DNA of 64,000 nucleotides from Spirosoma profusum (lineage in GTDB: Bacteria > Bacteroidota > Bacteroidia > Cytophagales > Spirosomataceae): the NCBI RefSeq assembly GCF_014699005.1, contig NZ_JACWZY010000006.1, positions 248,001-312,000 on the forward strand. Reading direction: 5' to 3'. The notes beneath the pieces are model-generated. The model saw only the letters and a program-made list of their open reading frames with translations. It was not told the origin of the DNA and searched no databases. Positions 1 to 64,000 of the stretch are shown here, piece after piece. The number at the start of each line of letters is the position of its first letter. The stretch's first letter is position 1. The position numbers and the translations under genes were made by a program.

Positions 1-1029
1 CAACGTCAAAAGGTCCATTGTTGATGTACCGTTCCCTCGACTTCTGTAACCATAACGTACTCCATCAAAACGCGACAGATTTGAAGAGGACTCGGCTGTG
101 GTCAGAATATAATAGGTAGGGAGTAGATATGTTAAAAGCGACATGTCTACAGGTTCTACTACGTGGCCGGCGGCTTTTAACGTATCGAGCTGGCGTTGAG
201 TGGCTTCCCGGATGGTTTCATCGACGCCCTCACTTTCTACGCCATCGCGTAGGTAAGCGATACGTAGTGGCCGGTCGGGTAGGGTAGCTGTAGTATACGC
301 AGCAACAGGTTGAGTCGATACGGTACTGTCAAATTCATCGGGTCCAGCCATAATTTCGAGGAGCAGGGCGGCATCCTCGGGTGTATTGGCAATGGGACCG
401 ATGCAATCGAAGGAAGATGCGTAAGCAATAAGCCCCCAACGGCTAACGCGGCCATAGGTAGGTTTCAGGCCAACCACTCCGCAAAAGGCCGCCGGTTGTC
501 GAACCGAGCCGCCTGTATCCGAACCAATGCTGGCTAAACAGAGCCCGGCCTGAACCGCCACCGCTGAGCCACCACTTGACCCACCCGGTACGCGGCTAGT
601 ATCGGCAGCATTACGTACTGGTCCATAAGCCGAATTTTCGTTGGAAGAGCCCATCGCAAATTCATCGCAGTTCTGCCGACCAATGATAACGACATCTTCG
701 TCGATCAGTCGCTGAACGGCGGTGGCTGTGAATTGTGCGGTGAAATTTTCCAGAATCTGGCTTCCCGCCTTAACCTCATGTCCGGCGTAATTTAATACGT
801 CCTTAATGCCAATGACCATACCGGCCAGTCGCCCGGCGGTGCCAGATGCTAATTTCTGGTCAACGGCATCGGCCTGCTGGCGAGCTTCGTCAGCATAAAC
901 TTCGGTGAAAACGTTAAGATGCTGGTGTTCCTGAATGCGGGCGAGGTATTGCTCTACCAATTGACGGCAGGTTACGGTGCCAGATTTGATAGCAGCCTGA
1001 ACAGCAGAAAAGTTACGAAAAAGAGTCAC
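1..1029 (-). CDS. gatA: Asp/Glu-tRNA amidotransferase subunit A (partial, C-terminus outside window)
   Basis: This is the N-terminal 343 residues of an amidase-signature protein that runs off the left edge. GatA family members are about 480 aa. The catalytic triad regions are visible: Lys in GIKDVLNYAG, the cis-Ser in PGGSSGGSAVAV and the nucleophile Ser in GSDTGGSVRQPAAF. The CGVVGLKPTYGRVSRWGLI stretch is typical of GatA and separates it from general amidases such as the one at 8739-10334. With GatB and GatC it converts Glu-tRNA(Gln) or Asp-tRNA(Asn) to the amidated form in the cytoplasm. No ATG fits the start; GTG at 1029 is used, and TTG at 1035 is an alternative. Confidence 0.92.
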   Translation of the reverse strand, partial: MTLFRNFSAVQAAIKSGTVTCRQLVEQYLARIQEHQHLNVFTEVYADEARQQADAVDQKLASGTAGRLAGMVIGIKDVLNYAGHEVKAGSQILENFTAQFTATAVQRLIDEDVVIIGRQNCDEFAMGSSNENSAYGPVRNAADTSRVPGGSSGGSAVAVQAGLCLASIGSDTGGSVRQPAAFCGVVGLKPTYGRVSRWGLIAYASSFDCIGPIANTPEDAALLLEIMAGPDEFDSTVSTQPVAAYTTATLPDRPLRIAYLRDGVESEGVDETIREATQRQLDTLKAAGHVVEPVDMSLLTYLLPTYYILTTAESSSNLSRFDGVRYGYRSRGNGTSTMDLLTL

Positions 1030-1092
1030 AAGCAATAGGGAATATCTGTGGCCCGCTACGTAGCGTTTGACCACAAACGAATATAAACAAAG

Positions 1093-1125
1093 AATCAGGC
1101 GGCTCCAGTCTGGAACTGCCTGATT
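1093..1125 (-). terminator. Hairpin downstream of tatA
   Basis: Perfect 8-bp arms (AATCAGGC / GCCTGATT) enclose a further partly paired CCAG/CTGG core. It lies between the tatA stop and the gatA start, both read leftwards. The following T-tract is weak, so it may be a leaky terminator. Confidence 0.5.
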
Positions 1126-1146
1126 GTCTATTTATGAAAAAAAGAC

Positions 1147-1359
1147 TTATTTCTCTGACTTCTCTGCTTCTTTCAACCCATCTTCGATGTTTTCTCGGAC
1201 GTCTTTAGTGGCGTCTTTGAATTCTCTGATGCCTTTACCAAGGCCCCGGGCAAGTTCGGGTATTTTTTTAGCGCCGAACAACAGGAGCAATGCCAGGAAG
1301 ATAAAAATCATCTCCTGACCGCCCAAACCCATAATTGCATAAATACTTGATAAAATCAT
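1147..1359 (-). CDS. tatA: Twin-arginine translocase subunit TatA/TatE
   Basis: A 70-aa protein with a short N-terminal membrane helix (about residues 16-29, MIFIFLALLLLFG), then the family hinge and amphipathic helix (AKKIPELARGLGKGIREFKDA) and a charged tail. This is the normal TatA architecture and length. TatA oligomers form the pore through which folded Tat substrates cross the inner membrane. A possible substrate in this window is the DUF1501 protein at 60038-61603, which starts with MKRRNF. It stands alone here, without tatC. Confidence 0.93.
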   Translation of the reverse strand: MILSSIYAIMGLGGQEMIFIFLALLLLFGAKKIPELARGLGKGIREFKDATKDVRENIEDGLKEAEKSEK

Positions 1360-1499
1360 GATTTCTGGAATTTGAATGTATGCAAAATTAACAAAAACTT
1401 ACCTTAAATACGAAATATTTCCAAGTTCCGATTCTTTAATTTACTACGTTCCGAATGTTCGACGTAGTGAATCCTCGTCACTTGCACCGTATCAGCTTC

Positions 1500-1961
1500 T
1501 TAACTGAGCTTAATCGTTTGAACCGGTCTGGCTGCTGAGTCAGCCGTACCGACGTTGCTTTCCCACTGGCGGAAATTCTCAATATCGTCCTTGATTCCGC
1601 TGAACAGCCAGAGCATCAGTGCAATATCATCACTAATACCAACGATAGGCAGAAAATCGGGTAAAATATCAATTGGTGAAACGAAGTAAATAAGTACGGC
1701 AATTACCCGAATTAACGTTTTCCAGGGTAAGGCACGGTACTGGCCCGATGCATACGCTTTCAGCAGCCGGGTTACGATGCCTAATTGCTCCCGAAAAACC
1801 GAAATATTGGCTCCAGAAAGACCGCCACTCTTATCGATCGCTTCCCGAATCAGCTCAAACAGACGCCGGGTATTGCGGGCGTAGCCAACGGCACCAGCAC
1901 TAGCCCGCTTGAAAAAAATAGATGATAAAATCCGGGATACGAGACTCTTGTTTTTCATCAA
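1500..1961 (-). CDS. DUF1232 (YkvA-like) membrane protein
   Basis: A 153-aa protein whose central part (about residues 80-125) carries the DUF1232 signature: a hydrophobic segment followed by YFVSPIDILPDFLPIVGISDD. The family is found widely in bacteria as small membrane-associated proteins without a firmly assigned function. The N-terminal 75 residues are helical and basic. No operon partner is evident; tatA lies about 140 bp downstream on the same strand and mdh is divergent. Confidence 0.85.
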   Translation of the reverse strand: MMKNKSLVSRILSSIFFKRASAGAVGYARNTRRLFELIREAIDKSGGLSGANISVFREQLGIVTRLLKAYASGQYRALPWKTLIRVIAVLIYFVSPIDILPDFLPIVGISDDIALMLWLFSGIKDDIENFRQWESNVGTADSAARPVQTIKLS

Positions 1962-2108
1962 TTTTAAGGGTCATGCCTACCTGCCCATGACTAATAAAGC
2001 AGATAGCTACGATTGTCTAACAAATTTTTCAACAGAATAATCTATAAACGATGAAGGTCCGCATAAGTTTTAATTCAGTCGCTATTGGTTTGTCTTGAAC
2101 TGGGGCCG

Positions 2109-2116
2109 TACTTTTG
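2109..2116 (+). promoter_or_regulatory. Bacteroidota -7 box upstream of mdh
   Basis: TACTTTTG matches the TAnnTTTG consensus of the Bacteroidota primary sigma factor. It lies 36 bp before the mdh ATG. A TTTG that could serve as the -33 element sits at 2089-2092, at a shorter than usual spacing. Confidence 0.6.
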
Positions 2117-2151
2117 CGGTCGCTTGTTAACCCTTTAATTCCGAATACCGT

Positions 2152-3090
2152 ATGAAAGTTACTGTAGTTGGGGCCGGTGCCGTTGGAGCCACCTGTGCCG
2201 ATAACATCGCCCGCCGAGAACTTGCCCACGAAGTTGTTCTTTTGGATATCAAGGAAGGTATCAGCGAGGGCAAATCACTCGATATGCTTCAGGCATCGAC
2301 CCTTCTTGATTGCGATGTTAAGTTGATTGGCTCAACAAATGATTATGAGAAAACCGCTGGTTCTGACGTAGTTGTTATTACGTCTGGCTTGCCCCGTAAG
2401 CCCGGTATGACTCGCGAAGACCTGATTGGTATTAATGCGGGTATTGTGAAAGGCGTTACGGAAAATATCCTCAAACACTCGCCCGATACCATTTTCGTGA
2501 TCATCTCTAACCCCATGGATACGATGACATATCTGGCCTTGAAATCGTCGGGTCTGCCAAAAAATCGGGTGATTGGCTTAGGTGGTGCGCTGGATTCGGC
2601 TCGTTTCAAAACGTATCTGTCACTTGCGTTGAATTGCTCGCCAAATGATTTACAGGCCTCGGTAATCGGCGGTCACGGCGATACAACGATGATTCCGCTG
2701 ACCCGTCTGGCTACCAAAGCAGGCGTTCCGGTCGGCAATTTCCTGGATGCTGAAACGCTGAAAAAAGTGGCTGCCGATACGATGGTGGGCGGTGCTACGT
2801 TGACGGGACTGATTGGTACGTCGGCCTGGTACGCTCCCGGTGCTGCCGGTGCCTACATGGTCGAGAGCATCCTGCGCGATCAGAAGCGTGTGATTCCATC
2901 CTGCGTACTGCTGGAAGGTGAATACGGTCAGTCGGATATTTGTCTGGGCGTACCGGTTGTGTTAGGACGTAACGGTTGGGAAGAAATCATCGACTATAAA
3001 CTGAATGACGAAGAGCAGGCTGCTTTCAACAAATCGGCCGACGCCGTTCGGGGTATGAACAACGTATTGGGTACGCTAAATGTGCTTTAA
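2152..3090 (+). CDS. mdh: Malate dehydrogenase
   Basis: A 312-aa NAD-dependent malate dehydrogenase of the LDH-like type, the usual length. It opens with the Rossmann motif GAGAVGATCADN. The substrate-binding arginine loop is GLPRKPGMTRED, followed by NPMDTMTYLA and the active-site histidine H175 in IGGHGDTTMIP. It interconverts malate and oxaloacetate in the TCA cycle in the cytoplasm. It is a single-gene unit with its own -7 box and a strong terminator. No SD sequence is seen before the ATG, as is usual in this phylum. Confidence 0.96.
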   Translation: MKVTVVGAGAVGATCADNIARRELAHEVVLLDIKEGISEGKSLDMLQASTLLDCDVKLIGSTNDYEKTAGSDVVVITSGLPRKPGMTREDLIGINAGIVKGVTENILKHSPDTIFVIISNPMDTMTYLALKSSGLPKNRVIGLGGALDSARFKTYLSLALNCSPNDLQASVIGGHGDTTMIPLTRLATKAGVPVGNFLDAETLKKVAADTMVGGATLTGLIGTSAWYAPGAAGAYMVESILRDQKRVIPSCVLLEGEYGQSDICLGVPVVLGRNGWEEIIDYKLNDEEQAAFNKSADAVRGMNNVLGTLNVL

Positions 3091-3126
3091 GCTATTCAGG
3101 TTTAATACATTTGCATGATTTTTTCA

Positions 3127-3170
3127 AGGAGGCTGAAAATTTTGCCAGTTAGGGCAATTTTCAGCCTCCT
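3127..3170 (+). terminator. mdh terminator, perfect 15-bp hairpin
   Basis: Arms at 3127-3141 and 3156-3170 are perfect 15-bp inverted repeats with a 14-nt loop. The hairpin starts 37 bp after the mdh stop. A new -7 box (TACGTTTG) begins at the last base of the right arm. Confidence 0.8.
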
Positions 3171-3177
3171 ACGTTTG
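3170..3177 (+). promoter_or_regulatory. -7 box TACGTTTG for the downstream secreted protein
   Basis: It matches TAnnTTTG and directly abuts the mdh terminator. The next gene starts at 3259. Confidence 0.45.
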
Positions 3178-3258
3178 TACGATTTTTAACAGAGCCATTG
3201 CACATCAATAGCTTGATTTCTAGTTTCGTTGATTAAAAATCAAACCCCACATAACAAT

Positions 3259-3702
3259 ATGAAAAATATAAGCTATGGTATTATTGTCTGCCTGTTTGTA
3301 CTAACAGCCTTCCGAGGTCACGTAGCGAATCTGCCTGTTCGTGCTGATTTTGCTACGGTTTACATCTACCGGGGTGGTCAGTTTTTTGGTTCGGCTCTGA
3401 ACTACGCCATTTTTGCCAACGGCGAACGAATCTGCAAGCTTAGCAACAACAAATTCATTGAATACAAAGCCAAACCCGGAAAACTTGCACTAACAGCCCA
3501 CCGGGGTGGGGTTGAGGTATTTAAAAAAGAAACCAGCCTCGACCTGGACGTAGTAGCCGACAAAACGTACTACGTAAAGGGCGACCAGAAATCGAGCATC
3601 ACCCGCACGCGTCTGGAATTGTCGGAAGTGACGGAGAATACAGGCAAGCGTGATATGAACGGCATGACCGTCGATGCCTGCCAGGAAACGATGAACAAAT
3701 AG
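3259..3702 (+). CDS. Secreted DUF2846-like protein
   Basis: A 147-aa protein with an N-terminal hydrophobic signal segment (MKNISYGIIVCLFVLTAF). The mature part reads as a small beta-sandwich with TVYIYRGGQFFGSALNYAIFANG and DLDVVADKTYYVKGD. This resembles DUF2846 family proteins, secreted or lipoproteins of unknown function. An ATG at 3229 would add ten polar residues before the signal peptide, so the internal ATG at 3259 is preferred. No lipobox cysteine is visible. Function unknown. Confidence 0.7.
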   Translation: MKNISYGIIVCLFVLTAFRGHVANLPVRADFATVYIYRGGQFFGSALNYAIFANGERICKLSNNKFIEYKAKPGKLALTAHRGGVEVFKKETSLDLDVVADKTYYVKGDQKSSITRTRLELSEVTENTGKRDMNGMTVDACQETMNK

Positions 3703-3737
3703 AAAAGAGATACGACGTCCTTAACAAACTTGATTGA

Positions 3738-3765
3738 AAACCGGCCACTACAGCCGGTTTTTTTA
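3738..3765 (+). terminator. Intrinsic terminator
   Basis: Arms AAACCGGC (3738-3745) and GCCGGTTT (3753-3760), followed by more T residues. It ends the 3259-3702 gene. Confidence 0.85.
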
Positions 3766-3870
3766 ATTTACTCAGTTCAGTAAAGTATAATGCCGTTTCA
3801 GAGGTAACAGTGTGGTTGATGGAGAGGCTGTATTGTAATTATGCACCATCTTTTTTAATCACAGACTACC

Positions 3871-4530
3871 ATGAAATACCTACTCACCACAGTTTTTGTA
3901 CTAAGTGCACTAACGATAAGTCTGGCGCAGACGCGCGAGATTTACACCAATCCAAATTTCAATACGTTGGCCAAAGAGCACAAACTGCTGGCCATTCTGC
4001 CCTTTAAAACCACCTTGCAGCTTCGCCCGAAAGAAGTCGAAAAAAATGGCGGTCCTGCTGGTGTGGCCGCCCTCGAAAAACGGGAAGGATTGGGCGTGCA
4101 GAGTGCCGTTCACTCGTACTTTCTAAAGCGGAAAGAAAGCAATGATATCATAGTCGATTTCCAGGACCCCGCCCGCACGAACGCCCTGCTGGAACGTAAC
4201 GCCGTTACGTATGAAACGCTGGCCGGTTTTACACCAGAAGAACTGGCAAAAATGCTAAACGTGGACGGTATCGTTTCCGGTACATTCGAAAGCTCACAAC
4301 CTATGTCGGATGGCGCAGCTGTGGCTATGACGGTTCTGGTTGGATTTGGCGGAGCGACCAACACGGGCAAAACGACCATCAATATCAATGATGGCAAAAC
4401 GGGCGATTTACTCTGGAAATACGACAAATCGCTCTCGCGCGGCTTCGGTAGCGACACGGGCAGTATTATCACCACCATCATGCGGAAGGCATCTCGCCAA
4501 TTTCCCTACGACCGGGATTTTAGAAACTAA
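3871..4530 (+). CDS. Secreted CsgG/lipoprotein-like hypothetical protein
   Basis: A 219-aa protein with a clear signal peptide (MKYLLTTVFVLSALTISLAQ, cleavage after LAQ). The mature part has KLLAILPFKTTLQL, a partner-forming helix, then MLNVDGIVSGTFESS and ININDGKTGDLLWKYDKSLS. This pattern of a PF strand, a DGIVSG turn and 'L-D-GKTG-LLW' recalls CsgG-type and GNA1162-like periplasmic or outer-membrane lipoproteins, although no lipobox cysteine is present. Its role is unknown. It converges on the porin gene at 4651, with a large palindrome between them. Confidence 0.6.
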   Translation: MKYLLTTVFVLSALTISLAQTREIYTNPNFNTLAKEHKLLAILPFKTTLQLRPKEVEKNGGPAGVAALEKREGLGVQSAVHSYFLKRKESNDIIVDFQDPARTNALLERNAVTYETLAGFTPEELAKMLNVDGIVSGTFESSQPMSDGAAVAMTVLVGFGGATNTGKTTININDGKTGDLLWKYDKSLSRGFGSDTGSIITTIMRKASRQFPYDRDFRN

Positions 4531-4560
4531 CAAAGCGCGGTTTGGCTAAGTCAACGTATT

Positions 4561-4613
4561 GCTGACGCCTAGGGCTTCGACAGGCTCAGCCTGTCGAAGC
4601 CCTAGGCGTCAGC
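4561..4613. repeat. 53-bp extragenic palindrome between convergent genes
   Basis: Perfect 26-bp arms (4561-4586 and 4588-4613) around a single C. The core is CTTCGACAGGCTCAGCCTG. It lies between two convergent stop codons and probably acts as a bidirectional terminator. It looks like a REP-type element. Confidence 0.85.
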
Positions 4614-4650
4614 ACTGGGGTGTAAACTAATGCCCATTAGTCACGTTATG

Positions 4651-6066
4651 TTAAATAAACACTTGATACTGCAACGTCACCTGACCGCGCCGGCCTGCCG
4701 GAGCGAGTTGATTGCCTGATGCCTGGTAGTAGGGCCGATTTTGGTAGTCGAGTGTGAGTTTAGCGTTGTGGCCTTTGATGAGGTAGTTGATACCGATATT
4801 GTAGACGCCCAGCGTTTGCGTAATACGTTGATAATTGGCAATCTGAGCATGCGCGTAAGGCATCAACGTACCATTGCCGGGGCCGAATAAATCCCGACGT
4901 AGCAGATAGCCAAACTGCGTATATACTACGTTCCCCGTCCCAAACATGGGAAAGGCATTGCCCTGCGTACCAGCCGGATAACCCGACAATAAGCCACTGG
5001 CTGGATTCATGCTACCGTTAAAACGTAGATAATTGGTACCGTAGTTGGTATGAAAATAGCCCAGGTATGCATTGACGGCTGTTCCTTTGGCTTTATTCAG
5101 GGGCATATCCAGGAACGTAGCAACAGACCACAAATTCATGTCCTGATACGTAGTATCACCAGCCGTCGGTACGCTTACCATTGCGTTTTTCTGGGTAATG
5201 AAACCGGCTTCCAGATTGAAAATTTTCTTCGTGCCCAAATACGTCCCTGTGTTGTAACCGGGTGTCTGGTTCGATTCTTTATCGAAAAATTGCCACATAA
5301 AGAAACCTTGAAACTGCTTTTGATGGCCTTTCAGTGCATAAATAGCATTGGGTCCATAAGCAGGCAACGCGGCCCCGCTTGTCTGAATAGGAAATGGATC
5401 GCTCAGAGCAATCCGGTAATCAAGATGGCCGATTTGACCACGCGCATACAAGCTTAATTTACGGGAAAATTGGTCGGTTTGATCAACAGTCGCCTGCGCA
5501 AATACAGGTACGTCCAGGCTCATAATTGAGCTTACACCGGGAGCTGAAAAGCGTGATAATCCATTTACAATGGTTAGACCAGCCCCTATTTTGAGGTAAT
5601 CCTTGTTTTTCCAGACTAGATATTCGCCGACGGCATCATGAAAAAATGCATGAATTTTCCGGTTCGACGATGCTGTTGGATTGAAACCGCCGTTGAGGTA
5701 ATTGAAGTTGTTTAACCCAAATTGCATGTATAAAAAAACGTGGTCACTGAGTTGGCCGAAAAGCTGCATACGCGTTCGGCGAAGGCCAATATCGAACGTA
5801 CTGGTTTTGGGTTCACTAATTACGGTTGTTCCGGGATTGCTCTCATTGAAACGAAGCCACGTTTGATTTAAAAACGTGACCTTGAAAAAATGCGAGCCGG
5901 ATTCGTTTAGATTGACTTTTAGTTCGTTTTTCTCCGCGGTTGGCCTGGGAGCTGATGATGTAAGTACAGGTGGCTGCGAACGTAGTGTATCAGTTGGAGA
6001 AATGGATTGTTGAGCCATTACTTGGCTGGTAATCAGAGTACTTAAAAAAAGAAGGAGTCGTTTCAT
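4651..6066 (-). CDS. Outer-membrane beta-barrel porin (phosphate-selective porin-like)
   Basis: A 471-aa protein with a signal peptide (MKRLLLFLSTLITSQVMAQ). A low-complexity linker precedes alternating amphipathic strands with girdle aromatics, such as DHVFLYMQFGLNNFNYL and NYLIKGHNAKLTLDYQ. The protein ends in a strand closing with VTLQYQVFI, as outer-membrane barrels do. Strand layout and size resemble phosphate-selective porin O/P-type proteins found widely in Bacteroidota. Substrate unknown. It follows the metalloprotease gene on the same strand, but a hairpin at 6095-6126 separates them. Confidence 0.7.
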   Translation of the reverse strand: MKRLLLFLSTLITSQVMAQQSISPTDTLRSQPPVLTSSAPRPTAEKNELKVNLNESGSHFFKVTFLNQTWLRFNESNPGTTVISEPKTSTFDIGLRRTRMQLFGQLSDHVFLYMQFGLNNFNYLNGGFNPTASSNRKIHAFFHDAVGEYLVWKNKDYLKIGAGLTIVNGLSRFSAPGVSSIMSLDVPVFAQATVDQTDQFSRKLSLYARGQIGHLDYRIALSDPFPIQTSGAALPAYGPNAIYALKGHQKQFQGFFMWQFFDKESNQTPGYNTGTYLGTKKIFNLEAGFITQKNAMVSVPTAGDTTYQDMNLWSVATFLDMPLNKAKGTAVNAYLGYFHTNYGTNYLRFNGSMNPASGLLSGYPAGTQGNAFPMFGTGNVVYTQFGYLLRRDLFGPGNGTLMPYAHAQIANYQRITQTLGVYNIGINYLIKGHNAKLTLDYQNRPYYQASGNQLAPAGRRGQVTLQYQVFI

Positions 6067-6094
6067 AACAAATTATTAGAACGATACGTACTAA

Positions 6095-6126
6095 AAAGCG
6101 TGCGACCAAAATTGACCGCACGCTTT
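6095..6126 (-). terminator. Hairpin downstream of the metalloprotease gene
   Basis: Arms AAAGCGTGCG (6095-6104) and CGCACGCTTT (6117-6126) are perfect. It is located 53 bp beyond the 6180 stop in the direction of minus-strand transcription. Confidence 0.8.
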
Positions 6127-6179
6127 CAAAGTTGTTAAAAAACGATTAAAATCTTTATAATGCAGATTGAAAAATTAGC

Positions 6180-8675
6180 TTACCGCCAGTCGCACTCAGG
6201 CGAAAGCCACTCTTGACCAGTATCAATTGGCATTCCATCTGGCGGTGTTTGAGGATTAGACGGACGGACATCGGCAATGTTCCCTTCAGCCCGACGAATC
6301 TGGTCGAGCGCGAACAAATGGTGTGCAGCTAGTTTCGGATTAGTTGATGGAGCCGTCAACTTATTTTTCAACTGACTTAGTTTTAGCAACGCAATACCCC
6401 TTCCCTGCGACGTAACGTCCTGATTGCTGCTCAGATCAATCAATTTTTGCAGAAATAGTTTGTCTGTCAATCGTTTCACTTCAGCCTGATAACTATCGGT
6501 GGGCTCAGCTTTGAACCACGTAGCAGCCAGCAATTGGTCGAGCATACCTTCTAAGCTAAGCTGTGCTGGGTCGAGAGCCGACTGACCAACAAGACGACTG
6601 ATACGTTCGGGATTGAGCAGCATTTGCAGCGTCATACCGGCAGCCGCTTCAGGAGCAGCCATTGGATCGAACGACAAGCCCGTTCTACGTTTAAAAACCT
6701 CTCTTGGATTAGGATCGTACCGGAAAGGATGTGGCGGAATAAGGGCCTGAATAGATTTCGGAACCGCCAGAAATGCCGGGTCGATAGTGGCTAATAAGAC
6801 ATCCAGCGCCCGCTTCTGCTCCTGAACCGGCACTACCGACGTAACAGGTTGCCCATCACCACGTAGCGCGTTGGTATAAACTTGCCCGGCCACCACTTTC
6901 GCAGCCGCTTCGACCTGATACCGATGGAACATATACATCGGTACGAGTACTTCTTCAAGCGTAGCCATCGGCATTCCAAGCGGAATTTTCTTGGCTGTGA
7001 AATTGGCAAGCGCCATTCGCCGAACTTCCGCTACGCGCTTCAATTCATCGACAGCATTGTTGCCATTATCCCACAAATGCGTGCCGGGATGAACCGAGCC
7101 TTCGGGGCGAGCGTCTTTGTCGGTCAGGAACGTAATGCCCGTCTTGTGCATGTCGTTGATGATCTTGTCCAGCGCCTGTTTTTCGTCGGTTCCGTTCGGA
7201 AATTGCTCGTATCCATACCGAATGCTCCATTTGTCGTAAATGCCAATATTCTTCGCGTAGGCATCCGACAAATCGATATTAGCTCCCTTTATTTTCGCTA
7301 CCATCGTCGGGTAATCCATAACCGAAGCCCGGCCAAACTCACCTCCTCCCTGTGTGCTGGAAATGTAATTATGCGGCAAACCGAGCGTGTGACCAACTTC
7401 ATGTGCTGCCAACTGACGAAGCCGCTCAATCGACATTTGCAGCATCGGATCTGACGTAGGTGCTGTCGCGCCGGCAAAATCACCAATCAGTCCCTGTGCA
7501 ATTAAATAATCCTGGCGGACACGTAGCGAACCCAGCGTTACTTTTCCCTTGATGATTTCGCCGGTACGTGGATCAATGACGCTGGCTCCATAACTCCAGC
7601 CCCGTGTTGAGCGATGCACCCACTGAACAAGATTGTATCGGATATCCATCGGATCGGCATCGGCTGGGAGCAGTTTCACCTGAAAAGCATCTTTGAATCC
7701 AGCCGCTTCAAACGCCTGATTCCACCAGGCCGTTCCATCCATCAGCGCCGACCGAATAGGTTCTGGTGTGCCGGGATCGATGTAGTAAACAATTGGTTTA
7801 ACAGCCTCACTAACAGTCGCCGAAGGGTCTTTTTTCTCCAGTCGATGCCGCGAGATATACCGCTTCATAATCGGCTGACTAACGGGCGTTGCGTAGTCAA
7901 AATACTCAATGCCGCCGTAGCCGATACGTGGGTCAAAAATACGGGGTTTGTAGTTGTTATCGGGCAACTGCACAAACGAGTAATGCTGATGAATGGTCAC
8001 CGCCGTAGCCGTTGGTGTTACGTCCCGTAAGTATGCTCCCGGATTGTCGCCGGTTAACGTAATGATCGTCTCGAACTCCGTATTTTGCGGAAAGGCTTTT
8101 GTATACGGTAAATACATTGCACTACGTGACGCATCGAATTTAAACGCACCTTGTTTTGTGCGCGCGATGGCTTGGGCCGCACCCACCATATCCTGCATCA
8201 GGAAGGGCGTTAAATCGACGAGCACTTTGCCTCCTTCTTCGGCCACAATGTCGAAACCCGCGTGAACCGATTTGGCAAACGACTGCTCAACAGCCCGGCG
8301 TTCCAGTGGGTCGTTACTGATGGCGCGGTACGAATAATTCGGTTCGATCATCAAAACTTTCGGGCCACTACGTTGAAATTTTACGATATGTTCCTGGCCT
8401 AGCCGGCCCCGGTCAAGACCAATATCGTTGGAGCCAACGCCCTGCGCCAGCGACGGATAGAACAAAAACTCCGTATCGAATTTGTCGATTTCGAGCCATA
8501 CTTTACCCTTTTTCGCATCCCAGTAATACGTAAAAAAGCCGGGGTTTCGCTCCATGCCGTTTGTGAACGTAGCAATGGTGGATGAACCTCCACCTCCGCC
8601 TGTAGGTGCCTGCGCTGCGAGTTGATAGATTGGAATCAGTAAAAAAGAGAGAAGTGTAAATGCTGTTTTTTTCAT
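6180..8675 (-). CDS. Secreted zinc-dependent metalloprotease (DUF5117/DUF4953 type)
   Basis: An 831-aa protein with a signal peptide ending near LAAQAP. An N-terminal beta-rich region (about residues 40-280) corresponds to the DUF5118/DUF5117 modules. The metzincin-like zinc site HEVGHTLGLPH is at residues 425-435 (H425, E426, H429, G432, H435), followed about 24 residues on by SVMDYP, a Met-turn candidate. Members are cell-envelope or secreted peptidases common in Bacteroidota. Substrate unknown. The length is normal for the family and all zinc ligands are present. Confidence 0.88.
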   Translation of the reverse strand: MKKTAFTLLSFLLIPIYQLAAQAPTGGGGGSSTIATFTNGMERNPGFFTYYWDAKKGKVWLEIDKFDTEFLFYPSLAQGVGSNDIGLDRGRLGQEHIVKFQRSGPKVLMIEPNYSYRAISNDPLERRAVEQSFAKSVHAGFDIVAEEGGKVLVDLTPFLMQDMVGAAQAIARTKQGAFKFDASRSAMYLPYTKAFPQNTEFETIITLTGDNPGAYLRDVTPTATAVTIHQHYSFVQLPDNNYKPRIFDPRIGYGGIEYFDYATPVSQPIMKRYISRHRLEKKDPSATVSEAVKPIVYYIDPGTPEPIRSALMDGTAWWNQAFEAAGFKDAFQVKLLPADADPMDIRYNLVQWVHRSTRGWSYGASVIDPRTGEIIKGKVTLGSLRVRQDYLIAQGLIGDFAGATAPTSDPMLQMSIERLRQLAAHEVGHTLGLPHNYISSTQGGGEFGRASVMDYPTMVAKIKGANIDLSDAYAKNIGIYDKWSIRYGYEQFPNGTDEKQALDKIINDMHKTGITFLTDKDARPEGSVHPGTHLWDNGNNAVDELKRVAEVRRMALANFTAKKIPLGMPMATLEEVLVPMYMFHRYQVEAAAKVVAGQVYTNALRGDGQPVTSVVPVQEQKRALDVLLATIDPAFLAVPKSIQALIPPHPFRYDPNPREVFKRRTGLSFDPMAAPEAAAGMTLQMLLNPERISRLVGQSALDPAQLSLEGMLDQLLAATWFKAEPTDSYQAEVKRLTDKLFLQKLIDLSSNQDVTSQGRGIALLKLSQLKNKLTAPSTNPKLAAHHLFALDQIRRAEGNIADVRPSNPQTPPDGMPIDTGQEWLSPECDWR

Positions 8676-8738
8676 AAAAATCAGGTTTGCATTTGCCGTT
8701 CAAGTTACGGGAAAACAAATTAGATATGGGGTTACGTA

Positions 8739-10334
8739 TTATTTCACACGGTTGGTTGACGTAGTAAGCGTCGGAAAATTGACCGGAGGTTTACGATGAT
8801 GTGTGGCCTGTTCATAAGCGTAGGTGTAGCGAATAAGCGTTGGTTCATCAAACGGGCGACCTAAAAACTGCACTCCGGCAGGAAGATTATCATACGTATA
8901 GCCCATCGGAATCGTAAAGGCGGGCTGTCCAGTATGCGGGGCAATAATCTGACTGTTATCGCCTTTATATCCTTTAAAATCACCGACTTTGGCAGGCGGA
9001 TGATTCCAGGTCGGATAGATAATTGCGCCCAGTTTGTACTTGTCCATAATTGCCACAATTGCGTTCCGAAAAGCGATACGTTTGGTATCGGTGTATGCAT
9101 CGGTACAGCGACCTGCCGCTACGTCCGGACTAACAGCGTTTTTGATGTGGTACTTCAGGTTGTTTTCGATATAAGGCGCAAATTTTCCAGAAGCCACAAG
9201 CTGCTCCAGATTTTTAACAGGCACTTTATCGCCTAACGAACTCAGATACTGGTTGATATCGTGCTGAAACAGAGAGCACCACTGATTCCGACTCAACGTA
9301 TCAAAATCGGGAATAGCTACCGGATCAATGATCTCAGCCCCAGCTTTTTTTAGATCACTGACAGCCTGATTGAACAAAGCACTTATTTGCGGGTCGGGAT
9401 TTCGTTCACTCAGGGTACGTAGCACACCAATTCGAGCGCCTTTTAACCCATCTTTCACCAAAAACCGACGATACGTAGCAGGGACTTTTCCTTTGCTGTG
9501 AATTGTTAGCGAATCGGCCGGGTCGTAGCCTGCAATAACCTCCAGCAAACGGGCGGCATCCTCAACGCTACGTGCCATTGGTCCACCCACATCGTTACGT
9601 AGATAAAGTGGTGCGATGCCGTGTCGGCTGGTCAGGCCAAGCGTCGGGCGGAAGCCCACCAGTGCATTGTGCGACGATGGCCCACGTATCGAATTACCTG
9701 TATCAGTTCCCAGACCAATTACACCAAAATTTGCGGCTACTGCTGCCGCTGTTCCGCCACTCGAACCGGCTGGTACGTGCGCCAGATTATATGGGTTCAG
9801 GGTTTCACCTGCAATGGAACTGATCGTAACCATCGGACTAAACGCCCACTCGGCCATGTTCGATTTCGCCAGCACGATGGCTCCGGCAGCTTTCAGCTTT
9901 TTTACCTGATACGCATCTTCCGAAGGGATAAACCCTTTAAATAGCGCCGAACCCGCCGTTGTCTGCAGACCGGCAGTCTGGTAGTTATCTTTTACGATGA
10001 CTGGAATGCAGTGAAATGGACGTAATGTTTTGGTTCGCTTAAACTCTGCGTCAAGCTGTTTGGCAAGCGTAATGGCTTCCGGGTTCGTGACGACGATGGC
10101 GTTCAGTTTTGTCGGTTGATCATAAGCCGCAATACGTTCCAGATAGGCTGATACCAGTTGTTCGCAGGAGCAGGTTTGGGAACGTAACGCCTGATGAATC
10201 GTGCCAATAGTGGCTTCCTGTAATGAAAATGTTTGTTGATGAGTGAGGGATGATTCGCCAATGTCCACCCGGTATCCGGATAGGAACACCAGCAGAAATA
10301 GTCCGATTAAAGAAAGCGTAGGAGAAAAACGCAT
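8739..10334 (-). CDS. Exported amidase (amidase signature family)
   Basis: A 531-aa amidase-signature hydrolase with a hydrophobic leader (MRFSPTLSLIGLFLLVFLSG), so it probably acts in the periplasm. Catalytic residues are visible: K115 in IPVIVKDNY, the cis-Ser near 191 in AGSSGGTAAAV and nucleophile S215 in GTDTGNSIRGPS. C-terminal features (AFTIPMGYTYDNLPAGVQF) match the non-GatA branch of the family. It probably cleaves a carboxamide or peptide amide. It follows the tricorn-like gene with 61 bp between them, containing a small hairpin. Confidence 0.88.
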   Translation of the reverse strand: MRFSPTLSLIGLFLLVFLSGYRVDIGESSLTHQQTFSLQEATIGTIHQALRSQTCSCEQLVSAYLERIAAYDQPTKLNAIVVTNPEAITLAKQLDAEFKRTKTLRPFHCIPVIVKDNYQTAGLQTTAGSALFKGFIPSEDAYQVKKLKAAGAIVLAKSNMAEWAFSPMVTISSIAGETLNPYNLAHVPAGSSGGTAAAVAANFGVIGLGTDTGNSIRGPSSHNALVGFRPTLGLTSRHGIAPLYLRNDVGGPMARSVEDAARLLEVIAGYDPADSLTIHSKGKVPATYRRFLVKDGLKGARIGVLRTLSERNPDPQISALFNQAVSDLKKAGAEIIDPVAIPDFDTLSRNQWCSLFQHDINQYLSSLGDKVPVKNLEQLVASGKFAPYIENNLKYHIKNAVSPDVAAGRCTDAYTDTKRIAFRNAIVAIMDKYKLGAIIYPTWNHPPAKVGDFKGYKGDNSQIIAPHTGQPAFTIPMGYTYDNLPAGVQFLGRPFDEPTLIRYTYAYEQATHHRKPPVNFPTLTTSTNRVK

Positions 10335-10362
10335 ACGTAATGAATTGAACCTATCGAAACTC

Positions 10363-10384
10363 CGGTACGTAGTGCTACGTACCG
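10363..10384. terminator. Small hairpin between tricorn-like and amidase genes
   Basis: Arms CGGTACGTA (10363-10371) and TACGTACCG (10376-10384) with a 4-nt loop. No T-tract follows on the minus strand, so it could be an intra-operon attenuator rather than a full terminator. Confidence 0.45.
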
Positions 10385-10395
10385 AAGTTCATGAC

Positions 10396-13300
10396 TTATT
10401 TCCCGCTGGTAACTTTGTTCGGTTTTGCGTCGTCCAACTGCTTAACCAATTCTTTTACTGCTACGTCCAGTTGCGTATTTTGATCGGTGTAACTTTCGCC
10501 AATTGGCCGCGATACCGGAATATCGACCGGGCGCGGAGCCAGTTCCATATTTTTGCCGGTATTGTCCGTAATTCGCGAGAAAGGCAGACGTATCGACGAA
10601 CCGTCGATGAGCTGGGCGGCCGACGTATAGATAATCCAGCCAGCTGTTGGTTCACCTACGACTTTACCGAGTTTTAGCGTTCGGTAGCCCTCGGTGAAAT
10701 CTTCGGCATCGGAAAGTGAGTGTTGATTGGTGACCAGAATCGTTGGTTTTTCCAGCGCCCGCTGACCTAATTGGGTTCGGGCAGGGGCAGAGGGTAGGCC
10801 CCGCGACGTCATGGTCATGTACCCTTTGCGGGCAAATACGTCGATGGCGTAGGCATTCACGAATCCGCCGTTGTTGTTACGTACATCGACAACTACGCCT
10901 TCCCGAGCGTGATTATCGGCATCCAGATCGATATACAACTGATTCAGCGATTCGGCCGACATATCGAACATGTGCACATATCCCAGTCGGCCGCCACTGG
11001 CCTTATTCACGTAGTCGCGCTGCTGCTGAACCCACTGTTTGTAAAGTAAGCCTTTTTCAGTAGCTGAATTTACAGGCAATACGTTGACATCTCGCGGAGT
11101 TGCCGTAGGTGCAGAAGCTATTGCGAGCGAAACCCGGTGATTAATTTTGTTGCTAAGCAGTTCTTCCAGATTCGTGCTGGCATCAATCGTTTTTCCGTCA
11201 ACGGCCAACAGATAATCGCCGGGTTTAATTGATCCGGCCAGAGCGGTCGGTCCAAGTGCAACTACCTCGGTAATAAGGAGCTTTCCGGTTGATTCATACG
11301 TAATACGGTCAAAGCGCAGGCCAAGTCTTCCTGTTGTGATGTCGATTGAGCCCTGTGGCCCCGAGACGCCTGAGTGCGAAGCATTTAATTCGCCTACCAT
11401 TAGACTTAGTAAACGCCGTAATTCGTCCGATGTACGAGCACCGGCAGCTAGCGGCTCATAGTTCTTGCGAACACCCTGCCAGTCTACGCCGTGAAATTCT
11501 GGATCGTAAAAGCCTTTATTCTGTACGTCCCAGGCCTGCCGGAACACCTGTATTTTTTCCGTCGAAAAATCGACATCCATTTCAGCTGATACGCTTAATG
11601 GTTTGGGCTCGCGTCGTTCCAGCGAAATAGATTGAATACGTCCCTGTTCCAGATAAAACACTTCTTTGCCATCGGCCGTAAACTGTGCATTACTTTTCTG
11701 ACCGGGTGTCGTAGTAAGTTGCCGGGCAATAGTACGTTCGCCATTCGAGTCATCGAGCGAATACGTGTAAAGATTCTGCCGACCGGCTACGCTGGCTACC
11801 AGCAGGAGCGTTTTTCCATCCTTACTAATGGTCTGCGCATCGACTTCAATGCCAACGGGAAGTAGGCTCAACCGTTGCCGAATACCTTCAAAAACAATCT
11901 GGGTCGCTTCTTTTCCAACTGGTTTGGCTTTGGCTGAGGTAGTAGACGTATCACGTGCAGGAGATTTCTCAGGCGTGACAGGGGCAACCGGCGTAGTGGT
12001 TGGGCGCATAGTCCGTGGAACCTCCTCGTTGAACAAATCCCGGAACTGATCTTCTTTGAATTTCGGTAAGCGTGGAACCAGATCAACGCGGGCCACCTGT
12101 GCGGTTTCGGTACGTTGGTTGGTTCCAAACAGAATGTATTTTCCGTCGGGGCTCCAGTTTACATTTCCGCCAAACGTATTGGCCAGAAAACTAACGGGTT
12201 GGCTGTCACCACCAGCCGCTGGTACGACCGATACGTTCCGAAACGTTTTAGTGCCATAAGCGGCAAAAGCCAGCCATTTGCCGTCCGGCGACCAGGCTAC
12301 TGTGCCCTGGCCAGCAAACACACCCCGACCGAGATACCCTTTGTACAGCACCCGGTCTTTTTTGGTGCTTAAATCCATCACACGCAATTCCTGCCCATTC
12401 CGCAGAAAAGCTACTTCTTTCCCATCAGGCGATACAACGGGCGCACCGTCGTCCAGTGGCGAATCGGTCAGGCGCGATTCAGTTTGGGTCGAAAAATCGT
12501 ACTGGTACAGATTCGCGGTTCCGTTACGTGTGCTGACGTACAGAAGCGTTCGGCTGTTTGGCGTCCAGGCTAACTGCGACTCCAGCGCCGGGCTGTTGCT
12601 CACCCGAATGGCGTCGCCACCATCTTTGGCCGAAGCCGCAAATACTTCACCATGAGCCGTAAACGCAACTTTTTTGCCATCAGGCGACACAGCCAGATCC
12701 CGGAACTGGGTCGATAATTTCAGGTGATCGACAGACAAACCAGAAGCCGCACCACGTAGCCGAATGGCAACTGGTGCCGCCTGTTTGCTGGCTACGTCGT
12801 ATTTCCAGATTTGAAAATCGCGCTCAAAAACAATCGCTTTGCCGTTATGGCTGATCGACGGCCAGATTACACGACCGTCTTTAAACGTAGTTAGCATGGT
12901 GGGTTGACCTTTCAGTGGTTTCGTCCAGAGATTCTGGCTTCCACTACGGTCTGACATGTAGTAAATCGACTGTCCGTCGGGGCTCCATAACGGCCATAAT
13001 TCTTTCGCTCCACTTTCTGTCAGCCGTTCGTATGAGGGCCTGTCACCTTTTTTTGTGCCGATTTTGCAGGTCCAGATTTCCGACTGGTCGAGGTGGCTGC
13101 TGCCTTTCCGCCACCACTGCGCTGCGGCAATGCCTCGCGCCGAGAAAGCCAACGTAGTACCGTCGGGGGAGGGCGTACCGAAGAATTCGCTGGCGTATCG
13201 GTCAGCCGTAACGGGCATGGGTGTTCCGCCGATTATGGGGACCCGATAAATGTCGTTCATCCCGGAAATGTCGCGACTGGTCGATTGGAAATACACCACT

Positions 13301-13683
13301 TTGCTGTCGTTCGACCAGGCCGTAAGACTCTCTCCACCATCGTCGAATGTCAGGCGACGTAGCGCCCCTGTTTCTAAAGTTAGCAAATAAATGTCGCCAT
13401 TGCCCGAACGGGTTGAGGCAAAAGCGAGGTATTTCCCATCGGGTGAGTAAAGTGGGCGCGTTTCATTATCCGCATGAGCCACCAGCAAGTGAGCTTCTCC
13501 GCCGGCTGCGGGTACTGTCCAGATATCACCACCCGAAACGAACGCAATCTCAGCGCCATCAGGCGATAGGGCTGGTTCGGCAAAAGCGAATTTGGGCGTA
13601 GGCGTATCCGACTGCGCCTGAATGCCTTGCGAACTGCCGAGGCCAAGCAGGAGTAAAAGTGTTACGTGTTTAAAGGTATTCAT
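10396..13683 (-). CDS. Tricorn-like S41 family peptidase with beta-propeller
   Basis: A 1095-aa exported protease with a signal peptide ending GIQAQ. Residues 30-640 hold repeated PD40/WD40-like blades (SPDGKEVAFLRNG, SPDGKYLAFAST). A helical C1 segment is near 700-760, then a PDZ-like domain near 780-850 (SIKPGDYLLAVDGKTID) and an S41 catalytic domain to the end. The nucleophile is probably S991 in HSLSDAED, matching the Ser-Asp of tricorn. The VVVDVRNNNGG turn precedes it. Tricorn proteins degrade oligopeptides; this exported version probably acts in the periplasm. Neighbouring exported peptidase and amidase genes fit a peptide-scavenging role (inference). Confidence 0.9.
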   Translation of the reverse strand: MNTFKHVTLLLLLGLGSSQGIQAQSDTPTPKFAFAEPALSPDGAEIAFVSGGDIWTVPAAGGEAHLLVAHADNETRPLYSPDGKYLAFASTRSGNGDIYLLTLETGALRRLTFDDGGESLTAWSNDSKVVYFQSTSRDISGMNDIYRVPIIGGTPMPVTADRYASEFFGTPSPDGTTLAFSARGIAAAQWWRKGSSHLDQSEIWTCKIGTKKGDRPSYERLTESGAKELWPLWSPDGQSIYYMSDRSGSQNLWTKPLKGQPTMLTTFKDGRVIWPSISHNGKAIVFERDFQIWKYDVASKQAAPVAIRLRGAASGLSVDHLKLSTQFRDLAVSPDGKKVAFTAHGEVFAASAKDGGDAIRVSNSPALESQLAWTPNSRTLLYVSTRNGTANLYQYDFSTQTESRLTDSPLDDGAPVVSPDGKEVAFLRNGQELRVMDLSTKKDRVLYKGYLGRGVFAGQGTVAWSPDGKWLAFAAYGTKTFRNVSVVPAAGGDSQPVSFLANTFGGNVNWSPDGKYILFGTNQRTETAQVARVDLVPRLPKFKEDQFRDLFNEEVPRTMRPTTTPVAPVTPEKSPARDTSTTSAKAKPVGKEATQIVFEGIRQRLSLLPVGIEVDAQTISKDGKTLLLVASVAGRQNLYTYSLDDSNGERTIARQLTTTPGQKSNAQFTADGKEVFYLEQGRIQSISLERREPKPLSVSAEMDVDFSTEKIQVFRQAWDVQNKGFYDPEFHGVDWQGVRKNYEPLAAGARTSDELRRLLSLMVGELNASHSGVSGPQGSIDITTGRLGLRFDRITYESTGKLLITEVVALGPTALAGSIKPGDYLLAVDGKTIDASTNLEELLSNKINHRVSLAIASAPTATPRDVNVLPVNSATEKGLLYKQWVQQQRDYVNKASGGRLGYVHMFDMSAESLNQLYIDLDADNHAREGVVVDVRNNNGGFVNAYAIDVFARKGYMTMTSRGLPSAPARTQLGQRALEKPTILVTNQHSLSDAEDFTEGYRTLKLGKVVGEPTAGWIIYTSAAQLIDGSSIRLPFSRITDNTGKNMELAPRPVDIPVSRPIGESYTDQNTQLDVAVKELVKQLDDAKPNKVTSGK

Positions 13684-13727
13684 ACAGAGGAGGGTTTGTT
13701 ACGTTGTAGGTTGATGATATGGGTTAG

Positions 13728-13823
13728 TTTTTTTGTCATTCTGACGAAGGAAGAATCCTAACATCTCCTGACACTATAGTAAGGATACGTTAAGATTCTT
13801 CCTTCGTCAGAATGACAAAAAAA
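13728..13823. repeat. Long inverted repeat with T/A-tract ends
   Basis: 35-bp arms (13728-13762 and 13789-13823) with one mismatch. The outer edges are T7 and A7, so either strand ends in a T-tract. The core is CATTCTGACGAAGGAAGAAT. It sits between the susD stop and the tricorn-like start, both read leftwards, and so serves as the susD terminator on the minus strand. Looks like a mobile extragenic repeat. Confidence 0.8.
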
Positions 13824-13927
13824 AGCATTTGGGCGGCTGTGTCACAAATGTAAACTGGCAAACTACATTGTGCATACAACTTACTAAATCAATCACAATG
13901 TATCAATCACTGATTCAATGGAGTAGA

Positions 13928-15325
13928 CTAATAGCCGCTATTCTGCTTGATAGACTGGTTTGCGTCCAGTTCAGATTGCGGAATAGGTGCTACCCGTCGC
14001 GAATCAGTTGCCGGAATCGAACGGGCAGCGCTTGGGTACTGGTCGTTACGTTTCAAATCGAGACCTAGCCTATTGAGGTCGTTGAAACGGTCGCCTTCGA
14101 ACGCCAGCTCCTTCCGCCGTTCGGTAATAATGTCGCTGATGAGCCCATCGCCAGTTGAGCTATAGCCTTTGAACGATGGGTCCCGCCGTTGGGCAACCTG
14201 ATTCAAAAGTGTCAGTGCATCAGTGGCTTTACCGGTACGTGCCGATGCTTCAGCCGCAATGAGAATAACATCAGCGTATCGAAGTATTTTGATGTCGTCT
14301 TTCTCGCTGGTATTCTGTACGTTCTGGTATTTATTCACGATTAGTGCATCAACACCAGCGCGCTTGCCTTTAACAATCAGGGCCTTACGAGCATCGGTGT
14401 CGGTATATAAATTGTACAGATCGTTGGTAGCCAGACCATCGCCGTAGCCGCTCTGGTTATACATATTGGCCAATGCATCGAAACCAGCATTGTTCACCCC
14501 ATCGGCTGATATTTCAAAAATGGTCTCCAGTTTCGTTGTCACTGGCGTCGGATTGTTCCAGTATGCGTTCAGGTTAGCAGCCGTTGCGAGCGTATAACCC
14601 CCGTTCGTGATGACGTCCTGAGCCGCCGTCAGCGCATTCGCATAATCCTGCTGATACAGATATACTTTAGCCTGCAAAGCCCGCGCTACGTACTTGGTTA
14701 CGAGCGACGAATTTTTGGAGATCGTTAGCAAAGGCATAGCGTCGGTAAGGTCTTTCTGGATTTGTGCATAGACCTCCTTCACCGTGTTACGTGCCGGGCG
14801 CAGGTTTACGTCATACGTCATCACGAGTGGAACTCCCGGACCATTCTGGTCGACGGCATATGGCTTGGCAAACATCCTGACCATTTCCCAGTTCATCAAC
14901 GCCCGAACCGTCAGCGCTTCGCCTTTAAACTGGTTTATGGTCGCCTTCCCGGTTAACGTAGCATTGATGATGTTGTTGGCGCGTAGAATAACCGCATAAG
15001 CCTGCGTCCAGGTATTTAACAGGTCGGCGTTTTGCGCGTTAACCTGGTATGTGTTCTGTGTGATGTAACGACCTGAATTTGAGGAGGAAATGTAGACGTT
15101 ATCTGCCAGTAGATCACCAACGAAGGGAACCGTACGGCCATACAGGAAAGAACTGCGAAGCCCCGAATACATCCCGTTGACAGCCGAACCCATGTCGTTC
15201 TCGTTGGTAAGCGCGCTGTTGACCGGTAAACTGTCGTAGGGTTTTACATCGAGGAAGCTACTCTGGCAACTACCAAGCCAAAACAGGCTGCTCAGAAGCG
15301 CAAGACTGATTTTAGTATTTTTCAT
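13928..15325 (-). CDS. SusD/RagB family nutrient-binding lipoprotein
   Basis: A 465-aa surface lipoprotein. The start at 15325 gives MKNTKISLALLSSLFWLGSC, a lipoprotein signal peptide with lipidated Cys at residue 20. A longer in-frame ATG at 15382 would bury the signal peptide and overlap susC. The helical TPR-like SusD fold follows, with the family C-terminal hallmark ITERRKELAFEGDRFNDLNRLG. SusD proteins cap the SusC barrel and bind the imported ligand. It begins 25 nt after the susC stop, clearly in one operon. Ligand unknown; no glycoside hydrolase is adjacent. Confidence 0.93.
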   Translation of the reverse strand: MKNTKISLALLSSLFWLGSCQSSFLDVKPYDSLPVNSALTNENDMGSAVNGMYSGLRSSFLYGRTVPFVGDLLADNVYISSSNSGRYITQNTYQVNAQNADLLNTWTQAYAVILRANNIINATLTGKATINQFKGEALTVRALMNWEMVRMFAKPYAVDQNGPGVPLVMTYDVNLRPARNTVKEVYAQIQKDLTDAMPLLTISKNSSLVTKYVARALQAKVYLYQQDYANALTAAQDVITNGGYTLATAANLNAYWNNPTPVTTKLETIFEISADGVNNAGFDALANMYNQSGYGDGLATNDLYNLYTDTDARKALIVKGKRAGVDALIVNKYQNVQNTSEKDDIKILRYADVILIAAEASARTGKATDALTLLNQVAQRRDPSFKGYSSTGDGLISDIITERRKELAFEGDRFNDLNRLGLDLKRNDQYPSAARSIPATDSRRVAPIPQSELDANQSIKQNSGY

Positions 15326-15350
15326 GATTTTGATGCGATGGAGAAGGTGA

Positions 15351-18300
15351 TTAGAAACCAATATTGATGCCCGCATTGACAATTTTGCTGATGAACGGAT
15401 TCAAATCCTGCTGGCTATTGATCGATAATTCCGGATCGTTTGGCAAGTCTTTATCGAAAGTAAACAGGAACAGATTGGTCCCCCGAACGTAAAGCTGAAC
15501 CTGATTCAGTTTGGCTTTGCTAATGAGCGCCTGTGGAAGCGAGTAAGACAACGTAACGGCCCGCAATCGGATGAAATCAGCTTTATACAGAAAACGCGTG
15601 GATGCCTGATAGGAACCGTTATTGCCGTTGTAAACGTATTTCGGTACGTTAGTAACATCGCCCGGTTTCTGCCAGCGGTCGAGCTGGCGTACCTGCTTGT
15701 TATACTGCGGATTAAAGCCATCGCTGAAATAGTAATTGACCCAGCCGTCCCGCATGTAATTGCCGAAATTGTAGCTAAACTGAGCGTCAAGCGTAATACC
15801 TTTGAACGACAACGTAGTACCGAACCCGCCAATCAGTTTGGGCGATGCGCTCTTGTAAACGATACGTTGCGCTTCGTTGTAATTAGTCGTTGTGCTACGG
15901 TCGAGTGTACCATCGGCATTGGCTATGTTTTTATACCAGAGTGGGTTTCCGTTTTGTGGATCGACACCGGCCCATTCACGCATGTAGTATGACTGAAAAT
16001 CAAGCCCTTCCCGCCGGATAAACTGACCATCCAGAATATCCTGACCGGCGTATAACTGCGTAATCTGGTTCTTATTAATGGCTGCGTTTGCGTTCACATT
16101 CCAGGCGATAGCGCCTTGTATTGGGTTCGCACTGACACTAAATTCCCAGCCCTTATTGACCATCGATCCCACGTTATCCAGAATGGTGCTGAAGCCCGAC
16201 GTACGCGAAAGTGGTACGTTCAGGAGCAACTGACTGGTTGTCCGGTTATAGTAATCAACCGTTACGTTAAGCCGATTGCCCATTAGACTGGCGTCGATAC
16301 CGACGTTGAAAGGTTTGTTCAATTCCCAGGTTAAATCGGCGTTTCCGACGTTATTTGGAATGCTGCCGGGAGCCTGATTATAGTTGTTTCCAAAGCCATA
16401 CGTTGCTTGCCACTGGTAGTTGCTGATGGCAGCGTTTCCGTTCACGCCATACGATGCCCGAAGTTTAAGCGCCGATAACGTAGCGGTTTTCGGGAAGAAA
16501 GCTTCTTCGTTGATATTCCAGGATGCGCCAACCGAGTAAAAATTACCGTAGCGGTTATTAATCCCGAATCGTGACGAACCATCGCGCCGGAAACTGCCTG
16601 TAAGGTTATATTTTTTCTTATAGTCGAATAGTACGTTTGAAATCAGCGACGTAAAGGAATAATCGGAACCGGTCTGGCTGGCCAGGGTTGGTGTTGCCGC
16701 TACTACTAACGATGTTAGATCGGGCGAATTGGGGAACGTAGTACCGGTCGTCGAAATGAAATAACCGTTCGATTTCTGAGCTTCGTAGCCAACTTTCAGG
16801 TCGGCGTAAAAATCCTGTGCGCCGTTCAGATTAAATCGATATTCTGCCAGATTCGTCCAGGTCCAGTTAAAATAGCGGGTGTAATAAGCGCTGGCCGAAC
16901 CTTTGGCAGTGTAACCGTCGCCAAAATTTGGATCACGGTACCGATATTCTTCTAACATGGAGAAATCGACACCATACTGACTGCTCAGTGTCAGGTTTTT
17001 AAGCGGACGATACTCAACTCGTGCCGTACCGATACCCCGAACGTTCTGATAGTCGCGTCGGTTTAAATTGGCTTCCGCAATGGCATTGTAAACGCCACCA
17101 TTCGGAAAATCGGTAAGCGACAGATTAATGCTTCCATCGGCGTTGTACGGATTCTGAGTGGGACGTAGCAAAAACGCTGCGTAAATCGGGTTGGCGAAGA
17201 AACTGGAGTTCGATGGCGTATTCTGATACACCGAACCGATGTTCATGCCCAGCCGGAACGACAGTTTTTCGCTGGCGTTGTGCTGTAAATTAAGATTGGC
17301 AGTATAGCGTTTGAAATTTGACCCAATGGTAGTTGCTAACTGCCGATAGTACCCGCCTGAAATATTAAACGTGGTTTTGTTGTTGCCGCCCGATGCCGAA
17401 ATATTGTACTGCTGTTGGCTTCCCCGCCGTGTCAACTCATCGAACCAGTTGGTTTCGGGATTACTGGCGCCATAGGTCGTTACTATCTGGTCAATCTGCG
17501 CTTGTGTGTAATTCGCATTAACCAGGCCTTCGCGGGTCAGGTTAATGTACTGCTCTTTGTTTAATGGTTTGGCAATGTCTGGAATTACCGCGTCGGTATA
17601 ACCGGTTTCGGCATTTACCTGAAAGCGCGTCGGGCCCGATTTGCCCCGTTTTGTGGTAATCAGGATAACGCCGTTGGCGGCTCGTGAGCCATAAATGGAG
17701 GATGAAGCAGCATCTTTCAAGACCGTTACGTCCTCAATATCGTTGGGGTTGATACCCGCCAGTGCATTTGATGTAGTGGTAATACGTGACAAATCGCCAG
17801 AGTTGATCGGTACGCCATCCACTACGTAGAGTGGGTCAGCACCGGCCGTAATTGAGCCAATACCCCGAATCCGGATTTGTGTATTGGCCCCCGGCTGACC
17901 GGTCGACACGGCTTGCAGGCCCGGAACTTTCCCCTGTAACATATCCGAAAGGGTGGGCAACGATGCTTTGGTCAAATCGGCTCCTTTTACCGACGTCTGT
18001 GCACCCGTAATGGTTCGGCGGTCCTGCGTGCCGTAGGCAACCACCGCTACTTCGCTCAACATGCCAACCGCTTCCACCAACACTACATCAACCATAGAGC
18101 GTGCTCCCAGTACTACCTCCTGCGAGGTGAACGCAATCGACGAAAAAACCAGCGTTGTTTTGCCCGAAACCGGTACTGAGATGCTGTATTTACCTGTGGC
18201 ATCGGCGGTAGCTCCTCGTGATGTTCCTTTCACAGTTACGGTGGAGCCGGGTAGCGCACTGCCATCTTCTAAGGAAGTTATGCGCCCTGTTATGATACGT

Positions 18301-18368
18301 TCCTGAGCATGTAGAGTAGTTATACTCATTAGCATGAGCAAATACCCTAAAAGTAATTTTTTAGTCAT
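15351..18368 (-). CDS. SusC/RagA family TonB-linked outer-membrane transporter
   Basis: A 1005-aa TonB-dependent transporter. Order: signal peptide (MTKKLLLGYLLMLMSITTLHAQ), carboxypeptidase-regulatory-like domain (about 24-105), plug domain (about 115-225, with GQPGANTQIRIRGIGS and the DAASSSIYGSRAANGVILITT signature), then the large beta-barrel to the end (GINIGF). The ATG at 18368 is chosen because it starts the signal peptide; an upstream ATG at 18443 adds 25 unrelated residues across an operator-like site. It imports a ligand captured by the partner SusD at 13928-15325. The gene lies just downstream of an Lrp/AsnC regulator gene. Confidence 0.94.
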   Translation of the reverse strand: MTKKLLLGYLLMLMSITTLHAQERIITGRITSLEDGSALPGSTVTVKGTSRGATADATGKYSISVPVSGKTTLVFSSIAFTSQEVVLGARSMVDVVLVEAVGMLSEVAVVAYGTQDRRTITGAQTSVKGADLTKASLPTLSDMLQGKVPGLQAVSTGQPGANTQIRIRGIGSITAGADPLYVVDGVPINSGDLSRITTTSNALAGINPNDIEDVTVLKDAASSSIYGSRAANGVILITTKRGKSGPTRFQVNAETGYTDAVIPDIAKPLNKEQYINLTREGLVNANYTQAQIDQIVTTYGASNPETNWFDELTRRGSQQQYNISASGGNNKTTFNISGGYYRQLATTIGSNFKRYTANLNLQHNASEKLSFRLGMNIGSVYQNTPSNSSFFANPIYAAFLLRPTQNPYNADGSINLSLTDFPNGGVYNAIAEANLNRRDYQNVRGIGTARVEYRPLKNLTLSSQYGVDFSMLEEYRYRDPNFGDGYTAKGSASAYYTRYFNWTWTNLAEYRFNLNGAQDFYADLKVGYEAQKSNGYFISTTGTTFPNSPDLTSLVVAATPTLASQTGSDYSFTSLISNVLFDYKKKYNLTGSFRRDGSSRFGINNRYGNFYSVGASWNINEEAFFPKTATLSALKLRASYGVNGNAAISNYQWQATYGFGNNYNQAPGSIPNNVGNADLTWELNKPFNVGIDASLMGNRLNVTVDYYNRTTSQLLLNVPLSRTSGFSTILDNVGSMVNKGWEFSVSANPIQGAIAWNVNANAAINKNQITQLYAGQDILDGQFIRREGLDFQSYYMREWAGVDPQNGNPLWYKNIANADGTLDRSTTTNYNEAQRIVYKSASPKLIGGFGTTLSFKGITLDAQFSYNFGNYMRDGWVNYYFSDGFNPQYNKQVRQLDRWQKPGDVTNVPKYVYNGNNGSYQASTRFLYKADFIRLRAVTLSYSLPQALISKAKLNQVQLYVRGTNLFLFTFDKDLPNDPELSINSQQDLNPFISKIVNAGINIGF

Positions 18369-18423
18369 GAGGAAAGTGTATGTAAAATTTGTGAATAAGA
18401 CAGAAACCGGAATAACGTTATGC

Positions 18424-18470
18424 CTTTTTTGCAGAAAAGACAATCATATTCCGTCTTTTTTGCAGAAAAT
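18424..18470. promoter_or_regulatory. Two near-palindromic operator candidates upstream of susC
   Basis: CTTTTTTGCAGAAAAG at 18424-18439 and CTTTTTTGCAGAAAAT at 18455-18470 share 15 bases, and the first pairs in 7 of 8 positions with its own reverse complement. Their centres are 31 bp apart, about three helical turns. They lie 55-100 bp before the susC ATG and downstream of the Lrp/AsnC gene. Confidence 0.6.
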
Positions 18471-18535
18471 AGAATAAAAACTAATAATATGACTAAAAAA
18501 TATATTGAAAATGATAAAAAAGATTTTTGCCAAAG

Positions 18536-18591
18536 AAAAACCCTATTATTCAGTATTAGACTAAAGTCTAATACTGAATAATAGGGTTTTT
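18536..18591 (-). terminator. Terminator of the Lrp/AsnC gene, perfect 27-bp hairpin
   Basis: Arms at 18536-18562 and 18565-18591 are perfect with a 2-nt loop. Both outer ends are homopolymeric (A5 and T5), so it can terminate on either strand. It lies 24 bp beyond the stop at 18615. Confidence 0.88.
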
Positions 18592-18614
18592 AAGTAATAT
18601 TATTCTGAAACGTA

Positions 18615-19106
18615 CTACATCAGTAGATTCAAATCAGGCTGGGCATATTTTAAGATCTTAAAGTACATATCTGTTTTCGTCTGATATACACCTTCGATTT
18701 GAGGAATACGATCGTTAAGAATTTCGAGTAGGTGGTCGTTATCCCGACACATCACATCCACCTGCAAATCGAAATCACCGGACGTAATGGCCAGAAAACT
18801 GACTTCCCGGAATTCCTGCAATTGCTGCGCTACCGACGCAATTAGTTTAGCCGGACGTACCGCTATTTTGATGTGCACATAGGCCCTGAATCCAACCTTT
18901 TGAGTATTCACACGCCCAACAATCTGAATGGTTTTGTCCTCAATCAGTTTGCTCGCCCGCGTCCGAATGGTACTAACCGAAACGCCCAGTTGTTCGGCCA
19001 TTTCGGTAAACGAACGTCGGCCATCCTGCTGCAATTGACCCAAAATGGCAAAATCCAGCTCATCAAGCGTTTCATCAACGGACTGATCGGAGTGTGATAA
19101 ATTCAT
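18615..19106 (-). CDS. Lrp/AsnC family transcriptional regulator
   Basis: A 163-aa regulator, the family's usual size. The N-terminal winged HTH (about residues 13-65) has LDFAILGQLQQDGRRSFTEM and LGVSVSTIRTRASKL. A RAM ligand-binding domain follows (GFRAYVHIKIAV, FLAITSGDFDLQVDVMC, IPQIEGVYQTKTDMY). Such proteins form octamers that wrap DNA and respond to amino acids or similar small molecules. Because it precedes a SusC/SusD operon that has two spaced near-palindromes before it, it is a candidate regulator of that operon (inference). Confidence 0.92.
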   Translation of the reverse strand: MNLSHSDQSVDETLDELDFAILGQLQQDGRRSFTEMAEQLGVSVSTIRTRASKLIEDKTIQIVGRVNTQKVGFRAYVHIKIAVRPAKLIASVAQQLQEFREVSFLAITSGDFDLQVDVMCRDNDHLLEILNDRIPQIEGVYQTKTDMYFKILKYAQPDLNLLM

Positions 19107-19155
19107 GTGAAATAAATTTTAAGTGCCCGACGCTGGTACGGTGTGGGATGATTCT

Positions 19156-19629
19156 TTAACGTAGCCGGTTAGAATCACGTACTAACTTTTCATCCCGACG
19201 AATGAATCGGTTTGCCAGCATGTTAAATACAAGTGCAGCAATAATGGCGTAGAAGCCGGTCAGAAAATTACCCTGCTCGCCTGGATTTCCGTACTCCTTA
19301 CCAATGTATAGGGTACGATACAGGACAATACCCATGACGGCTGTAAGCATGAGCGCGTTAACAGCGCATAAAGCTGTCTGTGTAAGGCGATTACGGTACT
19401 GAAAAATGGCGTATAGCGAAACAAGCCCGACCAGAGCAATTAATAGAGCAAGATACCACACTTTATCAACATAGGTAGTAACTCCTTGTTGGTGAGTGTA
19501 TTCTAAAGCAGATAAATGAGCCATTTCCGTTGAGATTGGCCCGACTTTTTCCCAAATTGGGAACGACAGTGCAACACCCATAGAAACGGCAATAAAAAAC
19601 AGAAACAGTGTCTGAACGCGTTGAATCAT
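19156..19629 (-). CDS. DUF4293 family four-helix membrane protein
   Basis: A 157-aa integral membrane protein with four hydrophobic segments (about residues 6-24, 58-76, 86-107, 122-142). The opening MIQRVQTLFLFFIAVSMG and this layout match DUF4293, a family confined largely to Bacteroidota. Function unknown. It is divergent from mnmD, with about 115 bp of A/T-rich, weakly repetitive DNA between them, and lies 49 bp upstream of the lrp gene, possibly cotranscribed. Confidence 0.82.
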   Translation of the reverse strand: MIQRVQTLFLFFIAVSMGVALSFPIWEKVGPISTEMAHLSALEYTHQQGVTTYVDKVWYLALLIALVGLVSLYAIFQYRNRLTQTALCAVNALMLTAVMGIVLYRTLYIGKEYGNPGEQGNFLTGFYAIIAALVFNMLANRFIRRDEKLVRDSNRLR

Positions 19630-19744
19630 TGATATAAATGAATAATGTATACTGATTAATGTTTATGATTGATGAACAGATATTCTTTGTTCAATATTCA
19701 TTATCCATTAATAAAAGCAAAAGTAGCCCAAAAATTGATACCGT

Positions 19745-20422
19745 ATGACAGCAGATGTGCAGTTGCTTATTACCGCCGATGGATCGCATACAGCCGTAAA
19801 TCAGACGCTTGATAAAACGTATCATTCGATACACGGCGCCCTTCAGGAATCAAAGCGGGTATTTATTGAATTGGGTTTACAAGCAGCTTTCGAAATATTT
19901 CCAGTCGCTACGTTACGTATTTTCGAGATGGGCTTTGGTACTGGACTAAACGCTTTACTGACTGCTAAAGAGGCTGTTACTAACAAACGACAAATAGAAT
20001 ACACGGCTGTTGAGGCTTATCCGATGGCTGTTCAGGATGCGCAGCAGCTTAATTTCGATACGTTATTAGGGACCAACTATTTAGCCAATCTACATGAATC
20101 GCCCTGGGAAACGCTGGTTGACATTAATCCCTATTTTCAACTGACTAAGGTTCAGGGGAAATTAGAGGACTTCTGGCCGGAAGCCCAATACCATCTGATT
20201 TACTTCGACGCCTTTGCCCCTACTGCTCAGCCGGAACTCTGGGAGGCTGATATCTTTCGGAAGATGACTCAATTTTTGCTCCCAAATGGTATGTTGACTA
20301 CCTATTGTTCAAAGAGTTACGTTCAACGTAACATGCGTGCCGCTGGACTAACGGTTGAAAAACATCCGGGTCCTCCGCACAAGCGAGACATTATACGGGC
20401 GATACGTAACGTAGCAGATTAG
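19745..20422 (+). CDS. mnmD: tRNA 5-methylaminomethyl-2-thiouridine methyltransferase MnmD
   Basis: A 225-aa SAM-dependent methyltransferase equivalent to the N-terminal half of MnmC, without the FAD oxidase half, as is usual in Bacteroidota. The SAM site is FEMGFGTGLNALLTA (about residues 59-73) and the catalytic region is LIYFDAFAPTAQPELWE, followed by LPNGMLTTYCSKSYVQRNM. It completes mnm5s2U at position 34 of certain tRNAs. The gene stands alone and is divergent from the DUF4293 gene. Confidence 0.88.
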   Translation: MTADVQLLITADGSHTAVNQTLDKTYHSIHGALQESKRVFIELGLQAAFEIFPVATLRIFEMGFGTGLNALLTAKEAVTNKRQIEYTAVEAYPMAVQDAQQLNFDTLLGTNYLANLHESPWETLVDINPYFQLTKVQGKLEDFWPEAQYHLIYFDAFAPTAQPELWEADIFRKMTQFLLPNGMLTTYCSKSYVQRNMRAAGLTVEKHPGPPHKRDIIRAIRNVAD

Positions 20423-20572
20423 CTAAACGTTTACTACGTCTGCTCATAGGGTATAGTGAACCAACGTAACAGTCAGTACGTTGGCTGGATACCAGTTATT
20501 TTGTTATTTTTATTCAACTATTTCGCCAATTTTCTAACCGTAACAGGCGTTACTTTTAAAACAACATGCCGT

Positions 20573-21166
20573 ATGAACCGTTTGCTTCTATTTTTTGTCG
20601 CCTTCGTTCTGCTCACAGCAAGTGCATTTCGCACAACTCTACCTGCTGAACAATCCTCTGCTAAAGCCAGTGGGGAACAAAAACACATTAAATGGCTGAC
20701 CATTCAGGAAGCGTATGCGCTGACTCAGAAAAAGCCCAGAAAATTTGTGGTTGATGTTTACACCGACTGGTGTGGATGGTGTAAGGTAATGGATCGCGAA
20801 ACGTTCTCAAAACCGGCCATTGTTGATTACGTGAACGCCAATTACTACCCTGTTCGTTTTAACGCCGAACAAACTGAAGATATAACGCTTGGCAAACAGA
20901 CGTTCAAATACATCAGTGGAGGAAGCCGGGGAGTTCACGAACTGGCTGCCGCACTATTACGCAATCAGATGAGTTATCCGACGACGGTATTTATGGACGA
21001 GAAATTCAACCTGATTCAGCCAATCGCCGGATATCTGGAGCCTCGAACTTTCCATCAGGTTATTACGTACTTCGCTCAAAATTATCATCAGAAAGAGCCT
21101 TTCGATCAATTCAAGGCTGGTACGTATAATAAAGAATTTAAAGCAGATTTAGCCTCCAGTAAATAA
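20573..21166 (+). CDS. Exported thioredoxin-like protein
   Basis: A 197-aa protein with a signal-like hydrophobic N-terminus (MNRLLLFFVAFVLLTASAF). The thioredoxin fold carries the redox motif C67-G-W-C70 in VDVYTDWCGWCKVMD and the cis-Pro strand SYPTTVFMD. DUF255/thioredoxin_7-type proteins of this kind act as periplasmic thiol oxidoreductases. The upstream in-frame ATG at 20456 would place 39 residues before the signal peptide, so 20573 is preferred. A long inverted repeat follows the stop. Confidence 0.85.
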   Translation: MNRLLLFFVAFVLLTASAFRTTLPAEQSSAKASGEQKHIKWLTIQEAYALTQKKPRKFVVDVYTDWCGWCKVMDRETFSKPAIVDYVNANYYPVRFNAEQTEDITLGKQTFKYISGGSRGVHELAAALLRNQMSYPTTVFMDEKFNLIQPIAGYLEPRTFHQVITYFAQNYHQKEPFDQFKAGTYNKEFKADLASSK

Positions 21167-21178
21167 TTGACCTAAACG

Positions 21179-21247
21179 TAACACGGGCGGAAGCCCGCAC
21201 TCCGAGGATGAATATTCGCTTTGGAGTGCGGGCTTCCGCCCGTGTTA
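21179..21247. repeat. GC-rich inverted repeat (terminator or REP-like)
   Basis: Perfect 25-bp arms (21179-21203 and 21223-21247) around 19 nt. The core is GGGCGGAAGCCCGCACTCC. It begins 13 bp after the thioredoxin-like stop and is followed directly by the -7 box of the next gene. Confidence 0.85.
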
Positions 21248-21249
21248 TG

Positions 21250-21257
21250 TATTTTTG
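21250..21257 (+). promoter_or_regulatory. -7 box TATTTTTG before the M13 peptidase gene
   Basis: It matches TAnnTTTG and lies 31 bp before the chosen ATG at 21288, three bases after the inverted repeat. Confidence 0.5.
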
Positions 21258-21287
21258 TTACCCATTTCCTGTATCAACAACATCAGT

Positions 21288-23312
21288 ATGTATAAACAAA
21301 CAACTTTTCTTTTACTAACACTTTTAACGATTGCGTTCGTTGCGGCAGTAGTTCCCCAAAAATTCATCGACCCCCAAAACATGGATACGTCGGTGAAGCC
21401 TGGCGATAATTTTTATCAGTATGCCAATGGAAACTGGCTTCGTCAGAATGCAATTCCGGCTTCAAAAACGTCGTGGGGTAGCTTCAATCAGTTGCATGAG
21501 CAAAGTCTGGACGCCATGAAAACGCTGCTCGAAGAAGCGTCGAAAACGACGACGAAAGGGCGTTTGTACCAGATGGTAGGCGATTATTACGCCAGTGGAA
21601 TGGACAGCCTGACCATTGAAAAACGTGGTTTTGAGCCAATTAAACTCGATTTGGCCCGAATCGAAAAGGTAAACACCAAAGCGAACCTGTTAGAAGAACT
21701 GGCGTATCAGCGAACGCAGGGCAACGGAATGTTATTTGGTTTTGGCGTTGTGCAGGATCGGAAGAACGTAACGAAATACCTGCCTCAGTTTAATCAGGGC
21801 GGTACTACGTTACCCGACCGGGATTATTACCTGAAGAACGACACTCGCAGTCAGAAAATCCGTGACGCATACCGGGAGCATCTAACTAAAATGCTGGCTC
21901 TGATTGGTGAAGAGCCAACGCAGGCATCACAGGAAGCCGACATGATCATGCGGGTAGAAACGGCCCTGGCGAAAGCACAAATGCCGCGTGTAGAGATGCG
22001 TGACCCCTATAAAACATACAACAAGTTCCCTGTTACTCAATTCAATCAGCAAACGCCGGGCATTAATTGGGCGGATCAATTAACTAAATATGGCGTCAAA
22101 AACCAGGATACGGTGTTGATACAGAATCCGGTTTTTTTCCGTGCGCTCGACAGCTTAGTGGCTGCTACACCCATTGAAGAATGGCGCACCTATATGCGCT
22201 GGAACGTACTGAAAAATGCGGCTCCTTACTTGAGCGATGCGTTTGTAAAGCAGAATTTCGCTTTTACAAAGGTGTTGACGGGACAGAAGGAGCAAACTCC
22301 TCGCTGGCAACGTATTAGTTCGTTGATTGATGGTACGTTGGGCGATTTGCTGGGGCAGCTTTACGTTCAGAAATATTTCAAGCCTGAGGCTAAACAGCGC
22401 ATGATGTCGCTGGTCGATAATCTCGAAGCGTCTTTCAAGGAACACATCAACAAGCTTGACTGGATGAGCGAGGAAACCAAAAAACGAGCACTAACTAAAT
22501 TGGTGGCGTTTAAGCGGAAAATTGGCTATCCCGATAAATGGAAGACCTACGAAGGCGTGACGATTGACCGGCATGGTTACTACGATAACGTAAAATCGGT
22601 GAGTAAATGGAGCTATAACTTCATGATCAATCGCCTGGGTAAACCAGTAGACAAAACAGAGTGGGGAATGACACCACCAACAGTAAACGCCTATTATAAC
22701 CCGGTCAATAACGAAATTGCGTTTCCAGCGGCTATTCTGCAATTCCCGTTCTTCGATTCAGATGCTGATGATGCGGTCAATTACGGGGGTATTGGGGCCG
22801 TAATCGGTCACGAAATGACACATGGTTTCGACGATTCAGGCCGACAATATGACTCCGATGGTACATTACGTGACTGGTGGACTAAAGCCGATGCCGATAA
22901 CTTCCGCAAACGAGCCGACCAGGTGAAAGAGCAATTCTTTGGGTTCAAAGTGCTTGATTCCATCAAAGTAAATGGGCAACTAACGCTGGGCGAAAATCTG
23001 GCTGATTTAGGCGGGTTAGCGATCGCTTACGATGCGTTCAAAAAAACGGCTCAGGGTAAATTGACTAATAAGAAAAATACCATTGATGGCTTCACTCCTG
23101 ATCAACGTTTCTTCCTGTCGTGGGCGCAAATCTGGCGAATCAACGTACGTCCTGAATCGCAGGCTCAGTTAATTTTAGTTGACCCTCACGCACCGGGAAT
23201 GTATCGTTGCAATGGGCCAGTTGCGAATATCGATGCGTGGTATCAAGCCTTTAATGTGCAACCGGGCCACAAAATGTATAAACGACCAGAAGATCGAATA
23301 AAGGTTTGGTAA
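21288..23312 (+). CDS. M13 family zinc metallopeptidase (neprilysin/PepO type)
   Basis: A 674-aa exported endopeptidase with a signal peptide (MYKQTTFLLLTLLTIAFVAAVVPQ). The zinc site is H508-E-M-T-H512, with the third ligand E569 in GENLADLGG, and the substrate-binding motif NAYYNP precedes it. The conserved C-terminal HAPGMYRCNGPVANIDAWY is intact. M13 enzymes cleave oligopeptides on the amino side of hydrophobic residues. The ATG at 21255 adds eleven residues that do not extend the signal, so 21288 is used. A hairpin follows the stop. Confidence 0.95.
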   Translation: MYKQTTFLLLTLLTIAFVAAVVPQKFIDPQNMDTSVKPGDNFYQYANGNWLRQNAIPASKTSWGSFNQLHEQSLDAMKTLLEEASKTTTKGRLYQMVGDYYASGMDSLTIEKRGFEPIKLDLARIEKVNTKANLLEELAYQRTQGNGMLFGFGVVQDRKNVTKYLPQFNQGGTTLPDRDYYLKNDTRSQKIRDAYREHLTKMLALIGEEPTQASQEADMIMRVETALAKAQMPRVEMRDPYKTYNKFPVTQFNQQTPGINWADQLTKYGVKNQDTVLIQNPVFFRALDSLVAATPIEEWRTYMRWNVLKNAAPYLSDAFVKQNFAFTKVLTGQKEQTPRWQRISSLIDGTLGDLLGQLYVQKYFKPEAKQRMMSLVDNLEASFKEHINKLDWMSEETKKRALTKLVAFKRKIGYPDKWKTYEGVTIDRHGYYDNVKSVSKWSYNFMINRLGKPVDKTEWGMTPPTVNAYYNPVNNEIAFPAAILQFPFFDSDADDAVNYGGIGAVIGHEMTHGFDDSGRQYDSDGTLRDWWTKADADNFRKRADQVKEQFFGFKVLDSIKVNGQLTLGENLADLGGLAIAYDAFKKTAQGKLTNKKNTIDGFTPDQRFFLSWAQIWRINVRPESQAQLILVDPHAPGMYRCNGPVANIDAWYQAFNVQPGHKMYKRPEDRIKVW

Positions 23313-23325
23313 GTAGTTTATGTTG

Positions 23326-23369
23326 GATTTCAAGTTTCAGATTTGATGTTGAGTCTGAAACTTGAAATC
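23326..23369 (+). terminator. Hairpin after the M13 peptidase gene
   Basis: Perfect 16-bp arms (23326-23341 and 23354-23369) with a 12-nt loop, followed by TTTCC. Confidence 0.75.
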
Positions 23370-23382
23370 TTTCCTCAATCCT

Positions 23383-23925
23383 ATGATCGCCCCACGTCTT
23401 TTAATCGCTCTCTTGTTATTTGGCGTATCCTGTCAAACCAAACCTAAACAGGAATCTGCTGCCAAATCTACGACAGCTGCAACTACGGAGGATAGTGCTG
23501 CTTCATTGGCTAAACGGCCTGCTGAAGGCGCCCCTCGATCAGCCGCCGACCGATTAGTACGTGCTCTTTATTTCGAGCACAACAAAAAAGAAAACCCGCT
23601 TCGCGAAACTAAAGACCGTGGCTTAATTGAGCAGTTTTTTACAAAAACTACTACAGATATTATTTGGGCAGACGCTCAGAAAAAGCCTGGAAAAATTAAT
23701 CGCGCTACAGTAAATCTGCTTTACAATGCCCCAGATGCATCCATCAAAAAGATGTGGGTAGAACCGGCAGCTATAGGTGGGACCAAGGCCATTGTCTATG
23801 TAACGTTCGAAAAAAACAGTAAGCCAGAGGAAGTTAAAGTGGATATGCAACAGATTGCCGGTCGCTGGCGTATTGCTGAGATGCATTATCCTGACGGGAA
23901 GCGATTGACAGAATTGTTGAAGTAA
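23383..23925 (+). CDS. DUF3828-like lipoprotein
   Basis: A 180-aa lipoprotein. MIAPRLLIALLLFGVSC gives a lipobox with Cys17, followed by a Ser/Thr/Ala-rich linker to about residue 55. The rest (ADRLVRALYFEHNKKENPL, LIEQFFTKTTTDIIWADA, ITGRWRI-like AGRWRIAEMHYPDG) resembles DUF3828, a family of small exported proteins of unknown function. An upstream TTG at 23362 is less likely than the ATG at 23383. No downstream gene on this strand before the tRNA cluster. Confidence 0.72.
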   Translation: MIAPRLLIALLLFGVSCQTKPKQESAAKSTTAATTEDSAASLAKRPAEGAPRSAADRLVRALYFEHNKKENPLRETKDRGLIEQFFTKTTTDIIWADAQKKPGKINRATVNLLYNAPDASIKKMWVEPAAIGGTKAIVYVTFEKNSKPEEVKVDMQQIAGRWRIAEMHYPDGKRLTELLK

Positions 23926-23960
23926 GAACGATGGTCACCAAATTATTTTTAAACCACGTG

Positions 23961-23990
23961 TTGACAACACCATAAAAACATGTAATTTTG
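23961..23990 (+). promoter_or_regulatory. Promoter of the tRNA-Tyr/Gly/Thr cluster
   Basis: TTG (in TTGACA, 23961-23966) and TAATTTTG (23983-23990) are spaced by 19 bp, an excellent fit to the Bacteroidota -33/-7 consensus. It lies about 50 bp before tRNA-Tyr. Confidence 0.8.
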
Positions 23991-24040
23991 CAACTCCAAA
24001 CCGGAAACGGGGCGGAAAATGCTCTTTAACATTGCTTTTT

Positions 24041-24123
24041 GGGGAGTTTCCAGAGTGGCCAAATGGATCAGACTGTAAATCTGCTGGCGTACGCCTTCGG
24101 AGGTTCGAATCCTCCACTCCCCA
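24041..24123 (+). tRNA. tRNA-Tyr (GTA)
   Basis: An 83-nt type II tRNA. Acceptor GGGGAGT pairs with ACTCCCC. The anticodon loop CTGTAAA gives GTA, there is a long variable arm, and GGTTCGAATCC forms the T arm. The CCA end is partly encoded (CCAC follows). Confidence 0.97.
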
Positions 24124-24127
24124 CGAG

Positions 24128-24222
24128 AGAAGTTATAAAGTTATAGTGTTAAAAAGTTGTAGAGTTTGCTGACGCACTCAATAAACTTTACAACCATGTA
24201 ACCCTACAACTGTATAACTTCT
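24128..24222. repeat. A/T-rich GTTATA-type inverted repeat between tRNAs
   Basis: Ends AGAAGTTATA (24128-24137) and TATAACTTCT (24213-24222) are perfect inverted repeats. Between them are degenerate repeats of AGTTATA and AGTTGTAGAGTT and their complements. It fills the spacer between tRNA-Tyr and tRNA-Gly. Related to 24327-24386 and 38392-38466. Confidence 0.7.
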
Positions 24223-24227
24223 TTTTT

Positions 24228-24300
24228 GCGGAAGTAGCTCAATTGGTAGAGCGATAGCCTTCCAAGCTATAGGTTGCGGGTTCGAGACCCGTCTTCCGCT
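24228..24300 (+). tRNA. tRNA-Gly (TCC)
   Basis: A 73-nt tRNA. Acceptor GCGGAAG pairs with CTTCCGC. The anticodon loop CTTCCAA gives TCC, and the T arm is GCGGGTTCGAGACCCGT. Confidence 0.97.
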
Positions 24301-24326
24301 CAAAGGGGCAAGTTATATAGTCATAG

Positions 24327-24386
24327 AGTTGTAAAGTTGATGATGCGAAAGCGAAACGAACGTTACAACCTTATAACTTTACAACT
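24327..24386. repeat. A/T-rich GTTATA-type inverted repeat between tRNAs
   Basis: AGTTGTAAAGTT (24327-24338) and AACTTTACAACT (24375-24386) are perfect inverted repeats, with further ACAACC/TATAACTT sequence nearby. It fills the spacer between tRNA-Gly and tRNA-Thr and shares words with the repeats at 24128 and 38392. Confidence 0.7.
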
Positions 24387-24396
24387 CCCGAATTTT

Positions 24397-24468
<72 letters not shown>

Positions 24469-24469
24469 C

Positions 24470-24493
24470 AAGACTTCGTATGGAGTCTTTTTT
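24470..24493 (+). terminator. Terminator after tRNA-Thr
   Basis: AAGACT (24470-24475) and AGTCTT (24484-24489) form a stem followed by TTTT. It separates the tRNA cluster from tuf, though it is short and may be leaky. Confidence 0.65.
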
Positions 24494-24624
24494 GATAGAG
24501 CCGCCCGTGCGGTTTTAAGCCCAAATGGCGTCAGACCTTAAACGGGATGGTTTCGCTGGGTTTAAATCTAGTTCAGCGAATTCATTCAATAACAAACAAC
24601 AGTTCACAATAGCGTTTTAAAAAC

Positions 24625-25812
24625 ATGGCAAAAGAGAATTTTGACCGCTCGAAACCGCACGTAAATATCGGTACGATTGGTCACGTTGACCACGGTAAAA
24701 CGACGCTGACGGCTGCCATTACGAAAGTGCTGGCCGAAAAGGGTCTGGCCGCGATTCGGGACTTCTCCTCGATTGACAACGCCCCCGAAGAAAAAGAACG
24801 GGGTATTACCATCAATACATCGCATGTTGAATATTCAACAGCGAATCGTCACTATGCTCACGTTGACTGCCCAGGTCACGCCGACTATGTGAAAAACATG
24901 GTTACGGGTGCTGCTCAGATGGACGGTGCTATCCTTGTGGTAGCGGCTACTGACGGACCAATGCCCCAAACCCGGGAGCACATCCTGCTTGCTCGTCAGG
25001 TAGGTGTACCTCAGCTCGTTGTGTTCATGAATAAAGTGGATATGGTTGACGATCCTGAGCTGCTCGAACTCGTTGAAATGGAAATTCGCGAACTGCTGAG
25101 TTTCTATAACTTCGATGGTGACAACATTCCAGTCATTCAAGGTTCTGCTCTGGGTGGTCTGAATGGCGATGCTAAATGGGTAAAAACCATTGAAGAACTG
25201 ATGGACAGTGTTGATAGCTTCATTCCGCTACCTCCGCGTCAAACAGATCTTCCGTTCCTGATGCCGGTTGAGGACGTATTCTCGATTACGGGTCGTGGTA
25301 CGGTAGCAACGGGACGTATCGAACGGGGTGTAATCAACTCGGGCGACCCAGTTGAGATCCTTGGTATGGGTGCTGAAAACCTGAAATCAGTTGTTACGGG
25401 TGTTGAAATGTTCCGGAAAATTCTAGACCGTGGCGAAGCTGGTGACAACGTAGGTCTTCTGCTCCGTGGAATTGAGAAAACCGATATCCGTCGTGGTATG
25501 GTTATCTGCAAACCTGGTTCAGTTAAACCCCACTCGAAGTTCAAAGCTGAAGTTTATGTACTGTCGAAAGAAGAAGGTGGTCGTCATACCCCGTTCTTCA
25601 ATAAGTACCGTCCGCAGTTCTACTTCCGCACCACCGACGTAACAGGCGAAATTACACTGCCTGCTAACGTAGAAATGGTAATGCCGGGCGATAACATCAC
25701 GATTGACGTAACGCTGATCAACAAAATCGCTATGGAGAAAGGTCTTCGTTTCGCTATCCGCGAAGGTGGACGTACCGTAGGTGCCGGTCAGGTAACGGAA
25801 ATCCTAGACTAA
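24625..25812 (+). CDS. tuf: Translation elongation factor Tu
   Basis: A 395-aa EF-Tu of normal length. G1 [11 protein letters not shown] (residues 19-29), the switch I region [12 protein letters not shown]3 [12 protein letters not shown] and G4 NKVDMVD are all present, and the domain III terminus [11 protein letters not shown] is intact. EF-Tu delivers aminoacyl-tRNA to the ribosome as a GTP complex. It lies between the tRNA cluster and tRNA-Trp/secE/nusG, the usual tuf-secE order in bacteria, and ends in its own terminator at 25831. A 130-nt leader after the tRNA-Thr terminator has no consensus -7 box, so part of its expression may come from read-through of the tRNA promoter. Confidence 0.98.
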
Positions 25813-25830
25813 AAATCGAATAAATTAGAA

Positions 25831-25866
25831 CAAGTGCATTTCTTGACGGGAATGCACTTGTTTTTT
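25831..25866 (+). terminator. tuf terminator
   Basis: CAAGTGCATT (25831-25840) and AATGCACTTG (25851-25860) form a perfect stem, followed by TTTTTT. Confidence 0.92.
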
Positions 25867-25886
25867 AATATTATTTCGTACTTTTG
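25858..25886 (+). promoter_or_regulatory. Promoter of the tRNA-Trp/secE/nusG unit
   Basis: TTG at 25858-25860 (the last bases of the tuf terminator stem) and TACTTTTG at 25879-25886, spaced 18 bp, fit the Bacteroidota consensus. The terminator and promoter overlap. Confidence 0.7.
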
Positions 25887-25994
25887 CAGTCCGAAAAACA
25901 AGTCAACAGTCATAAGTCATTAGTTGATAGTAGTTAGAAACTACTATCGGTAATAAAACTAAGGACTATTAATTGACGACTTTTAATTAAAATA
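25887..25994. other. Imperfect repeat spacer before tRNA-Trp
   Basis: About 100 bp of words such as AGTCATTAGTTGATAGTAGT and their near-complements (ACTACTATCGG, ACTATTAATTGACGACTT). Same style as the rpoB-rpoC spacer at 33533-33606. No ORF. Confidence 0.4.
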
Positions 25995-26067
25995 CACGGG
26001 TGTAGTTCAAGGGTAGAATAGCGGTCTCCAAAACCGTTGATGGGAGTTCGAATCTCTCCACCCGTGC
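25995..26067 (+). tRNA. tRNA-Trp (CCA)
   Basis: Acceptor CACGGGT pairs with ACCCGTG. The anticodon loop CTCCAAA between GCGGT and ACCGT gives CCA, and the T arm is GGGAGTTCGAATCTCTC. It lies 16 bp before secE, a common linkage in Bacteroidota. Confidence 0.95.
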
Positions 26068-26083
26068 CATCTCTTATCATCAA

Positions 26084-26275
26084 ATGGACAAGTTTATCTC
26101 GTTTCTGAAGGCTTCCTGGGAAGAAGTTCAGCATAACGTGACTTGGCCTAAATTCAGCGATCTCCAATCCAGCTCAACACTGGTATTAGTAGCCTCGCTG
26201 ATTTTTGCGCTACTGGTCGGGTTAATTGATTTAGTATTCGAGAACGGCCTGAATGCCTTCTATCAGTCATTCTAA
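26084..26275 (+). CDS. secE: Preprotein translocase subunit SecE
   Basis: A 63-aa single-spanning SecE. The amphipathic N-terminal helix (MDKFISFLKASWEEVQHNVTW) carries the WEEV...VTWP hallmark, followed by one transmembrane helix at about residues 34-54. It stabilises SecY in the inner-membrane translocon. The placement between tRNA-Trp and nusG is the expected order. Confidence 0.95.
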   Translation: MDKFISFLKASWEEVQHNVTWPKFSDLQSSSTLVLVASLIFALLVGLIDLVFENGLNAFYQSF

Positions 26276-26364
26276 TTAGAGCGTCAGGTATCGCCTAACA
26301 TCGTCAAGTTTTTGTCAAGCATCATGAAACATTCCTGGCTATACTTGACAACCTTCGGCTATAA

Positions 26365-26937
26365 ATGACAGTGAATATGAGCGGTATACAATGGTATGTA
26401 ATTCGGGCCGTATCGGGGCAGGAAAAGAAAATTAAATCCTATCTCGATAACGAGATTATCCGGCAGAAATTAGACGAAGTAATTCCGCAGGTCTTAATTC
26501 CGGCGGAAAAGGTGTATGAAATGCGCAACGGTAAGAAGCGCGTGCGGGAAAAGTCATTTTTCCCCGGCTATATTCTTATTTCGGCTGATCTGGGTAATAA
26601 CCGAGCGCTCGATATGATACTAAATATGCCGGGGGTGTTGGGCTTTCTAGGCAATTCGCAGGTCGGAACGACATCGAAGGTTCCAGTTCCGCTACGTCAG
26701 GCTGAGGTAAACCGGATTTTAGGTAAGGTTGATGAAGAAACCCAGGAGGTTGTAGCGCCAAGTGCTTCGTACCTCAAGGGTGAAAATGTTAAAGTTGTTG
26801 ATGGACCGTTTGGTGGTTTCATTGGCACTGTAGAAGAAGTATTCGATGACCGGAAGAAATTGAACGTCGTTGTAAAAATATTTGGCCGGAATACTCCGGT
26901 AGAACTCAGTTACGCACAAGTAGAAAAGGAGAGCTAG
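26365..26937 (+). CDS. nusG: Transcription termination/antitermination factor NusG
   Basis: A 190-aa NusG. The NGN domain covers about residues 8-115 (WYVIRAVSGQEKKIKSYL, SFFPGYILISADL, MPGVLGFLG). A KOW domain covers about 135-188 (GENVKVVDGPFGGFIGTVEEV). It binds RNA polymerase and links it to Rho or the ribosome. The start could be the ATG at 26365 or, four codons later, at 26377; neither has a clear SD. Confidence 0.95.
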   Translation: MTVNMSGIQWYVIRAVSGQEKKIKSYLDNEIIRQKLDEVIPQVLIPAEKVYEMRNGKKRVREKSFFPGYILISADLGNNRALDMILNMPGVLGFLGNSQVGTTSKVPVPLRQAEVNRILGKVDEETQEVVAPSASYLKGENVKVVDGPFGGFIGTVEEVFDDRKKLNVVVKIFGRNTPVELSYAQVEKES

Positions 26938-26950
26938 TTAAATAAATTAG

Positions 26951-27074
26951 TTGTCCGTGGTTCGGCATCCTATGCTTCCCTCAGAGGGTGACCAGCCAGA
27001 ACCAGTTGATTTGCCGCGATAGGTGTGCGGATAGGTTATGTGACGAACCTGTTAAGAAAACCGTAAGCGGACAA
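26951..27074 (+). promoter_or_regulatory. Structured rplK leader
   Basis: A 7-bp closing stem TTGTCCG (26951-26957) / CGGACAA (27068-27074) encloses two inner stems: GGTTC (26959-26963) / GAACC (26999-27003) and AGGTT (27033-27037) / AACCT (27046-27050). The element ends 20 nt before the rplK ATG. The position suits L1-type feedback control of rplKA, but I cannot confirm the L1 site. The TAAGCGGACAA end recurs before rplL. Confidence 0.5.
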
Positions 27075-27094
27075 ATCGTAACTCAATTACCACA

Positions 27095-27538
27095 ATGGCA
27101 AAAGAAGTAGGTGGCTACGTTAAGCTGCAAGTCAAAGGTGGGCAAGCCAACCCCGCACCTCCGATTGGTCCGGCTCTGGGTTCCAAGGGTTTAAATATCA
27201 TGGAATTCTGCAAGCAGTTCAATGGACGGACGCAGGATAAAATGGGGATGGTATTACCGGTTCTGATTACGTATTACAAGGATAAGTCCTTTGATTTCGT
27301 CATCAAAACACCACCGGCACCGATTCTGCTAATGGAAGCAGCGAAGCTGAAAGGCGGCTCTGCTCAGCCAAACCGCAAAAAAGTTGGCTCGGTAACGTGG
27401 GATCAAGTTCGGACAATCGCGGAAACGAAGATGCCTGATTTGAACGCGTTCACAGTTGAGTCGGCTATGAAGCAGGTAGCAGGAACAGCCCGCAGTATGG
27501 GCATTACGGTGACGGGTACATCGCCCTTCGAGAACTAA
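27095..27538 (+). CDS. rplK: 50S ribosomal protein L11
   Basis: A 147-aa L11 of standard length. The N-terminal domain has [21 protein letters not shown], and the C-terminal rRNA-binding domain has [23 protein letters not shown]. It forms the stalk base that contacts elongation factors. First gene of rplK-rplA-rplJ-rplL, preceded by a structured leader. Confidence 0.98.
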
Positions 27539-27564
27539 TTAGACTTGCCGAAGCAAACAAAGAC

Positions 27565-28263
27565 ATGGCTAAGTTAACGAAAAAACAAAAAGAAGCTCAA
27601 TCGAAATACGACGCTGCTAAAGAATACTCGCTGCAACAAGCCGCTGAGATTCTTAAGGAGATCTCGTACACGAAGTTTGATGCTTCTGTGGATATTGACG
27701 TTCGGTTAGGCGTTGATCCGCGTAAAGCCGACCAGATGGTACGTGGCGTTGCTACGTTGCCGCATGGTACGGGTAAAACGGTTCGCGTTCTGGTGCTCTG
27801 CACCCCGGACAAGGAGAACGAAGCGAAAGAAGCAGGTGCAGATTTCGTGGGCTTGGATGACTATATTCAGAAAATCGAACAGGGCTGGACGGACGTCGAC
27901 GTGATTATCACGATGCCGAACGTAATGGCTAAAGTTGGTCGTCTGGGTAAAGTATTGGGTCCACGTGGGCTGATGCCGAATCCGAAATCGGGTACGGTAA
28001 CGCCAGACGTAGCAAAGGCTGTTCGTGAGGTGAAGGCTGGTAAAATCGATTTTAAAGTCGACAAACAGGGTGCCATTCACACGAGTATTGGTAAGGTATC
28101 GTTTACGCCAGAAAAACTGGCCGAAAATGCACAGGAAATCATCAGTACGTTATTGAAACTTAAACCTTCGTCGGCCAAAGGAACGTACGTGAAGACAATT
28201 AACCTGTCGAGTACGATGAGCCCGGGAGTCACGATTGATAAAAGTACAGTAGCCGGAGTTTAA
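27565..28263 (+). CDS. rplA: 50S ribosomal protein L1
   Basis: A 232-aa L1 with the conserved regions [32 protein letters not shown] and [18 protein letters not shown]1 forms the mobile L1 stalk on the 50S subunit and in many bacteria represses its own operon by binding the rplK leader. It starts 26 nt after rplK and ends 3 nt before rplJ, so the genes are cotranscribed. Confidence 0.98.
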
Positions 28264-28266
28264 GCC

Positions 28267-28800
28267 ATGAAACGCGAAGAAAAAGGAGCAATTATTGAGG
28301 AACTGTCTGAAAAGTTTCAGACCATTCCCTTCTTCTACATCACGGAAGCTAATGGCATGACGGTTGCTGAAGTCAATACGTTACGTCGGATGTGTTTTGA
28401 GCGGGGTATCGAGTACAAAGTGGTAAAAAACAGCTTCATCAAAAAAGCGCTTGAGCCACTCGAAACCGATTATACCTCTTTCAACGAAACGGTGTTGCAT
28501 GGTCAGTCGGCGGTGATGTTTCACCCCGAGAATGGCAAGGCACCGGCGCAGCTTATCAAAGAATTTCGTAGAACAAACGATAAACTGCAACTGAAAGCTG
28601 CTTCAATCGATTATAGCCTGTTCATTGGCGCTGATCAACTCGACACGCTCATCGCACTGAAGAGTAAAGAAGAGCTTATTGGTGAAATTATTGGCCTGTT
28701 ACAATCACCAGCCAAAAACGTTATTTCAGCGTTGCAGAGTGGTGGAAACAAACTGGCCGGAATCCTCAAAACGCTGTCGGAGCGGGAGGAAGCAGCTTAG
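28267..28800 (+). CDS. rplJ: 50S ribosomal protein L10
   Basis: A 177-aa L10. The N-terminal rRNA-binding globule has FFYITEANGMTVAEVNTLRR and YKVVKNSFIKKAL. The C-terminal helix that binds L7/L12 dimers follows. It begins 3 nt after the rplA stop, so unlike E. coli there is no room for an L10 leader upstream of rplJ; any feedback site must lie elsewhere, for example before rplK or rplL. Confidence 0.96.
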   Translation: MKREEKGAIIEELSEKFQTIPFFYITEANGMTVAEVNTLRRMCFERGIEYKVVKNSFIKKALEPLETDYTSFNETVLHGQSAVMFHPENGKAPAQLIKEFRRTNDKLQLKAASIDYSLFIGADQLDTLIALKSKEELIGEIIGLLQSPAKNVISALQSGGNKLAGILKTLSEREEAA

Positions 28801-28832
28801 CTGTTATGCGGCCGGGCTGGTATAATAGCAGC

Positions 28833-28866
28833 TTGTTCGCATTCTCTGACAAATTTAAGCGGACAA
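28833..28866 (+). promoter_or_regulatory. Stem in the rplJ-rplL spacer
   Basis: TTGTTCGC (28833-28840) and GCGGACAA (28859-28866) form an 8-bp stem with one G-U pair. The right half shares the 11-mer TAAGCGGACAA with the rplK leader. A further 10-mer CCTATCCGCA at 28883-28892 is the complement of TGCGGATAGG at 27026-27035 in that leader. Confidence 0.4.
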
Positions 28867-28936
28867 GAAACTGGTATATCAGCCTATCCGCATGACAAAA
28901 TCAATTGTATCACAATCAAATTAAGAAAATACTACA

Positions 28937-29323
28937 ATGGCAGATTTAAAAGCGTTCGCTGAGCAGCTTGTAAGCCTGACGGTTAAAGAAGTTAATGAAC
29001 TGGCTGCTATCCTGAAGGATGAGTATGGAATTGAGCCAGCTGCTGCTGCTCCCGTAATGGTAGCTGGTGGTGCTGCAGGTGGTGGCGATGCTGCTCCGGC
29101 TGTTGCTGAGAAAACGTCGTTCGACGTTATTCTGAAATCGGCTGGTGCTGCTAAATTGGCAGTGGTGAAACTAGTGAAAGATCTGACCGGTCTGGGCCTG
29201 AAAGAAGCCAAAGAATTAGTTGACACTGCTCCGAAACCAGTAAAAGAAGGTGTTGCTAAGGATGAAGCGGAAGCGCTTCGGAAGCAACTCGAAGAAGCTG
29301 GTGCTGAAGTAGAAGTTAAATAA
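28937..29323 (+). CDS. rplL: 50S ribosomal protein L7/L12
   Basis: A 128-aa L12. The N-terminal dimerisation helix pair ([26 protein letters not shown]), an Ala/Gly-rich hinge at about residues 35-55 and the C-terminal factor-binding domain ([40 protein letters not shown]) are all present. Four to six copies form the ribosomal stalk that recruits translation GTPases. A 136-nt spacer separates it from rplJ. Confidence 0.98.
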
Positions 29324-29360
29324 GTAACAGCACATTCGCATATCGCTCCAGACAGGGAGG

Positions 29361-29382
29361 CCAGACAAACGTCTGGTCTTTT
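29361..29382 (+). terminator. Attenuator-type hairpin between rplL and rpoB
   Basis: CCAGAC (29361-29366) and GTCTGG (29371-29376) form a stem followed by TCTTTTCC. A partial terminator at this point would set the ratio of ribosomal proteins to RNA polymerase subunits, as is known from E. coli. Confidence 0.7.
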
Positions 29383-29390
29383 CCTGTTTG

Positions 29391-29659
29391 GAGACTTTTT
29401 GTCTAAGCACTTGCAAAAGACAAACTTATTTTTATTGCCTTATGTTCTTTACTTACGCCCCTTGGGTCGGGTGACGCCCGGGGAGTACTGATTTACGAAA
29501 TAACGATGTTCAATTTTGGTTTGTTGTTGACTCAAGTATTGATTGTCTCAGCTAAATCACAATTTGTGAAAACTCACTACGTAAATCAATTTATGTGCCG
29601 TAGCAAATCTACGCAACGCACACAATTAGAATCGGTTACGCACTAAACGAAGCATAATC
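29391..29659 (+). other. Long rpoB leader
   Basis: About 270 nt without a plausible gene. A GC-rich patch at 29456-29484 (CCCCTTGGG, CGGGTGACGCCCGGGGAG) can fold on itself and stands out from the A/T-rich surroundings. No consensus TAnnTTTG box is evident, so rpoB is probably read from upstream promoters through the attenuator. Confidence 0.4.
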
Positions 29660-32600
29660 TTGGCGACAAACGCGAAAATCAGTACGCGCAAAAATTTTGC
29701 GACGATTCAGCCAGTAATTGGATACCCAGATTTTCTGGATATTCAGGTAAAATCCTTCAAAGATTTTTTCCAGCTTGATACTCCATCTAACCAACGTTCG
29801 GAAGAAGGTTTGTTCAAGGTATTTCAGGAAAATTTCCCAATTTCTGACTCCCGCGAGAACTTCAAACTGGAGTTTATCGATTACTCGGTCGACCCACCAA
29901 AATATTCGGTCGATGAATCGATTGATCGTGGGTTAACGTATTCAGTGCCCCTGAAAGCCAAACTGCGTCTGTCGAACAATGATCCTGACAATGAGGATTT
30001 TGAAACGATTGAGCAGGAGGTATTTCTGGGGAATATTCCGTACATGACCGAAAAAGGTTCGTTTGTGATCAACGGAGCTGAACGGGTCATTGTATCTCAA
30101 TTACACCGGTCGCCGGGTGTGTTCTTCTCAATGAGTAAGCACACTAACGGTACCAAACTTTATTCGGCACGTATCATTCCGTTTAAAGGTTCGTGGATTG
30201 AGTTTTCGACGGATGTGAACAATGTCATGTATGCCTACATCGACCGGAAAAAGAAATTCCCGGTAACGACGCTGCTACGTGCCATTGGTTTCGGTTCGGA
30301 TAAAGACATCCTTGATCTCTTTGGCCTATCGGAAGAATTACCCGCTACGCCTGCTAACTTGAAAAAAGCTATCGGTCGTCGGCTGGCAGCTCGGGTGCTA
30401 CGTACCTGGACGGAAGACTTTGTGGATGAGGATACGGGTGAGGTAGTTTCTATCAGCCGGAACGAGGTATTGCTCGAGCGCGACTCAATGGTTTCGGCTG
30501 ATGATATCGATGTGATTATTGATTCGGGTCAAAGTTCGGTCATTCTGCATAAGGAAGACATGAATATGGCCGATTACAACATTATTTATAATACGTTGCA
30601 GAAAGATAGCTCTAACTCTGAAAAAGAGGCTGTTGAGCAAATCTACCGGCAACTACGTAACGCAGACGCACCAGACGAACAAACCGCTCGTGAGATTATC
30701 CAGAGCCTGTTCTTCTCCGACAAGCGTTATGATTTGGGTGATGTAGGCCGTTATCGGATCAACAAAAAACTACAGCTCGACATTTCGTCGGACATGAAGG
30801 TGTTGACTACAGAAGACATCGTGTCGATTGTGAAATACCTGATTGGTCTGATTAACTCGAAGGCCGTTGTCGATGACATTGACCACCTTAGCAACCGGCG
30901 TGTTCGGACGGTAGGTGAGCAATTGTACGCGCAGTTCGGTGTTGGTCTGGCCCGTATGGCACGTACCATTAAAGAGCGGATGAACGTTCGGGATAACGAG
31001 GATTTCAAACCTGTTGACCTGATTAACGCCCGGACATTGTCGTCGGTTATTAACTCGTTCTTCGGTACGAACCAGCTGTCGCAGTTCATGGACCAAACCA
31101 ACCCGTTGGCTGAAGTGACGCACAAGCGTCGGATGTCAGCACTAGGGCCTGGTGGTCTGTCGCGTGAACGGGCCGGGTTCGAAGTTCGTGACGTACACTA
31201 CACGCACTACGGTCGTCTGTGTACTATCGAAACACCTGAAGGTCCAAACATTGGTCTGATTTCGTCGCTGTGCGTCTATGCTAAAATCAATAGCATGGGC
31301 TTCATCGAAACGCCATACCGTATTATTGAAAACGGGAAGGTATCGATGGATAAACCGGTGATGTATCTGACTGCTGAAGAAGAAGATACGCATTACATTG
31401 CCCAGGCGAATGCCGGTGTCGATGCGAAAGGTAACTTCCATGTTGACCGACTGAAAGCTCGCTTTGAAGGTGACTTCCCGATGGCTGAGCCAGGCAACGT
31501 AACATTTATGGATATTGCGCCGAACCAGATTGTATCGGTGGCCGCTTCCATGATTCCGTTCCTGGAGCACGACGATGCTAACCGTGCCCTGATGGGTTCG
31601 AACATGCAACGTCAGGCTGTGCCGCTGCTACGTCCCGAAGCACCAATTGTGGGAACGGGTCTGGAAGGCCGTGTAGCTGTTGATTCCCGGACGCTGGTTA
31701 TTGCCGAATCGGACGGTGTTATTCAGTTTGTTGATTCGACCAAAATCGTTGTGAAATACGAATTGAGCGATGATGAACTGGCTGTTACGTTCGATGAAGA
31801 AACGAAAACGTATAACCTCATCAAGTTCCGCCGTACTAACCAGGATACCTGTATTAACCTCAAGCCAACGGTGCTAAAAGGCCAGAAGGTGAAGAAAGGT
31901 GACGTACTGTGCGAAGGCTATGCTACGCAGGCTGGTGAACTGGCGCTTGGACGTAACATGAAAGTGGCATTCATGCCGTGGCAGGGTTACAACTTCGAGG
32001 ATGCTATCGTGATTTCGGAACGTGTGGTACGTGAAGATATTTTCACCTCGATTCACATTGAAGAGTTTGAGCTGGAAGTTCGTGATACAAAACGTGGTGA
32101 AGAGGAATTGACCTCTGAAATCCCGAACGTATCGGAAGAAACGGTTCGTAACCTTGATGAAAATGGTATCGTTCGTGTTGGTACTGAAGTGAAAGAAGGT
32201 GATATTCTGATTGGTAAGATTACGCCAAAAGGCGAAAGCGATCCAACACCAGAAGAAAAACTGCTACGTGCCATTTTCGGTGATAAAGCCGGTGACGTAA
32301 AAGACGCGTCGAAAAAAGCACCACCATCACTGAAAGGTGTGGTTATCGATACCAAACTGTTTGCCCGCCCTGCTAAAGAAGAGCGTGGTAAACACAAGGA
32401 CGAAGTGAAGGCTCTGATGAAAAAATACAGCCGTGAGTTAAATGACTTCCGGGCTCGTATGATTGAAAAAACAGTGGCTTTGCTCGAAGGAAAAACCAGC
32501 TCAGGTGTGAAACACAAATTCGGAGACGAAATTGTGAGCAAAGGCGTGAAATTCAACCGGAAGAATATTACCGATAACCTCTTCCCTGATAAAAACGCTT

Positions 32601-33529
32601 ATCGCGATGAGTCGGGTTATGCTGTACCGGAAGAAGCTAACCTGTTGGCCGACCTGAATCTGAACGATTGGACAGACGACGAAAAGCTGAATGAACTGGC
32701 AGTAGCACTGGTGAAAAACTACAACAACCGACGTAGTGAAATCACGGGTCGGTTCAAACGCGAGCGGTTTACGCTGGAAGTTGGTGACGAACTGCCTGCA
32801 GGTATCGTTAAACTGGCTAAAGTGTATATTGCTAAGAAGCGGAAGCTGAAAGTAGGGGATAAGATGGCCGGTCGTCACGGGAACAAAGGGGTTGTTGCCC
32901 GGATTGTTCGTGATGAAGACATGCCGTTCCTTGAAGATGGTACACCGGTCGATATCGTACTGAACCCGCTGGGCGTACCGTCTCGGATGAACCTCGGTCA
33001 GATTTACGAAACCGTACTAGCCTGGGCTGGTCAGAAATTGGGCCGCAAGTATGCTACGCCTATTTTCGACGGCGCTACCGAACAGCAGGTTGCTGACGAA
33101 CTTGACGCAGCTGGTCTGCCATCGTTCGGCCGGACGTACCTGTACAATGGTCTGACGGGCGATCGCTTCGACCAGAAGGTAACGGTGGGTATCATTTACA
33201 TGCTCAAACTCGGTCACTTAGTTGACGATAAGATGCACGCTCGTTCGATTGGACCTTACTCGCTCATTACGCAGCAACCGCTGGGTGGTAAAGCGCAGTT
33301 CGGTGGTCAGCGTTTCGGGGAAATGGAAGTATGGGCGCTGGAAGCATTCGGTGCTTCGAACATCCTGCAAGAAATCCTGACCGTGAAATCGGATGACGTA
33401 GTGGGTCGGGCGAAGGCGTATGAGGCTATCGTAAAAGGCGAAAACCTGCCGAAGCCCAATATTCCGGAATCGTTCAACGTACTGGTACACGAGTTACGTG
33501 GTCTGGCGCTTGAAATTACATTAGAGTAA
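29660..33529 (+). CDS. rpoB: DNA-directed RNA polymerase subunit beta
   Basis: A 1289-aa beta subunit. The start is TTG at 29660 (TTG GCG ACA AAC); no in-frame ATG lies near. The rifampicin pocket begins near residue 472 with [11 protein letters not shown], then [15 protein letters not shown]; the residues equivalent to E. coli D516, H526 and S531 are all the sensitive-type ones. Later conserved parts include [31 protein letters not shown]-like [19 protein letters not shown] and the C-terminal [24 protein letters not shown]. Together with RpoC it forms the catalytic core. rpoC follows after a 99-bp spacer. Confidence 0.98.
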
Positions 33530-33532
33530 CCA

Positions 33533-33606
33533 GTCAATAGTTTTCAGTCGATAGTCGTTGGAAGCGCAAGCCACTAATGACTATCGACTATAAACTAACG
33601 ACTCTT
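33533..33606. repeat. Inverted repeat in the rpoB-rpoC spacer
   Basis: AGTCGATAGTC (33546-33556) and GACTATCGACT (33579-33589) are perfect 11-bp arms, surrounded by further AGTCGTTAG/CTAACGACT-like words. No T-tract follows, so transcription into rpoC is unlikely to stop here. Confidence 0.6.
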
Positions 33607-33628
33607 TCAAACCTATAATCTCCAACCA

Positions 33629-36600
33629 ATGTCGTTCAAAAAGAACAAAAAACTCAATAGCGACTTCCAGAGCGTGACGATCAGCCTGGCATCGCCGGAG
33701 TCTATTTTGGAGAGTTCCTACGGCGAAGTGACACAGCCGGAGACTATCAACTACCGGACCTACAAACCCGAAATGGGTGGCTTGTTCTGCGAGCGCATCT
33801 TCGGGCCAGTGAAGGACTGGGAGTGTCACTGTGGTAAATACAAGCGTATTCGCTATAAAGGCATTATCTGCGACCGTTGCGGGGTGGAAGTGACCGAGAA
33901 AAAGGTTCGCCGGGAGCGTATGGGTCACATCGAACTGGTGGTGCCCGTAGCGCATATCTGGTATTTCCGTAGCCTACCAAACAAAATCGGATACCTGCTT
34001 GGCCTTTCTACCAAGAAACTCGATCAGGTTATCTATTACGAACGCTACGTAGTGGTTCAACCCGGTGTGAAAGCCGAAGACGGTATCAACCAGCTTGACT
34101 TCCTGACAGAAGACGAGTATCTGGATATTATCGACAAACTGCCAAGCAGCAATCAGCATCTCGACGACAAAGACCCGAACAAATTCATCGCCAAGATGGG
34201 GGCCGAAGCGTTGGAAATGCTGCTGTCTCGCCTGGAATTAGACGAACTCTCTTACCAGCTACGTCACGCGGCTGCTACCGATACGTCGCAGCAACGTAAG
34301 GCCGAAGCGTTGAAACGGCTGAAAGTCGTAGAAGCGTTCCGGGAGGCAAACGGACGTATTGAAAACCGTCCTGAGTGGATGGTTATCAAGATGGTGCCAG
34401 TTATTCCACCCGAACTACGTCCGCTCGTCCCCTTGGATGGTGGCCGATTTGCTACGTCTGACCTGAACGATTTGTATCGCCGGGTTATCATCCGGAACAA
34501 CCGTCTGAAGCGTCTTATTGAGATCAAAGCGCCGGAAGTAATTCTGCGTAACGAAAAACGGATGCTTCAGGAGGCTGTCGATTCGCTGTTCGACAACTCG
34601 CGGAAAGTCAACGCGGTACGTTCGGAAGGTAACCGTGCGCTGAAGTCGTTGTCTGACATGCTGAAAGGGAAACAAGGTCGTTTCCGCCAGAACCTGCTCG
34701 GTAAGCGTGTTGACTATTCGGGTCGTTCGGTTATCGTGGTTGGTCCTGAGCTGAAACTGCACGAGTGTGGTTTGCCAAAAGATATGGCGGCTGAGTTATT
34801 CAAGCCGTTTGTTATTCGGAAACTCATCGAGCGGGGAATTGTGAAAACGGTGAAATCGGCGAAGAAAATCGTTGACCGGAAAGACCCCGTTATCTGGGAT
34901 ATTCTGGAAAACGTATTGAAAGGTCACCCTGTTCTGTTGAACCGGGCTCCCACGCTGCACCGTCTTGGTATTCAGGCGTTCCAGCCAAAACTGATTGAAG
35001 GTAAAGCTATTCAGTTGCACCCACTCGTTTGTACGGCTTTCAACGCTGACTTTGACGGTGACCAGATGGCTGTTCACGTACCACTGGGCCAGGAAGCTGT
35101 ACTCGAAGCATCTCTGTTGATGCTGGCATCGCACAATATTCTGAACCCAGCTAACGGGGCTCCAATTACTGTACCATCGCAGGACATGGTACTTGGTCTT
35201 TATTACGTAACTAAAGGACGTAAGAGCTCGCCTGAGTACCAGGTTTTAGGGGAAGGTATGACGTTCTACGGTGCCGAAGAGGTTATCATCGGTATCAACG
35301 AAGGCAAAATTTCCAAACACGCCAACATCAAATGCCGGGTGAAAGTCCGTGATGAAAATGGCGAAATGGGCTATAAAGTAATCGATACGGTTGCTGGTCG
35401 GCTGTTGTTCAACCAGGCTGTTCCTGAAGAAGTTGGTTTTATCAACGAACTGCTGACGAAGAAAAAACTGCAACAGATTATTGCGATTATCTTTAAAATT
35501 TCGGGTGGTGCTCGGACAGCTCAGTTCCTTGACGAAATCAAAGAACTTGGTTTCCAGATGGCCTTCCGGGGCGGCCTGTCAATCGGTTTGAGCGACGTCA
35601 TGATCCCTGAAGCCAAACAAGGTTTGGTTGAAGAAGCCAAGGCTGAAGTACAGGGTGTTTGGGATAACTACATGATGGGTCTGATTACGGAGAATGAGCG
35701 TTACAATCAGGTTATCGATATCTGGACGCGCGTGAACTCACGTCTGACCGAAACACTGATGAAGCAGCTCGAAGCTGATCAGGGTGGTTTCAACTCCATC
35801 TACATGATGATGCACTCGGGAGCCCGTGGTTCGCGTGAGCAGATTCGTCAGTTGGGTGGTATGCGGGGCCTGATGGCTAAGCCGCAGAAAAACCTGCAAG
35901 GCTCTGTGGGTGAGATTATTGAAAACCCAATTCTGTCGAACTTTAAAGAAGGCCTTGACGTACTGGAGTACTTCATCTCGACGCACGGTGCCCGGAAAGG
36001 TCTGGCTGATACGGCTCTGAAAACGGCTGATGCTGGTTACCTGACCCGCCGTCTGCACGACGTAGCACAGGACGTTATCATCAGCGAAGATGATTGCGGA
36101 ACGTTACGTGGTCTGCAAGTATCTGCTCTGAAAGACAACGAAGATATCGTTGAACCGCTGTCCGAACGGATTTTGGGACGTACTACGGTTCACGATATTT
36201 ACGACCCGCTTTCGAAAGAGCTGATTGTGGCATCTGGTGAACTAGTAACAGAAGACGTAGCTGCTCATATTGATGAAACCAGCATTGAAACAGTTGAAAT
36301 CCGTTCGGTACTGACTTGCGAATCGCGGCAGGGTGTTTGCGCCAAGTGCTACGGTCGTAACCTGGCATCGGGTCGCATGGTCGACATCGGTGAAGCGGTA
36401 GGTGTAATTGCCTCGCAATCCATCGGTGAGCCGGGTACACAGTTAACGCTACGTACCTTCCACGTGGGTGGTACGGCATCGAACATCGCGGTCGATGCAT
36501 CGATCAAAGCGAAATTCGACGGTCTGATTGAATTGGAAGAAATGCGTACGGTTGAGTCGGAAGACGCTGAAGGAAACGCGCAAACGGTCGTTATGGGTCG

Positions 36601-37978
36601 TTCGGGTGAAGTTCGGATTGTTAATCCTGATGACCGTAGCCAGGTGTTGATCAGCAACAACGTACCATATGGCGCGTTCCTGCGGGTGAAAGAAGGCGAT
36701 ATAGTGAAGAAAGGCGACGATATCTGCGCCTGGGATCCCTATAACGCCGTTATCCTGTCAGAATTGACCGGTACGTTGACGTTCGACGCGATTGAAGATG
36801 GTATTACGTACCGGGAAGAGTTCGATGAACAGACGGGCTTCCAGGAGATGGTCATCATCGAAAGCCGTGATAAAGCGAAAAACCCGGCTATCGTTGTTCA
36901 GGGCACCACTACGTTGACATTGCACTTGCCTGACAACGACGGTGGTCCATTACAGAAGAGCTACAACCTGCCGGTTGGATCTCGTCTGGTAGTGAAAGCT
37001 GGACAATCGATCAAAGCTGGTCAGCCTCTGGCAAAAATTCCACGTAACGTTGGTAAAACTCGTGACATCACGGGTGGTCTGCCGCGCGTAACGGAATTGT
37101 TCGAAGCCCGGAACCCATCGAACCCTGCCGTAGTGAGCGAAATTGACGGTGTTGTTACGTATGGTGCCATTAAACGTGGTAACCGCGAAATCTTCATCGA
37201 GTCGAAAGACGGCACCAAGAAGAAATATCTTGTACCGCTGTCGAAATTCATCCTCGTTCAGGACAATGACTTCGTACGGGCTGGTGCTCCGCTGTCGGAC
37301 GGTGCCATTACGCCGAGCGACATCCTGGCCATCAAAGGCCCAACGGCTGTTCAGGAATATCTGGTGAATGAAATTCAGGAAGTATATCGCCTGCAAGGCG
37401 TGAAAATCAACGATAAGCACATCGAAGCCATTGTTCGGCAGATGATGCAGAAAGTTGAAATCATCGACTCTGGCGATACCAACTTCCTCGAAGGTCAGGT
37501 TGTGGATAAATGGTTGTTCCGTGAGGAAAACGACAAAGTCCTCGACGCCAAGGTAGTGATGGACGCTGGTGACTCGCCAAACTTCAAGCCAGGTATGATT
37601 GTCACGAGCCGTCAGCTACGTGATGAAAACTCAAGCCTGAAACGTCGCGATATGGCACTCGTTACCGTACGTGATGCAATGGCTGCCGTTTCGCAACCCA
37701 CGCTGATGGGTATTACGCAGGCTTCGTTAGGTACCGATAGCTTCATCTCGGCGGCTTCCTTCCAGGAAACCACGAAAGTGTTGAGTGAGGCATCTATTCG
37801 TGGTAAGCGCGATACGCTCGAAGGCTTGAAAGAGAACGTAATCGTAGGTCACCTGATTCCGGCCGGTACAGGTATCCGCCGTTATCAGAATACGATTGTT
37901 GGTTCGAAAGAAGAGCTTGATACGTTAACCGAATCGCGCGAACAGTTCGCACGTACAAAGAAACGGGCAACGGTATAA
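33629..37978 (+). CDS. rpoC: DNA-directed RNA polymerase subunit beta'
   Basis: A 1449-aa beta' subunit. The N-terminal zinc ribbon is [23 protein letters not shown]. The catalytic magnesium site [12 protein letters not shown] starts near residue 472, giving D474, D476 and D478. A second zinc site ([18 protein letters not shown]) and the trigger-loop and bridge regions follow. Length is normal for Bacteroidota. A 22-bp hairpin terminator follows 11 bp after the stop. Confidence 0.98.
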
Positions 37979-37989
37979 TCTCCGCTTAG

Positions 37990-38038
37990 ATAAACAGAAA
38001 CGCCCCAGTTCTTTTTGAATTGGGGCGTTTCTGTTTAT
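37990..38038 (+). terminator. rpoC terminator
   Basis: 22-bp arms (37990-38011 and 38017-38038), with one G-T pair, around TTTTT. The core is GAAACGCCCC / GGGGCGTTTC. It is followed six bases later by the -7 box of the next gene. Confidence 0.88.
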
Positions 38039-38043
38039 ACCCT

Positions 38044-38051
38044 TATTTTTG
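38044..38051 (+). promoter_or_regulatory. -7 box TATTTTTG for the DUF3467 gene
   Basis: It matches TAnnTTTG, 15 bp before the ATG at 38066. A TTG at 38020-38022, inside the rpoC terminator, lies 21 bp upstream and could serve as the -33 element. Confidence 0.6.
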
Positions 38052-38065
38052 CAAAAAAATTGTTC

Positions 38066-38389
38066 ATGAACAATCCACAACAACAGAACACCGAAGGAGC
38101 TATCGACGTAGAACTCAGCGAAGAAATTGCTGAAGGCGTTTACGCTAATCTGGCCATGATTGCCCATTCAAATAGCGAATTTATCCTGGATTTTATTCGG
38201 CTCATGCCAGGCGTGCCAAAAGCAAAGGTAAAAGCACGTATCATTCTAACACCTGAGCATGCCAAACGCCTGTTAGAGGCTCTACGTGAAAATATCGGCC
38301 GCTACGAAGAGGCTCACGGTGGCATTAATGACCCCAACGATACGTTCAGATTTCCGGGCGGTTATGGTGGTCCCGTAGGACAGGCATAA
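38066..38389 (+). CDS. DUF3467 family protein
   Basis: A 107-aa soluble protein. IDVELSEEIAEGVYANLAMIAHSNSEFILDF and MPGVPKAKVKARIILTPEHAKRLL are typical of DUF3467, a small family often next to rpoC or rpsL in Bacteroidota; function unknown. The ATG at 38066 is preferred over 38015 because the extra residues are translated from the rpoC terminator and promoter. A long A/T-rich inverted repeat follows the stop. Confidence 0.9.
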   Translation: MNNPQQQNTEGAIDVELSEEIAEGVYANLAMIAHSNSEFILDFIRLMPGVPKAKVKARIILTPEHAKRLLEALRENIGRYEEAHGGINDPNDTFRFPGGYGGPVGQA

Positions 38390-38391
38390 TC

Positions 38392-38466
38392 AAAGTTATA
38401 GGGTTATAAGGTTGTAGAGTTGCCATTCGGTGCTTTAACTCTACAACCTTATAACCCTATAACTTT
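38392..38466. repeat. Perfect 30-bp inverted repeat of the GTTATA type
   Basis: Arms at 38392-38421 and 38437-38466 are perfect, with a 15-nt loop. Arm words include AGTTATAGGGTTATAAGG. More direct copies of ACAACTTTAT follow to 38490. It ends the DUF3467 gene and precedes the rpsL promoter. Confidence 0.85.
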
Positions 38467-38503
38467 ACAACTTTATTACCATACAACTTTATAACTTTTT
38501 CCG

Positions 38504-38511
38504 TATCTTTG
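38504..38511 (+). promoter_or_regulatory. -7 box TATCTTTG for rpsL
   Basis: It matches TAnnTTTG and lies 46 bp before the rpsL ATG at 38557. No clear TTG at the -33 position. Confidence 0.65.
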
Positions 38512-38556
38512 CACCTCAAAATTCGGGAAGACTGTTTTTTCGTAAACAAATTTAAA

Positions 38557-38979
38557 ATGCCTACTATACAGCAATTAGTACGCAAGGGTCGCGAAAAGCT
38601 GGTCGATAAATCAAAATCACCTGCTTTAGATTCTTGCCCACAACGTCGGGGCGTGTGTACACGTGTGTACACGACGACGCCGAAGAAGCCAAATTCGGCG
38701 CTTCGGAAAGTAGCCCGGGTTCGTCTGACGAACCAGAAAGAAGTGAACGCCTACATTCCGGGCGAAGGTCACAACCTACAGGAACACTCAATCGTTCTGA
38801 TTCGTGGTGGCCGGGTGAAAGACCTTCCAGGAGTACGTTACCACATTGTACGGGGTGCGCTCGATACGGCCGGTGTAAATGGTCGTCTGCAAAGCCGCTC
38901 AAAATACGGTGCAAAACGTCCGAAACCAGGTCAGGCTCCAGCCGGCAAAGGCGCACCTCAAAAAGGAAAGAAAAAGTAA
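38557..38979 (+). CDS. rpsL: 30S ribosomal protein S12
   Basis: A 140-aa S12 beginning [13 protein letters not shown]. The decoding-centre loops [21 protein letters not shown] and [17 protein letters not shown] carry the usual lysines linked to streptomycin sensitivity. The basic C-terminal tail ([18 protein letters not shown]) is longer than in E. coli, as in related phyla. An upstream ATG at 38509 overlaps the promoter and is rejected. Confidence 0.98.
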
Positions 38980-39111
38980 GTAAATATGTATGATGTAGGA
39001 AATATGATGTATCGCCAGCTGCATATATCATACATTCGATATCATATATCAAAATTTTGACTGGACGTTGGAAAGGCTACGTTCAGAGTAAGACCAAAAA
39101 TCTGAAGAAAC

Positions 39112-39579
39112 ATGAGAAAGGCGAAACCGCCCAAGCGTTACGTGTTACCTGACCCGAAATATAAAGAGGTCCTCGTAACCAAATTTGTAAATAACCTGAT
39201 GTACGAAGGCAAAAAGAGCCTGGCGTACTCCATCTTCTATGACGCACTCGACGTAGTGGCAAAACGCACGAACGAAAGTGGTCTGGATACGTGGAAAAAG
39301 GCATTGAATAACGTAATGCCATCAGTTGAAGTAAAAAGCCGTCGCGTCGGTGGAGCTACCTTCCAGGTGCCAACCGAAGTACGGGCAGACCGGAAGGTCG
39401 CGGTAGGCATGAAATGGCTTATCCGGTACGCTCGTTCGCGTGGTGAAAAAACCATGGTAGACCGTTTAGCAGCCGAAATCGTTGCCGCATCGAAAGGTGA
39501 AGGCGCAGCTGTGAAAAAGAAGGACGATACGCACCGCATGGCTGAAGCCAACAAGGCGTTCTCGCACTTCCGGTTCTAA
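39112..39579 (+). CDS. rpsG: 30S ribosomal protein S7
   Basis: A 155-aa S7 of standard length, with [37 protein letters not shown] and the C-terminal [13 protein letters not shown]. It initiates folding of the 16S 3' domain and contacts the E-site tRNA. In most bacteria fusA follows rpsG; here a strong terminator follows after 40 bp and the next gene is a sugar epimerase. Confidence 0.98.
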
Positions 39580-39619
39580 ACCAATTCAATCGACCATAAT
39601 CCCGGTGGTCGTCAAACAG

Positions 39620-39655
39620 ACAAAAGCCGTCCAACATTGGACGGCTTTTGTTGTT
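39620..39655 (+). terminator. rpsG terminator
   Basis: Arms ACAAAAGCCGTCC (39620-39632) and GGACGGCTTTTGT (39639-39651), followed by TGTTT. Confidence 0.9.
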
Positions 39656-39663
39656 TCACAGCT

Positions 39664-40548
39664 ATGACAACTTTAGAAAACGATTTCATCCGCGTCGCGA
39701 TTCGCCCGAAAGGAGCTGAGTTAACATCTATCGTTCATAAACCGAGCGGTATTGAGCATTTGTGGCAAGCGGAGCCAACGATATGGGGATGGCATGCTCC
39801 AAATCTGTATCCCGTAGTGGGTGGTTGCCTGAACAACGTAGTACTGATTGATGGTAAAACGTATCCGATGGAACGACACGGTTTCGCGCGGCAATCGGTA
39901 TTCGAGTTTACTGAATCGACAAAAAATCACGCCGTTTTCCTGCTACGTTCCAGTGAAGCCACAAAGACGCATTTTCCATACGAATTTGACTTTCAGATTA
40001 TATATGAGCTTGACGAGAAACAATTGACTGTTACGTACCGTGTGGTGAATCGGGACGAAAAAACGATCTACTTTTCAGTGGGAGCGCATCCGGCCTTTGC
40101 CGTGCCGTTTTCGGCGGAAGAAGCCTACGAAGATTATTTTCTTCAGTTCGAACAGACTGAGCCACTCGAAACCCATATGCTGTCGGCTAATGGTTTCTTC
40201 ACAGGTGAGGTAAAGCAAGTGCCTACGGAACGTAGTGATACGTCAGGAAATCGTTTGCGATTAACGAAACATTTGTTTGATCAGGATGCGCTGGTTTTCA
40301 AGAACATAAATTCACGTAGCGTAGTGATACGTAGCACTAAACATAATCACTCCGTAGCGGTACGTTTCCCTGAATTCCCCAATCTGGGTTTGTGGGCTAA
40401 GCCGGGTGCGCCGTTTGTCTGCATAGAACCCTGGCTTGGTTGTGCTGATAGTGAGGGGGATTTGAAACCAATTGAGCAGAAAGAAGCCATTCAACACGTA
40501 GCAACTGGTAAGGTTTTCGAGGCTTCTTTTTCGATTGTGCTAACGTAA
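39664..40548 (+). CDS. Aldose 1-epimerase family protein (LacX-like)
   Basis: A 294-aa protein of the galactose-mutarotase superfamily. DFIRVAIRPKGAELTSI and EHLWQAEPTIWGWHAPNLYPVVGG open the beta-sandwich. The putative catalytic histidines are in MERHGFARQSVF and SVGAHPAFAVPF; WLGCADSEGDLKPIEQKEA closes it. Mutarotases interconvert alpha and beta anomers of free aldoses; substrate uncertain for this branch. The ATG at 39664 is preferred to 39637, which lies inside the rpsG terminator. It converges with the gene at 40617. Confidence 0.87.
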   Translation: MTTLENDFIRVAIRPKGAELTSIVHKPSGIEHLWQAEPTIWGWHAPNLYPVVGGCLNNVVLIDGKTYPMERHGFARQSVFEFTESTKNHAVFLLRSSEATKTHFPYEFDFQIIYELDEKQLTVTYRVVNRDEKTIYFSVGAHPAFAVPFSAEEAYEDYFLQFEQTEPLETHMLSANGFFTGEVKQVPTERSDTSGNRLRLTKHLFDQDALVFKNINSRSVVIRSTKHNHSVAVRFPEFPNLGLWAKPGAPFVCIEPWLGCADSEGDLKPIEQKEAIQHVATGKVFEASFSIVLT

Positions 40549-40559
40549 CGATCACAAAA

Positions 40560-40598
40560 CAATAGGTCGCCTGAATTCCAGGTTCGGGCGACCTATTG
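40560..40598. terminator. Bidirectional terminator between convergent genes
   Basis: 16-bp arms (40560-40575 and 40583-40598) with one mismatch; core AATAGGTCGCC / GGGCGACCTATT. It lies between the stops at 40548 and 40617. Confidence 0.8.
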
Positions 40599-40616
40599 AT
40601 ACGCATTGTTGCTACG

Positions 40617-42185
40617 TTATTGCGTTTCCTCCAGAGGAGAAAAGTCTTTAAATGTTCGCTTGATGGCTTTGTCCGTCGCTTCTTTTTTGCTTTGCCAGTT
40701 CGCATCCAATTCCAGCGCAACCAGTCCGCTCAGGCTCATTACGTTTCGGAAATCATCTAATTTTTTGATGAACTCGTTGCTACGTCGAGTGGCTTTCAAC
40801 GCGAACTCGCGGGAAAATACGTCGCCTTTGTTTTGCAATTCACTTTTCTTGCCCAGTACGTAGTTGTAACGGTCGAGCAAATCTTTCATCGACTTTCCGA
40901 TGACCTCAGTCGCTTCCAGCGTACCCATTGTGAGCACCGCTGTGCCGCCCACTGCCGAAATAATACGTTGCGAACTTTGATTGTTAGACGTTAGAGCAGG
41001 CGAAACGCCCGTAACGGCCCCCAGCGACGCATTAGCTACTGATCGATTCCGCTTACCACCTTTTGCTCGTTTGTAATCGTGTTTAAGCTGTTCTTCCTTA
41101 TCAGCTAGTTGTTCGACAAGCCCCCATGCCTGCACTAACGCCTGTCGATACTGAGCATAATAGTAGCGGTCCTTCTCGGCTTCATTCACCGTATTTAAAA
41201 CAGTAAACGTAATACGTCGTTCTTCCCGATTCTGAGCCTTATCAAGTACGTAAAAAGTAACTTCGACATTCAGGGAATCATAAGGATCTTTTACAAAATC
41301 GTAGTTCGGCTGCCAGATGAATTCGTACTGATTGTTCGTGTTTTTTACCAGCGAACTCTTTGGAATTTGCTGATTATCGGCCAGAAAATTAAACGTTGCT
41401 ACATCGTCTTCGCCGTTTGGGTCCCAGAGGTAAAACTTTAGATTAACCGTTGCATTTTCACGCAGCTTATAATGCGTCGCTTTCGGAATTACGGCAATAT
41501 CAGGTGGTAAATCCATCTGGGTAGCTTCCACTTTCAGACGCCCCTTGGTGCGCGTTTTAGCGGGCTGGTCTTCAACCCAGAATTCGATGTATTGTGGATT
41601 CTGTTTAAGCCGGTTAAACTGATTCAGCGATAAATTCCAGGTTAATTCGCCCTGCGACGAAAGCTTGCTGCCTTCAGGCATTTGGTCGGTAATCGGAATA
41701 AATACAAGCGGATCGCCGTCTTCGTCACGTACCGTTTGTGCATCAAGCTTATATACGTTCTGCGTACGGTAGCTTACGTAAAAGGGACGTAATTCACCAA
41801 TAATGGGTGGTCGATTAACATGTAGTACTTTCAGGTCAGCGGTTCTGGTCGATGTCTGCCCCTGTTGATTTCGAACCTCGAACGTAACGGGATATATTTT
41901 GGTCGTCTGGATACGGTCAGCCGAATCGAAATCCGGCGTCCACGAAAAATGACCCAGCGAATCGAGCTGCATACCTTCTTCGGCTTCTGCACCGAATGAA
42001 AACCGAAGCGTATCGCTGGCAGAGGCAACAGCTTTCAGGTCGAACCGAACGGTACTTCCTTCGGATACTACGTTCCAGTTAGATTGAGAGGGGAGAACTA
42101 GTTGAAGTTTAGAGTCCTGCGCATAGGTAACCGTACATGAAAGCAATACGAACACCCATGCTATTATACCGGCAGTTCGGTTCAT
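40617..42185 (-). CDS. Secreted protein with Ig/cadherin-like repeats and C-terminal helical region
   Basis: A 522-aa exported protein with a signal peptide ending CTVTYAQ. Three tandem beta-sandwich modules (about residues 24-125, 126-230, 231-335) carry the cadherin/putative-Ig pattern 'VRDEDGDPLVF...LTWNLSLNQF' and 'LGHFSWTPDFDSADR'. The last 170 residues are strongly helical and charged (DKEEQLKHDYKRAKGGKRNR; LLDRYNYVLGKKSELQNKG), interrupted by a small hydrophobic stretch (ISAVGGTAVLTMG). I do not recognise a named family. It may be a cell-surface or gliding-associated adhesin-like protein (inference). It stands alone. Confidence 0.65.
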   Translation of the reverse strand: MNRTAGIIAWVFVLLSCTVTYAQDSKLQLVLPSQSNWNVVSEGSTVRFDLKAVASASDTLRFSFGAEAEEGMQLDSLGHFSWTPDFDSADRIQTTKIYPVTFEVRNQQGQTSTRTADLKVLHVNRPPIIGELRPFYVSYRTQNVYKLDAQTVRDEDGDPLVFIPITDQMPEGSKLSSQGELTWNLSLNQFNRLKQNPQYIEFWVEDQPAKTRTKGRLKVEATQMDLPPDIAVIPKATHYKLRENATVNLKFYLWDPNGEDDVATFNFLADNQQIPKSSLVKNTNNQYEFIWQPNYDFVKDPYDSLNVEVTFYVLDKAQNREERRITFTVLNTVNEAEKDRYYYAQYRQALVQAWGLVEQLADKEEQLKHDYKRAKGGKRNRSVANASLGAVTGVSPALTSNNQSSQRIISAVGGTAVLTMGTLEATEVIGKSMKDLLDRYNYVLGKKSELQNKGDVFSREFALKATRRSNEFIKKLDDFRNVMSLSGLVALELDANWQSKKEATDKAIKRTFKDFSPLEETQ

Positions 42186-42444
42186 AATAAAGCTGGAAGG
42201 TGGTTTAACTTACAAAACGTAAAAATAAGACGAAGATTTCGTCCAGACAGATTTAGAATGTAGTTATACTATTTTTCTTAGCTACCGACCTGATTTTATT
42301 AGTAATAATTATATTTTTCAAAGAAAAAGTAATAAGTGTCGGTAATGACGTAAACCAATAGTAGACGTATAGTTTTGGCAGATGTATTCCGGGATTTTTA
42401 ACGAAGTGCTAACAGTAACGTCGTGATGAAGATATGTAGAAGAT

Positions 42445-42538
42445 AAAAAATCAGCCAGTAGTTTGCTACTGGCTGACTGAGAAGGTATGAAGGCCTGATG
42501 TGGTGAAGGATTCCCTCTGATTGACAGAGGCAAATCTA
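42445..42538 (-). ncRNA. Candidate minus-strand small RNA
   Basis: On the minus strand, TCAGCCAGTAG and CTACTGGCTGA (42476 back to 42451) form an 11-bp hairpin followed at once by TTTTTT, a canonical intrinsic terminator. No minus-strand gene lies to its right, so it must end an unannotated transcript. Upstream on that strand are a small CCTCTG/CAGAGG hairpin (42530-42514) and a TAGATTTG box (42538-42531). The transcript start is uncertain because that box would place it inside the small hairpin. Confidence 0.4.
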
Positions 42539-42561
42539 CCAGACAAGTAGGCCTGTAAAAA

Positions 42562-42598
42562 GGGGATTAAACATGATTTTTAAACGGGGATTTTCCCC
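42562..42598. promoter_or_regulatory. GGGGATTTTCCCC palindrome upstream of the response regulator
   Basis: GGGGA-TTT-TCCCC at 42586-42598 is a perfect inverted repeat, preceded 24 bp upstream by a half-site GGGGATT (42562-42568). It is about 250 bp before the response-regulator ATG. Possible operator. Confidence 0.4.
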
Positions 42599-42850
42599 TT
42601 TTCAATTTGCGTTTTTGATTGTATAAGACGATGCTGATGTGAGCTGATTAGCGAAGGCTTGTAGTAATTAGTAACTGAAACTTCCAATTTACAGGTTAAT
42701 GACGCAAACTCTTTGAGTAGGAGCAACATATATTGAAATTAAGTTGCCTGTCCGTTATGAATAACAACAAAATATTTTCATTCATATTAGCAAAACGGGG
42801 CTTAAGCCACTAACTTTCTGACTCTACAAATAAATCAGCCCAGCCTATCA

Positions 42851-43516
42851 ATGTCCACAACCATTGCCGTCGTTGACGACCATCGTTTGGTGGCTCAAGC
42901 TTTCTCTGGATTAATCCAAACATTTAATGACTATGACGTATTGTTTGTCGCTGGGAACGGGCGCGAAGTAATCACATACCTGGAGCAGAAGCAGATTCCT
43001 GACATTATTTTGCTGGATTTGCATATGCCCGAAATGGATGGGTTTGAAACCGCTCTATACTTGCAGGAGCACTATCCTGATGTGAAAATAATTGTACTCT
43101 CCATGTTCGACAGAGAAGAGGATATCACGAGGATGTTGCGTCTGGGTGTACGAAGCTATTTATTGAAAGCGTGTCTACCTTCCGAATTACGGCTGGCTTT
43201 AGACGATGTGTGCACAAAAGGGCATCACTACTCTGAACTTCTGGCGAAAAAACTGTTTCAAAATTTTACCGCAGGCAAATCAAAACCTAATGGGGCCATT
43301 GCTCAAGTGAATGACCGCGAACTGAAGTTCCTGAAGCTGGCCAGCAGCGATTTAACCTACGCCGAAATTGCAGACATTATGTGCGTAGCACTCCGAACAG
43401 TGGATGGATATCGTGAATCACTCTTTCAAAAACTGAATGTTAAAAGCCGCACGGGTATGGTACTTGAAGCGTTACGTCTGGGTTTAACCGACTTACGCGA
43501 CTTAGGAAGGCGGTAA
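42851..43516 (+). CDS. NarL/FixJ-type response regulator
   Basis: A 221-aa two-component regulator. The receiver domain covers about residues 3-125, with acidic pair D9/D10, phosphoacceptor D56 in IILLDLHMPEMDG, VLSMFD and the lysine in SYLLKACLP. A LuxR-type HTH covers about 150-215 (VNDRELKFLKLASSDLTYAEIA and ALRTVDGYRESLFQKL). No sensor kinase is adjacent, so it is an orphan in this window. Targets unknown; the palindrome at 42586 in its own upstream region is a candidate for autoregulation. Confidence 0.93.
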   Translation: MSTTIAVVDDHRLVAQAFSGLIQTFNDYDVLFVAGNGREVITYLEQKQIPDIILLDLHMPEMDGFETALYLQEHYPDVKIIVLSMFDREEDITRMLRLGVRSYLLKACLPSELRLALDDVCTKGHHYSELLAKKLFQNFTAGKSKPNGAIAQVNDRELKFLKLASSDLTYAEIADIMCVALRTVDGYRESLFQKLNVKSRTGMVLEALRLGLTDLRDLGRR

Positions 43517-43523
43517 CAACTGT

Positions 43524-43531
43524 TATCTTTG
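43524..43531 (+). promoter_or_regulatory. -7 box TATCTTTG before the dipeptide epimerase gene
   Basis: It matches TAnnTTTG and lies 16 bp before the ATG at 43548, implying a very short 5' leader. It follows the response-regulator stop by 7 bp. Confidence 0.6.
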
Positions 43532-43547
43532 CCAAAATTTCAGGCAG

Positions 43548-44582
43548 ATGCAGTTACTTTTTCACCCGGTTGATTTACGGTTGAGGCATACGTTTACCAT
43601 TGCCCACGACAGTCGCGATGTGCAGCCAACGCTACTGGTAGAACTTCGCGATGAGGAATACAGCGGCTTTGGCGAAGCCACCGCTACCAAGTATTATGGA
43701 TTTACTGTTGAGGGAATGATAGCCGCCCTCGAAGCCATTCGGGAACGTATCGAATCCCATTCCTTAACCAAACCGGAGCAGTTTTGGGCCGAGATGCAAC
43801 CCTATCTGTCACAGAACCCGTTTGCTCTCTGCGCGCTCGATCAGGCAGCCTGGGATTTGTGGGCTAAACGGCGGCAGAAACCCCTCTATCAACTTTGGAA
43901 TCTCGACCCGGCAACGAGCCCGATAACCGACTACACCATTGGCCTGGATACGCCGGAAAAAATGGTGGCTAAAATGCAGGAGCGACCGTGGCCTTTGTAT
44001 AAAATTAAACTGGGCCGTCCTGACGGAGATATCGCCCTGGTACAAACATTACGAAAACACACGGATGCCTTGTTTCGGGTGGATGCTAATTGCGGCTGGA
44101 CGGCGGAGGAGGCCATAGCGAAATCGAAAATCCTGAAAACGCTCAATGTAGAATTTATCGAACAACCGCTACCTGCCGATGATTGGAAAGGCGCAAAATC
44201 CGTATTTGAGCAAAGCGCGTTACCTATTATTGCCGACGAGAGCTGTATTGTGGAAAGCGATGTAGACCGATGCGCGGGCTATTTCCACGGCGTAAATATT
44301 AAACTGACCAAATGTGGCGGTTTAACCCCTGCCCGGCGAATGATTGCCCGTGCCCGCGCGCTGAATCTGAGCGTAATGGTGGGCTGTATGACTGAGTCGA
44401 GCGTAGGAATTTCTGCTATATCGCAGCTACTGCCTTTGCTGGATTACGCTGATTTAGACGGCGCTATGCTAATCGCCAATGACCCGGCTACCGGCGTTAC
44501 GTTCGAAAATGGCAACGTAGTGTATGCCCAGGAAAACGGAACGGGGGTCCGATTGACTGAAATACTACAAACCCAAAACTGA
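43548..44582 (+). CDS. Dipeptide epimerase (enolase superfamily)
   Basis: A 344-aa enolase-superfamily enzyme of the Ala-Glu epimerase group. The capping domain is at residues 1-120. In the barrel the catalytic pair is K152-I-K154 (YKIKLGRPDG) and K252 (NIKLTKCGG). Metal ligands lie in RVDANCGW, EFIEQPLPADDW and IADESCIVESD; specificity residues lie in MVGCMTESSVG. These enzymes epimerise the second residue of L,L-dipeptides, classically L-Ala-D/L-Glu from murein, but the family also includes other dipeptide specificities. It is coupled to the PLP enzyme 9 nt downstream. Confidence 0.9.
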   Translation: MQLLFHPVDLRLRHTFTIAHDSRDVQPTLLVELRDEEYSGFGEATATKYYGFTVEGMIAALEAIRERIESHSLTKPEQFWAEMQPYLSQNPFALCALDQAAWDLWAKRRQKPLYQLWNLDPATSPITDYTIGLDTPEKMVAKMQERPWPLYKIKLGRPDGDIALVQTLRKHTDALFRVDANCGWTAEEAIAKSKILKTLNVEFIEQPLPADDWKGAKSVFEQSALPIIADESCIVESDVDRCAGYFHGVNIKLTKCGGLTPARRMIARARALNLSVMVGCMTESSVGISAISQLLPLLDYADLDGAMLIANDPATGVTFENGNVVYAQENGTGVRLTEILQTQN

Positions 44583-44591
44583 GGTATTCCA

Positions 44592-45680
44592 TTGAACGAA
44601 ATTTTTGAAATAAATCACCTGCCGAATCGAGTTATCGAACATAACGGGCAGGAATATCTTTTTTTCAGTGGAACAGCTTATTTAGGGTTGCCACAAAACC
44701 CCGCCTTTCAGCAAATTACGCGAGATGCTTTAGGTCGATATGGTACTGTTTTCGGCAGTTCGCGCAACGGAAACCTACGACTAACTATTTACGAAGTTGC
44801 TGAGAGTAAGCTTGCTGCGTGGGTGATGGGCAACGTACCGAATGCTACGTCCCTGACGCTTTCATCGGGTATGATGGCCGGGCAGGTAATTGTCAACTGG
44901 CTGCGTGGACAAGCTACTACGTTCATGTATGCGCCAAAATCCCACCCGGCTCTCTGGTACGATCCCAACGTAACGCTTCCGTCATTATCCTTCCCGGAAT
45001 GGGTGAATCAATTGCCTGATCAACTGCGAAATACCTCCTCAGGACACGTAGCAATTCTGGTTAATTCACTCGATGCAGTAGCCTCGGCTTACTATAATTT
45101 TGATTGGGTACGTTCACTCCCTGAGGATCGCCCAATAACCCTCATTGTCGATGATTCGCATGGGCTGGGTGTGTTGAACGAAGGACGGGGAATCTGGCCG
45201 GAAATCAGGCAGAAACTGGATGCCGTGGGAAGTTCAGTACGTTTGCTGATAACGGCTTCGCTGGCCAAAGCGATGGGCTTACCGGGAGGAGTGGTTTTCG
45301 GCGATTCTGCTACGTTGCAATCACTACGTCAGACCGCATTTTTCGGAGCCTGTTCGCCCATGCCTCCCGCTTATTTAGAGGCTTACTGCCACGCTGATAC
45401 GTTATATACAGAAGGCTACAAACGGCTGATGCAGAATATTTTACTGGCCGAAAAGTTGCTGCTTCCTTCAGGTATATTTCAACACTCGGAAGGCTATCCA
45501 GTTTTTTTTACTGAGCGCGATGATTTATACCAGAAGCTGCTCAATCACCAGATTCTAATCTATTCGTTTGCCTATCCCACAGCCGCTGATCGGGCCAATA
45601 CACGTATCGTAATAAGCGCGTTTCATACGTCAGAAGACATTAAGCGGCTGGCTGATTTTGTCAATACGTATTGTTCGTAA
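44592..45680 (+). CDS. BioF-like PLP-dependent aminotransferase-fold enzyme
   Basis: A 362-aa fold-type I PLP enzyme of the alpha-oxoamine synthase/BioF-like group. The PLP lysine is K226 in TASLAKAMGLPGG; the ring-stacking and aspartate region is LIVDDSHGLGVLNEGRG. The N-terminal YLFFSGTAYLGLPQNPAFQ and GSSRNGNLRLTIYEVAE match BioF-type proteins. It is about 20-30 residues shorter than typical BioF. The start is TTG at 44592, 9 nt after the epimerase stop, and no nearby in-frame ATG exists. No biotin genes are adjacent, so a role in biotin synthesis is uncertain. Confidence 0.82.
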   Translation: MNEIFEINHLPNRVIEHNGQEYLFFSGTAYLGLPQNPAFQQITRDALGRYGTVFGSSRNGNLRLTIYEVAESKLAAWVMGNVPNATSLTLSSGMMAGQVIVNWLRGQATTFMYAPKSHPALWYDPNVTLPSLSFPEWVNQLPDQLRNTSSGHVAILVNSLDAVASAYYNFDWVRSLPEDRPITLIVDDSHGLGVLNEGRGIWPEIRQKLDAVGSSVRLLITASLAKAMGLPGGVVFGDSATLQSLRQTAFFGACSPMPPAYLEAYCHADTLYTEGYKRLMQNILLAEKLLLPSGIFQHSEGYPVFFTERDDLYQKLLNHQILIYSFAYPTAADRANTRIVISAFHTSEDIKRLADFVNTYCS

Positions 45681-45833
45681 ACGTATTCAATTGCTCTAAC
45701 TACCTTGTTGCCAATACGTACTGGTGATTTCTTTATCTATTCGCAAACCTGTACATTGCAGACCGCGATTTGCCCGAATTAACGTAGCATTCCTGGGACG
45801 CTTAACGTAGAACTAGCTTTTGTGAAGTAGCCA

Positions 45834-47300
45834 ATGTCTGAAAACAGTCAAACGTCGACAAAGCCTTTTGGTATTCAGGTTTCCTCCGAAATCGGTACGC
45901 TTCGGAAACTCCTGATTCATAGCCCCGACCGTGGATTAGGAAAAGTTGTACCCTCGAAAGCGCAGGACTGGCTGTTTGAAGATATTGTGCATCTGGACAT
46001 GATGCGCCGGGATGAGTACGATTACTACGTTAAGCTTCTGTTATATTTTCTGGACCCCGATAAGATCCGGGGAAAAATTAATTCACTTAGTCCCGGTTCG
46101 GATAGAGCGTTTTTTAAGCCTGATAATCCTGAGTATTTCCGGTCAGATAACGTATTGGATATTCAATCGCTGCTGGCTGATATTCTGGCCGATGAGTCGA
46201 TACGTATCCGTCTGATTGCAGCCATTTGCGGCATCGAGCGTACTTCGTTTCAGACGCAGCAGCAGCTAAACCAGTACGACCCGGCCGAATTGGCTAAAAT
46301 CATGATATCGGGTTCGTTACCTGATTTGACGATGCTTTTCGCGCCCCTGCCTAACTTTATCTTCACTCGCGATATTGGTATTATCATTAACGATCACATT
46401 CTGCTCAATAAACCGGCGAAATCAGCGCGTACACGCGAGGCTCTTTTGACGCAATATATTTTTTTCAATCATCCGCTTTTCGCTGATTATCAGAATAGAA
46501 TCATTGAAATTCCTGATAACGAACATGCCTTTCTGCTCTCCGATACCGACATCAATCGCGACGTAACACGCTCGACGCTGGAAGGGGGCGACGTGATGAT
46601 GATTGCCAAACGTCATCTGCTTATCGGCGTTAGTGAACGTACTACGTTGTATGCAGCTCAGCAGGTGATGCGTATTGTATTCAGTAAAAATCTGGTCGAT
46701 ACGGTTACTATTATCAAGATTCCGAAAAAGCGGGATTACATGCACATCGACACCATTTTTACACAGGTGAAACGGAACGTATGGGTCTTGTTGGGAACGT
46801 TGGCCCGCACCGGCGACGAAGCCAAAAAACGCGACGTAATCCATTTCTTTGCGCCAACCGACGTATCGGAAGACCTCAAAATTCTGCAATTCATTAAAGG
46901 GCTGGAACACAAACCCATCGAAATCGAAAACCTCGAAGATCTGCTGACCGACATCAGCAAGAATGACCTTGGTGCTACCGAACCCGTTCAGTTTATTTAT
47001 TCGGGAAATAATGAATTCCCGTTCGGTGCCCGCGAACAATGGACAGATTCGTGTAATCTGCTGGCTCTGAAAGATGGCGTTGTTATCGGTTATGACCGAA
47101 ATGATAAAACTGCTGATGCATTTCAGTCCGCTGGATTTGAGGTGATTGGAGCCGCTAAACTGCTCGACCGTTTTGAAAGGGGAGAATCATCGCCCGAAAC
47201 CATCGAAAATACGTTCATCATGCTTCCTTCGGCCGAATTGAGCCGGGCGCGGGGTGGTTCGCATTGCATGAGTTTGCCGCTCTGGCGCGAGGATGTGTAG
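45834..47300 (+). CDS. Arginine deiminase family protein
   Basis: A 488-aa guanidine-modifying enzyme (amidinotransferase superfamily) with the five-fold pseudo-symmetric pentein pattern: LRKLLIHSPDRGL, NFIFTRDIGIIINDHILL, the acid in STLEGGDVMMIAKR, active-site H304 in MHIDTIFTQV and the nucleophile C478 in GGSHCMSLPLW. It is longer than classical ArcA (about 410 aa) and belongs to a Bacteroidota branch. It probably hydrolyses arginine or a related guanidino compound. Its own promoter region is 45681-45833. The related gene at 47464 follows 163 bp downstream. Confidence 0.87.
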   Translation: MSENSQTSTKPFGIQVSSEIGTLRKLLIHSPDRGLGKVVPSKAQDWLFEDIVHLDMMRRDEYDYYVKLLLYFLDPDKIRGKINSLSPGSDRAFFKPDNPEYFRSDNVLDIQSLLADILADESIRIRLIAAICGIERTSFQTQQQLNQYDPAELAKIMISGSLPDLTMLFAPLPNFIFTRDIGIIINDHILLNKPAKSARTREALLTQYIFFNHPLFADYQNRIIEIPDNEHAFLLSDTDINRDVTRSTLEGGDVMMIAKRHLLIGVSERTTLYAAQQVMRIVFSKNLVDTVTIIKIPKKRDYMHIDTIFTQVKRNVWVLLGTLARTGDEAKKRDVIHFFAPTDVSEDLKILQFIKGLEHKPIEIENLEDLLTDISKNDLGATEPVQFIYSGNNEFPFGAREQWTDSCNLLALKDGVVIGYDRNDKTADAFQSAGFEVIGAAKLLDRFERGESSPETIENTFIMLPSAELSRARGGSHCMSLPLWREDV

Positions 47301-47463
47301 TAAATAGTTTGATAACTTTCGGGAAGCTGTAGTTAGCTAGTACGTTCCCCGTCACCTGAAAAGCATTGAACAAATAGCCGGATTGTATTAACTTGCTCCC
47401 AGAAAATAGTACGTTATTAAGGCAAACTGACGAACGTACTGACTTACAAACGGATATCAGTAC

Positions 47464-48393
47464 ATGCAATCACAGGCTACTTCCCGTATTTTAATGATTC
47501 GTCCGGTTCGATTCGGTTTTAACGACCAAACAGCCGAATCGAACGCATTTCAGGATATTAAACTGGCTGCGCAAACGAAGGATGTCGCCCAGGAGGACGC
47601 CCTGCGTGAGTTCGATGAAATGACGCGTAACCTACAGGCACTGGGAGTCGACGTTATGGTGTATGAAGATACCGTAGACCCTTATACGCCCGATTCGATT
47701 TTTCCGAATAACTGGGTTTCGTTTCACGCCAGCGGAACGGTCGTACTTTATCCGATGCAGGCCGAAAACCGCCGGCTCGAACGTCGACAGGATATTATTG
47801 ATGACTTGAGCAAACGATTCCACGTTGCCAGAATTATCGACCTGACGCATTTTGAGCAGGAGGGTAAATTTCTGGAAGGAACGGGCAGCCTGGTTCTTGA
47901 TCGAATGAACCGCGTGGCATTTGCCAGCCTGTCGCCCCGAACGCATCCTGACGTACTGGCTGAGTTTGGCCGTCAGACGGGCTACCGAACCGTATCATTT
48001 ACGTCTGCTGATGCCAACGGACAGGCCATCTATCACACCAACGTATTGATGTGCATTGCCGATACGTTTGCGGTGGTGTGTCTTTCAGCCATTACTGATC
48101 CCGATGAGCGACTGATGATACGTCAGGAACTGGAAAGTCTGGGCAAGCGAGTTATTGATATTTCGCTGGAACAAATGACTAATTTCGCCGGTAATATGCT
48201 GATGATCAAGACTCGGAAAGGGCAGAAGTTGCTGGTGATGTCGGATCGCGCATTCGAATCCCTAACGCCTAAACAAATCGATTTACTGGATGATTACACT
48301 ACGTTAATCCATTTCGATCTGTCGATGATTGAGGGCAACGGTGGAGGTTCTGCCCGTTGCATGTTAGCCGAAGTTCACTTACCGAGGAAATAG
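47464..48393 (+). CDS. ctlX: CtlX-like citrulline/arginine hydrolase
   Basis: A 309-aa pentein-fold protein resembling the CtlX group (annotated elsewhere as citrulline utilisation hydrolase). Motifs: MIRPVRFGFNDQTAESNAFQ, SIFPNNWVSFH, EGTGSLVLDRMNRVAF, ITDPDERLMIRQELE, and the C-terminal nucleophile C299 in GNGGGSARCMLAEVHLP. Two guanidine-modifying enzymes in a row suggest a shared arginine/citrulline catabolic step (inference). A hairpin at 48409-48464 follows the stop. Confidence 0.82.
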   Translation: MQSQATSRILMIRPVRFGFNDQTAESNAFQDIKLAAQTKDVAQEDALREFDEMTRNLQALGVDVMVYEDTVDPYTPDSIFPNNWVSFHASGTVVLYPMQAENRRLERRQDIIDDLSKRFHVARIIDLTHFEQEGKFLEGTGSLVLDRMNRVAFASLSPRTHPDVLAEFGRQTGYRTVSFTSADANGQAIYHTNVLMCIADTFAVVCLSAITDPDERLMIRQELESLGKRVIDISLEQMTNFAGNMLMIKTRKGQKLLVMSDRAFESLTPKQIDLLDDYTTLIHFDLSMIEGNGGGSARCMLAEVHLPRK

Positions 48394-48408
48394 CACAGAG
48401 CATGGGAC

Positions 48409-48464
48409 GTAGGAGAAAGGGCATGAGGTTGGGAGTAGTTTCTGACCCATTCCCTTTCCTCTAC
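48409..48464 (+). terminator. Imperfect hairpin after ctlX
   Basis: GTAGGAGAAAGGG (48409-48421) pairs imperfectly with CCCTTTCCTCTAC (48452-48464). No long T-tract follows, so termination strength is uncertain. Confidence 0.5.
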
Positions 48465-48492
48465 GCCCAAAGCCCTCTACATTTTTTAAATT

Positions 48493-48527
48493 TTTGTTTG
48501 CACATACAAATATCATTCTTACCTTTG
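48493..48527 (+). promoter_or_regulatory. marR promoter with overlapping near-palindromic operator
   Basis: The 17-mer TTTGTTTGCACATACAA (48493-48509) has the symmetry TTGTnTGnnCAnACAA. Its internal TTG (48498-48500) and TACCTTTG (48520-48527) are spaced 19 bp, an ideal Bacteroidota promoter, so the operator covers the -33 element. An identical 17-mer lies at 49036-49052. Confidence 0.8.
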
Positions 48528-48552
48528 TTGCCGAAGTACGAGAGGAAACGTA

Positions 48553-49020
48553 ATGGATAACGTAACAACGAGTACAATTACTGAGGTCAAAACCTCAAAA
48601 TCGCGTTACAGTGCTTGCCTGCTTTTCTCAGCCAACGCACTATCAAGAGCCATCACCGCGATTGGCGACGAGGAATTTGGACGGTTTGGATTATGCTATT
48701 CACATGCATACATGCTATGTGAAGTGGTAGAGCAACCTGGTATAACGCCCTCAGAATTAAGTGGAACACTTTGTCTGACCCCGTCGACTATAACACGTTT
48801 GGTCGAAAAACTCGAGCAGAAACGCCTTGTTCGTCGGGAGTCGGAAGGGAAGAAAACCCTGATTTATCCAACGGCTGAAGGAGAAGCAATTCAGCCAGAA
48901 ATTGCCCAGGCATGGGATCGGGTAGGAGCAAGGTATTCGCAGGTGCTTGGCGAAACGTCTGTTTGTCAGTTAACGAAGCAGGTTTTCAGCGCAGCTAAAG
49001 CATTGGGCGGAGGTATTTAA
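48553..49020 (+). CDS. MarR family transcriptional regulator
   Basis: A 155-aa MarR-type dimeric repressor. The winged HTH is at about residues 55-115, with PGITPSELSGTLCLTPSTITRLVEKLEQKRLVRRE and the wing SEGKKTLIYPTAEG. Dimerisation helices flank it (SACLLFSANALSRAITAIG and the C-terminal helix). MarR proteins usually repress their own operon and dissociate on ligand or oxidant binding. Two cysteines (C17-like in YSACLLF and C60-like in GTLCLTP) could sense oxidants (inference). It has an operator on its promoter and before the next gene. Confidence 0.92.
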   Translation: MDNVTTSTITEVKTSKSRYSACLLFSANALSRAITAIGDEEFGRFGLCYSHAYMLCEVVEQPGITPSELSGTLCLTPSTITRLVEKLEQKRLVRRESEGKKTLIYPTAEGEAIQPEIAQAWDRVGARYSQVLGETSVCQLTKQVFSAAKALGGGI

Positions 49021-49035
49021 AAATTTTCACAAGAA

Positions 49036-49052
49036 TTTGTTTGCACATACAA
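49036..49052 (+). promoter_or_regulatory. Second copy of the 17-bp marR operator
   Basis: TTTGTTTGCACATACAA, identical to 48493-48509, lies in the 45-bp gap between the marR stop and the 71-aa gene, 13 bp before its ATG. No good -7 box follows, so it may regulate elongation or an unusual promoter. Confidence 0.7.
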
Positions 49053-49065
49053 CAAACCAATAGCC

Positions 49066-49281
49066 ATGAAAACGAAAGAGGAAACAGTAGGATTAGTAGC
49101 TGGCAAAGCCACGAACGCAACGAAAGATATCTGCCGCTTACTGGCTAAAGAGGGCATCTCGGCTATTGTTGTGCAGAAAGATGAACATCCAGTTACTGTC
49201 GAAGAAACAGTTATCGAACAGCAATGGTCGGGTCAACCGGGCAAAGATTTGTTCTTCAATGGCTGGAAACTGCTTTTTTAA
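49066..49281 (+). CDS. Small conserved-looking protein in the marR operon
   Basis: A 71-aa soluble protein, MKTKEETVGLVAGKATNATK onwards, ending DLFFNGWKLLF. It reads as a mixed alpha/beta protein (KDICRLLAKEGISAIVVQKD, VEETVIEQQWSGQPGKD) without signal peptide or membrane segment. I do not recognise the family. It follows marR by 45 bp and a copy of the marR operator sits immediately before it, so it is probably the regulated target. A terminator follows at 49334. The association with an operator and the codon use suggest it is a real gene. Confidence 0.72.
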   Translation: MKTKEETVGLVAGKATNATKDICRLLAKEGISAIVVQKDEHPVTVEETVIEQQWSGQPGKDLFFNGWKLLF

Positions 49282-49333
49282 CGTAGCGCGGCTTGAAGGG
49301 ACGTAGTAATCTATTCAACTATTGGTAGTCGAT

Positions 49334-49360
49334 AAGTGCCCATTTCGGGCACTTTTTATT
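49334..49360 (+). terminator. Terminator of the marR unit
   Basis: AAGTGCCC (49334-49341) and GGGCACTT (49347-49354), followed by TTTATTTT. Confidence 0.9.
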
Positions 49361-49447
49361 TTCACTACGTTCATCTGTTTAGGCAACGTTTTTCAGAGAA
49401 TATGCATCATTGCCTATATTGATTCCTATTAATGATCGCCTTACATT

Positions 49448-50164
49448 ATGAAAATCAGCATCCTTACCTTCGCACTTGCCTTAATTGGATTTCAGATTGC
49501 TTCTGCCCAGGATGAGATTGTGGGCAATGGCGAGATTGTAAAACAACAGCGAACCATCAGCTCGTTTACCAAACTGAACGTACGAATCGGTACACGGGTA
49601 CGTATCGTTTCGGGTGATGCTACAAAAGCAGAATTGGAAGGCGAAAGCAACATTCTCGAACACGTAATAACCGATGTAAAAAACGGCGAACTGACCGTAA
49701 TGCTGAACAATCACAAGCGCTTTAAGCAAACGAAAGGCGTAACAGTTACCATACACGTAGCAAAATTAGATCGGGCGATGGTCAGCACAGGCAGCTCAAT
49801 TCAATCAGAACTGCCGATTCAGGCCGATCAACTGACACTTGTCGTGGAAACAGGAAGCCGAATGACAGCTACAGTTTCGGCCAAAACGCTGGACTTAACT
49901 GTGCGGGATGGCTCACGGGCCACTTTACAGGGTAACGTAGCAGAAGCCGATATCAACCTATCAGGTGCAGGCAATCTGAATGCAGAGAAGTTGACCGTTG
50001 CTCGTTCAGAAGTGAAATTGGACGGCGCCAGCCATGCTGATATTCACGTAACGGAATCTCTAGCTGCCTCTGCTGATGGGGTTAGTACGCTGACTTATAG
50101 CGGTAATCCAACCGTCAAATCGCAGGAAGTATCGGGCTTGTCAAAAATCAGGAAACGCGGGTAA
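49448..50164 (+). CDS. DUF2807 (head GIN domain) secreted protein
   Basis: A 238-aa exported protein with a signal peptide (MKISILTFALALIGFQIASAQ). The rest is a right-handed beta-helix-like DUF2807 domain: FTKLNVRIGTRVRIVSGD, LTVMLNNHKRFKQTKGVTVTI and repeated short strands such as ADINLSGAGNLNAEKLTVA. DUF2807 proteins are typical of Bacteroidota and are secreted or periplasmic; function unknown. Convergent with the beta-barrel gene at 50247. Confidence 0.87.
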   Translation: MKISILTFALALIGFQIASAQDEIVGNGEIVKQQRTISSFTKLNVRIGTRVRIVSGDATKAELEGESNILEHVITDVKNGELTVMLNNHKRFKQTKGVTVTIHVAKLDRAMVSTGSSIQSELPIQADQLTLVVETGSRMTATVSAKTLDLTVRDGSRATLQGNVAEADINLSGAGNLNAEKLTVARSEVKLDGASHADIHVTESLAASADGVSTLTYSGNPTVKSQEVSGLSKIRKRG

Positions 50165-50185
50165 CAGCTTTTCTATCAATACAAA

Positions 50186-50214
50186 AATGGCGACGCCCAA
50201 CGGTCGTCGCCATT
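50186..50214. terminator. Bidirectional terminator between convergent genes
   Basis: AATGGCGACG (50186-50195) and CGTCGCCATT (50205-50214) are perfect 10-bp arms. A-tract on the left and short runs on the right. Confidence 0.8.
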
Positions 50215-50246
50215 CCAAAAACCCACTCTATGAGAAAGATTTTTTA

Positions 50247-51119
50247 TTATCGGCCGCCCAGTGGAAAAATGTAACCAACGGCTGCCTGAGCAAATATTGT
50301 TTTTGAGTCTGTATCAAAGCCATCATCCGTATCGCCCAAACTGTACAGACCACGAACTTCAACGGTAAAATGTCCAGGGCCCGCTTGTATAGCAGCTCCA
50401 AGGCCCGCAGCCGCCCCAAATCTAATACGTCCGCTTGCTCCTTCCAGCGAAAATTTTTTGCCGTCAATACTCGCACTGGTATTATAAGCGCCATATGGGC
50501 CAATATTCACAAAGAAGCGATTCCCATCATACGTGCCCGATGCAATTTTTAGAAACAAGGGGACTTCAATAAAGTCGGAAGCCTGAGTGATAGTACCGAT
50601 AGTTGATATACGTCCCTTAGCAGTGTATCGAGTATAGTTGACTTCAGGCTGGAAGGACAGCGTACCTGCACCAAAATTGAACGTAACCCCCCCTGTAAAG
50701 CCGATACCTGATTCAACACCTGGCTGACTTTCCAAAAAAATCGGATACGTAACACCGCCACGTAGCCCAATCCGAATACCTGACGAACTACCAGACGTAT
50801 TAACCGGCATATTACCAGAGGTATTACCAGACATACTGCCTGACGTATTACCAGAGGTACTGCCCGATGCTGTTGGCGCAGACTGCGTAATCGGAGTAGG
50901 CCGACTGGTAGCGGGAGTTGACGTTGTGGGTGTATTCGTTGGAGCTGTTGACGGCGTCGACGATTTTTTTGTAACGCCGTGATACTGATCGTAGAGTTCC
51001 TGCTGCCGGTTGGTAGATTGGGTACTGGTACCGGCGGGCTTTGCTGGCGAACCCGTTTGGGCAAACGAGACACCGACCTGGCAGACGGTCAAAACCAGTA
51101 CGGAAAACAATAGTTTCAT
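50247..51119 (-). CDS. Outer-membrane beta-barrel protein with Ser/Thr-rich linker
   Basis: A 290-aa exported protein. Signal peptide MKLLFSVLVLTVCQVGVSFAQ, a Thr/Ser/Pro/Asn-rich linker at about residues 25-115, then an eight-strand-like barrel (IRIGLRGGVTYPIFLESQP, FNFGAGTLSFQPEVNYTRY, HFTVEVRGLYSLGDTDDG, FAQAAVGYIFPLG). It resembles the small porin-family/PorT-like barrels common in Bacteroidota. The linker contains tandem SGNTSGSM-type repeats encoded by about 15-bp units near 50790-50875. Function unknown. Confidence 0.75.
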   Translation of the reverse strand: MKLLFSVLVLTVCQVGVSFAQTGSPAKPAGTSTQSTNRQQELYDQYHGVTKKSSTPSTAPTNTPTTSTPATSRPTPITQSAPTASGSTSGNTSGSMSGNTSGNMPVNTSGSSSGIRIGLRGGVTYPIFLESQPGVESGIGFTGGVTFNFGAGTLSFQPEVNYTRYTAKGRISTIGTITQASDFIEVPLFLKIASGTYDGNRFFVNIGPYGAYNTSASIDGKKFSLEGASGRIRFGAAAGLGAAIQAGPGHFTVEVRGLYSLGDTDDGFDTDSKTIFAQAAVGYIFPLGGR

Positions 51120-51295
51120 AATGATACCTTACGAATAGGGTGCTACAAGATTAGTCGCTAATTACTAAAATTCCGGGACATTCTGAGCGAACGGTCGGTA
51201 GGTTGAGCGTACGGTTAATTTCCAAAAACATTTTGCAGGGGTTGGCAGTAAGTACATAGATAACATGACTACTGTAATGTGGTCAATCGATTTTT

Positions 51296-52009
51296 ATGAA
51301 AACGGAACACCAGCGCACAGCACTTATCACAGGAGCTAATAAAGGAATTGGTAAAGAAATTGCCCGACAACTGGCCCAGCAGGGGTTTGCCGTATTTATC
51401 GGTGCCCGCGATATGGCCAAGGGTAGAGAAACAGCCGAAGAATTTTGTCAGCAGGGCTACGAAGCTACGTTTATTCAACTTGATGTAACTGACCCGGTTA
51501 GTATTCGAACGGCTTGTGGTACGTTCTCACAGAAAGCTGATCACCTGGACGTATTAATTAACAATGCAGGCATATTAGAAGACCACGGCGAAACTATTCT
51601 TCGACTGAATGTCGAAATGCTCGAACGGACACTGAAATCCAACGTAATGGGGCCGATTCTGGTTACACAGGATTTTGCGGATTTCCTAGCCAAAAGTCCT
51701 TCGGGTGGACGGGTTATTAATGTATCGAGTGGAGCTGGTGCACTAAACGATATGACTACGTATGCGCCTGCTTATAGTATCTCAAAAACGGCCCTGAATG
51801 CTGTAACCAGACAATTCGCCGGTGCCTTTAAAGCGCAGAATATTGTCGTTAACTGCGTTGACCCAGGCTGGGTGCGTACTGATATGGGAGGTCCTGGCGC
51901 TAATCGCACCGTAGAAAAAGGGGCTGAAACCATCGTCTGGCTAGCCACCGAAGCACCCAATCACGAAACCGGAAAATTCTGGCACGACAAACAGGAAGTT
52001 GACTGGTAG
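51296..52009 (+). CDS. Short-chain dehydrogenase/reductase (SDR)
   Basis: A 237-aa classical SDR. Cofactor motif TGANKGIGKEIA (about residues 12-23), the adenine-site VTDP with LDVLINNAGILED, the catalytic S near 143-144 in INVSSGAG, Y160 and K164 in YSISK, and the PGWVRTDMGG segment. It resembles carbonyl-reductase-type NADP(H)-dependent SDRs; substrate unknown. It is convergent with the subtilase gene, and its stop codon touches a perfect 46-bp inverted repeat. Confidence 0.92.
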   Translation: MKTEHQRTALITGANKGIGKEIARQLAQQGFAVFIGARDMAKGRETAEEFCQQGYEATFIQLDVTDPVSIRTACGTFSQKADHLDVLINNAGILEDHGETILRLNVEMLERTLKSNVMGPILVTQDFADFLAKSPSGGRVINVSSGAGALNDMTTYAPAYSISKTALNAVTRQFAGAFKAQNIVVNCVDPGWVRTDMGGPGANRTVEKGAETIVWLATEAPNHETGKFWHDKQEVDW

Positions 52010-52133
52010 TCTGAACCGGGATTGAGCTGATTTAGGGATTTTCTGGATTTTGTTTTGATTAAATCAATACGCTTCGAAGAAGCGAACAACAAAATCCAGA
52101 AAATCCCTAAATCAGCTCAATCCCGGTTCAGAC
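52009..52133. repeat. Perfect 46-bp inverted repeat between SDR and subtilase genes
   Basis: Arms at 52009-52054 and 52088-52133 are identical inverted copies with a 33-nt loop. The left arm starts at the last base of the SDR stop codon. The right arm includes the last codons and stop (52117-52133) of the minus-strand subtilase. It can act as a terminator for both genes. Confidence 0.92.
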
Positions 52134-54093
52134 ATTGTTTCACCGCTTCATACGCATTGACAATGCCGCCCGAACGGCTCAACTCGCGAAAGTTTACTTT
52201 CTGCCCCGAACGTCCTGGTTTACGCACTTGTAAATCAGGACGGTAGGCACTCCTCACAAGAATATCTTTTACCTGAACCGCCGTTAATTTCGGAAAATAA
52301 GAACGTAGCAAAGCCGCTACGCCAGCCGTCATGGGTGAAGACATGCTAGTGCCCGATAAGCTTGCGTAGTGATTTCGGGGCAACGTCGATAAAACCTCCG
52401 TACCCGGTGCAAAAAGATCGACCATCTGGAGGCCGTAGTTCGATGACCGGCTGGGTAACGTTTCGGTCAGTCGCCACGTATTGTTTCCTACAACCAGTAC
52501 GTTCGACGCCAGTTTTCCATTTTCATATCGGGCCGATGGGAATGATGCGACAGAATCTATGTTCTCACCGTTGTTGCCCGATGAGTGAACAATCAATACG
52601 TCGTGTTCTTCAGCATAACGGATAGCCGCATCGACCTGCTCCTTAAAGGGCGATAACCGTTTCCCGAAACTCATATTGATAACTTTTGCTCCGTTATCGA
52701 CGGCGTACCGAATGCCATTCGCTACGTCTTTATCGCGCTCGTCACCATTAGAAGGCACCACCGATATGGGCATAATTCGCACATTATCAGCCACGCCGTC
52801 AATTCCCCGTCCGTTATTGCGTCTGGCAGCTATAATACCAGCTACATGACTTCCGTGCATAGCCAACTGCTCTGAATTGCCCAGTAACATACGTGGACTG
52901 CCATAGTAGCGTTCGTTGGGATTGGCTGGGTCATCGCCTACAGCTTTGCGGGGGGTGTAATAAGGATTGTAAGCAATATCAGCTTCGCTGCCCATTATCT
53001 GCCGGAACCGGCTCCAGTTACGCCGAATCAACGTAACATACCGTCGAAACGGGCCATAATCGGGCCTGTATGCATCTGCCAATATGGCCTGAGCAGCAGC
53101 AGCTACAGAGTCAGGAGCTAATTGAATCGCCAGGATCGCCCCCTGCGACGTAACACTATCTGGCAACTGCGCCTGAATCTGACTGGCCACCTGCCAGAAT
53201 TTTACGGTATCAGACAGCGCTACGTGTTTGGGCCAGTCAGCTTTGAAATGCTGCAAAAACTGTTTTTTTGCTTGCTGATACGTATCGTATTGACGTTTCT
53301 CTATGGCATTCAGTTTTTCCGGATTAGCGTTGTCGTATTTACCTTTAAAGAGTAGATACGTCTGCGTAATCTCGGGATGGTCATATTCATACGTAGTACC
53401 ATCTTTGGCACCCATAAAATTCCAGCCGTGAAGATCGTCGGTGTAGCCGTTTTTATCGTCGTCGATATCGTTATTGGGTTTCTCTTTAGGATTTGTCCAG
53501 ATCACGTCGCGCAAATCTTCGTGTGTCAAATCAACGCCCGAATCCAATACACCCACCACTACTGGCACCGACGATTTGCCTTTTAACAGATCGTAAGCAC
53601 GATACAGACTAATGCCGGCTACCGAATCGGTCTGTGGGTCGAGATGAGGCCAGTTTCGGGGAGGCTGATTGGGATTAATCCGAATGCGGGTAAAGGTTGC
53701 CTGAACAGCCAGTGCCTTGCTACGTTCCGGGCAATCGTCGCGGATGGATTGTACAGTAAATAGCTCCCCGCTATTTCGGTAAGTTATGCGTAGAAGAGCC
53801 ATTACGTTGGTGCCACAGGGACTTTGCCCGGTAATTTTCTGAAGGTATAACGTATCACCGACCTGATGATACGTCATCGTTTCAAGCGCTACGTTACTGG
53901 ACTCGTTGGTTACCAGCAACGTATCATTACGGAAGGCTAGCCGAATCCGGCCATCACTCGATGTGCCACGAATACCTTGCCAGCGCGTACCCCGAAGAGG
54001 TAATTGCGCCTGCGCCAGCTGGCCCCACAAGAGAATAGGCAGAATAATCAGCCAACGACTTTGGGGTAAACTCATTAGAAAGTTGATGAACAT
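52117..54093 (-). CDS. Subtilisin-like S8 family peptidase with large insertion
   Basis: A 658-aa exported serine protease. Signal peptide in the first 30 residues (WLIILPILLWGQLAQAQ), a beta-rich N-terminal region to about residue 165, then the subtilase domain with the triad D184 (VVGVLDSGVDLTHEDL), H413 (MHGSHVAGII) and S583 (LSGTSMSSPMTAG). The D-to-H distance of about 230 residues is far longer than the usual 40-60; the insert is helical and charged. Start at 54093 or at M7 (54075). The last codons lie in the right arm of the inverted repeat. Substrate unknown. Confidence 0.9.
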   Translation of the reverse strand: MFINFLMSLPQSRWLIILPILLWGQLAQAQLPLRGTRWQGIRGTSSDGRIRLAFRNDTLLVTNESSNVALETMTYHQVGDTLYLQKITGQSPCGTNVMALLRITYRNSGELFTVQSIRDDCPERSKALAVQATFTRIRINPNQPPRNWPHLDPQTDSVAGISLYRAYDLLKGKSSVPVVVGVLDSGVDLTHEDLRDVIWTNPKEKPNNDIDDDKNGYTDDLHGWNFMGAKDGTTYEYDHPEITQTYLLFKGKYDNANPEKLNAIEKRQYDTYQQAKKQFLQHFKADWPKHVALSDTVKFWQVASQIQAQLPDSVTSQGAILAIQLAPDSVAAAAQAILADAYRPDYGPFRRYVTLIRRNWSRFRQIMGSEADIAYNPYYTPRKAVGDDPANPNERYYGSPRMLLGNSEQLAMHGSHVAGIIAARRNNGRGIDGVADNVRIMPISVVPSNGDERDKDVANGIRYAVDNGAKVINMSFGKRLSPFKEQVDAAIRYAEEHDVLIVHSSGNNGENIDSVASFPSARYENGKLASNVLVVGNNTWRLTETLPSRSSNYGLQMVDLFAPGTEVLSTLPRNHYASLSGTSMSSPMTAGVAALLRSYFPKLTAVQVKDILVRSAYRPDLQVRKPGRSGQKVNFRELSRSGGIVNAYEAVKQCLNRD

Positions 54094-54184
54094 TTTATCG
54101 AAACTACTACTTTTTAGCGGGCATCGCTAATTAGTTATTATAACGACTGTAACTGGTAACTAAATGATGCATGTATACCAAAAT

Positions 54185-54228
54185 AAAATCAAAAAGCCTT
54201 CCAAGAATTTGGAAGGCTTTTTGATTTT
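54185..54228 (-). terminator. Terminator of the second Sus-like operon
   Basis: Perfect 20-bp arms (54185-54204 and 54209-54228) around GAAT. On the minus strand the hairpin is followed by a T-rich tract (TTTTGATTTTATTT-type). Confidence 0.88.
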
Positions 54229-54243
54229 ACTGAATTAGATAAC

Positions 54244-54753
54244 TTACGGAATTACCCGTACCCGCACTTGTTGCGTAACAATCTGCGAATTATCGTCCAG
54301 TGTTACCAGGAAAATGTAGGCAATTTCGCGCGGAACTGTTGGCGTGCCTGGCGCTACAGAAACCCCCGGAAATTTAGTTTTGAAGTCATTCAGCGTCGTT
54401 TGGAACACTGCCGTAGTACCTGATCCCGCAATAGGAGCCGCATTGATAACAGCAGCTGCGGTGTTAAGTGAAGCAGCGTTAATCGCGGTTCCACCACCGG
54501 CTACTTTCGTAATCTCCTTGATAGTACGACCAGTGCTGCTTGGAATCTCGAGCGTAAACTTAATGGCCCCTGCACCAGCAGCCGATACTTCAATAAATGG
54601 GTTACCCCCCCAGGTCGTTGCGCCGGGGAACATAACGGGAACGGCGGGCTTGTTATCACGTACCAGCGGGCCATATTCCAAATCATCTTTGCAGGCAAAG
54701 GCGGTTATCGCCAGGAGTGCCAGAAAAAGTCCTTTTATGATGTTCTGTTTCAT
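54244..54753 (-). CDS. Lipoprotein of the Sus-like operon
   Basis: A 169-aa lipoprotein. MKQNIIKGLFLALLAITAFAC gives lipidated Cys21, followed by KDDLEYGPLVRDNKPAVPVMF. Two short beta-rich segments follow (IKFTLEIPSSTGRTIKEIT, REIAYIFLVTLDDNSQIVTQ). It lies 32 nt after the SusD-like stop in the same operon, the position occupied by SusE/SusF-like surface lipoproteins, though the sequence is too short and divergent to assign. Probably an accessory ligand-binding lipoprotein (inference). Confidence 0.75.
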   Translation of the reverse strand: MKQNIIKGLFLALLAITAFACKDDLEYGPLVRDNKPAVPVMFPGATTWGGNPFIEVSAAGAGAIKFTLEIPSSTGRTIKEITKVAGGGTAINAASLNTAAAVINAAPIAGSGTTAVFQTTLNDFKTKFPGVSVAPGTPTVPREIAYIFLVTLDDNSQIVTQQVRVRVIP

Positions 54754-54785
54754 GTTGATTTCTTTGTTAAACGGGCTGACCAGAT

Positions 54786-56249
54786 TTAGTCAACATCCCA
54801 CCACAATTTGACATTTGTCTGAGGAGCCGGATTTGGGAAATTCGGATTCCGTTCCAATTCCTGCGATACGTATAAGCCACGTACAGGGCGAGTTCCGTCG
54901 AAACCCACAGCATTTTGTGAATTTTGCAGTACAGGATAGCCTGTCCGACGATAATCGTTCCAGAGTTCGATGCCATTACCCGTAAACGCGATGTATTTCT
55001 GCGTGATGATCTGCTCTAGTTTCTGAGCGTTGGTACCCGTCAACGTAGCAACTTTAGGATTAGCCGCCAGATAGGTATCAATCTGAGCAGCAGTCAGACC
55101 AGCGAGCGTCATCGAAGCCCGAATACCTTCGGTATATAGCGCTTGTGGATCACCCGCCGTACCCAGAATCAGTGCTGATTCGGCAAGAATGAAAGCACGT
55201 TGGAAGTTGGTCAGCAAGCGAACAGGACCTTCACCATTGGCCCCTGTAACGTAGCTATTATAACGCGACCAGGTAGTAACCGGTGAAGGCCGGGCACCCG
55301 TCTGACCATTGTCCCAGGTTACGTAGTTTGTGGCTGGCTTCGTGAAGAAGATCGGTAAACGAGGATCGTTCAGGCCCTGCAACAGAGTTAGGTACCGGGT
55401 GCTCATGATCAGGTCATCTTTAAACGAACTGATGTTCGTGTATTCGTAACGAGGGTCACGGCTGCCGACACTGGCGCCAAACGTAACGTTCAGGTCATCG
55501 GCGTTCGTTTTGATATAATCGCCAGCTGTAATCACCTGATCGATAACCGACTTAGCCAGTGCAGGCTCTTTGCGGCTAATCGTATTAGCCAGTTTGAGCA
55601 ACAACGTATTACCAGCCCGGCGCCATTTAGCTAAATCACCTTTATAAATAGCGTCATCGTTACCAGGCTTCGTCGCCGACGTAGCGCTCAGGTCAGCAAT
55701 ACCTTCGCGAACCAGATCGAACAGGCTTTGAATGCCCGCCGTTTGATTGCCTTTGTAGATATCCTCCTGTTTATCCAGCCGTGGTTGCAGAATGGCTTCG
55801 CCTTGTAGCGCCTGTGAGTAAGGAATATCACCCCATACGTCAGTGGTGAGCGCATACGTATACGCCTTCATAATTTTGGCAACACCGCTATAAGCCTTTG
55901 AACCCGATGCATCGGCCTGTTTGATAACCTGCTGGTAATTTACCAGCGCCCCGTCGTAAAGCTCAAAGCGCCACTGGTTACCAAAGTCAGCACCTGAATG
56001 AACGTATACATCATAATTTTGCGGGCTGTTGGCAGCACCCGCCAGTTGCTGGGTCAGCGTCGAAGCGAAACGATTCAACTCGTTGGCATTGGCGAATGCG
56101 GTACCAAATTCTGCCCCTGGTAACAACACCGTGTTCGGAACGGCAGTTGGGTTATTAGGGGTTACGTTGACATCAAGAAACTTACTGCATGCGCCCATCC
56201 CTAATAGAAAGGGCAGCAGCAAAGCAGATTTTCGAAATATGTTTGTCAT
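54786..56249 (-). CDS. SusD/RagB family lipoprotein (SusD-like 2 type)
   Basis: A 487-aa surface lipoprotein. From the ATG at 56249 the signal is MTNIFRKSALLLPFLLGMGAC with Cys21, then SKFLDVNVTPNNPTAVP. The body has the second SusD-like subfamily pattern (DVWGDIPYSQALQGE, KWRRAGNTLLLKLANTISRK, ITQKYIAFTGNGIELWNDYRRTG). An ATG at 56276 overlaps the susC stop (TAATG) and would add nine residues. It binds ligand for the SusC-like partner upstream. Ligand unknown. Confidence 0.93.
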   Translation of the reverse strand: MTNIFRKSALLLPFLLGMGACSKFLDVNVTPNNPTAVPNTVLLPGAEFGTAFANANELNRFASTLTQQLAGAANSPQNYDVYVHSGADFGNQWRFELYDGALVNYQQVIKQADASGSKAYSGVAKIMKAYTYALTTDVWGDIPYSQALQGEAILQPRLDKQEDIYKGNQTAGIQSLFDLVREGIADLSATSATKPGNDDAIYKGDLAKWRRAGNTLLLKLANTISRKEPALAKSVIDQVITAGDYIKTNADDLNVTFGASVGSRDPRYEYTNISSFKDDLIMSTRYLTLLQGLNDPRLPIFFTKPATNYVTWDNGQTGARPSPVTTWSRYNSYVTGANGEGPVRLLTNFQRAFILAESALILGTAGDPQALYTEGIRASMTLAGLTAAQIDTYLAANPKVATLTGTNAQKLEQIITQKYIAFTGNGIELWNDYRRTGYPVLQNSQNAVGFDGTRPVRGLYVSQELERNPNFPNPAPQTNVKLWWDVD

Positions 56250-56275
56250 GGATGAAATCGAATTAAAACTTGTCA

Positions 56276-59200
56276 TTAGAAAGTAAGCCGGACGTTAACA
56301 CCGAAGTTGCGCGTGTTCGGCGGACCGTTCAGGTCAAGACCCTGGATGTTACCAGCTCCTTGTGTGTTTACTTCTGGATCAGCAAAATAACCTGGTGCGT
56401 AGAAGAACAGGTTACGTCCGCTGACACCTACCGAAATAGCACCGAATGGCGTTTTATTCAGCAGATTTTTTGGTAAGGCGTAACTTAGTGCCACTTCACG
56501 CAGCCGGTAGTTGGTCGCATCGAATACAGATCCTTCCCCTGCCAGACCACCCAGTCCTGCCCAGTACGCCTGAGCCGACAATTGAATGTTGTTTGGCCGA
56601 TAACCCGTTACTTTTCCATCAGCAGCCGTGATTGGAATAACCCCTGGCAAAATACGTGGTTGATCACGATCAATTCCTGTTACGTAAATTGAACCACCGT
56701 TCCGATAATCGGCTGCTGCGAATGAAAAGAGCTGACCACCCTGACGAATATCTACTAATGCAGATAAGGTCAGACCTTTAAACGAAAACGAGTTGTTGAT
56801 ACCCAGCATGTAATCTGGATTCGGATTGGAAACGGCCTGACCAGCTATACCAGTCGCAAATTGGCCGGTAGTTGGGTTGATGACAATTTGACCGGTAAAC
56901 TGGCCAGTTGCATCGTAGTTAGCCGCGTTTGGATCGGTGCTTTGTACGCGTGGATTGGCTGTACTAACAATCAGACCGTAGGGTTGACCAGCTACGATAG
57001 ATGGCGTAATACCCGTAAAACCATTACCATTAATACCCGATTGCAATACACCCGGAGCAATCGAAACAACTTTGTTACGGATGCGGGTGAAGTTGGCAGT
57101 AATATCCCATTTGAAACCACCTGCCCGAACGGGTGTTCCAGATAGAACAAGTTCGATACCACGGTTTTGCAATTCACCTACGTTGGTAGTACGAGTATCA
57201 AAACCGGTCGAGTTTGGAATCGATACGTCGAAGATTTGATCGGTCGATCTGGTGAAAAAGTAAGCCGCATCCAGACTAATTCGATTATTGAAAAAGCCCA
57301 GATTCACACCCACTTCAGTAGACGTAGTAAACTCTGGTTTAAGGGTATTATTGCCAATTCGACGGCTAAGACCGAAACCTGCCAAAGGAGTACCAAGGGC
57401 TAACGGGAACGTGATGCTAGCTAAATTGTTACCATAAGTAGTCTTAATGTAGGTCGAATTGAGCAAATACGGATCGGCATCACGACCTACACGGGCCATA
57501 CTGGCACGGACTTTCGCGTACGACAGAACACTCGACTGAATTTTAAAGGCATCAGTCGGCACGAAGCTAATAGCAGCCGATGGGTAAAAATAGGTGTTGC
57601 TACTAGTTGGTAAAGTCGACGATTGGTCTGCCCGCCCCGACAACTCCAGAAACAAATAGTTGTTGTAATCAAACGAGGCCTGTGCATAATACCCAACCAG
57701 CCGACGTAGCGTGCTGGTTTCACCACTGCTCGTGAAAACGGAACCGTTACTGGGGTTCAGGAAGCCTGGAATAGTCAACTGCTCAGCAACAACGAACGGG
57801 TTTTGCGTTCTCCGCTGGTTGATATTGTTGCCTAACAACAGGTTAGCTCCCAAACCTTCGAGGAAGAATTTGTTTGTCTTCGCTGTGATGAGCAGGTCAC
57901 CATTCAACTCAGACCGGAAGAAGTTATCCTGCGTAACCGAGCCTTGTGGCGCACGAGCCGCACCAATGTTCTCAACGGCTTTCCGGCGGTCGGTATACGT
58001 ATCACCTGTTACGCGGTACGATACGCTCAACCATTTGGTGATGTCATACCCTAGCGTAAAGTTTCCGAAGAAGCGGTCTACCTGACTATCCAGTGTTGAA
58101 TTACGGATAGCCCAGTTTGGGTTAGCAGCTGTAGTCAGGAAATAAATGCTTTGTCCGTTCGCATCCTGATAAGGCTCGCCAGCCAGGTCGTAGCTACGTG
58201 GAATCCGGGTAATTTGTCCGAATGCGCTACCACCATTACCAATAATCGAACCCGCCTGTACTGTTTGAACATACGTACCGGTAGCTGAAATCTTCAGGCC
58301 ATTGTTCAGGCGGCTTTCACCACCGATCTGCACGTTTGTACGGTTAAATTTCGACAAATCAGTGATGCCCTTCTGGGTCGAGTTACCGATGGCAATGCTG
58401 AAATTCCGGTTAACATCACCACCCGCAATATTGACGGCGTTTTGGAAAATGCTGCCTTGCTTATAAAAATCCTGAACATTGTTCGGATAAGCCTGATATG
58501 GACGAGCCTGACCCTGTAGGTTCGTCACCGAGGTTGGGCCGCCAGCAAAAGCGGGGCCCCAGGAAGTTGTAACATTGTTCACAAACAGGTTGTTCGTGCC
58601 CTGGCCGTACTCGTTCTGGAATTTCGGCAGTCCATATACATTCTGTACGTTATACGACGACGTAACGGTTACTTCAGTTTTGTTGTTCTGGTTGCGCCCT
58701 GTCTTAGTCGTAATGATGATAGCACCAGCCGACGCCCGTGAACCATAAAGTACAGCCGCTGCAGGTCCTTTCAAAATGTTGACCGACTCAATCGTTTCTG
58801 GGTTAATATCAGCCAGACGGTTCGATGACTGTGCCTGGAATAACGTATTACCCGTTACGTTCACATCGTTGCCAAAGATAATCCCATCGACTACGATGAG
58901 CGGCTGGTTCGAGCCGTTGAACGACGTAATACCACGGATGTTGATGTTTGTCGACGCACCAGGAGCGCCACTTTGGCCACTGATGTTTACCCCGGCTACC
59001 TTACCCTGCAGAGCATTCAGCAGGTTAGGTTCCGATTTCTGTGCCAGCATCGAGCTGCCTACTTCCTGAGTTGAATAGCCAAGTGAGCGCTTATCACGCT
59101 CAATGCCTTGTGCTGTCACAACAATTTCATCGAGGCTTTGTGTACCACTAGCGAGCTTTACATTAATCGTTGTCTCGTTACCAACGGGAATTTCCTGACT

Positions 59201-59437
59201 TGCAAAGCCGATATAACTGAATACTAATCGGCTGGCAGCTGGCACCGAGATCTGGTAGTTACCATTTGCATCGGTGGTTGTGCCACGAGTTGTTCCTTTT
59301 ACCTGGATGCTCACACCTGGTAGGGTAGAGCCATCATCTGATGAAGTGATCTGGCCTTTTACAGCAACTTCCTGCGCCAGTACTGGCAAGCAGAATAGCA
59401 GCGAAAGCAGCCAGCTTCCCAATAGAATTTTTCGCAT
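56276..59437 (-). CDS. SusC/RagA family TonB-linked outer-membrane transporter
   Basis: A 1053-aa TonB-dependent transporter. Signal peptide MRKILLGSWLLSLLFCLPVLAQ, carboxypeptidase-regulatory-like domain (about 25-105, LPGVSIQVKGTTRGTTTDANG), plug domain (about 115-230, GAPGASTNINIRGITSFNG and LKGPAAAVLYGSRASAGAIIITT) and a large barrel ending NFGVNVRLTF. It imports the ligand captured by the SusD-like partner. First gene of a three-gene operon with the genes at 54786 and 54244. Confidence 0.95.
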   Translation of the reverse strand: MRKILLGSWLLSLLFCLPVLAQEVAVKGQITSSDDGSTLPGVSIQVKGTTRGTTTDANGNYQISVPAASRLVFSYIGFASQEIPVGNETTINVKLASGTQSLDEIVVTAQGIERDKRSLGYSTQEVGSSMLAQKSEPNLLNALQGKVAGVNISGQSGAPGASTNINIRGITSFNGSNQPLIVVDGIIFGNDVNVTGNTLFQAQSSNRLADINPETIESVNILKGPAAAVLYGSRASAGAIIITTKTGRNQNNKTEVTVTSSYNVQNVYGLPKFQNEYGQGTNNLFVNNVTTSWGPAFAGGPTSVTNLQGQARPYQAYPNNVQDFYKQGSIFQNAVNIAGGDVNRNFSIAIGNSTQKGITDLSKFNRTNVQIGGESRLNNGLKISATGTYVQTVQAGSIIGNGGSAFGQITRIPRSYDLAGEPYQDANGQSIYFLTTAANPNWAIRNSTLDSQVDRFFGNFTLGYDITKWLSVSYRVTGDTYTDRRKAVENIGAARAPQGSVTQDNFFRSELNGDLLITAKTNKFFLEGLGANLLLGNNINQRRTQNPFVVAEQLTIPGFLNPSNGSVFTSSGETSTLRRLVGYYAQASFDYNNYLFLELSGRADQSSTLPTSSNTYFYPSAAISFVPTDAFKIQSSVLSYAKVRASMARVGRDADPYLLNSTYIKTTYGNNLASITFPLALGTPLAGFGLSRRIGNNTLKPEFTTSTEVGVNLGFFNNRISLDAAYFFTRSTDQIFDVSIPNSTGFDTRTTNVGELQNRGIELVLSGTPVRAGGFKWDITANFTRIRNKVVSIAPGVLQSGINGNGFTGITPSIVAGQPYGLIVSTANPRVQSTDPNAANYDATGQFTGQIVINPTTGQFATGIAGQAVSNPNPDYMLGINNSFSFKGLTLSALVDIRQGGQLFSFAAADYRNGGSIYVTGIDRDQPRILPGVIPITAADGKVTGYRPNNIQLSAQAYWAGLGGLAGEGSVFDATNYRLREVALSYALPKNLLNKTPFGAISVGVSGRNLFFYAPGYFADPEVNTQGAGNIQGLDLNGPPNTRNFGVNVRLTF

Positions 59438-59487
59438 TTGTGAGTAGAGATTAAATTGACATTAAAATTTAAAACGAAAATGGGTAA

Positions 59488-59529
59488 CAAAGATAATGAT
59501 TGCAATTGGAACTGTTTATGTCTAAACAG
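59488..59529 (-). promoter_or_regulatory. Promoter and palindrome upstream of the second susC
   Basis: On the minus strand TATCTTTG (59495 to 59488) is a consensus -7 box, about 50 bp before the ATG at 59437. CTGTTTA (59512-59518) and TAAACAG (59523-59529) form a perfect palindrome with a 4-nt centre over the -33 position, a candidate operator. Confidence 0.55.
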
Positions 59530-59934
59530 GTTAAACGCATTAAAATAAATTTACCTTCTCATTTAAATCGTCCCGGAATAAGCCCTAAACCTCATTCATA
59601 GACGATTCAAAAGCTCGAATCGATCCCGGAAAAGCACAATTTTCCTATTTCTTGTCATCCTGCCAGCGCTGGCCATGAATGGACGATCAGGACTGCGTTG
59701 GATGGTTACATAAGCAATAATCAAATTGAATCGTCGATGGTTCCGGTTGAACGTGTCATAATGGTCTAGAAACGGTATGCATAATCCACCATTTTTTTGA
59801 GAGTATAGCAAACCCATTCCCATAAAGACACATGTTAGTGACAAAACGATGCATGACAGACCAAAAAAAATTTCATTTGCAGATTAAAGCCTATGCCGCT
59901 AATTAGTTTCAATGAAAAATTTCGCATCATTATG
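59530..59934. other. Intergenic region without a recognisable gene
   Basis: About 400 bp between the Sus-like promoter and the DUF1501 terminator. Short ORFs here show no family features. Nothing structured was noticed beyond the flanking elements. Confidence 0.4.
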
Positions 59935-59992
59935 AACGTAACACCCCACATTTACTGACCAAGACATGTCAGTAGATGCGGGGTGTTACGTT
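59935..59992 (-). terminator. Hairpin after the DUF1501 gene
   Basis: 25-bp arms (59935-59959 and 59968-59992) with two mismatches that are wobble-compatible on one strand each; core CGTAACACCCC / GGGGTGTTACG. It lies 45 bp beyond the 60038 stop on the minus strand. Confidence 0.75.
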
Positions 59993-60037
59993 CCCAGAAA
60001 GGTAAAATGTATACTAAAAGCTTATGATATACGTAGC

Positions 60038-61603
60038 TCACCGGGCGATCATCACTCGTTTGCTGAGTAAACCCTGGGGCGTTTCGACCCGCAAAATGTA
60101 GTTTCCCATCGGCAGATGGCCTACATTTACCCGAACCGACGTAGCAGTTGACCGCGACGTAGTGACCGACATAAATCGTCCCTGCATATCGGCCATTTCC
60201 AACGTAGCAATACCCTGACCAAGCAGGCTGGATTCGAGCGTCAACTCGGAAGAAGCCGGATTTGGGTAAAGTCGTAGCTCTGATGCAACAGGTTCAGTAT
60301 CCGTAACAGTTTGCCGAAATACGGGGGCTACGGAAAAATCCTTGAAGAGTGCAGCCGCTTCCGTTGTGTCGTCGGTGCCGAACCAGTCGGTCAGGATAGC
60401 CGAATACACTTGGCGAAAATCGGTCTGCATTTTTAGATTATTATTATCCAAATCGCTCAGATTGGGGTTCTTACCCACAATTGGCGTCTTAATCGCTGAC
60501 CCAAACAGAAACATCGGGGCCGATGTACCATGATCAGTTCCAAAGCTGCCGTTGGAAATAGCCCGGCGGCCAAATTCGGAGAATGTCATACCCACAACCC
60601 GGTCTTCCACTTTCAACTGCGCCAAATCCGTCTGGAAAGAAAGAATGGCGTCCGAAAGCGTTTTCAGCAACGTAGCATGCGTACCTGTAGACGTATCAGT
60701 TGTGACCACCTGCGTTGCGTGCGTATCGAAACCGCCCATTGTCAGGTAATACACTTTCGTTTGCATACCACCACTGATGAGCCGGGCAACGATTTTAAGC
60801 TGAGCGGCCAACGTATTCGAGGCAGGATACGTTGCCAGATTTTTTCCCTTGGTGGCTGCCGTTTTAATTTGCCCGGCATAACTCACCGAACTGGCCTGCT
60901 GCTGCCGGATAAACTCCACCTGTTTCCCCACGTAGCCCGTGAGCGTAGTGGCTGGAGCATTGGGTTTATCGCCGACGAGCCGGGCGAACGTATCAGGGTC
61001 CTGCAAAACGATAGCCATCGAATCGGTCGGACTGAGCAACGTAGTAGCTGTTACGTAGCCAATCTGGATGGCTGGCGGATCGGGCATTTGCGCCGTCGGG
61101 TATTTATCCGGAAATTCTGGGAAACGTTTGTCCAGATAGCGCCCTGCCCAACCCGAAAACGCCGTCTGGCTCGAATCGACCGCCGTCATCCAGATGTCAC
61201 TGGCCCGGAAGTGCGAAAAATTGGGTGTTGGGTACGATACTCCCTGTACAATACTTAGTTTACCCTCATTGAAAAGCTGTTGCATACCCGTCATAGCCGG
61301 GTGCAGACCAGTAGCTGCATAATTTTTGAGCTTGAGCGCTTTCGTTTCCGAAATAGCAATGTTTTTTCGAAAATTTGCTCCAGTGTACACACTCATCTGA
61401 TCGAGCGGAATCACCGTGTTCAGGCCATCATTGCCGCCCTGCAACTGAATGATTACCAGCACACGGTCGCTCTGGTCGGCGAGATTTATTAGCGATTGAA
61501 CAAACGACGACTGACGAGCAAAGGCTTTCGCCCCAAAGCCATCAATCAGAACCGGCAACGCCAGCGACGAAGCTGCTAATTGGATAAAATTACGACGCTT
61601 CAT
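60038..61603 (-). CDS. DUF1501 family protein with Tat-like signal and T9SS sorting domain
   Basis: A 521-aa exported protein. MKRRNFIQLAASSLALPVLI carries a twin-arginine motif before the hydrophobic segment. The DUF1501 (sulfatase-like) body has VLVIIQLQGGNDGLNTVIPL, SHFRASDIWMTAVDSSQTAFSG-like and GMTFSEFGRRAISNGSFGTDHG. The last 75 residues (LRLYPNPASSELTLESSLLG to KRVMIAR) are a type A type IX secretion C-terminal sorting domain. It should be exported and anchored or released at the surface. It is the downstream partner of the DUF1800 gene; this pair recurs in many bacteria, with unknown function. Confidence 0.9.
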   Translation of the reverse strand: MKRRNFIQLAASSLALPVLIDGFGAKAFARQSSFVQSLINLADQSDRVLVIIQLQGGNDGLNTVIPLDQMSVYTGANFRKNIAISETKALKLKNYAATGLHPAMTGMQQLFNEGKLSIVQGVSYPTPNFSHFRASDIWMTAVDSSQTAFSGWAGRYLDKRFPEFPDKYPTAQMPDPPAIQIGYVTATTLLSPTDSMAIVLQDPDTFARLVGDKPNAPATTLTGYVGKQVEFIRQQQASSVSYAGQIKTAATKGKNLATYPASNTLAAQLKIVARLISGGMQTKVYYLTMGGFDTHATQVVTTDTSTGTHATLLKTLSDAILSFQTDLAQLKVEDRVVGMTFSEFGRRAISNGSFGTDHGTSAPMFLFGSAIKTPIVGKNPNLSDLDNNNLKMQTDFRQVYSAILTDWFGTDDTTEAAALFKDFSVAPVFRQTVTDTEPVASELRLYPNPASSELTLESSLLGQGIATLEMADMQGRFMSVTTSRSTATSVRVNVGHLPMGNYILRVETPQGLLSKRVMIAR

Positions 61604-61612
61604 GGGAATAAA

Positions 61613-61724
61613 GAGTTAAAGAGCGAATGAGTGATTGAGCGAATGAGCGAAAGAGTGAATCTGGCGGATAGTGCTTTGCCGGTGGCTCGCTCTTTCGCTC
61701 ATTCACTCTTTCGCTCTTTAACTC
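61613..61724. repeat. Inverted repeat built from 8-bp tandem units between DUF1800 and DUF1501 genes
   Basis: The left part (61613-61659) is a run of variants of GAGCGAAT/GAGTGAAT. The right arm (61686-61724) is its inverted copy with about three mismatches in 39. The right arm includes the TAA stop of the DUF1800 gene (61718-61720). The left arm is 10 bp before the DUF1501 ATG. Confidence 0.75.
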
Positions 61725-63277
61725 ACCTGATACTCGGCCATTCGGAAAATGTATTGAATGAATGCAGTCAGCTTCATCTGTACGGCCTGACGCTTGGCGG
61801 AATCATTTGGTGCCTTTATATAATCGTTCCATTCAATAATCCACTCGTAACGCGGAATGGAACTGAGCAGCACAGTATCGATCAGAAAATCTTTCTGCGA
61901 CTGGTCGAGCGGGATACCCAGCAACTGAGTTACTGCCTCATTCACTAGCTTGGTAGGGTCGGTGGGATCGGAAAGCGTTTTGGCGTAAGCCAGTACGTCT
62001 ACCGTTAGTTTACCGTTCAGTTTCAGAGCGTTCGTGGTGAGGGCGTCGGCAAAAAAACCGCGAAGTCCCAACGTAGTGGAATTGATCCACTGCTGATAAT
62101 AATCGTTCAGGTAGTAAGCCGTCCAGCCGAAAACTGTGGGCGGATTCAGGAGATCTTGCTGCTGCTCCTTCGCGCGGCTGTATAGATAATTACCGATCTG
62201 ATAATAAGCGGTCAGATTGGTCGTACTCTGAGCTGGGTCGGGTGCCTGAAGGCCCCAGAAGCGGAACGTACCAATTACTAAATCCATTGGTGATTTGATT
62301 ACAGCTCCACGAACAGTCTCGTCGAAAAAATGCTGACTCTGCAAAAGCGCCGACATGACGGGCTTCAACTCAAAATTGCTCTGGCGGAACAAATTGGCCA
62401 GTGGCTGAATAAAATTCGTTTCGATAGTCTCCGGAATATCATAGTTGACAAACCAGCGATACAGTTCCCGACAGATGTAACGGGGTGTTTCGGGGTTGGC
62501 CAGCAATATATCGACCAGATCGGTCAACTCAGCCAGGCCCGCGTCGGCGCCGGTACGTCCTTTGATGGTCGCATTTTTGTAAGCTGCCGAAAACTTCTTA
62601 TCGGTCGTATCATGCCGATTGGCGCGGAACGTACTACCGATGGCTGCGTTGGTGGTATCACGGTAACCTGTATCAGCCCAGCCCGTCAACACTTTGGCCG
62701 CTTCCCGGATATCGGTTTCGGTATAGCCGCCGTCACGTCCTGTCGTAAAAAGCTCCTGAAGTTCACGGGCGTAGTTCTCATTGGCTGTTCCCACTACGTT
62801 CTGATTGCCGTTCAGGAACCGAAGCATGGCTGGGTCCTGCGTCATGGCAATCGTAAAGATTTTGAAACTCCCCAGCGCGTGCTGACGTAGCAAGGCATTA
62901 TATCGATACATAAACCGGTAATCGTTCACCGTGGCATCGTTCGTAACAAAATGATTCGACCAGAACAAGGTCATCTTTTCAAGCAGCGATACCGGCTGAT
63001 TCAGCATGACGTTGCTCCACCAGTATTTAACGTACAGATTCAGCTTGCCAGCGTTGGTGCTGTCGAACGGCAAGTCGTGAAACGTTTTGCTGGTGGCGAG
63101 GTCGAGGGGAGGAGTGGGAACGGGTTGATCGGCGAGGAGTTTCGCTACAACTTGGGCTGCCGTTTGTCCTGCAAATGCTTTCCCCTGGTCGGGGGTAGGG
63201 CCGAACGTAGCGCGTCGAAGCAAGTACATGACTTGCTCGGACGTTAGAGGTTTTGTATACGCATCGAGTAAAGCCAC
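61718..63277 (-). CDS. DUF1800 family protein
   Basis: A 519-aa protein of the DUF1800 family: LTSEQVMYLLRRATFGPTPDQ at the start, then WWSNVMLNQPVSLLEKMTLFWSNHF, GNQNVVGTANENYARELQELF and GWADTGYRDT. No signal peptide is seen. The start is GTG at 63277; no in-frame ATG exists between it and the preceding stop. The partner DUF1501 gene follows 114 bp downstream. Function unknown; the pair is common in Bacteroidota, Planctomycetota and Proteobacteria. Confidence 0.88.
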   Translation of the reverse strand: MALLDAYTKPLTSEQVMYLLRRATFGPTPDQGKAFAGQTAAQVVAKLLADQPVPTPPLDLATSKTFHDLPFDSTNAGKLNLYVKYWWSNVMLNQPVSLLEKMTLFWSNHFVTNDATVNDYRFMYRYNALLRQHALGSFKIFTIAMTQDPAMLRFLNGNQNVVGTANENYARELQELFTTGRDGGYTETDIREAAKVLTGWADTGYRDTTNAAIGSTFRANRHDTTDKKFSAAYKNATIKGRTGADAGLAELTDLVDILLANPETPRYICRELYRWFVNYDIPETIETNFIQPLANLFRQSNFELKPVMSALLQSQHFFDETVRGAVIKSPMDLVIGTFRFWGLQAPDPAQSTTNLTAYYQIGNYLYSRAKEQQQDLLNPPTVFGWTAYYLNDYYQQWINSTTLGLRGFFADALTTNALKLNGKLTVDVLAYAKTLSDPTDPTKLVNEAVTQLLGIPLDQSQKDFLIDTVLLSSIPRYEWIIEWNDYIKAPNDSAKRQAVQMKLTAFIQYIFRMAEYQVS

Positions 63278-63791
63278 AACATAAGCGATTAAATACGTTC
63301 AGATAAAGTGATTTAATATCGACATAAAACCGCAAAAAACGTTTAAGTTGTACGTTTTAATTAACAGATTTTTAATGATTAATAAATAAAAAGATTAGCT
63401 GTGTAGATAAATGGCTAGAGTAAATATACTTAATCCAGTATTAATTTATATCGGAAAAATAACTAGCAAAAATACTTATAGTAACTTATTGACTTGGCAA
63501 CCCATCATTGATACGTTACTATTTACTACATAAAGTTTATTACTGTTTTCATGATTTCAGTACTTTTACTACAATCATGATCTGTATAAACCAGAAGATG
63601 ATCAGATTTATAGGCATTAGCATCTCGACGAGAATTAACAGATACACGAATGCATTTTCTGAAAGTACCAACAGAACTTTTGGTTTGTACTGTAAAACGG
63701 GATCACCGTGGCGCGGCAAGAAAGTAGTTAGTATGAGTTGGCATATAGTGAATGTACAGCTTCGTTTAACAATTAATAACAACCCGAAAAA
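63278..63791. other. A/T-rich intergenic region between divergent genes
   Basis: About 510 bp, markedly A/T-rich, between the DUF1800 start and the gene at 63792. ORFs here have no family features. No consensus TAnnTTTG box was found with certainty, and no repeat was noticed. Confidence 0.45.
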
Positions 63792-64000
63792 ATGAAATCA
63801 ATTCTTATTTATCCTATCCTTTTATTCTCTGTACTGCAAGCATCAGCACAGGCAAAGCAGGAGATTTTTTTTGCCGATGTAACCATATATGTTGAGGGAG
63901 GCAAGTACTACCTTACCGGGTCAAAAGGTGGGAGGGGCGGGCCGCAGGGATTTGCCTTTTTAGAATCAAAAGACCTGAAAACATGGGCAGTGCCTGCTAC
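63792..64000 (+). CDS. GH43-like secreted protein (N-terminal part, truncated by window edge)
   Basis: The first 69 residues of an exported protein: signal peptide MKSILIYPILLFSVLQASAQ, then KQEIFFADVTIYVEGGKYYL and GFAFLESKDLKTWAVPA. The 'FADxTIY...GKYYLTGS...ESKDLKTW' order is the first blade of five-bladed propeller glycoside hydrolases (GH43-like), in which the Asp of the 'DP/DV' motif is the catalytic base. The usual Pro after that Asp is Val here. The rest is outside the window. Confidence 0.7.
   Translation, partial: MKSILIYPILLFSVLQASAQAKQEIFFADVTIYVEGGKYYLTGSKGGRGGPQGFAFLESKDLKTWAVPA

Follow-up and report, generated by a model that had tools for sequence, protein, structure and literature searches.

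Two near-identical sites around a Spirosoma marR gene are predicted operators of the regulator encoded between them

Identical copies of a 17-bp near-palindrome, TTTGTTTGCACATACAA, lie on either side of a gene for a MarR-family regulator in Spirosoma profusum, one (O1) on the marR promoter and the other (O2) between marR and a small gene encoding 71 amino acids (the 71-aa gene). The explanation that we favor, to which we assign a probability of roughly 0.62 as a whole, is that O1 and O2 are operators of the MarR protein encoded between them, with promoter occlusion at O1 and a roadblock to transcription at O2. The DNA analyzed (the window) is a stretch of 64 kb, bases 248001-312000 of contig NZ_JACWZY010000006.1 in a genome of 8,731,341 bases, and the features concerned are the following.

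47464-48393: DDAH-type hydrolase gene (PF19420), before marR.
48493..48509, + strand: predicted operator O1 (core 16-mer 48494-48509), an exact 17-mer overlapping the marR promoter at its -33 element.
48497..48500, + strand: -33 element TTTG, inside O1, with 19-21 bp to TAnnTTTG in 36/39 loci.
48510..48513, + strand: ATAT beside O1, each base kept in 30-33 of 34 Spirosoma loci and not kept at O2.
48520..48527, + strand: marR promoter -7 element, TACCTTTG, a TAnnTTTG motif in 36/39 loci.
48553..49020, + strand: marR, a winged-helix regulator of 155 aa (PF01047, E 2.3e-8, above cut-off).
49021..49035, + strand: A/T-rich tract from the marR stop to O2, by eye A/T-rich in most aligned Spirosoma loci.
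49036..49052, + strand: predicted operator O2 (core 16-mer 49037-49052), an exact 17-mer separating marR from the 71-aa gene.
49066..49281, + strand: 71-aa gene, with 39 homologues, an invariant Cys23, and a nearly invariant C-terminal tail.
49334..49362, + strand: intrinsic terminator AAGTGCCC-ATTTC-GGGCACTT, then T-rich, 3' of the 71-aa gene.
49448-50164: DUF2807 gene, after the terminator.

Both 17-mer copies are exact, as an earlier, sequence-only reading of this DNA had stated, and its remark that the window holds no other copy is borne out by the absence of a third from the 64 kb at up to 3 mismatches. The window alone provides modest evidence for the pair, because 3 of 100 shuffled windows contain two or more matches when 3 mismatches are allowed (mean, 0.27 matches). 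The genome is more informative: TTGTNTGNNCANACAA occurs only at O1 and O2, and the same pattern written backwards has no match. The 17-mer is rare genome-wide and tied to the marR orthologue, rather than frequent and unlinked to such genes. Allowing up to 2 mismatches gives 7 sites in all in this genome, versus 12 for the reversed control pattern; we therefore reject a wider regulon, of which none shows, and the circuit is apparently that of a single operon.

Conservation among relatives extends this picture. An orthologue of marR (E up to 1e-15) is present in 57 of 222 genomes of the family, representing 7 genera, and the 71-aa gene is present in 39, representing 4 genera. Within Spirosoma, marR and the 71-aa gene are found in the same 34 of 36 genomes, the two genomes having neither being incomplete assemblies (82% and 71%), and MarR is encoded in all 32 of the well-assembled Spirosoma genomes searched. 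At up to 1 mismatch to TTGYTTGCACATACAA, each of the 34 genomes has two sites at the locus (68 by tally), with 8 sites elsewhere in Spirosoma genomes, all with one mismatch, compared with 15 for the reversed control. The exact 16-mer occurs 51 times in the 222 family genomes, 50 of them beside marR (tally) and the remaining one in genome G154. When related marR promoters are compared, the site is retained at the same place: among the 39 loci with the 71-aa gene, O1 is within 1 mismatch of the 16-mer in 36 and O2 within 2 mismatches in 35, at 9-21 bp 5' of the 71-aa gene ATG. The O1 site of Arsenicibacter (G083) is poor, with 4 mismatches. Farther afield, 390 genomes drawn from the order include 21 with the 71-aa gene, all within this family, and a pattern scan of 84,980 species genomes, which detects only copies keeping the scanned peptides, finds 21 loci with the gene, all of them in Spirosoma, Fibrisoma, Arsenicibacter, or Rudanella.

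These data bear on one alternative, that the repeat arose by chance or is a functionless remnant of a mobile element. Finding a 17-mer twice within 64 kb is not by itself highly unusual, as the shuffled windows illustrate, but the 68 conserved sites lie in varying flanks, and synonymous positions in the adjacent coding sequence are strongly diverged (pS 0.7-0.9). Conservation refutes this reading, and we regard it as exceedingly improbable.

The promoter geometry claimed earlier is as described, with TTTG at 48497-48500 separated by 19 bp from TACCTTTG at 48520-48527. The -7 consensus TAnnTTTG is known from flavobacteria (PMC9723704), and among the 39 loci only G030, G192, and G193 lack it 19-21 bp after O1. 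The near-palindromic site in the marR promoter, which is of the Bacteroidota type, thus sits on the -33 box, and this position, together with the rarity of the sites and their tie to marR, supports the earlier prediction of MarR autorepression; we consider autorepression through O1 to be likely. A MarR dimer on O1 would cover the -33 box and exclude RNA polymerase from the sole recognizable promoter. We reject the idea that both sites serve as RNA hairpins, since O1 lies upstream of the start and hence would be untranscribed from its own promoter.

The role of O2 is less straightforward. Control of the small gene had also been predicted, and this stands insofar as a conserved O2 precedes the gene, but a recognizable promoter is missing there: TAnnTTTG follows O2 in 0/39 loci, and is present between 80 bp before O2 and the 71-aa gene ATG in just 1/39. 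The sole consensus promoter precedes marR, and O2 is placed after marR. Because TAnnTTTG follows O2 in none of the loci, we reject O2 as the -33 operator of a second promoter, and a role within the operon, as a roadblock or an auxiliary operator, is more likely. The 71-aa gene would most likely be read from the marR transcript, and MarR bound as a dimer at O2, which lies downstream of the start, would halt the elongating polymerase. The 71-aa gene, along with the oxidoreductase gene behind it in many relatives, would then be shut more tightly than marR itself, until a signal frees MarR from both sites; thiol stress or a small molecule is the probable trigger. We consider it about as likely as not that O2 acts mainly as a roadblock.

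Two other roles for O2 were weighed. First, the 71-aa gene could have a promoter of its own, of a type other than TAnnTTTG and directly repressed via O2, and the placement of O2 at 9-21 bp before the ATG in 39 loci would fit an operator at a start site; the A/T-rich tract preceding it is also in favor of such a promoter. The scarcity of TAnnTTTG motifs around O2 and the switches in O2 orientation (see below) argue against such a promoter, and we consider it unlikely. Second, a dimer bound at O1 and another at O2, some 540 bp away, could join in a DNA loop that represses the promoter, with O2 as the auxiliary site. The lac operon has main and auxiliary operators of this kind, including a second, near-identical one a few hundred bp inside the operon, although O2 lies between genes and not within one. 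The sites are near-identical, an A/T-rich tract adjoins O2, and the O1-O2 distance is nearly fixed, at 531-564 bp in the 34 loci where both sites are good and 531-545 bp in 31 of these. However, this distance is mostly set by the length of marR, and the spacings of 531-564 bp fall at almost every helical phase (modulo 10.5 bp), phasing being minor at such a length. Moreover, MarR proteins are usually dimers and, to our knowledge, are not known as tetramers. We find looping rather doubtful, and less likely than a roadblock as the function of O2.

The composition of the sites provides further insight. The dyad proposed earlier, TTGTnTGnnCAnACAA, is real, with 6 of 8 pairs matching by inspection, but its four "n" bases are not free. 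With all sites read in one orientation, positions 5, 8, 9, and 12 of Spirosoma O1 are T (34/34), C (33/34), A (34/34), and T (34/34), and those of O2 are T (34/34), C (34/34), A (33/34), and T (34/34). The freest of the 16 positions is position 4 (T or C at O1; T, C, or G at O2), followed by position 13 at O2 (A in 31, G in 3). Because position 4 varies, the earlier consensus with a fixed T there misses sites such as TTGCTTGCACATACAA; that pattern, in which position 4 is constrained and four almost unvarying positions are left open, has 49 of its 60 Spirosoma sites at the marR locus (tally). The kept asymmetric bases exceed the needs of a plain symmetric dimer site, and this counts against our best explanation. 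In Spirosoma, the axis of the 16-mer scores 6.2 (O1) and 6.0 (O2) of 9 pairs, and an axis 2 bp further on scores 5.7 and 5.0; in Rudanella, the axis 2 bp further on scores 7.5 (O1) and 7.0 (O2), versus 4.5 and 4.5 for the 16-mer axis. The true dyad axis may therefore lie 2 bp further on, with a recognized core resembling TTTGYAYRTRCAAA.

The orientations of the two sites also differ in behavior. O1 has a single orientation in all 36 close matches, which is constant because the -33 overlap demands it. Of the O2 sites in the 37 loci scored (2 were not), 20 are forward and 17 reverse, the two forms differing at positions 5, 8, 9, and 12. The marR tree needs at least two changes of O2 orientation, and in these the whole 16-mer is inverted, asymmetric bases included; none of the 34 Spirosoma O2 sites is mixed at positions 5 and 12. 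One center base is changed in the O2 site of locus L018, and likewise in one O1 site (L072). Inversion of the whole of O2 could have arisen through template switching between its arms, by analogy with events described for yeast inverted-repeat spacers (PMC8604942).

The two sites change together. In Rudanella genomes G192 and G193, O1 has moved 3 bases and O2 4 bases from the Spirosoma 16-mer, and the likeness of O1 to O2 is 15/16 in G192, G193, and G195, and 13 in G194, the last being equalled by 1 of 20 shuffles in one test and 0 of 10 in another. An unbiased pair test, in which the best 16-mer match is sought between the 130 bp before marR and the 80 bp after it, gives the 39 loci with the 71-aa gene scores of 16 (21 loci), 15 (12), 14 (4), and 13 (2), so that 37/39 score at least 14; shuffle maxima were 12-13, with one 14. 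One of the loci scoring 13 (L068) is not above its shuffles, yet its O1 is the exact 16-mer. Among 18 loci without an intact 71-aa gene, 16 score 10-12, within the shuffle range, and the remaining two are from Rudanella G194 and G195 (scores, 13 and 15). In three sister genera (designated g10, g22, and g36), the same test finds no matching site pair in 16/16 loci. Because scores are high with the 71-aa gene and at shuffle level in 16 of the 18 loci without it, we conclude that the site pair goes with the gene; O2 accompanies the 71-aa gene or, in two Rudanella genomes, its loss or damage. In G194 an NmrA-like gene directly follows O2. In G195 (locus L090) the 71-aa gene is without most of its N-terminal half and the frame of the tail is broken, damage that is possibly an assembly fault, the assembly being 71% complete.

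The co-change in Rudanella, together with the conservation, strongly supports the idea that one protein reads both sites, and that this protein is MarR appears highly probable. Regulators often bind their own promoters. Conservation of the sites alone does not name the protein, and they could bind some other regulator, the marR neighborhood being incidental. Against this stand that habit of regulators, the tie of 50 of 51 exact sites to this marR, and the joint drift of the site pairs in Rudanella, and we consider another regulator very unlikely.

By its sequence, the encoded protein is a MarR-family winged-helix regulator. It matches PF01047 with 34.2 bits (cut-off, 24.6) and PF12802 with 32.2 (cut-off, 27), and a PDB profile search aligns it with solved MarR structures (for example, 1lj9, 5hli, and 4hbl) at E 2e-12 to 5e-10, indicating the same winged-helix fold as SlyA and other solved MarR-family proteins. 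The predicted fold of a MarR-small protein read-through fusion has the helices and wing, with block means of >80 for residues 41-120. None of the named NCBIfam MarR subfamilies (OhrR, HpaR, MarR, BilQ, and others) scores above its cut-off, the closest match being BilQ (29.2 bits; cut-off, 125), with OhrR at 23 bits (cut-off, 200). Cys22 of MarR is invariant in 57/57 orthologues. In the profile search, in which the OhrR chain 1z91 is also a hit, it aligns two residues before the Cys of 5hli; this MarR is therefore no more than a candidate one-Cys redox sensor of the AbfR or OhrR type, in which the sensing Cys lies in the first helix.

The 71-aa gene encodes a real protein. Its pN/pS is 0.39 in the N-terminal part, 0.72 in the linker, and 0.075 in the last 20 columns (the tail), and invariant residues in 39/39 members are M1, K2, C23, G56, P58, G59, D61, F63, F64, N65, W67, K68, L69, and F71. 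Across the 39 homologues, the last 16 codons (49231-49278; window version, GQPGKDLFFNGWKLLF) are almost invariant apart from free synonymous change. The protein belongs to no known family in the libraries searched: Pfam gives no credible match for the window protein or the 39-member set (best E, 0.016), and no NCBIfam match of the protein reaches its cut-off. The N-terminal part (49066-49191) weakly resembles the start of a short-chain dehydrogenase/reductase (SDR), with the nucleotide-binding glycines lost, a likeness also suggested by a structural model. SDR enzymes have the motifs TGxxxGxG and YxxxK. The SDR family PF00106 is matched by 2/39 members (best E, 0.028), the window protein not being listed. 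With the PDB profile of the whole 71-aa family, the best E is 0.072, to the first beta-alpha-beta of SDR chains, and when only the N-terminal part is used the top two chains are again SDR enzymes (E 0.011-0.012), but matched over a different stretch of the enzyme (residues 163-179), which counts against the resemblance; the tail alone has no PDB profile match at E up to 10. An hhalign comparison with an SDR alignment gives E 2.8e-4 over 35 columns, with 0.053 for NmrA-like proteins and 0.25 for the MarR control. Foldseek searches with a model of the 71-aa protein (mean pLDDT, 66) return 179 matches at E up to 10 and none at E up to 0.001, and in the fusion fold the block means of the small part are 60 or less (low confidence). 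SDR membership is not supported, as no profile is above cut-off and the TGxxxGxG glycines are absent from the window protein; a partial SDR origin of the N-terminal part is a lead only.

The gene following the 71-aa gene is changeable, and may be NmrA-like, SDR-like, of DUF2807 type, or on the opposite strand. Of the 38 loci with visible sequence, 15 have a same-strand NmrA-like gene in this place, 9 have an SDR-like gene no more than 300 bp away, and one more carries an SDR-like gene of another kind; in the window, the terminator is followed by DUF2807. For these downstream genes, Pfam was run on three proteins and the rest were assigned by their first residues. The NmrA- and SDR-like neighbors point loosely to the handling of some reactive compound. 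The stretches preceding two T runs in the terminator region fold with energies of -10.3 and -13.1 kcal/mol. Because a terminator follows it in the window, we reject the idea that the 71-aa gene in general encodes a leader or arrest peptide acting on a downstream gene. On the other side, a gene sharing its start with the DDAH-type hydrolase of the window lies before marR in g10, g22, g36, Fibrisoma, and Rudanella G195 (16 loci listed), and not in G192, G083, or G194. Because the DDAH-type gene precedes marR in other genera, the neighborhood seems older than the 71-aa gene. In g22 (L080-L088), a conserved palindrome of the type WTGATTGYRCAATCAY is located about 23-32 bp after the marR stop and before an SDR-like gene in 9/9 genomes; it is unmatched in the region before marR and therefore is different from the two-site layout.

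Parts of the proposed mechanism have counterparts elsewhere. The MarR-type regulators GbsR and OpcR of Bacillus subtilis act by promoter occlusion and roadblock, one blocking the promoter (-35 region) and one acting downstream of the start, and on opuB their effects are additive (PMC7396694). As that system is described, two proteins share the task, whereas in Spirosoma a single one would perform both actions on the operon that encodes it, and the roadblock would come after its own gene. In Pseudomonas aeruginosa, the C-terminal part of ArmR, a protein of 53 aa, binds in the cavity of MexR, a MarR-family protein (PMC6018408). The likeness lies in the combination of a MarR-family autorepressor with a small protein whose C terminus is important, but ArmR expression is described as being under NalC, a TetR repressor, and not under MarR-protein operators (PMC6018408), and the 71-aa family has no convincing sequence link to any solved chain (best E, 0.072 for the whole and 0.011 for the N-terminal part). 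By this analogy, the small protein might be an ArmR-like antirepressor, which is a guess. A more elaborate scheme is a closed single-locus switch in which the MarR regulon is one operon, O1 limits MarR, and O2 holds back the small protein, which through its Cys and tail would bind the same MarR and lift it off the DNA in mutual feedback and would sense thiol or quinone stress; we view this as distinctly unlikely.

No work on MarR operators or the MarR family in Spirosoma was found in the open-access literature searched, outside which most subscription papers lie. The circuit is orderly and apparently confined to one operon, unusual in having an operator inside that operon and accompanied by a small partner gene that belongs to no known family. 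For Spirosoma, it offers a testable operator and a one-operon regulon for MarR, in a phylum whose promoters are of a distinct type. Operator evolution is usefully illustrated by the O2 16-mer, which has been inverted in at least two lineages, and the 71-aa protein, retained alongside the site pair in four genera, is a promising candidate for a new regulatory partner or stress protein. With one site at the promoter and the other within the operon, the layout would provide a clean natural example of a single repressor that works by two mechanisms.
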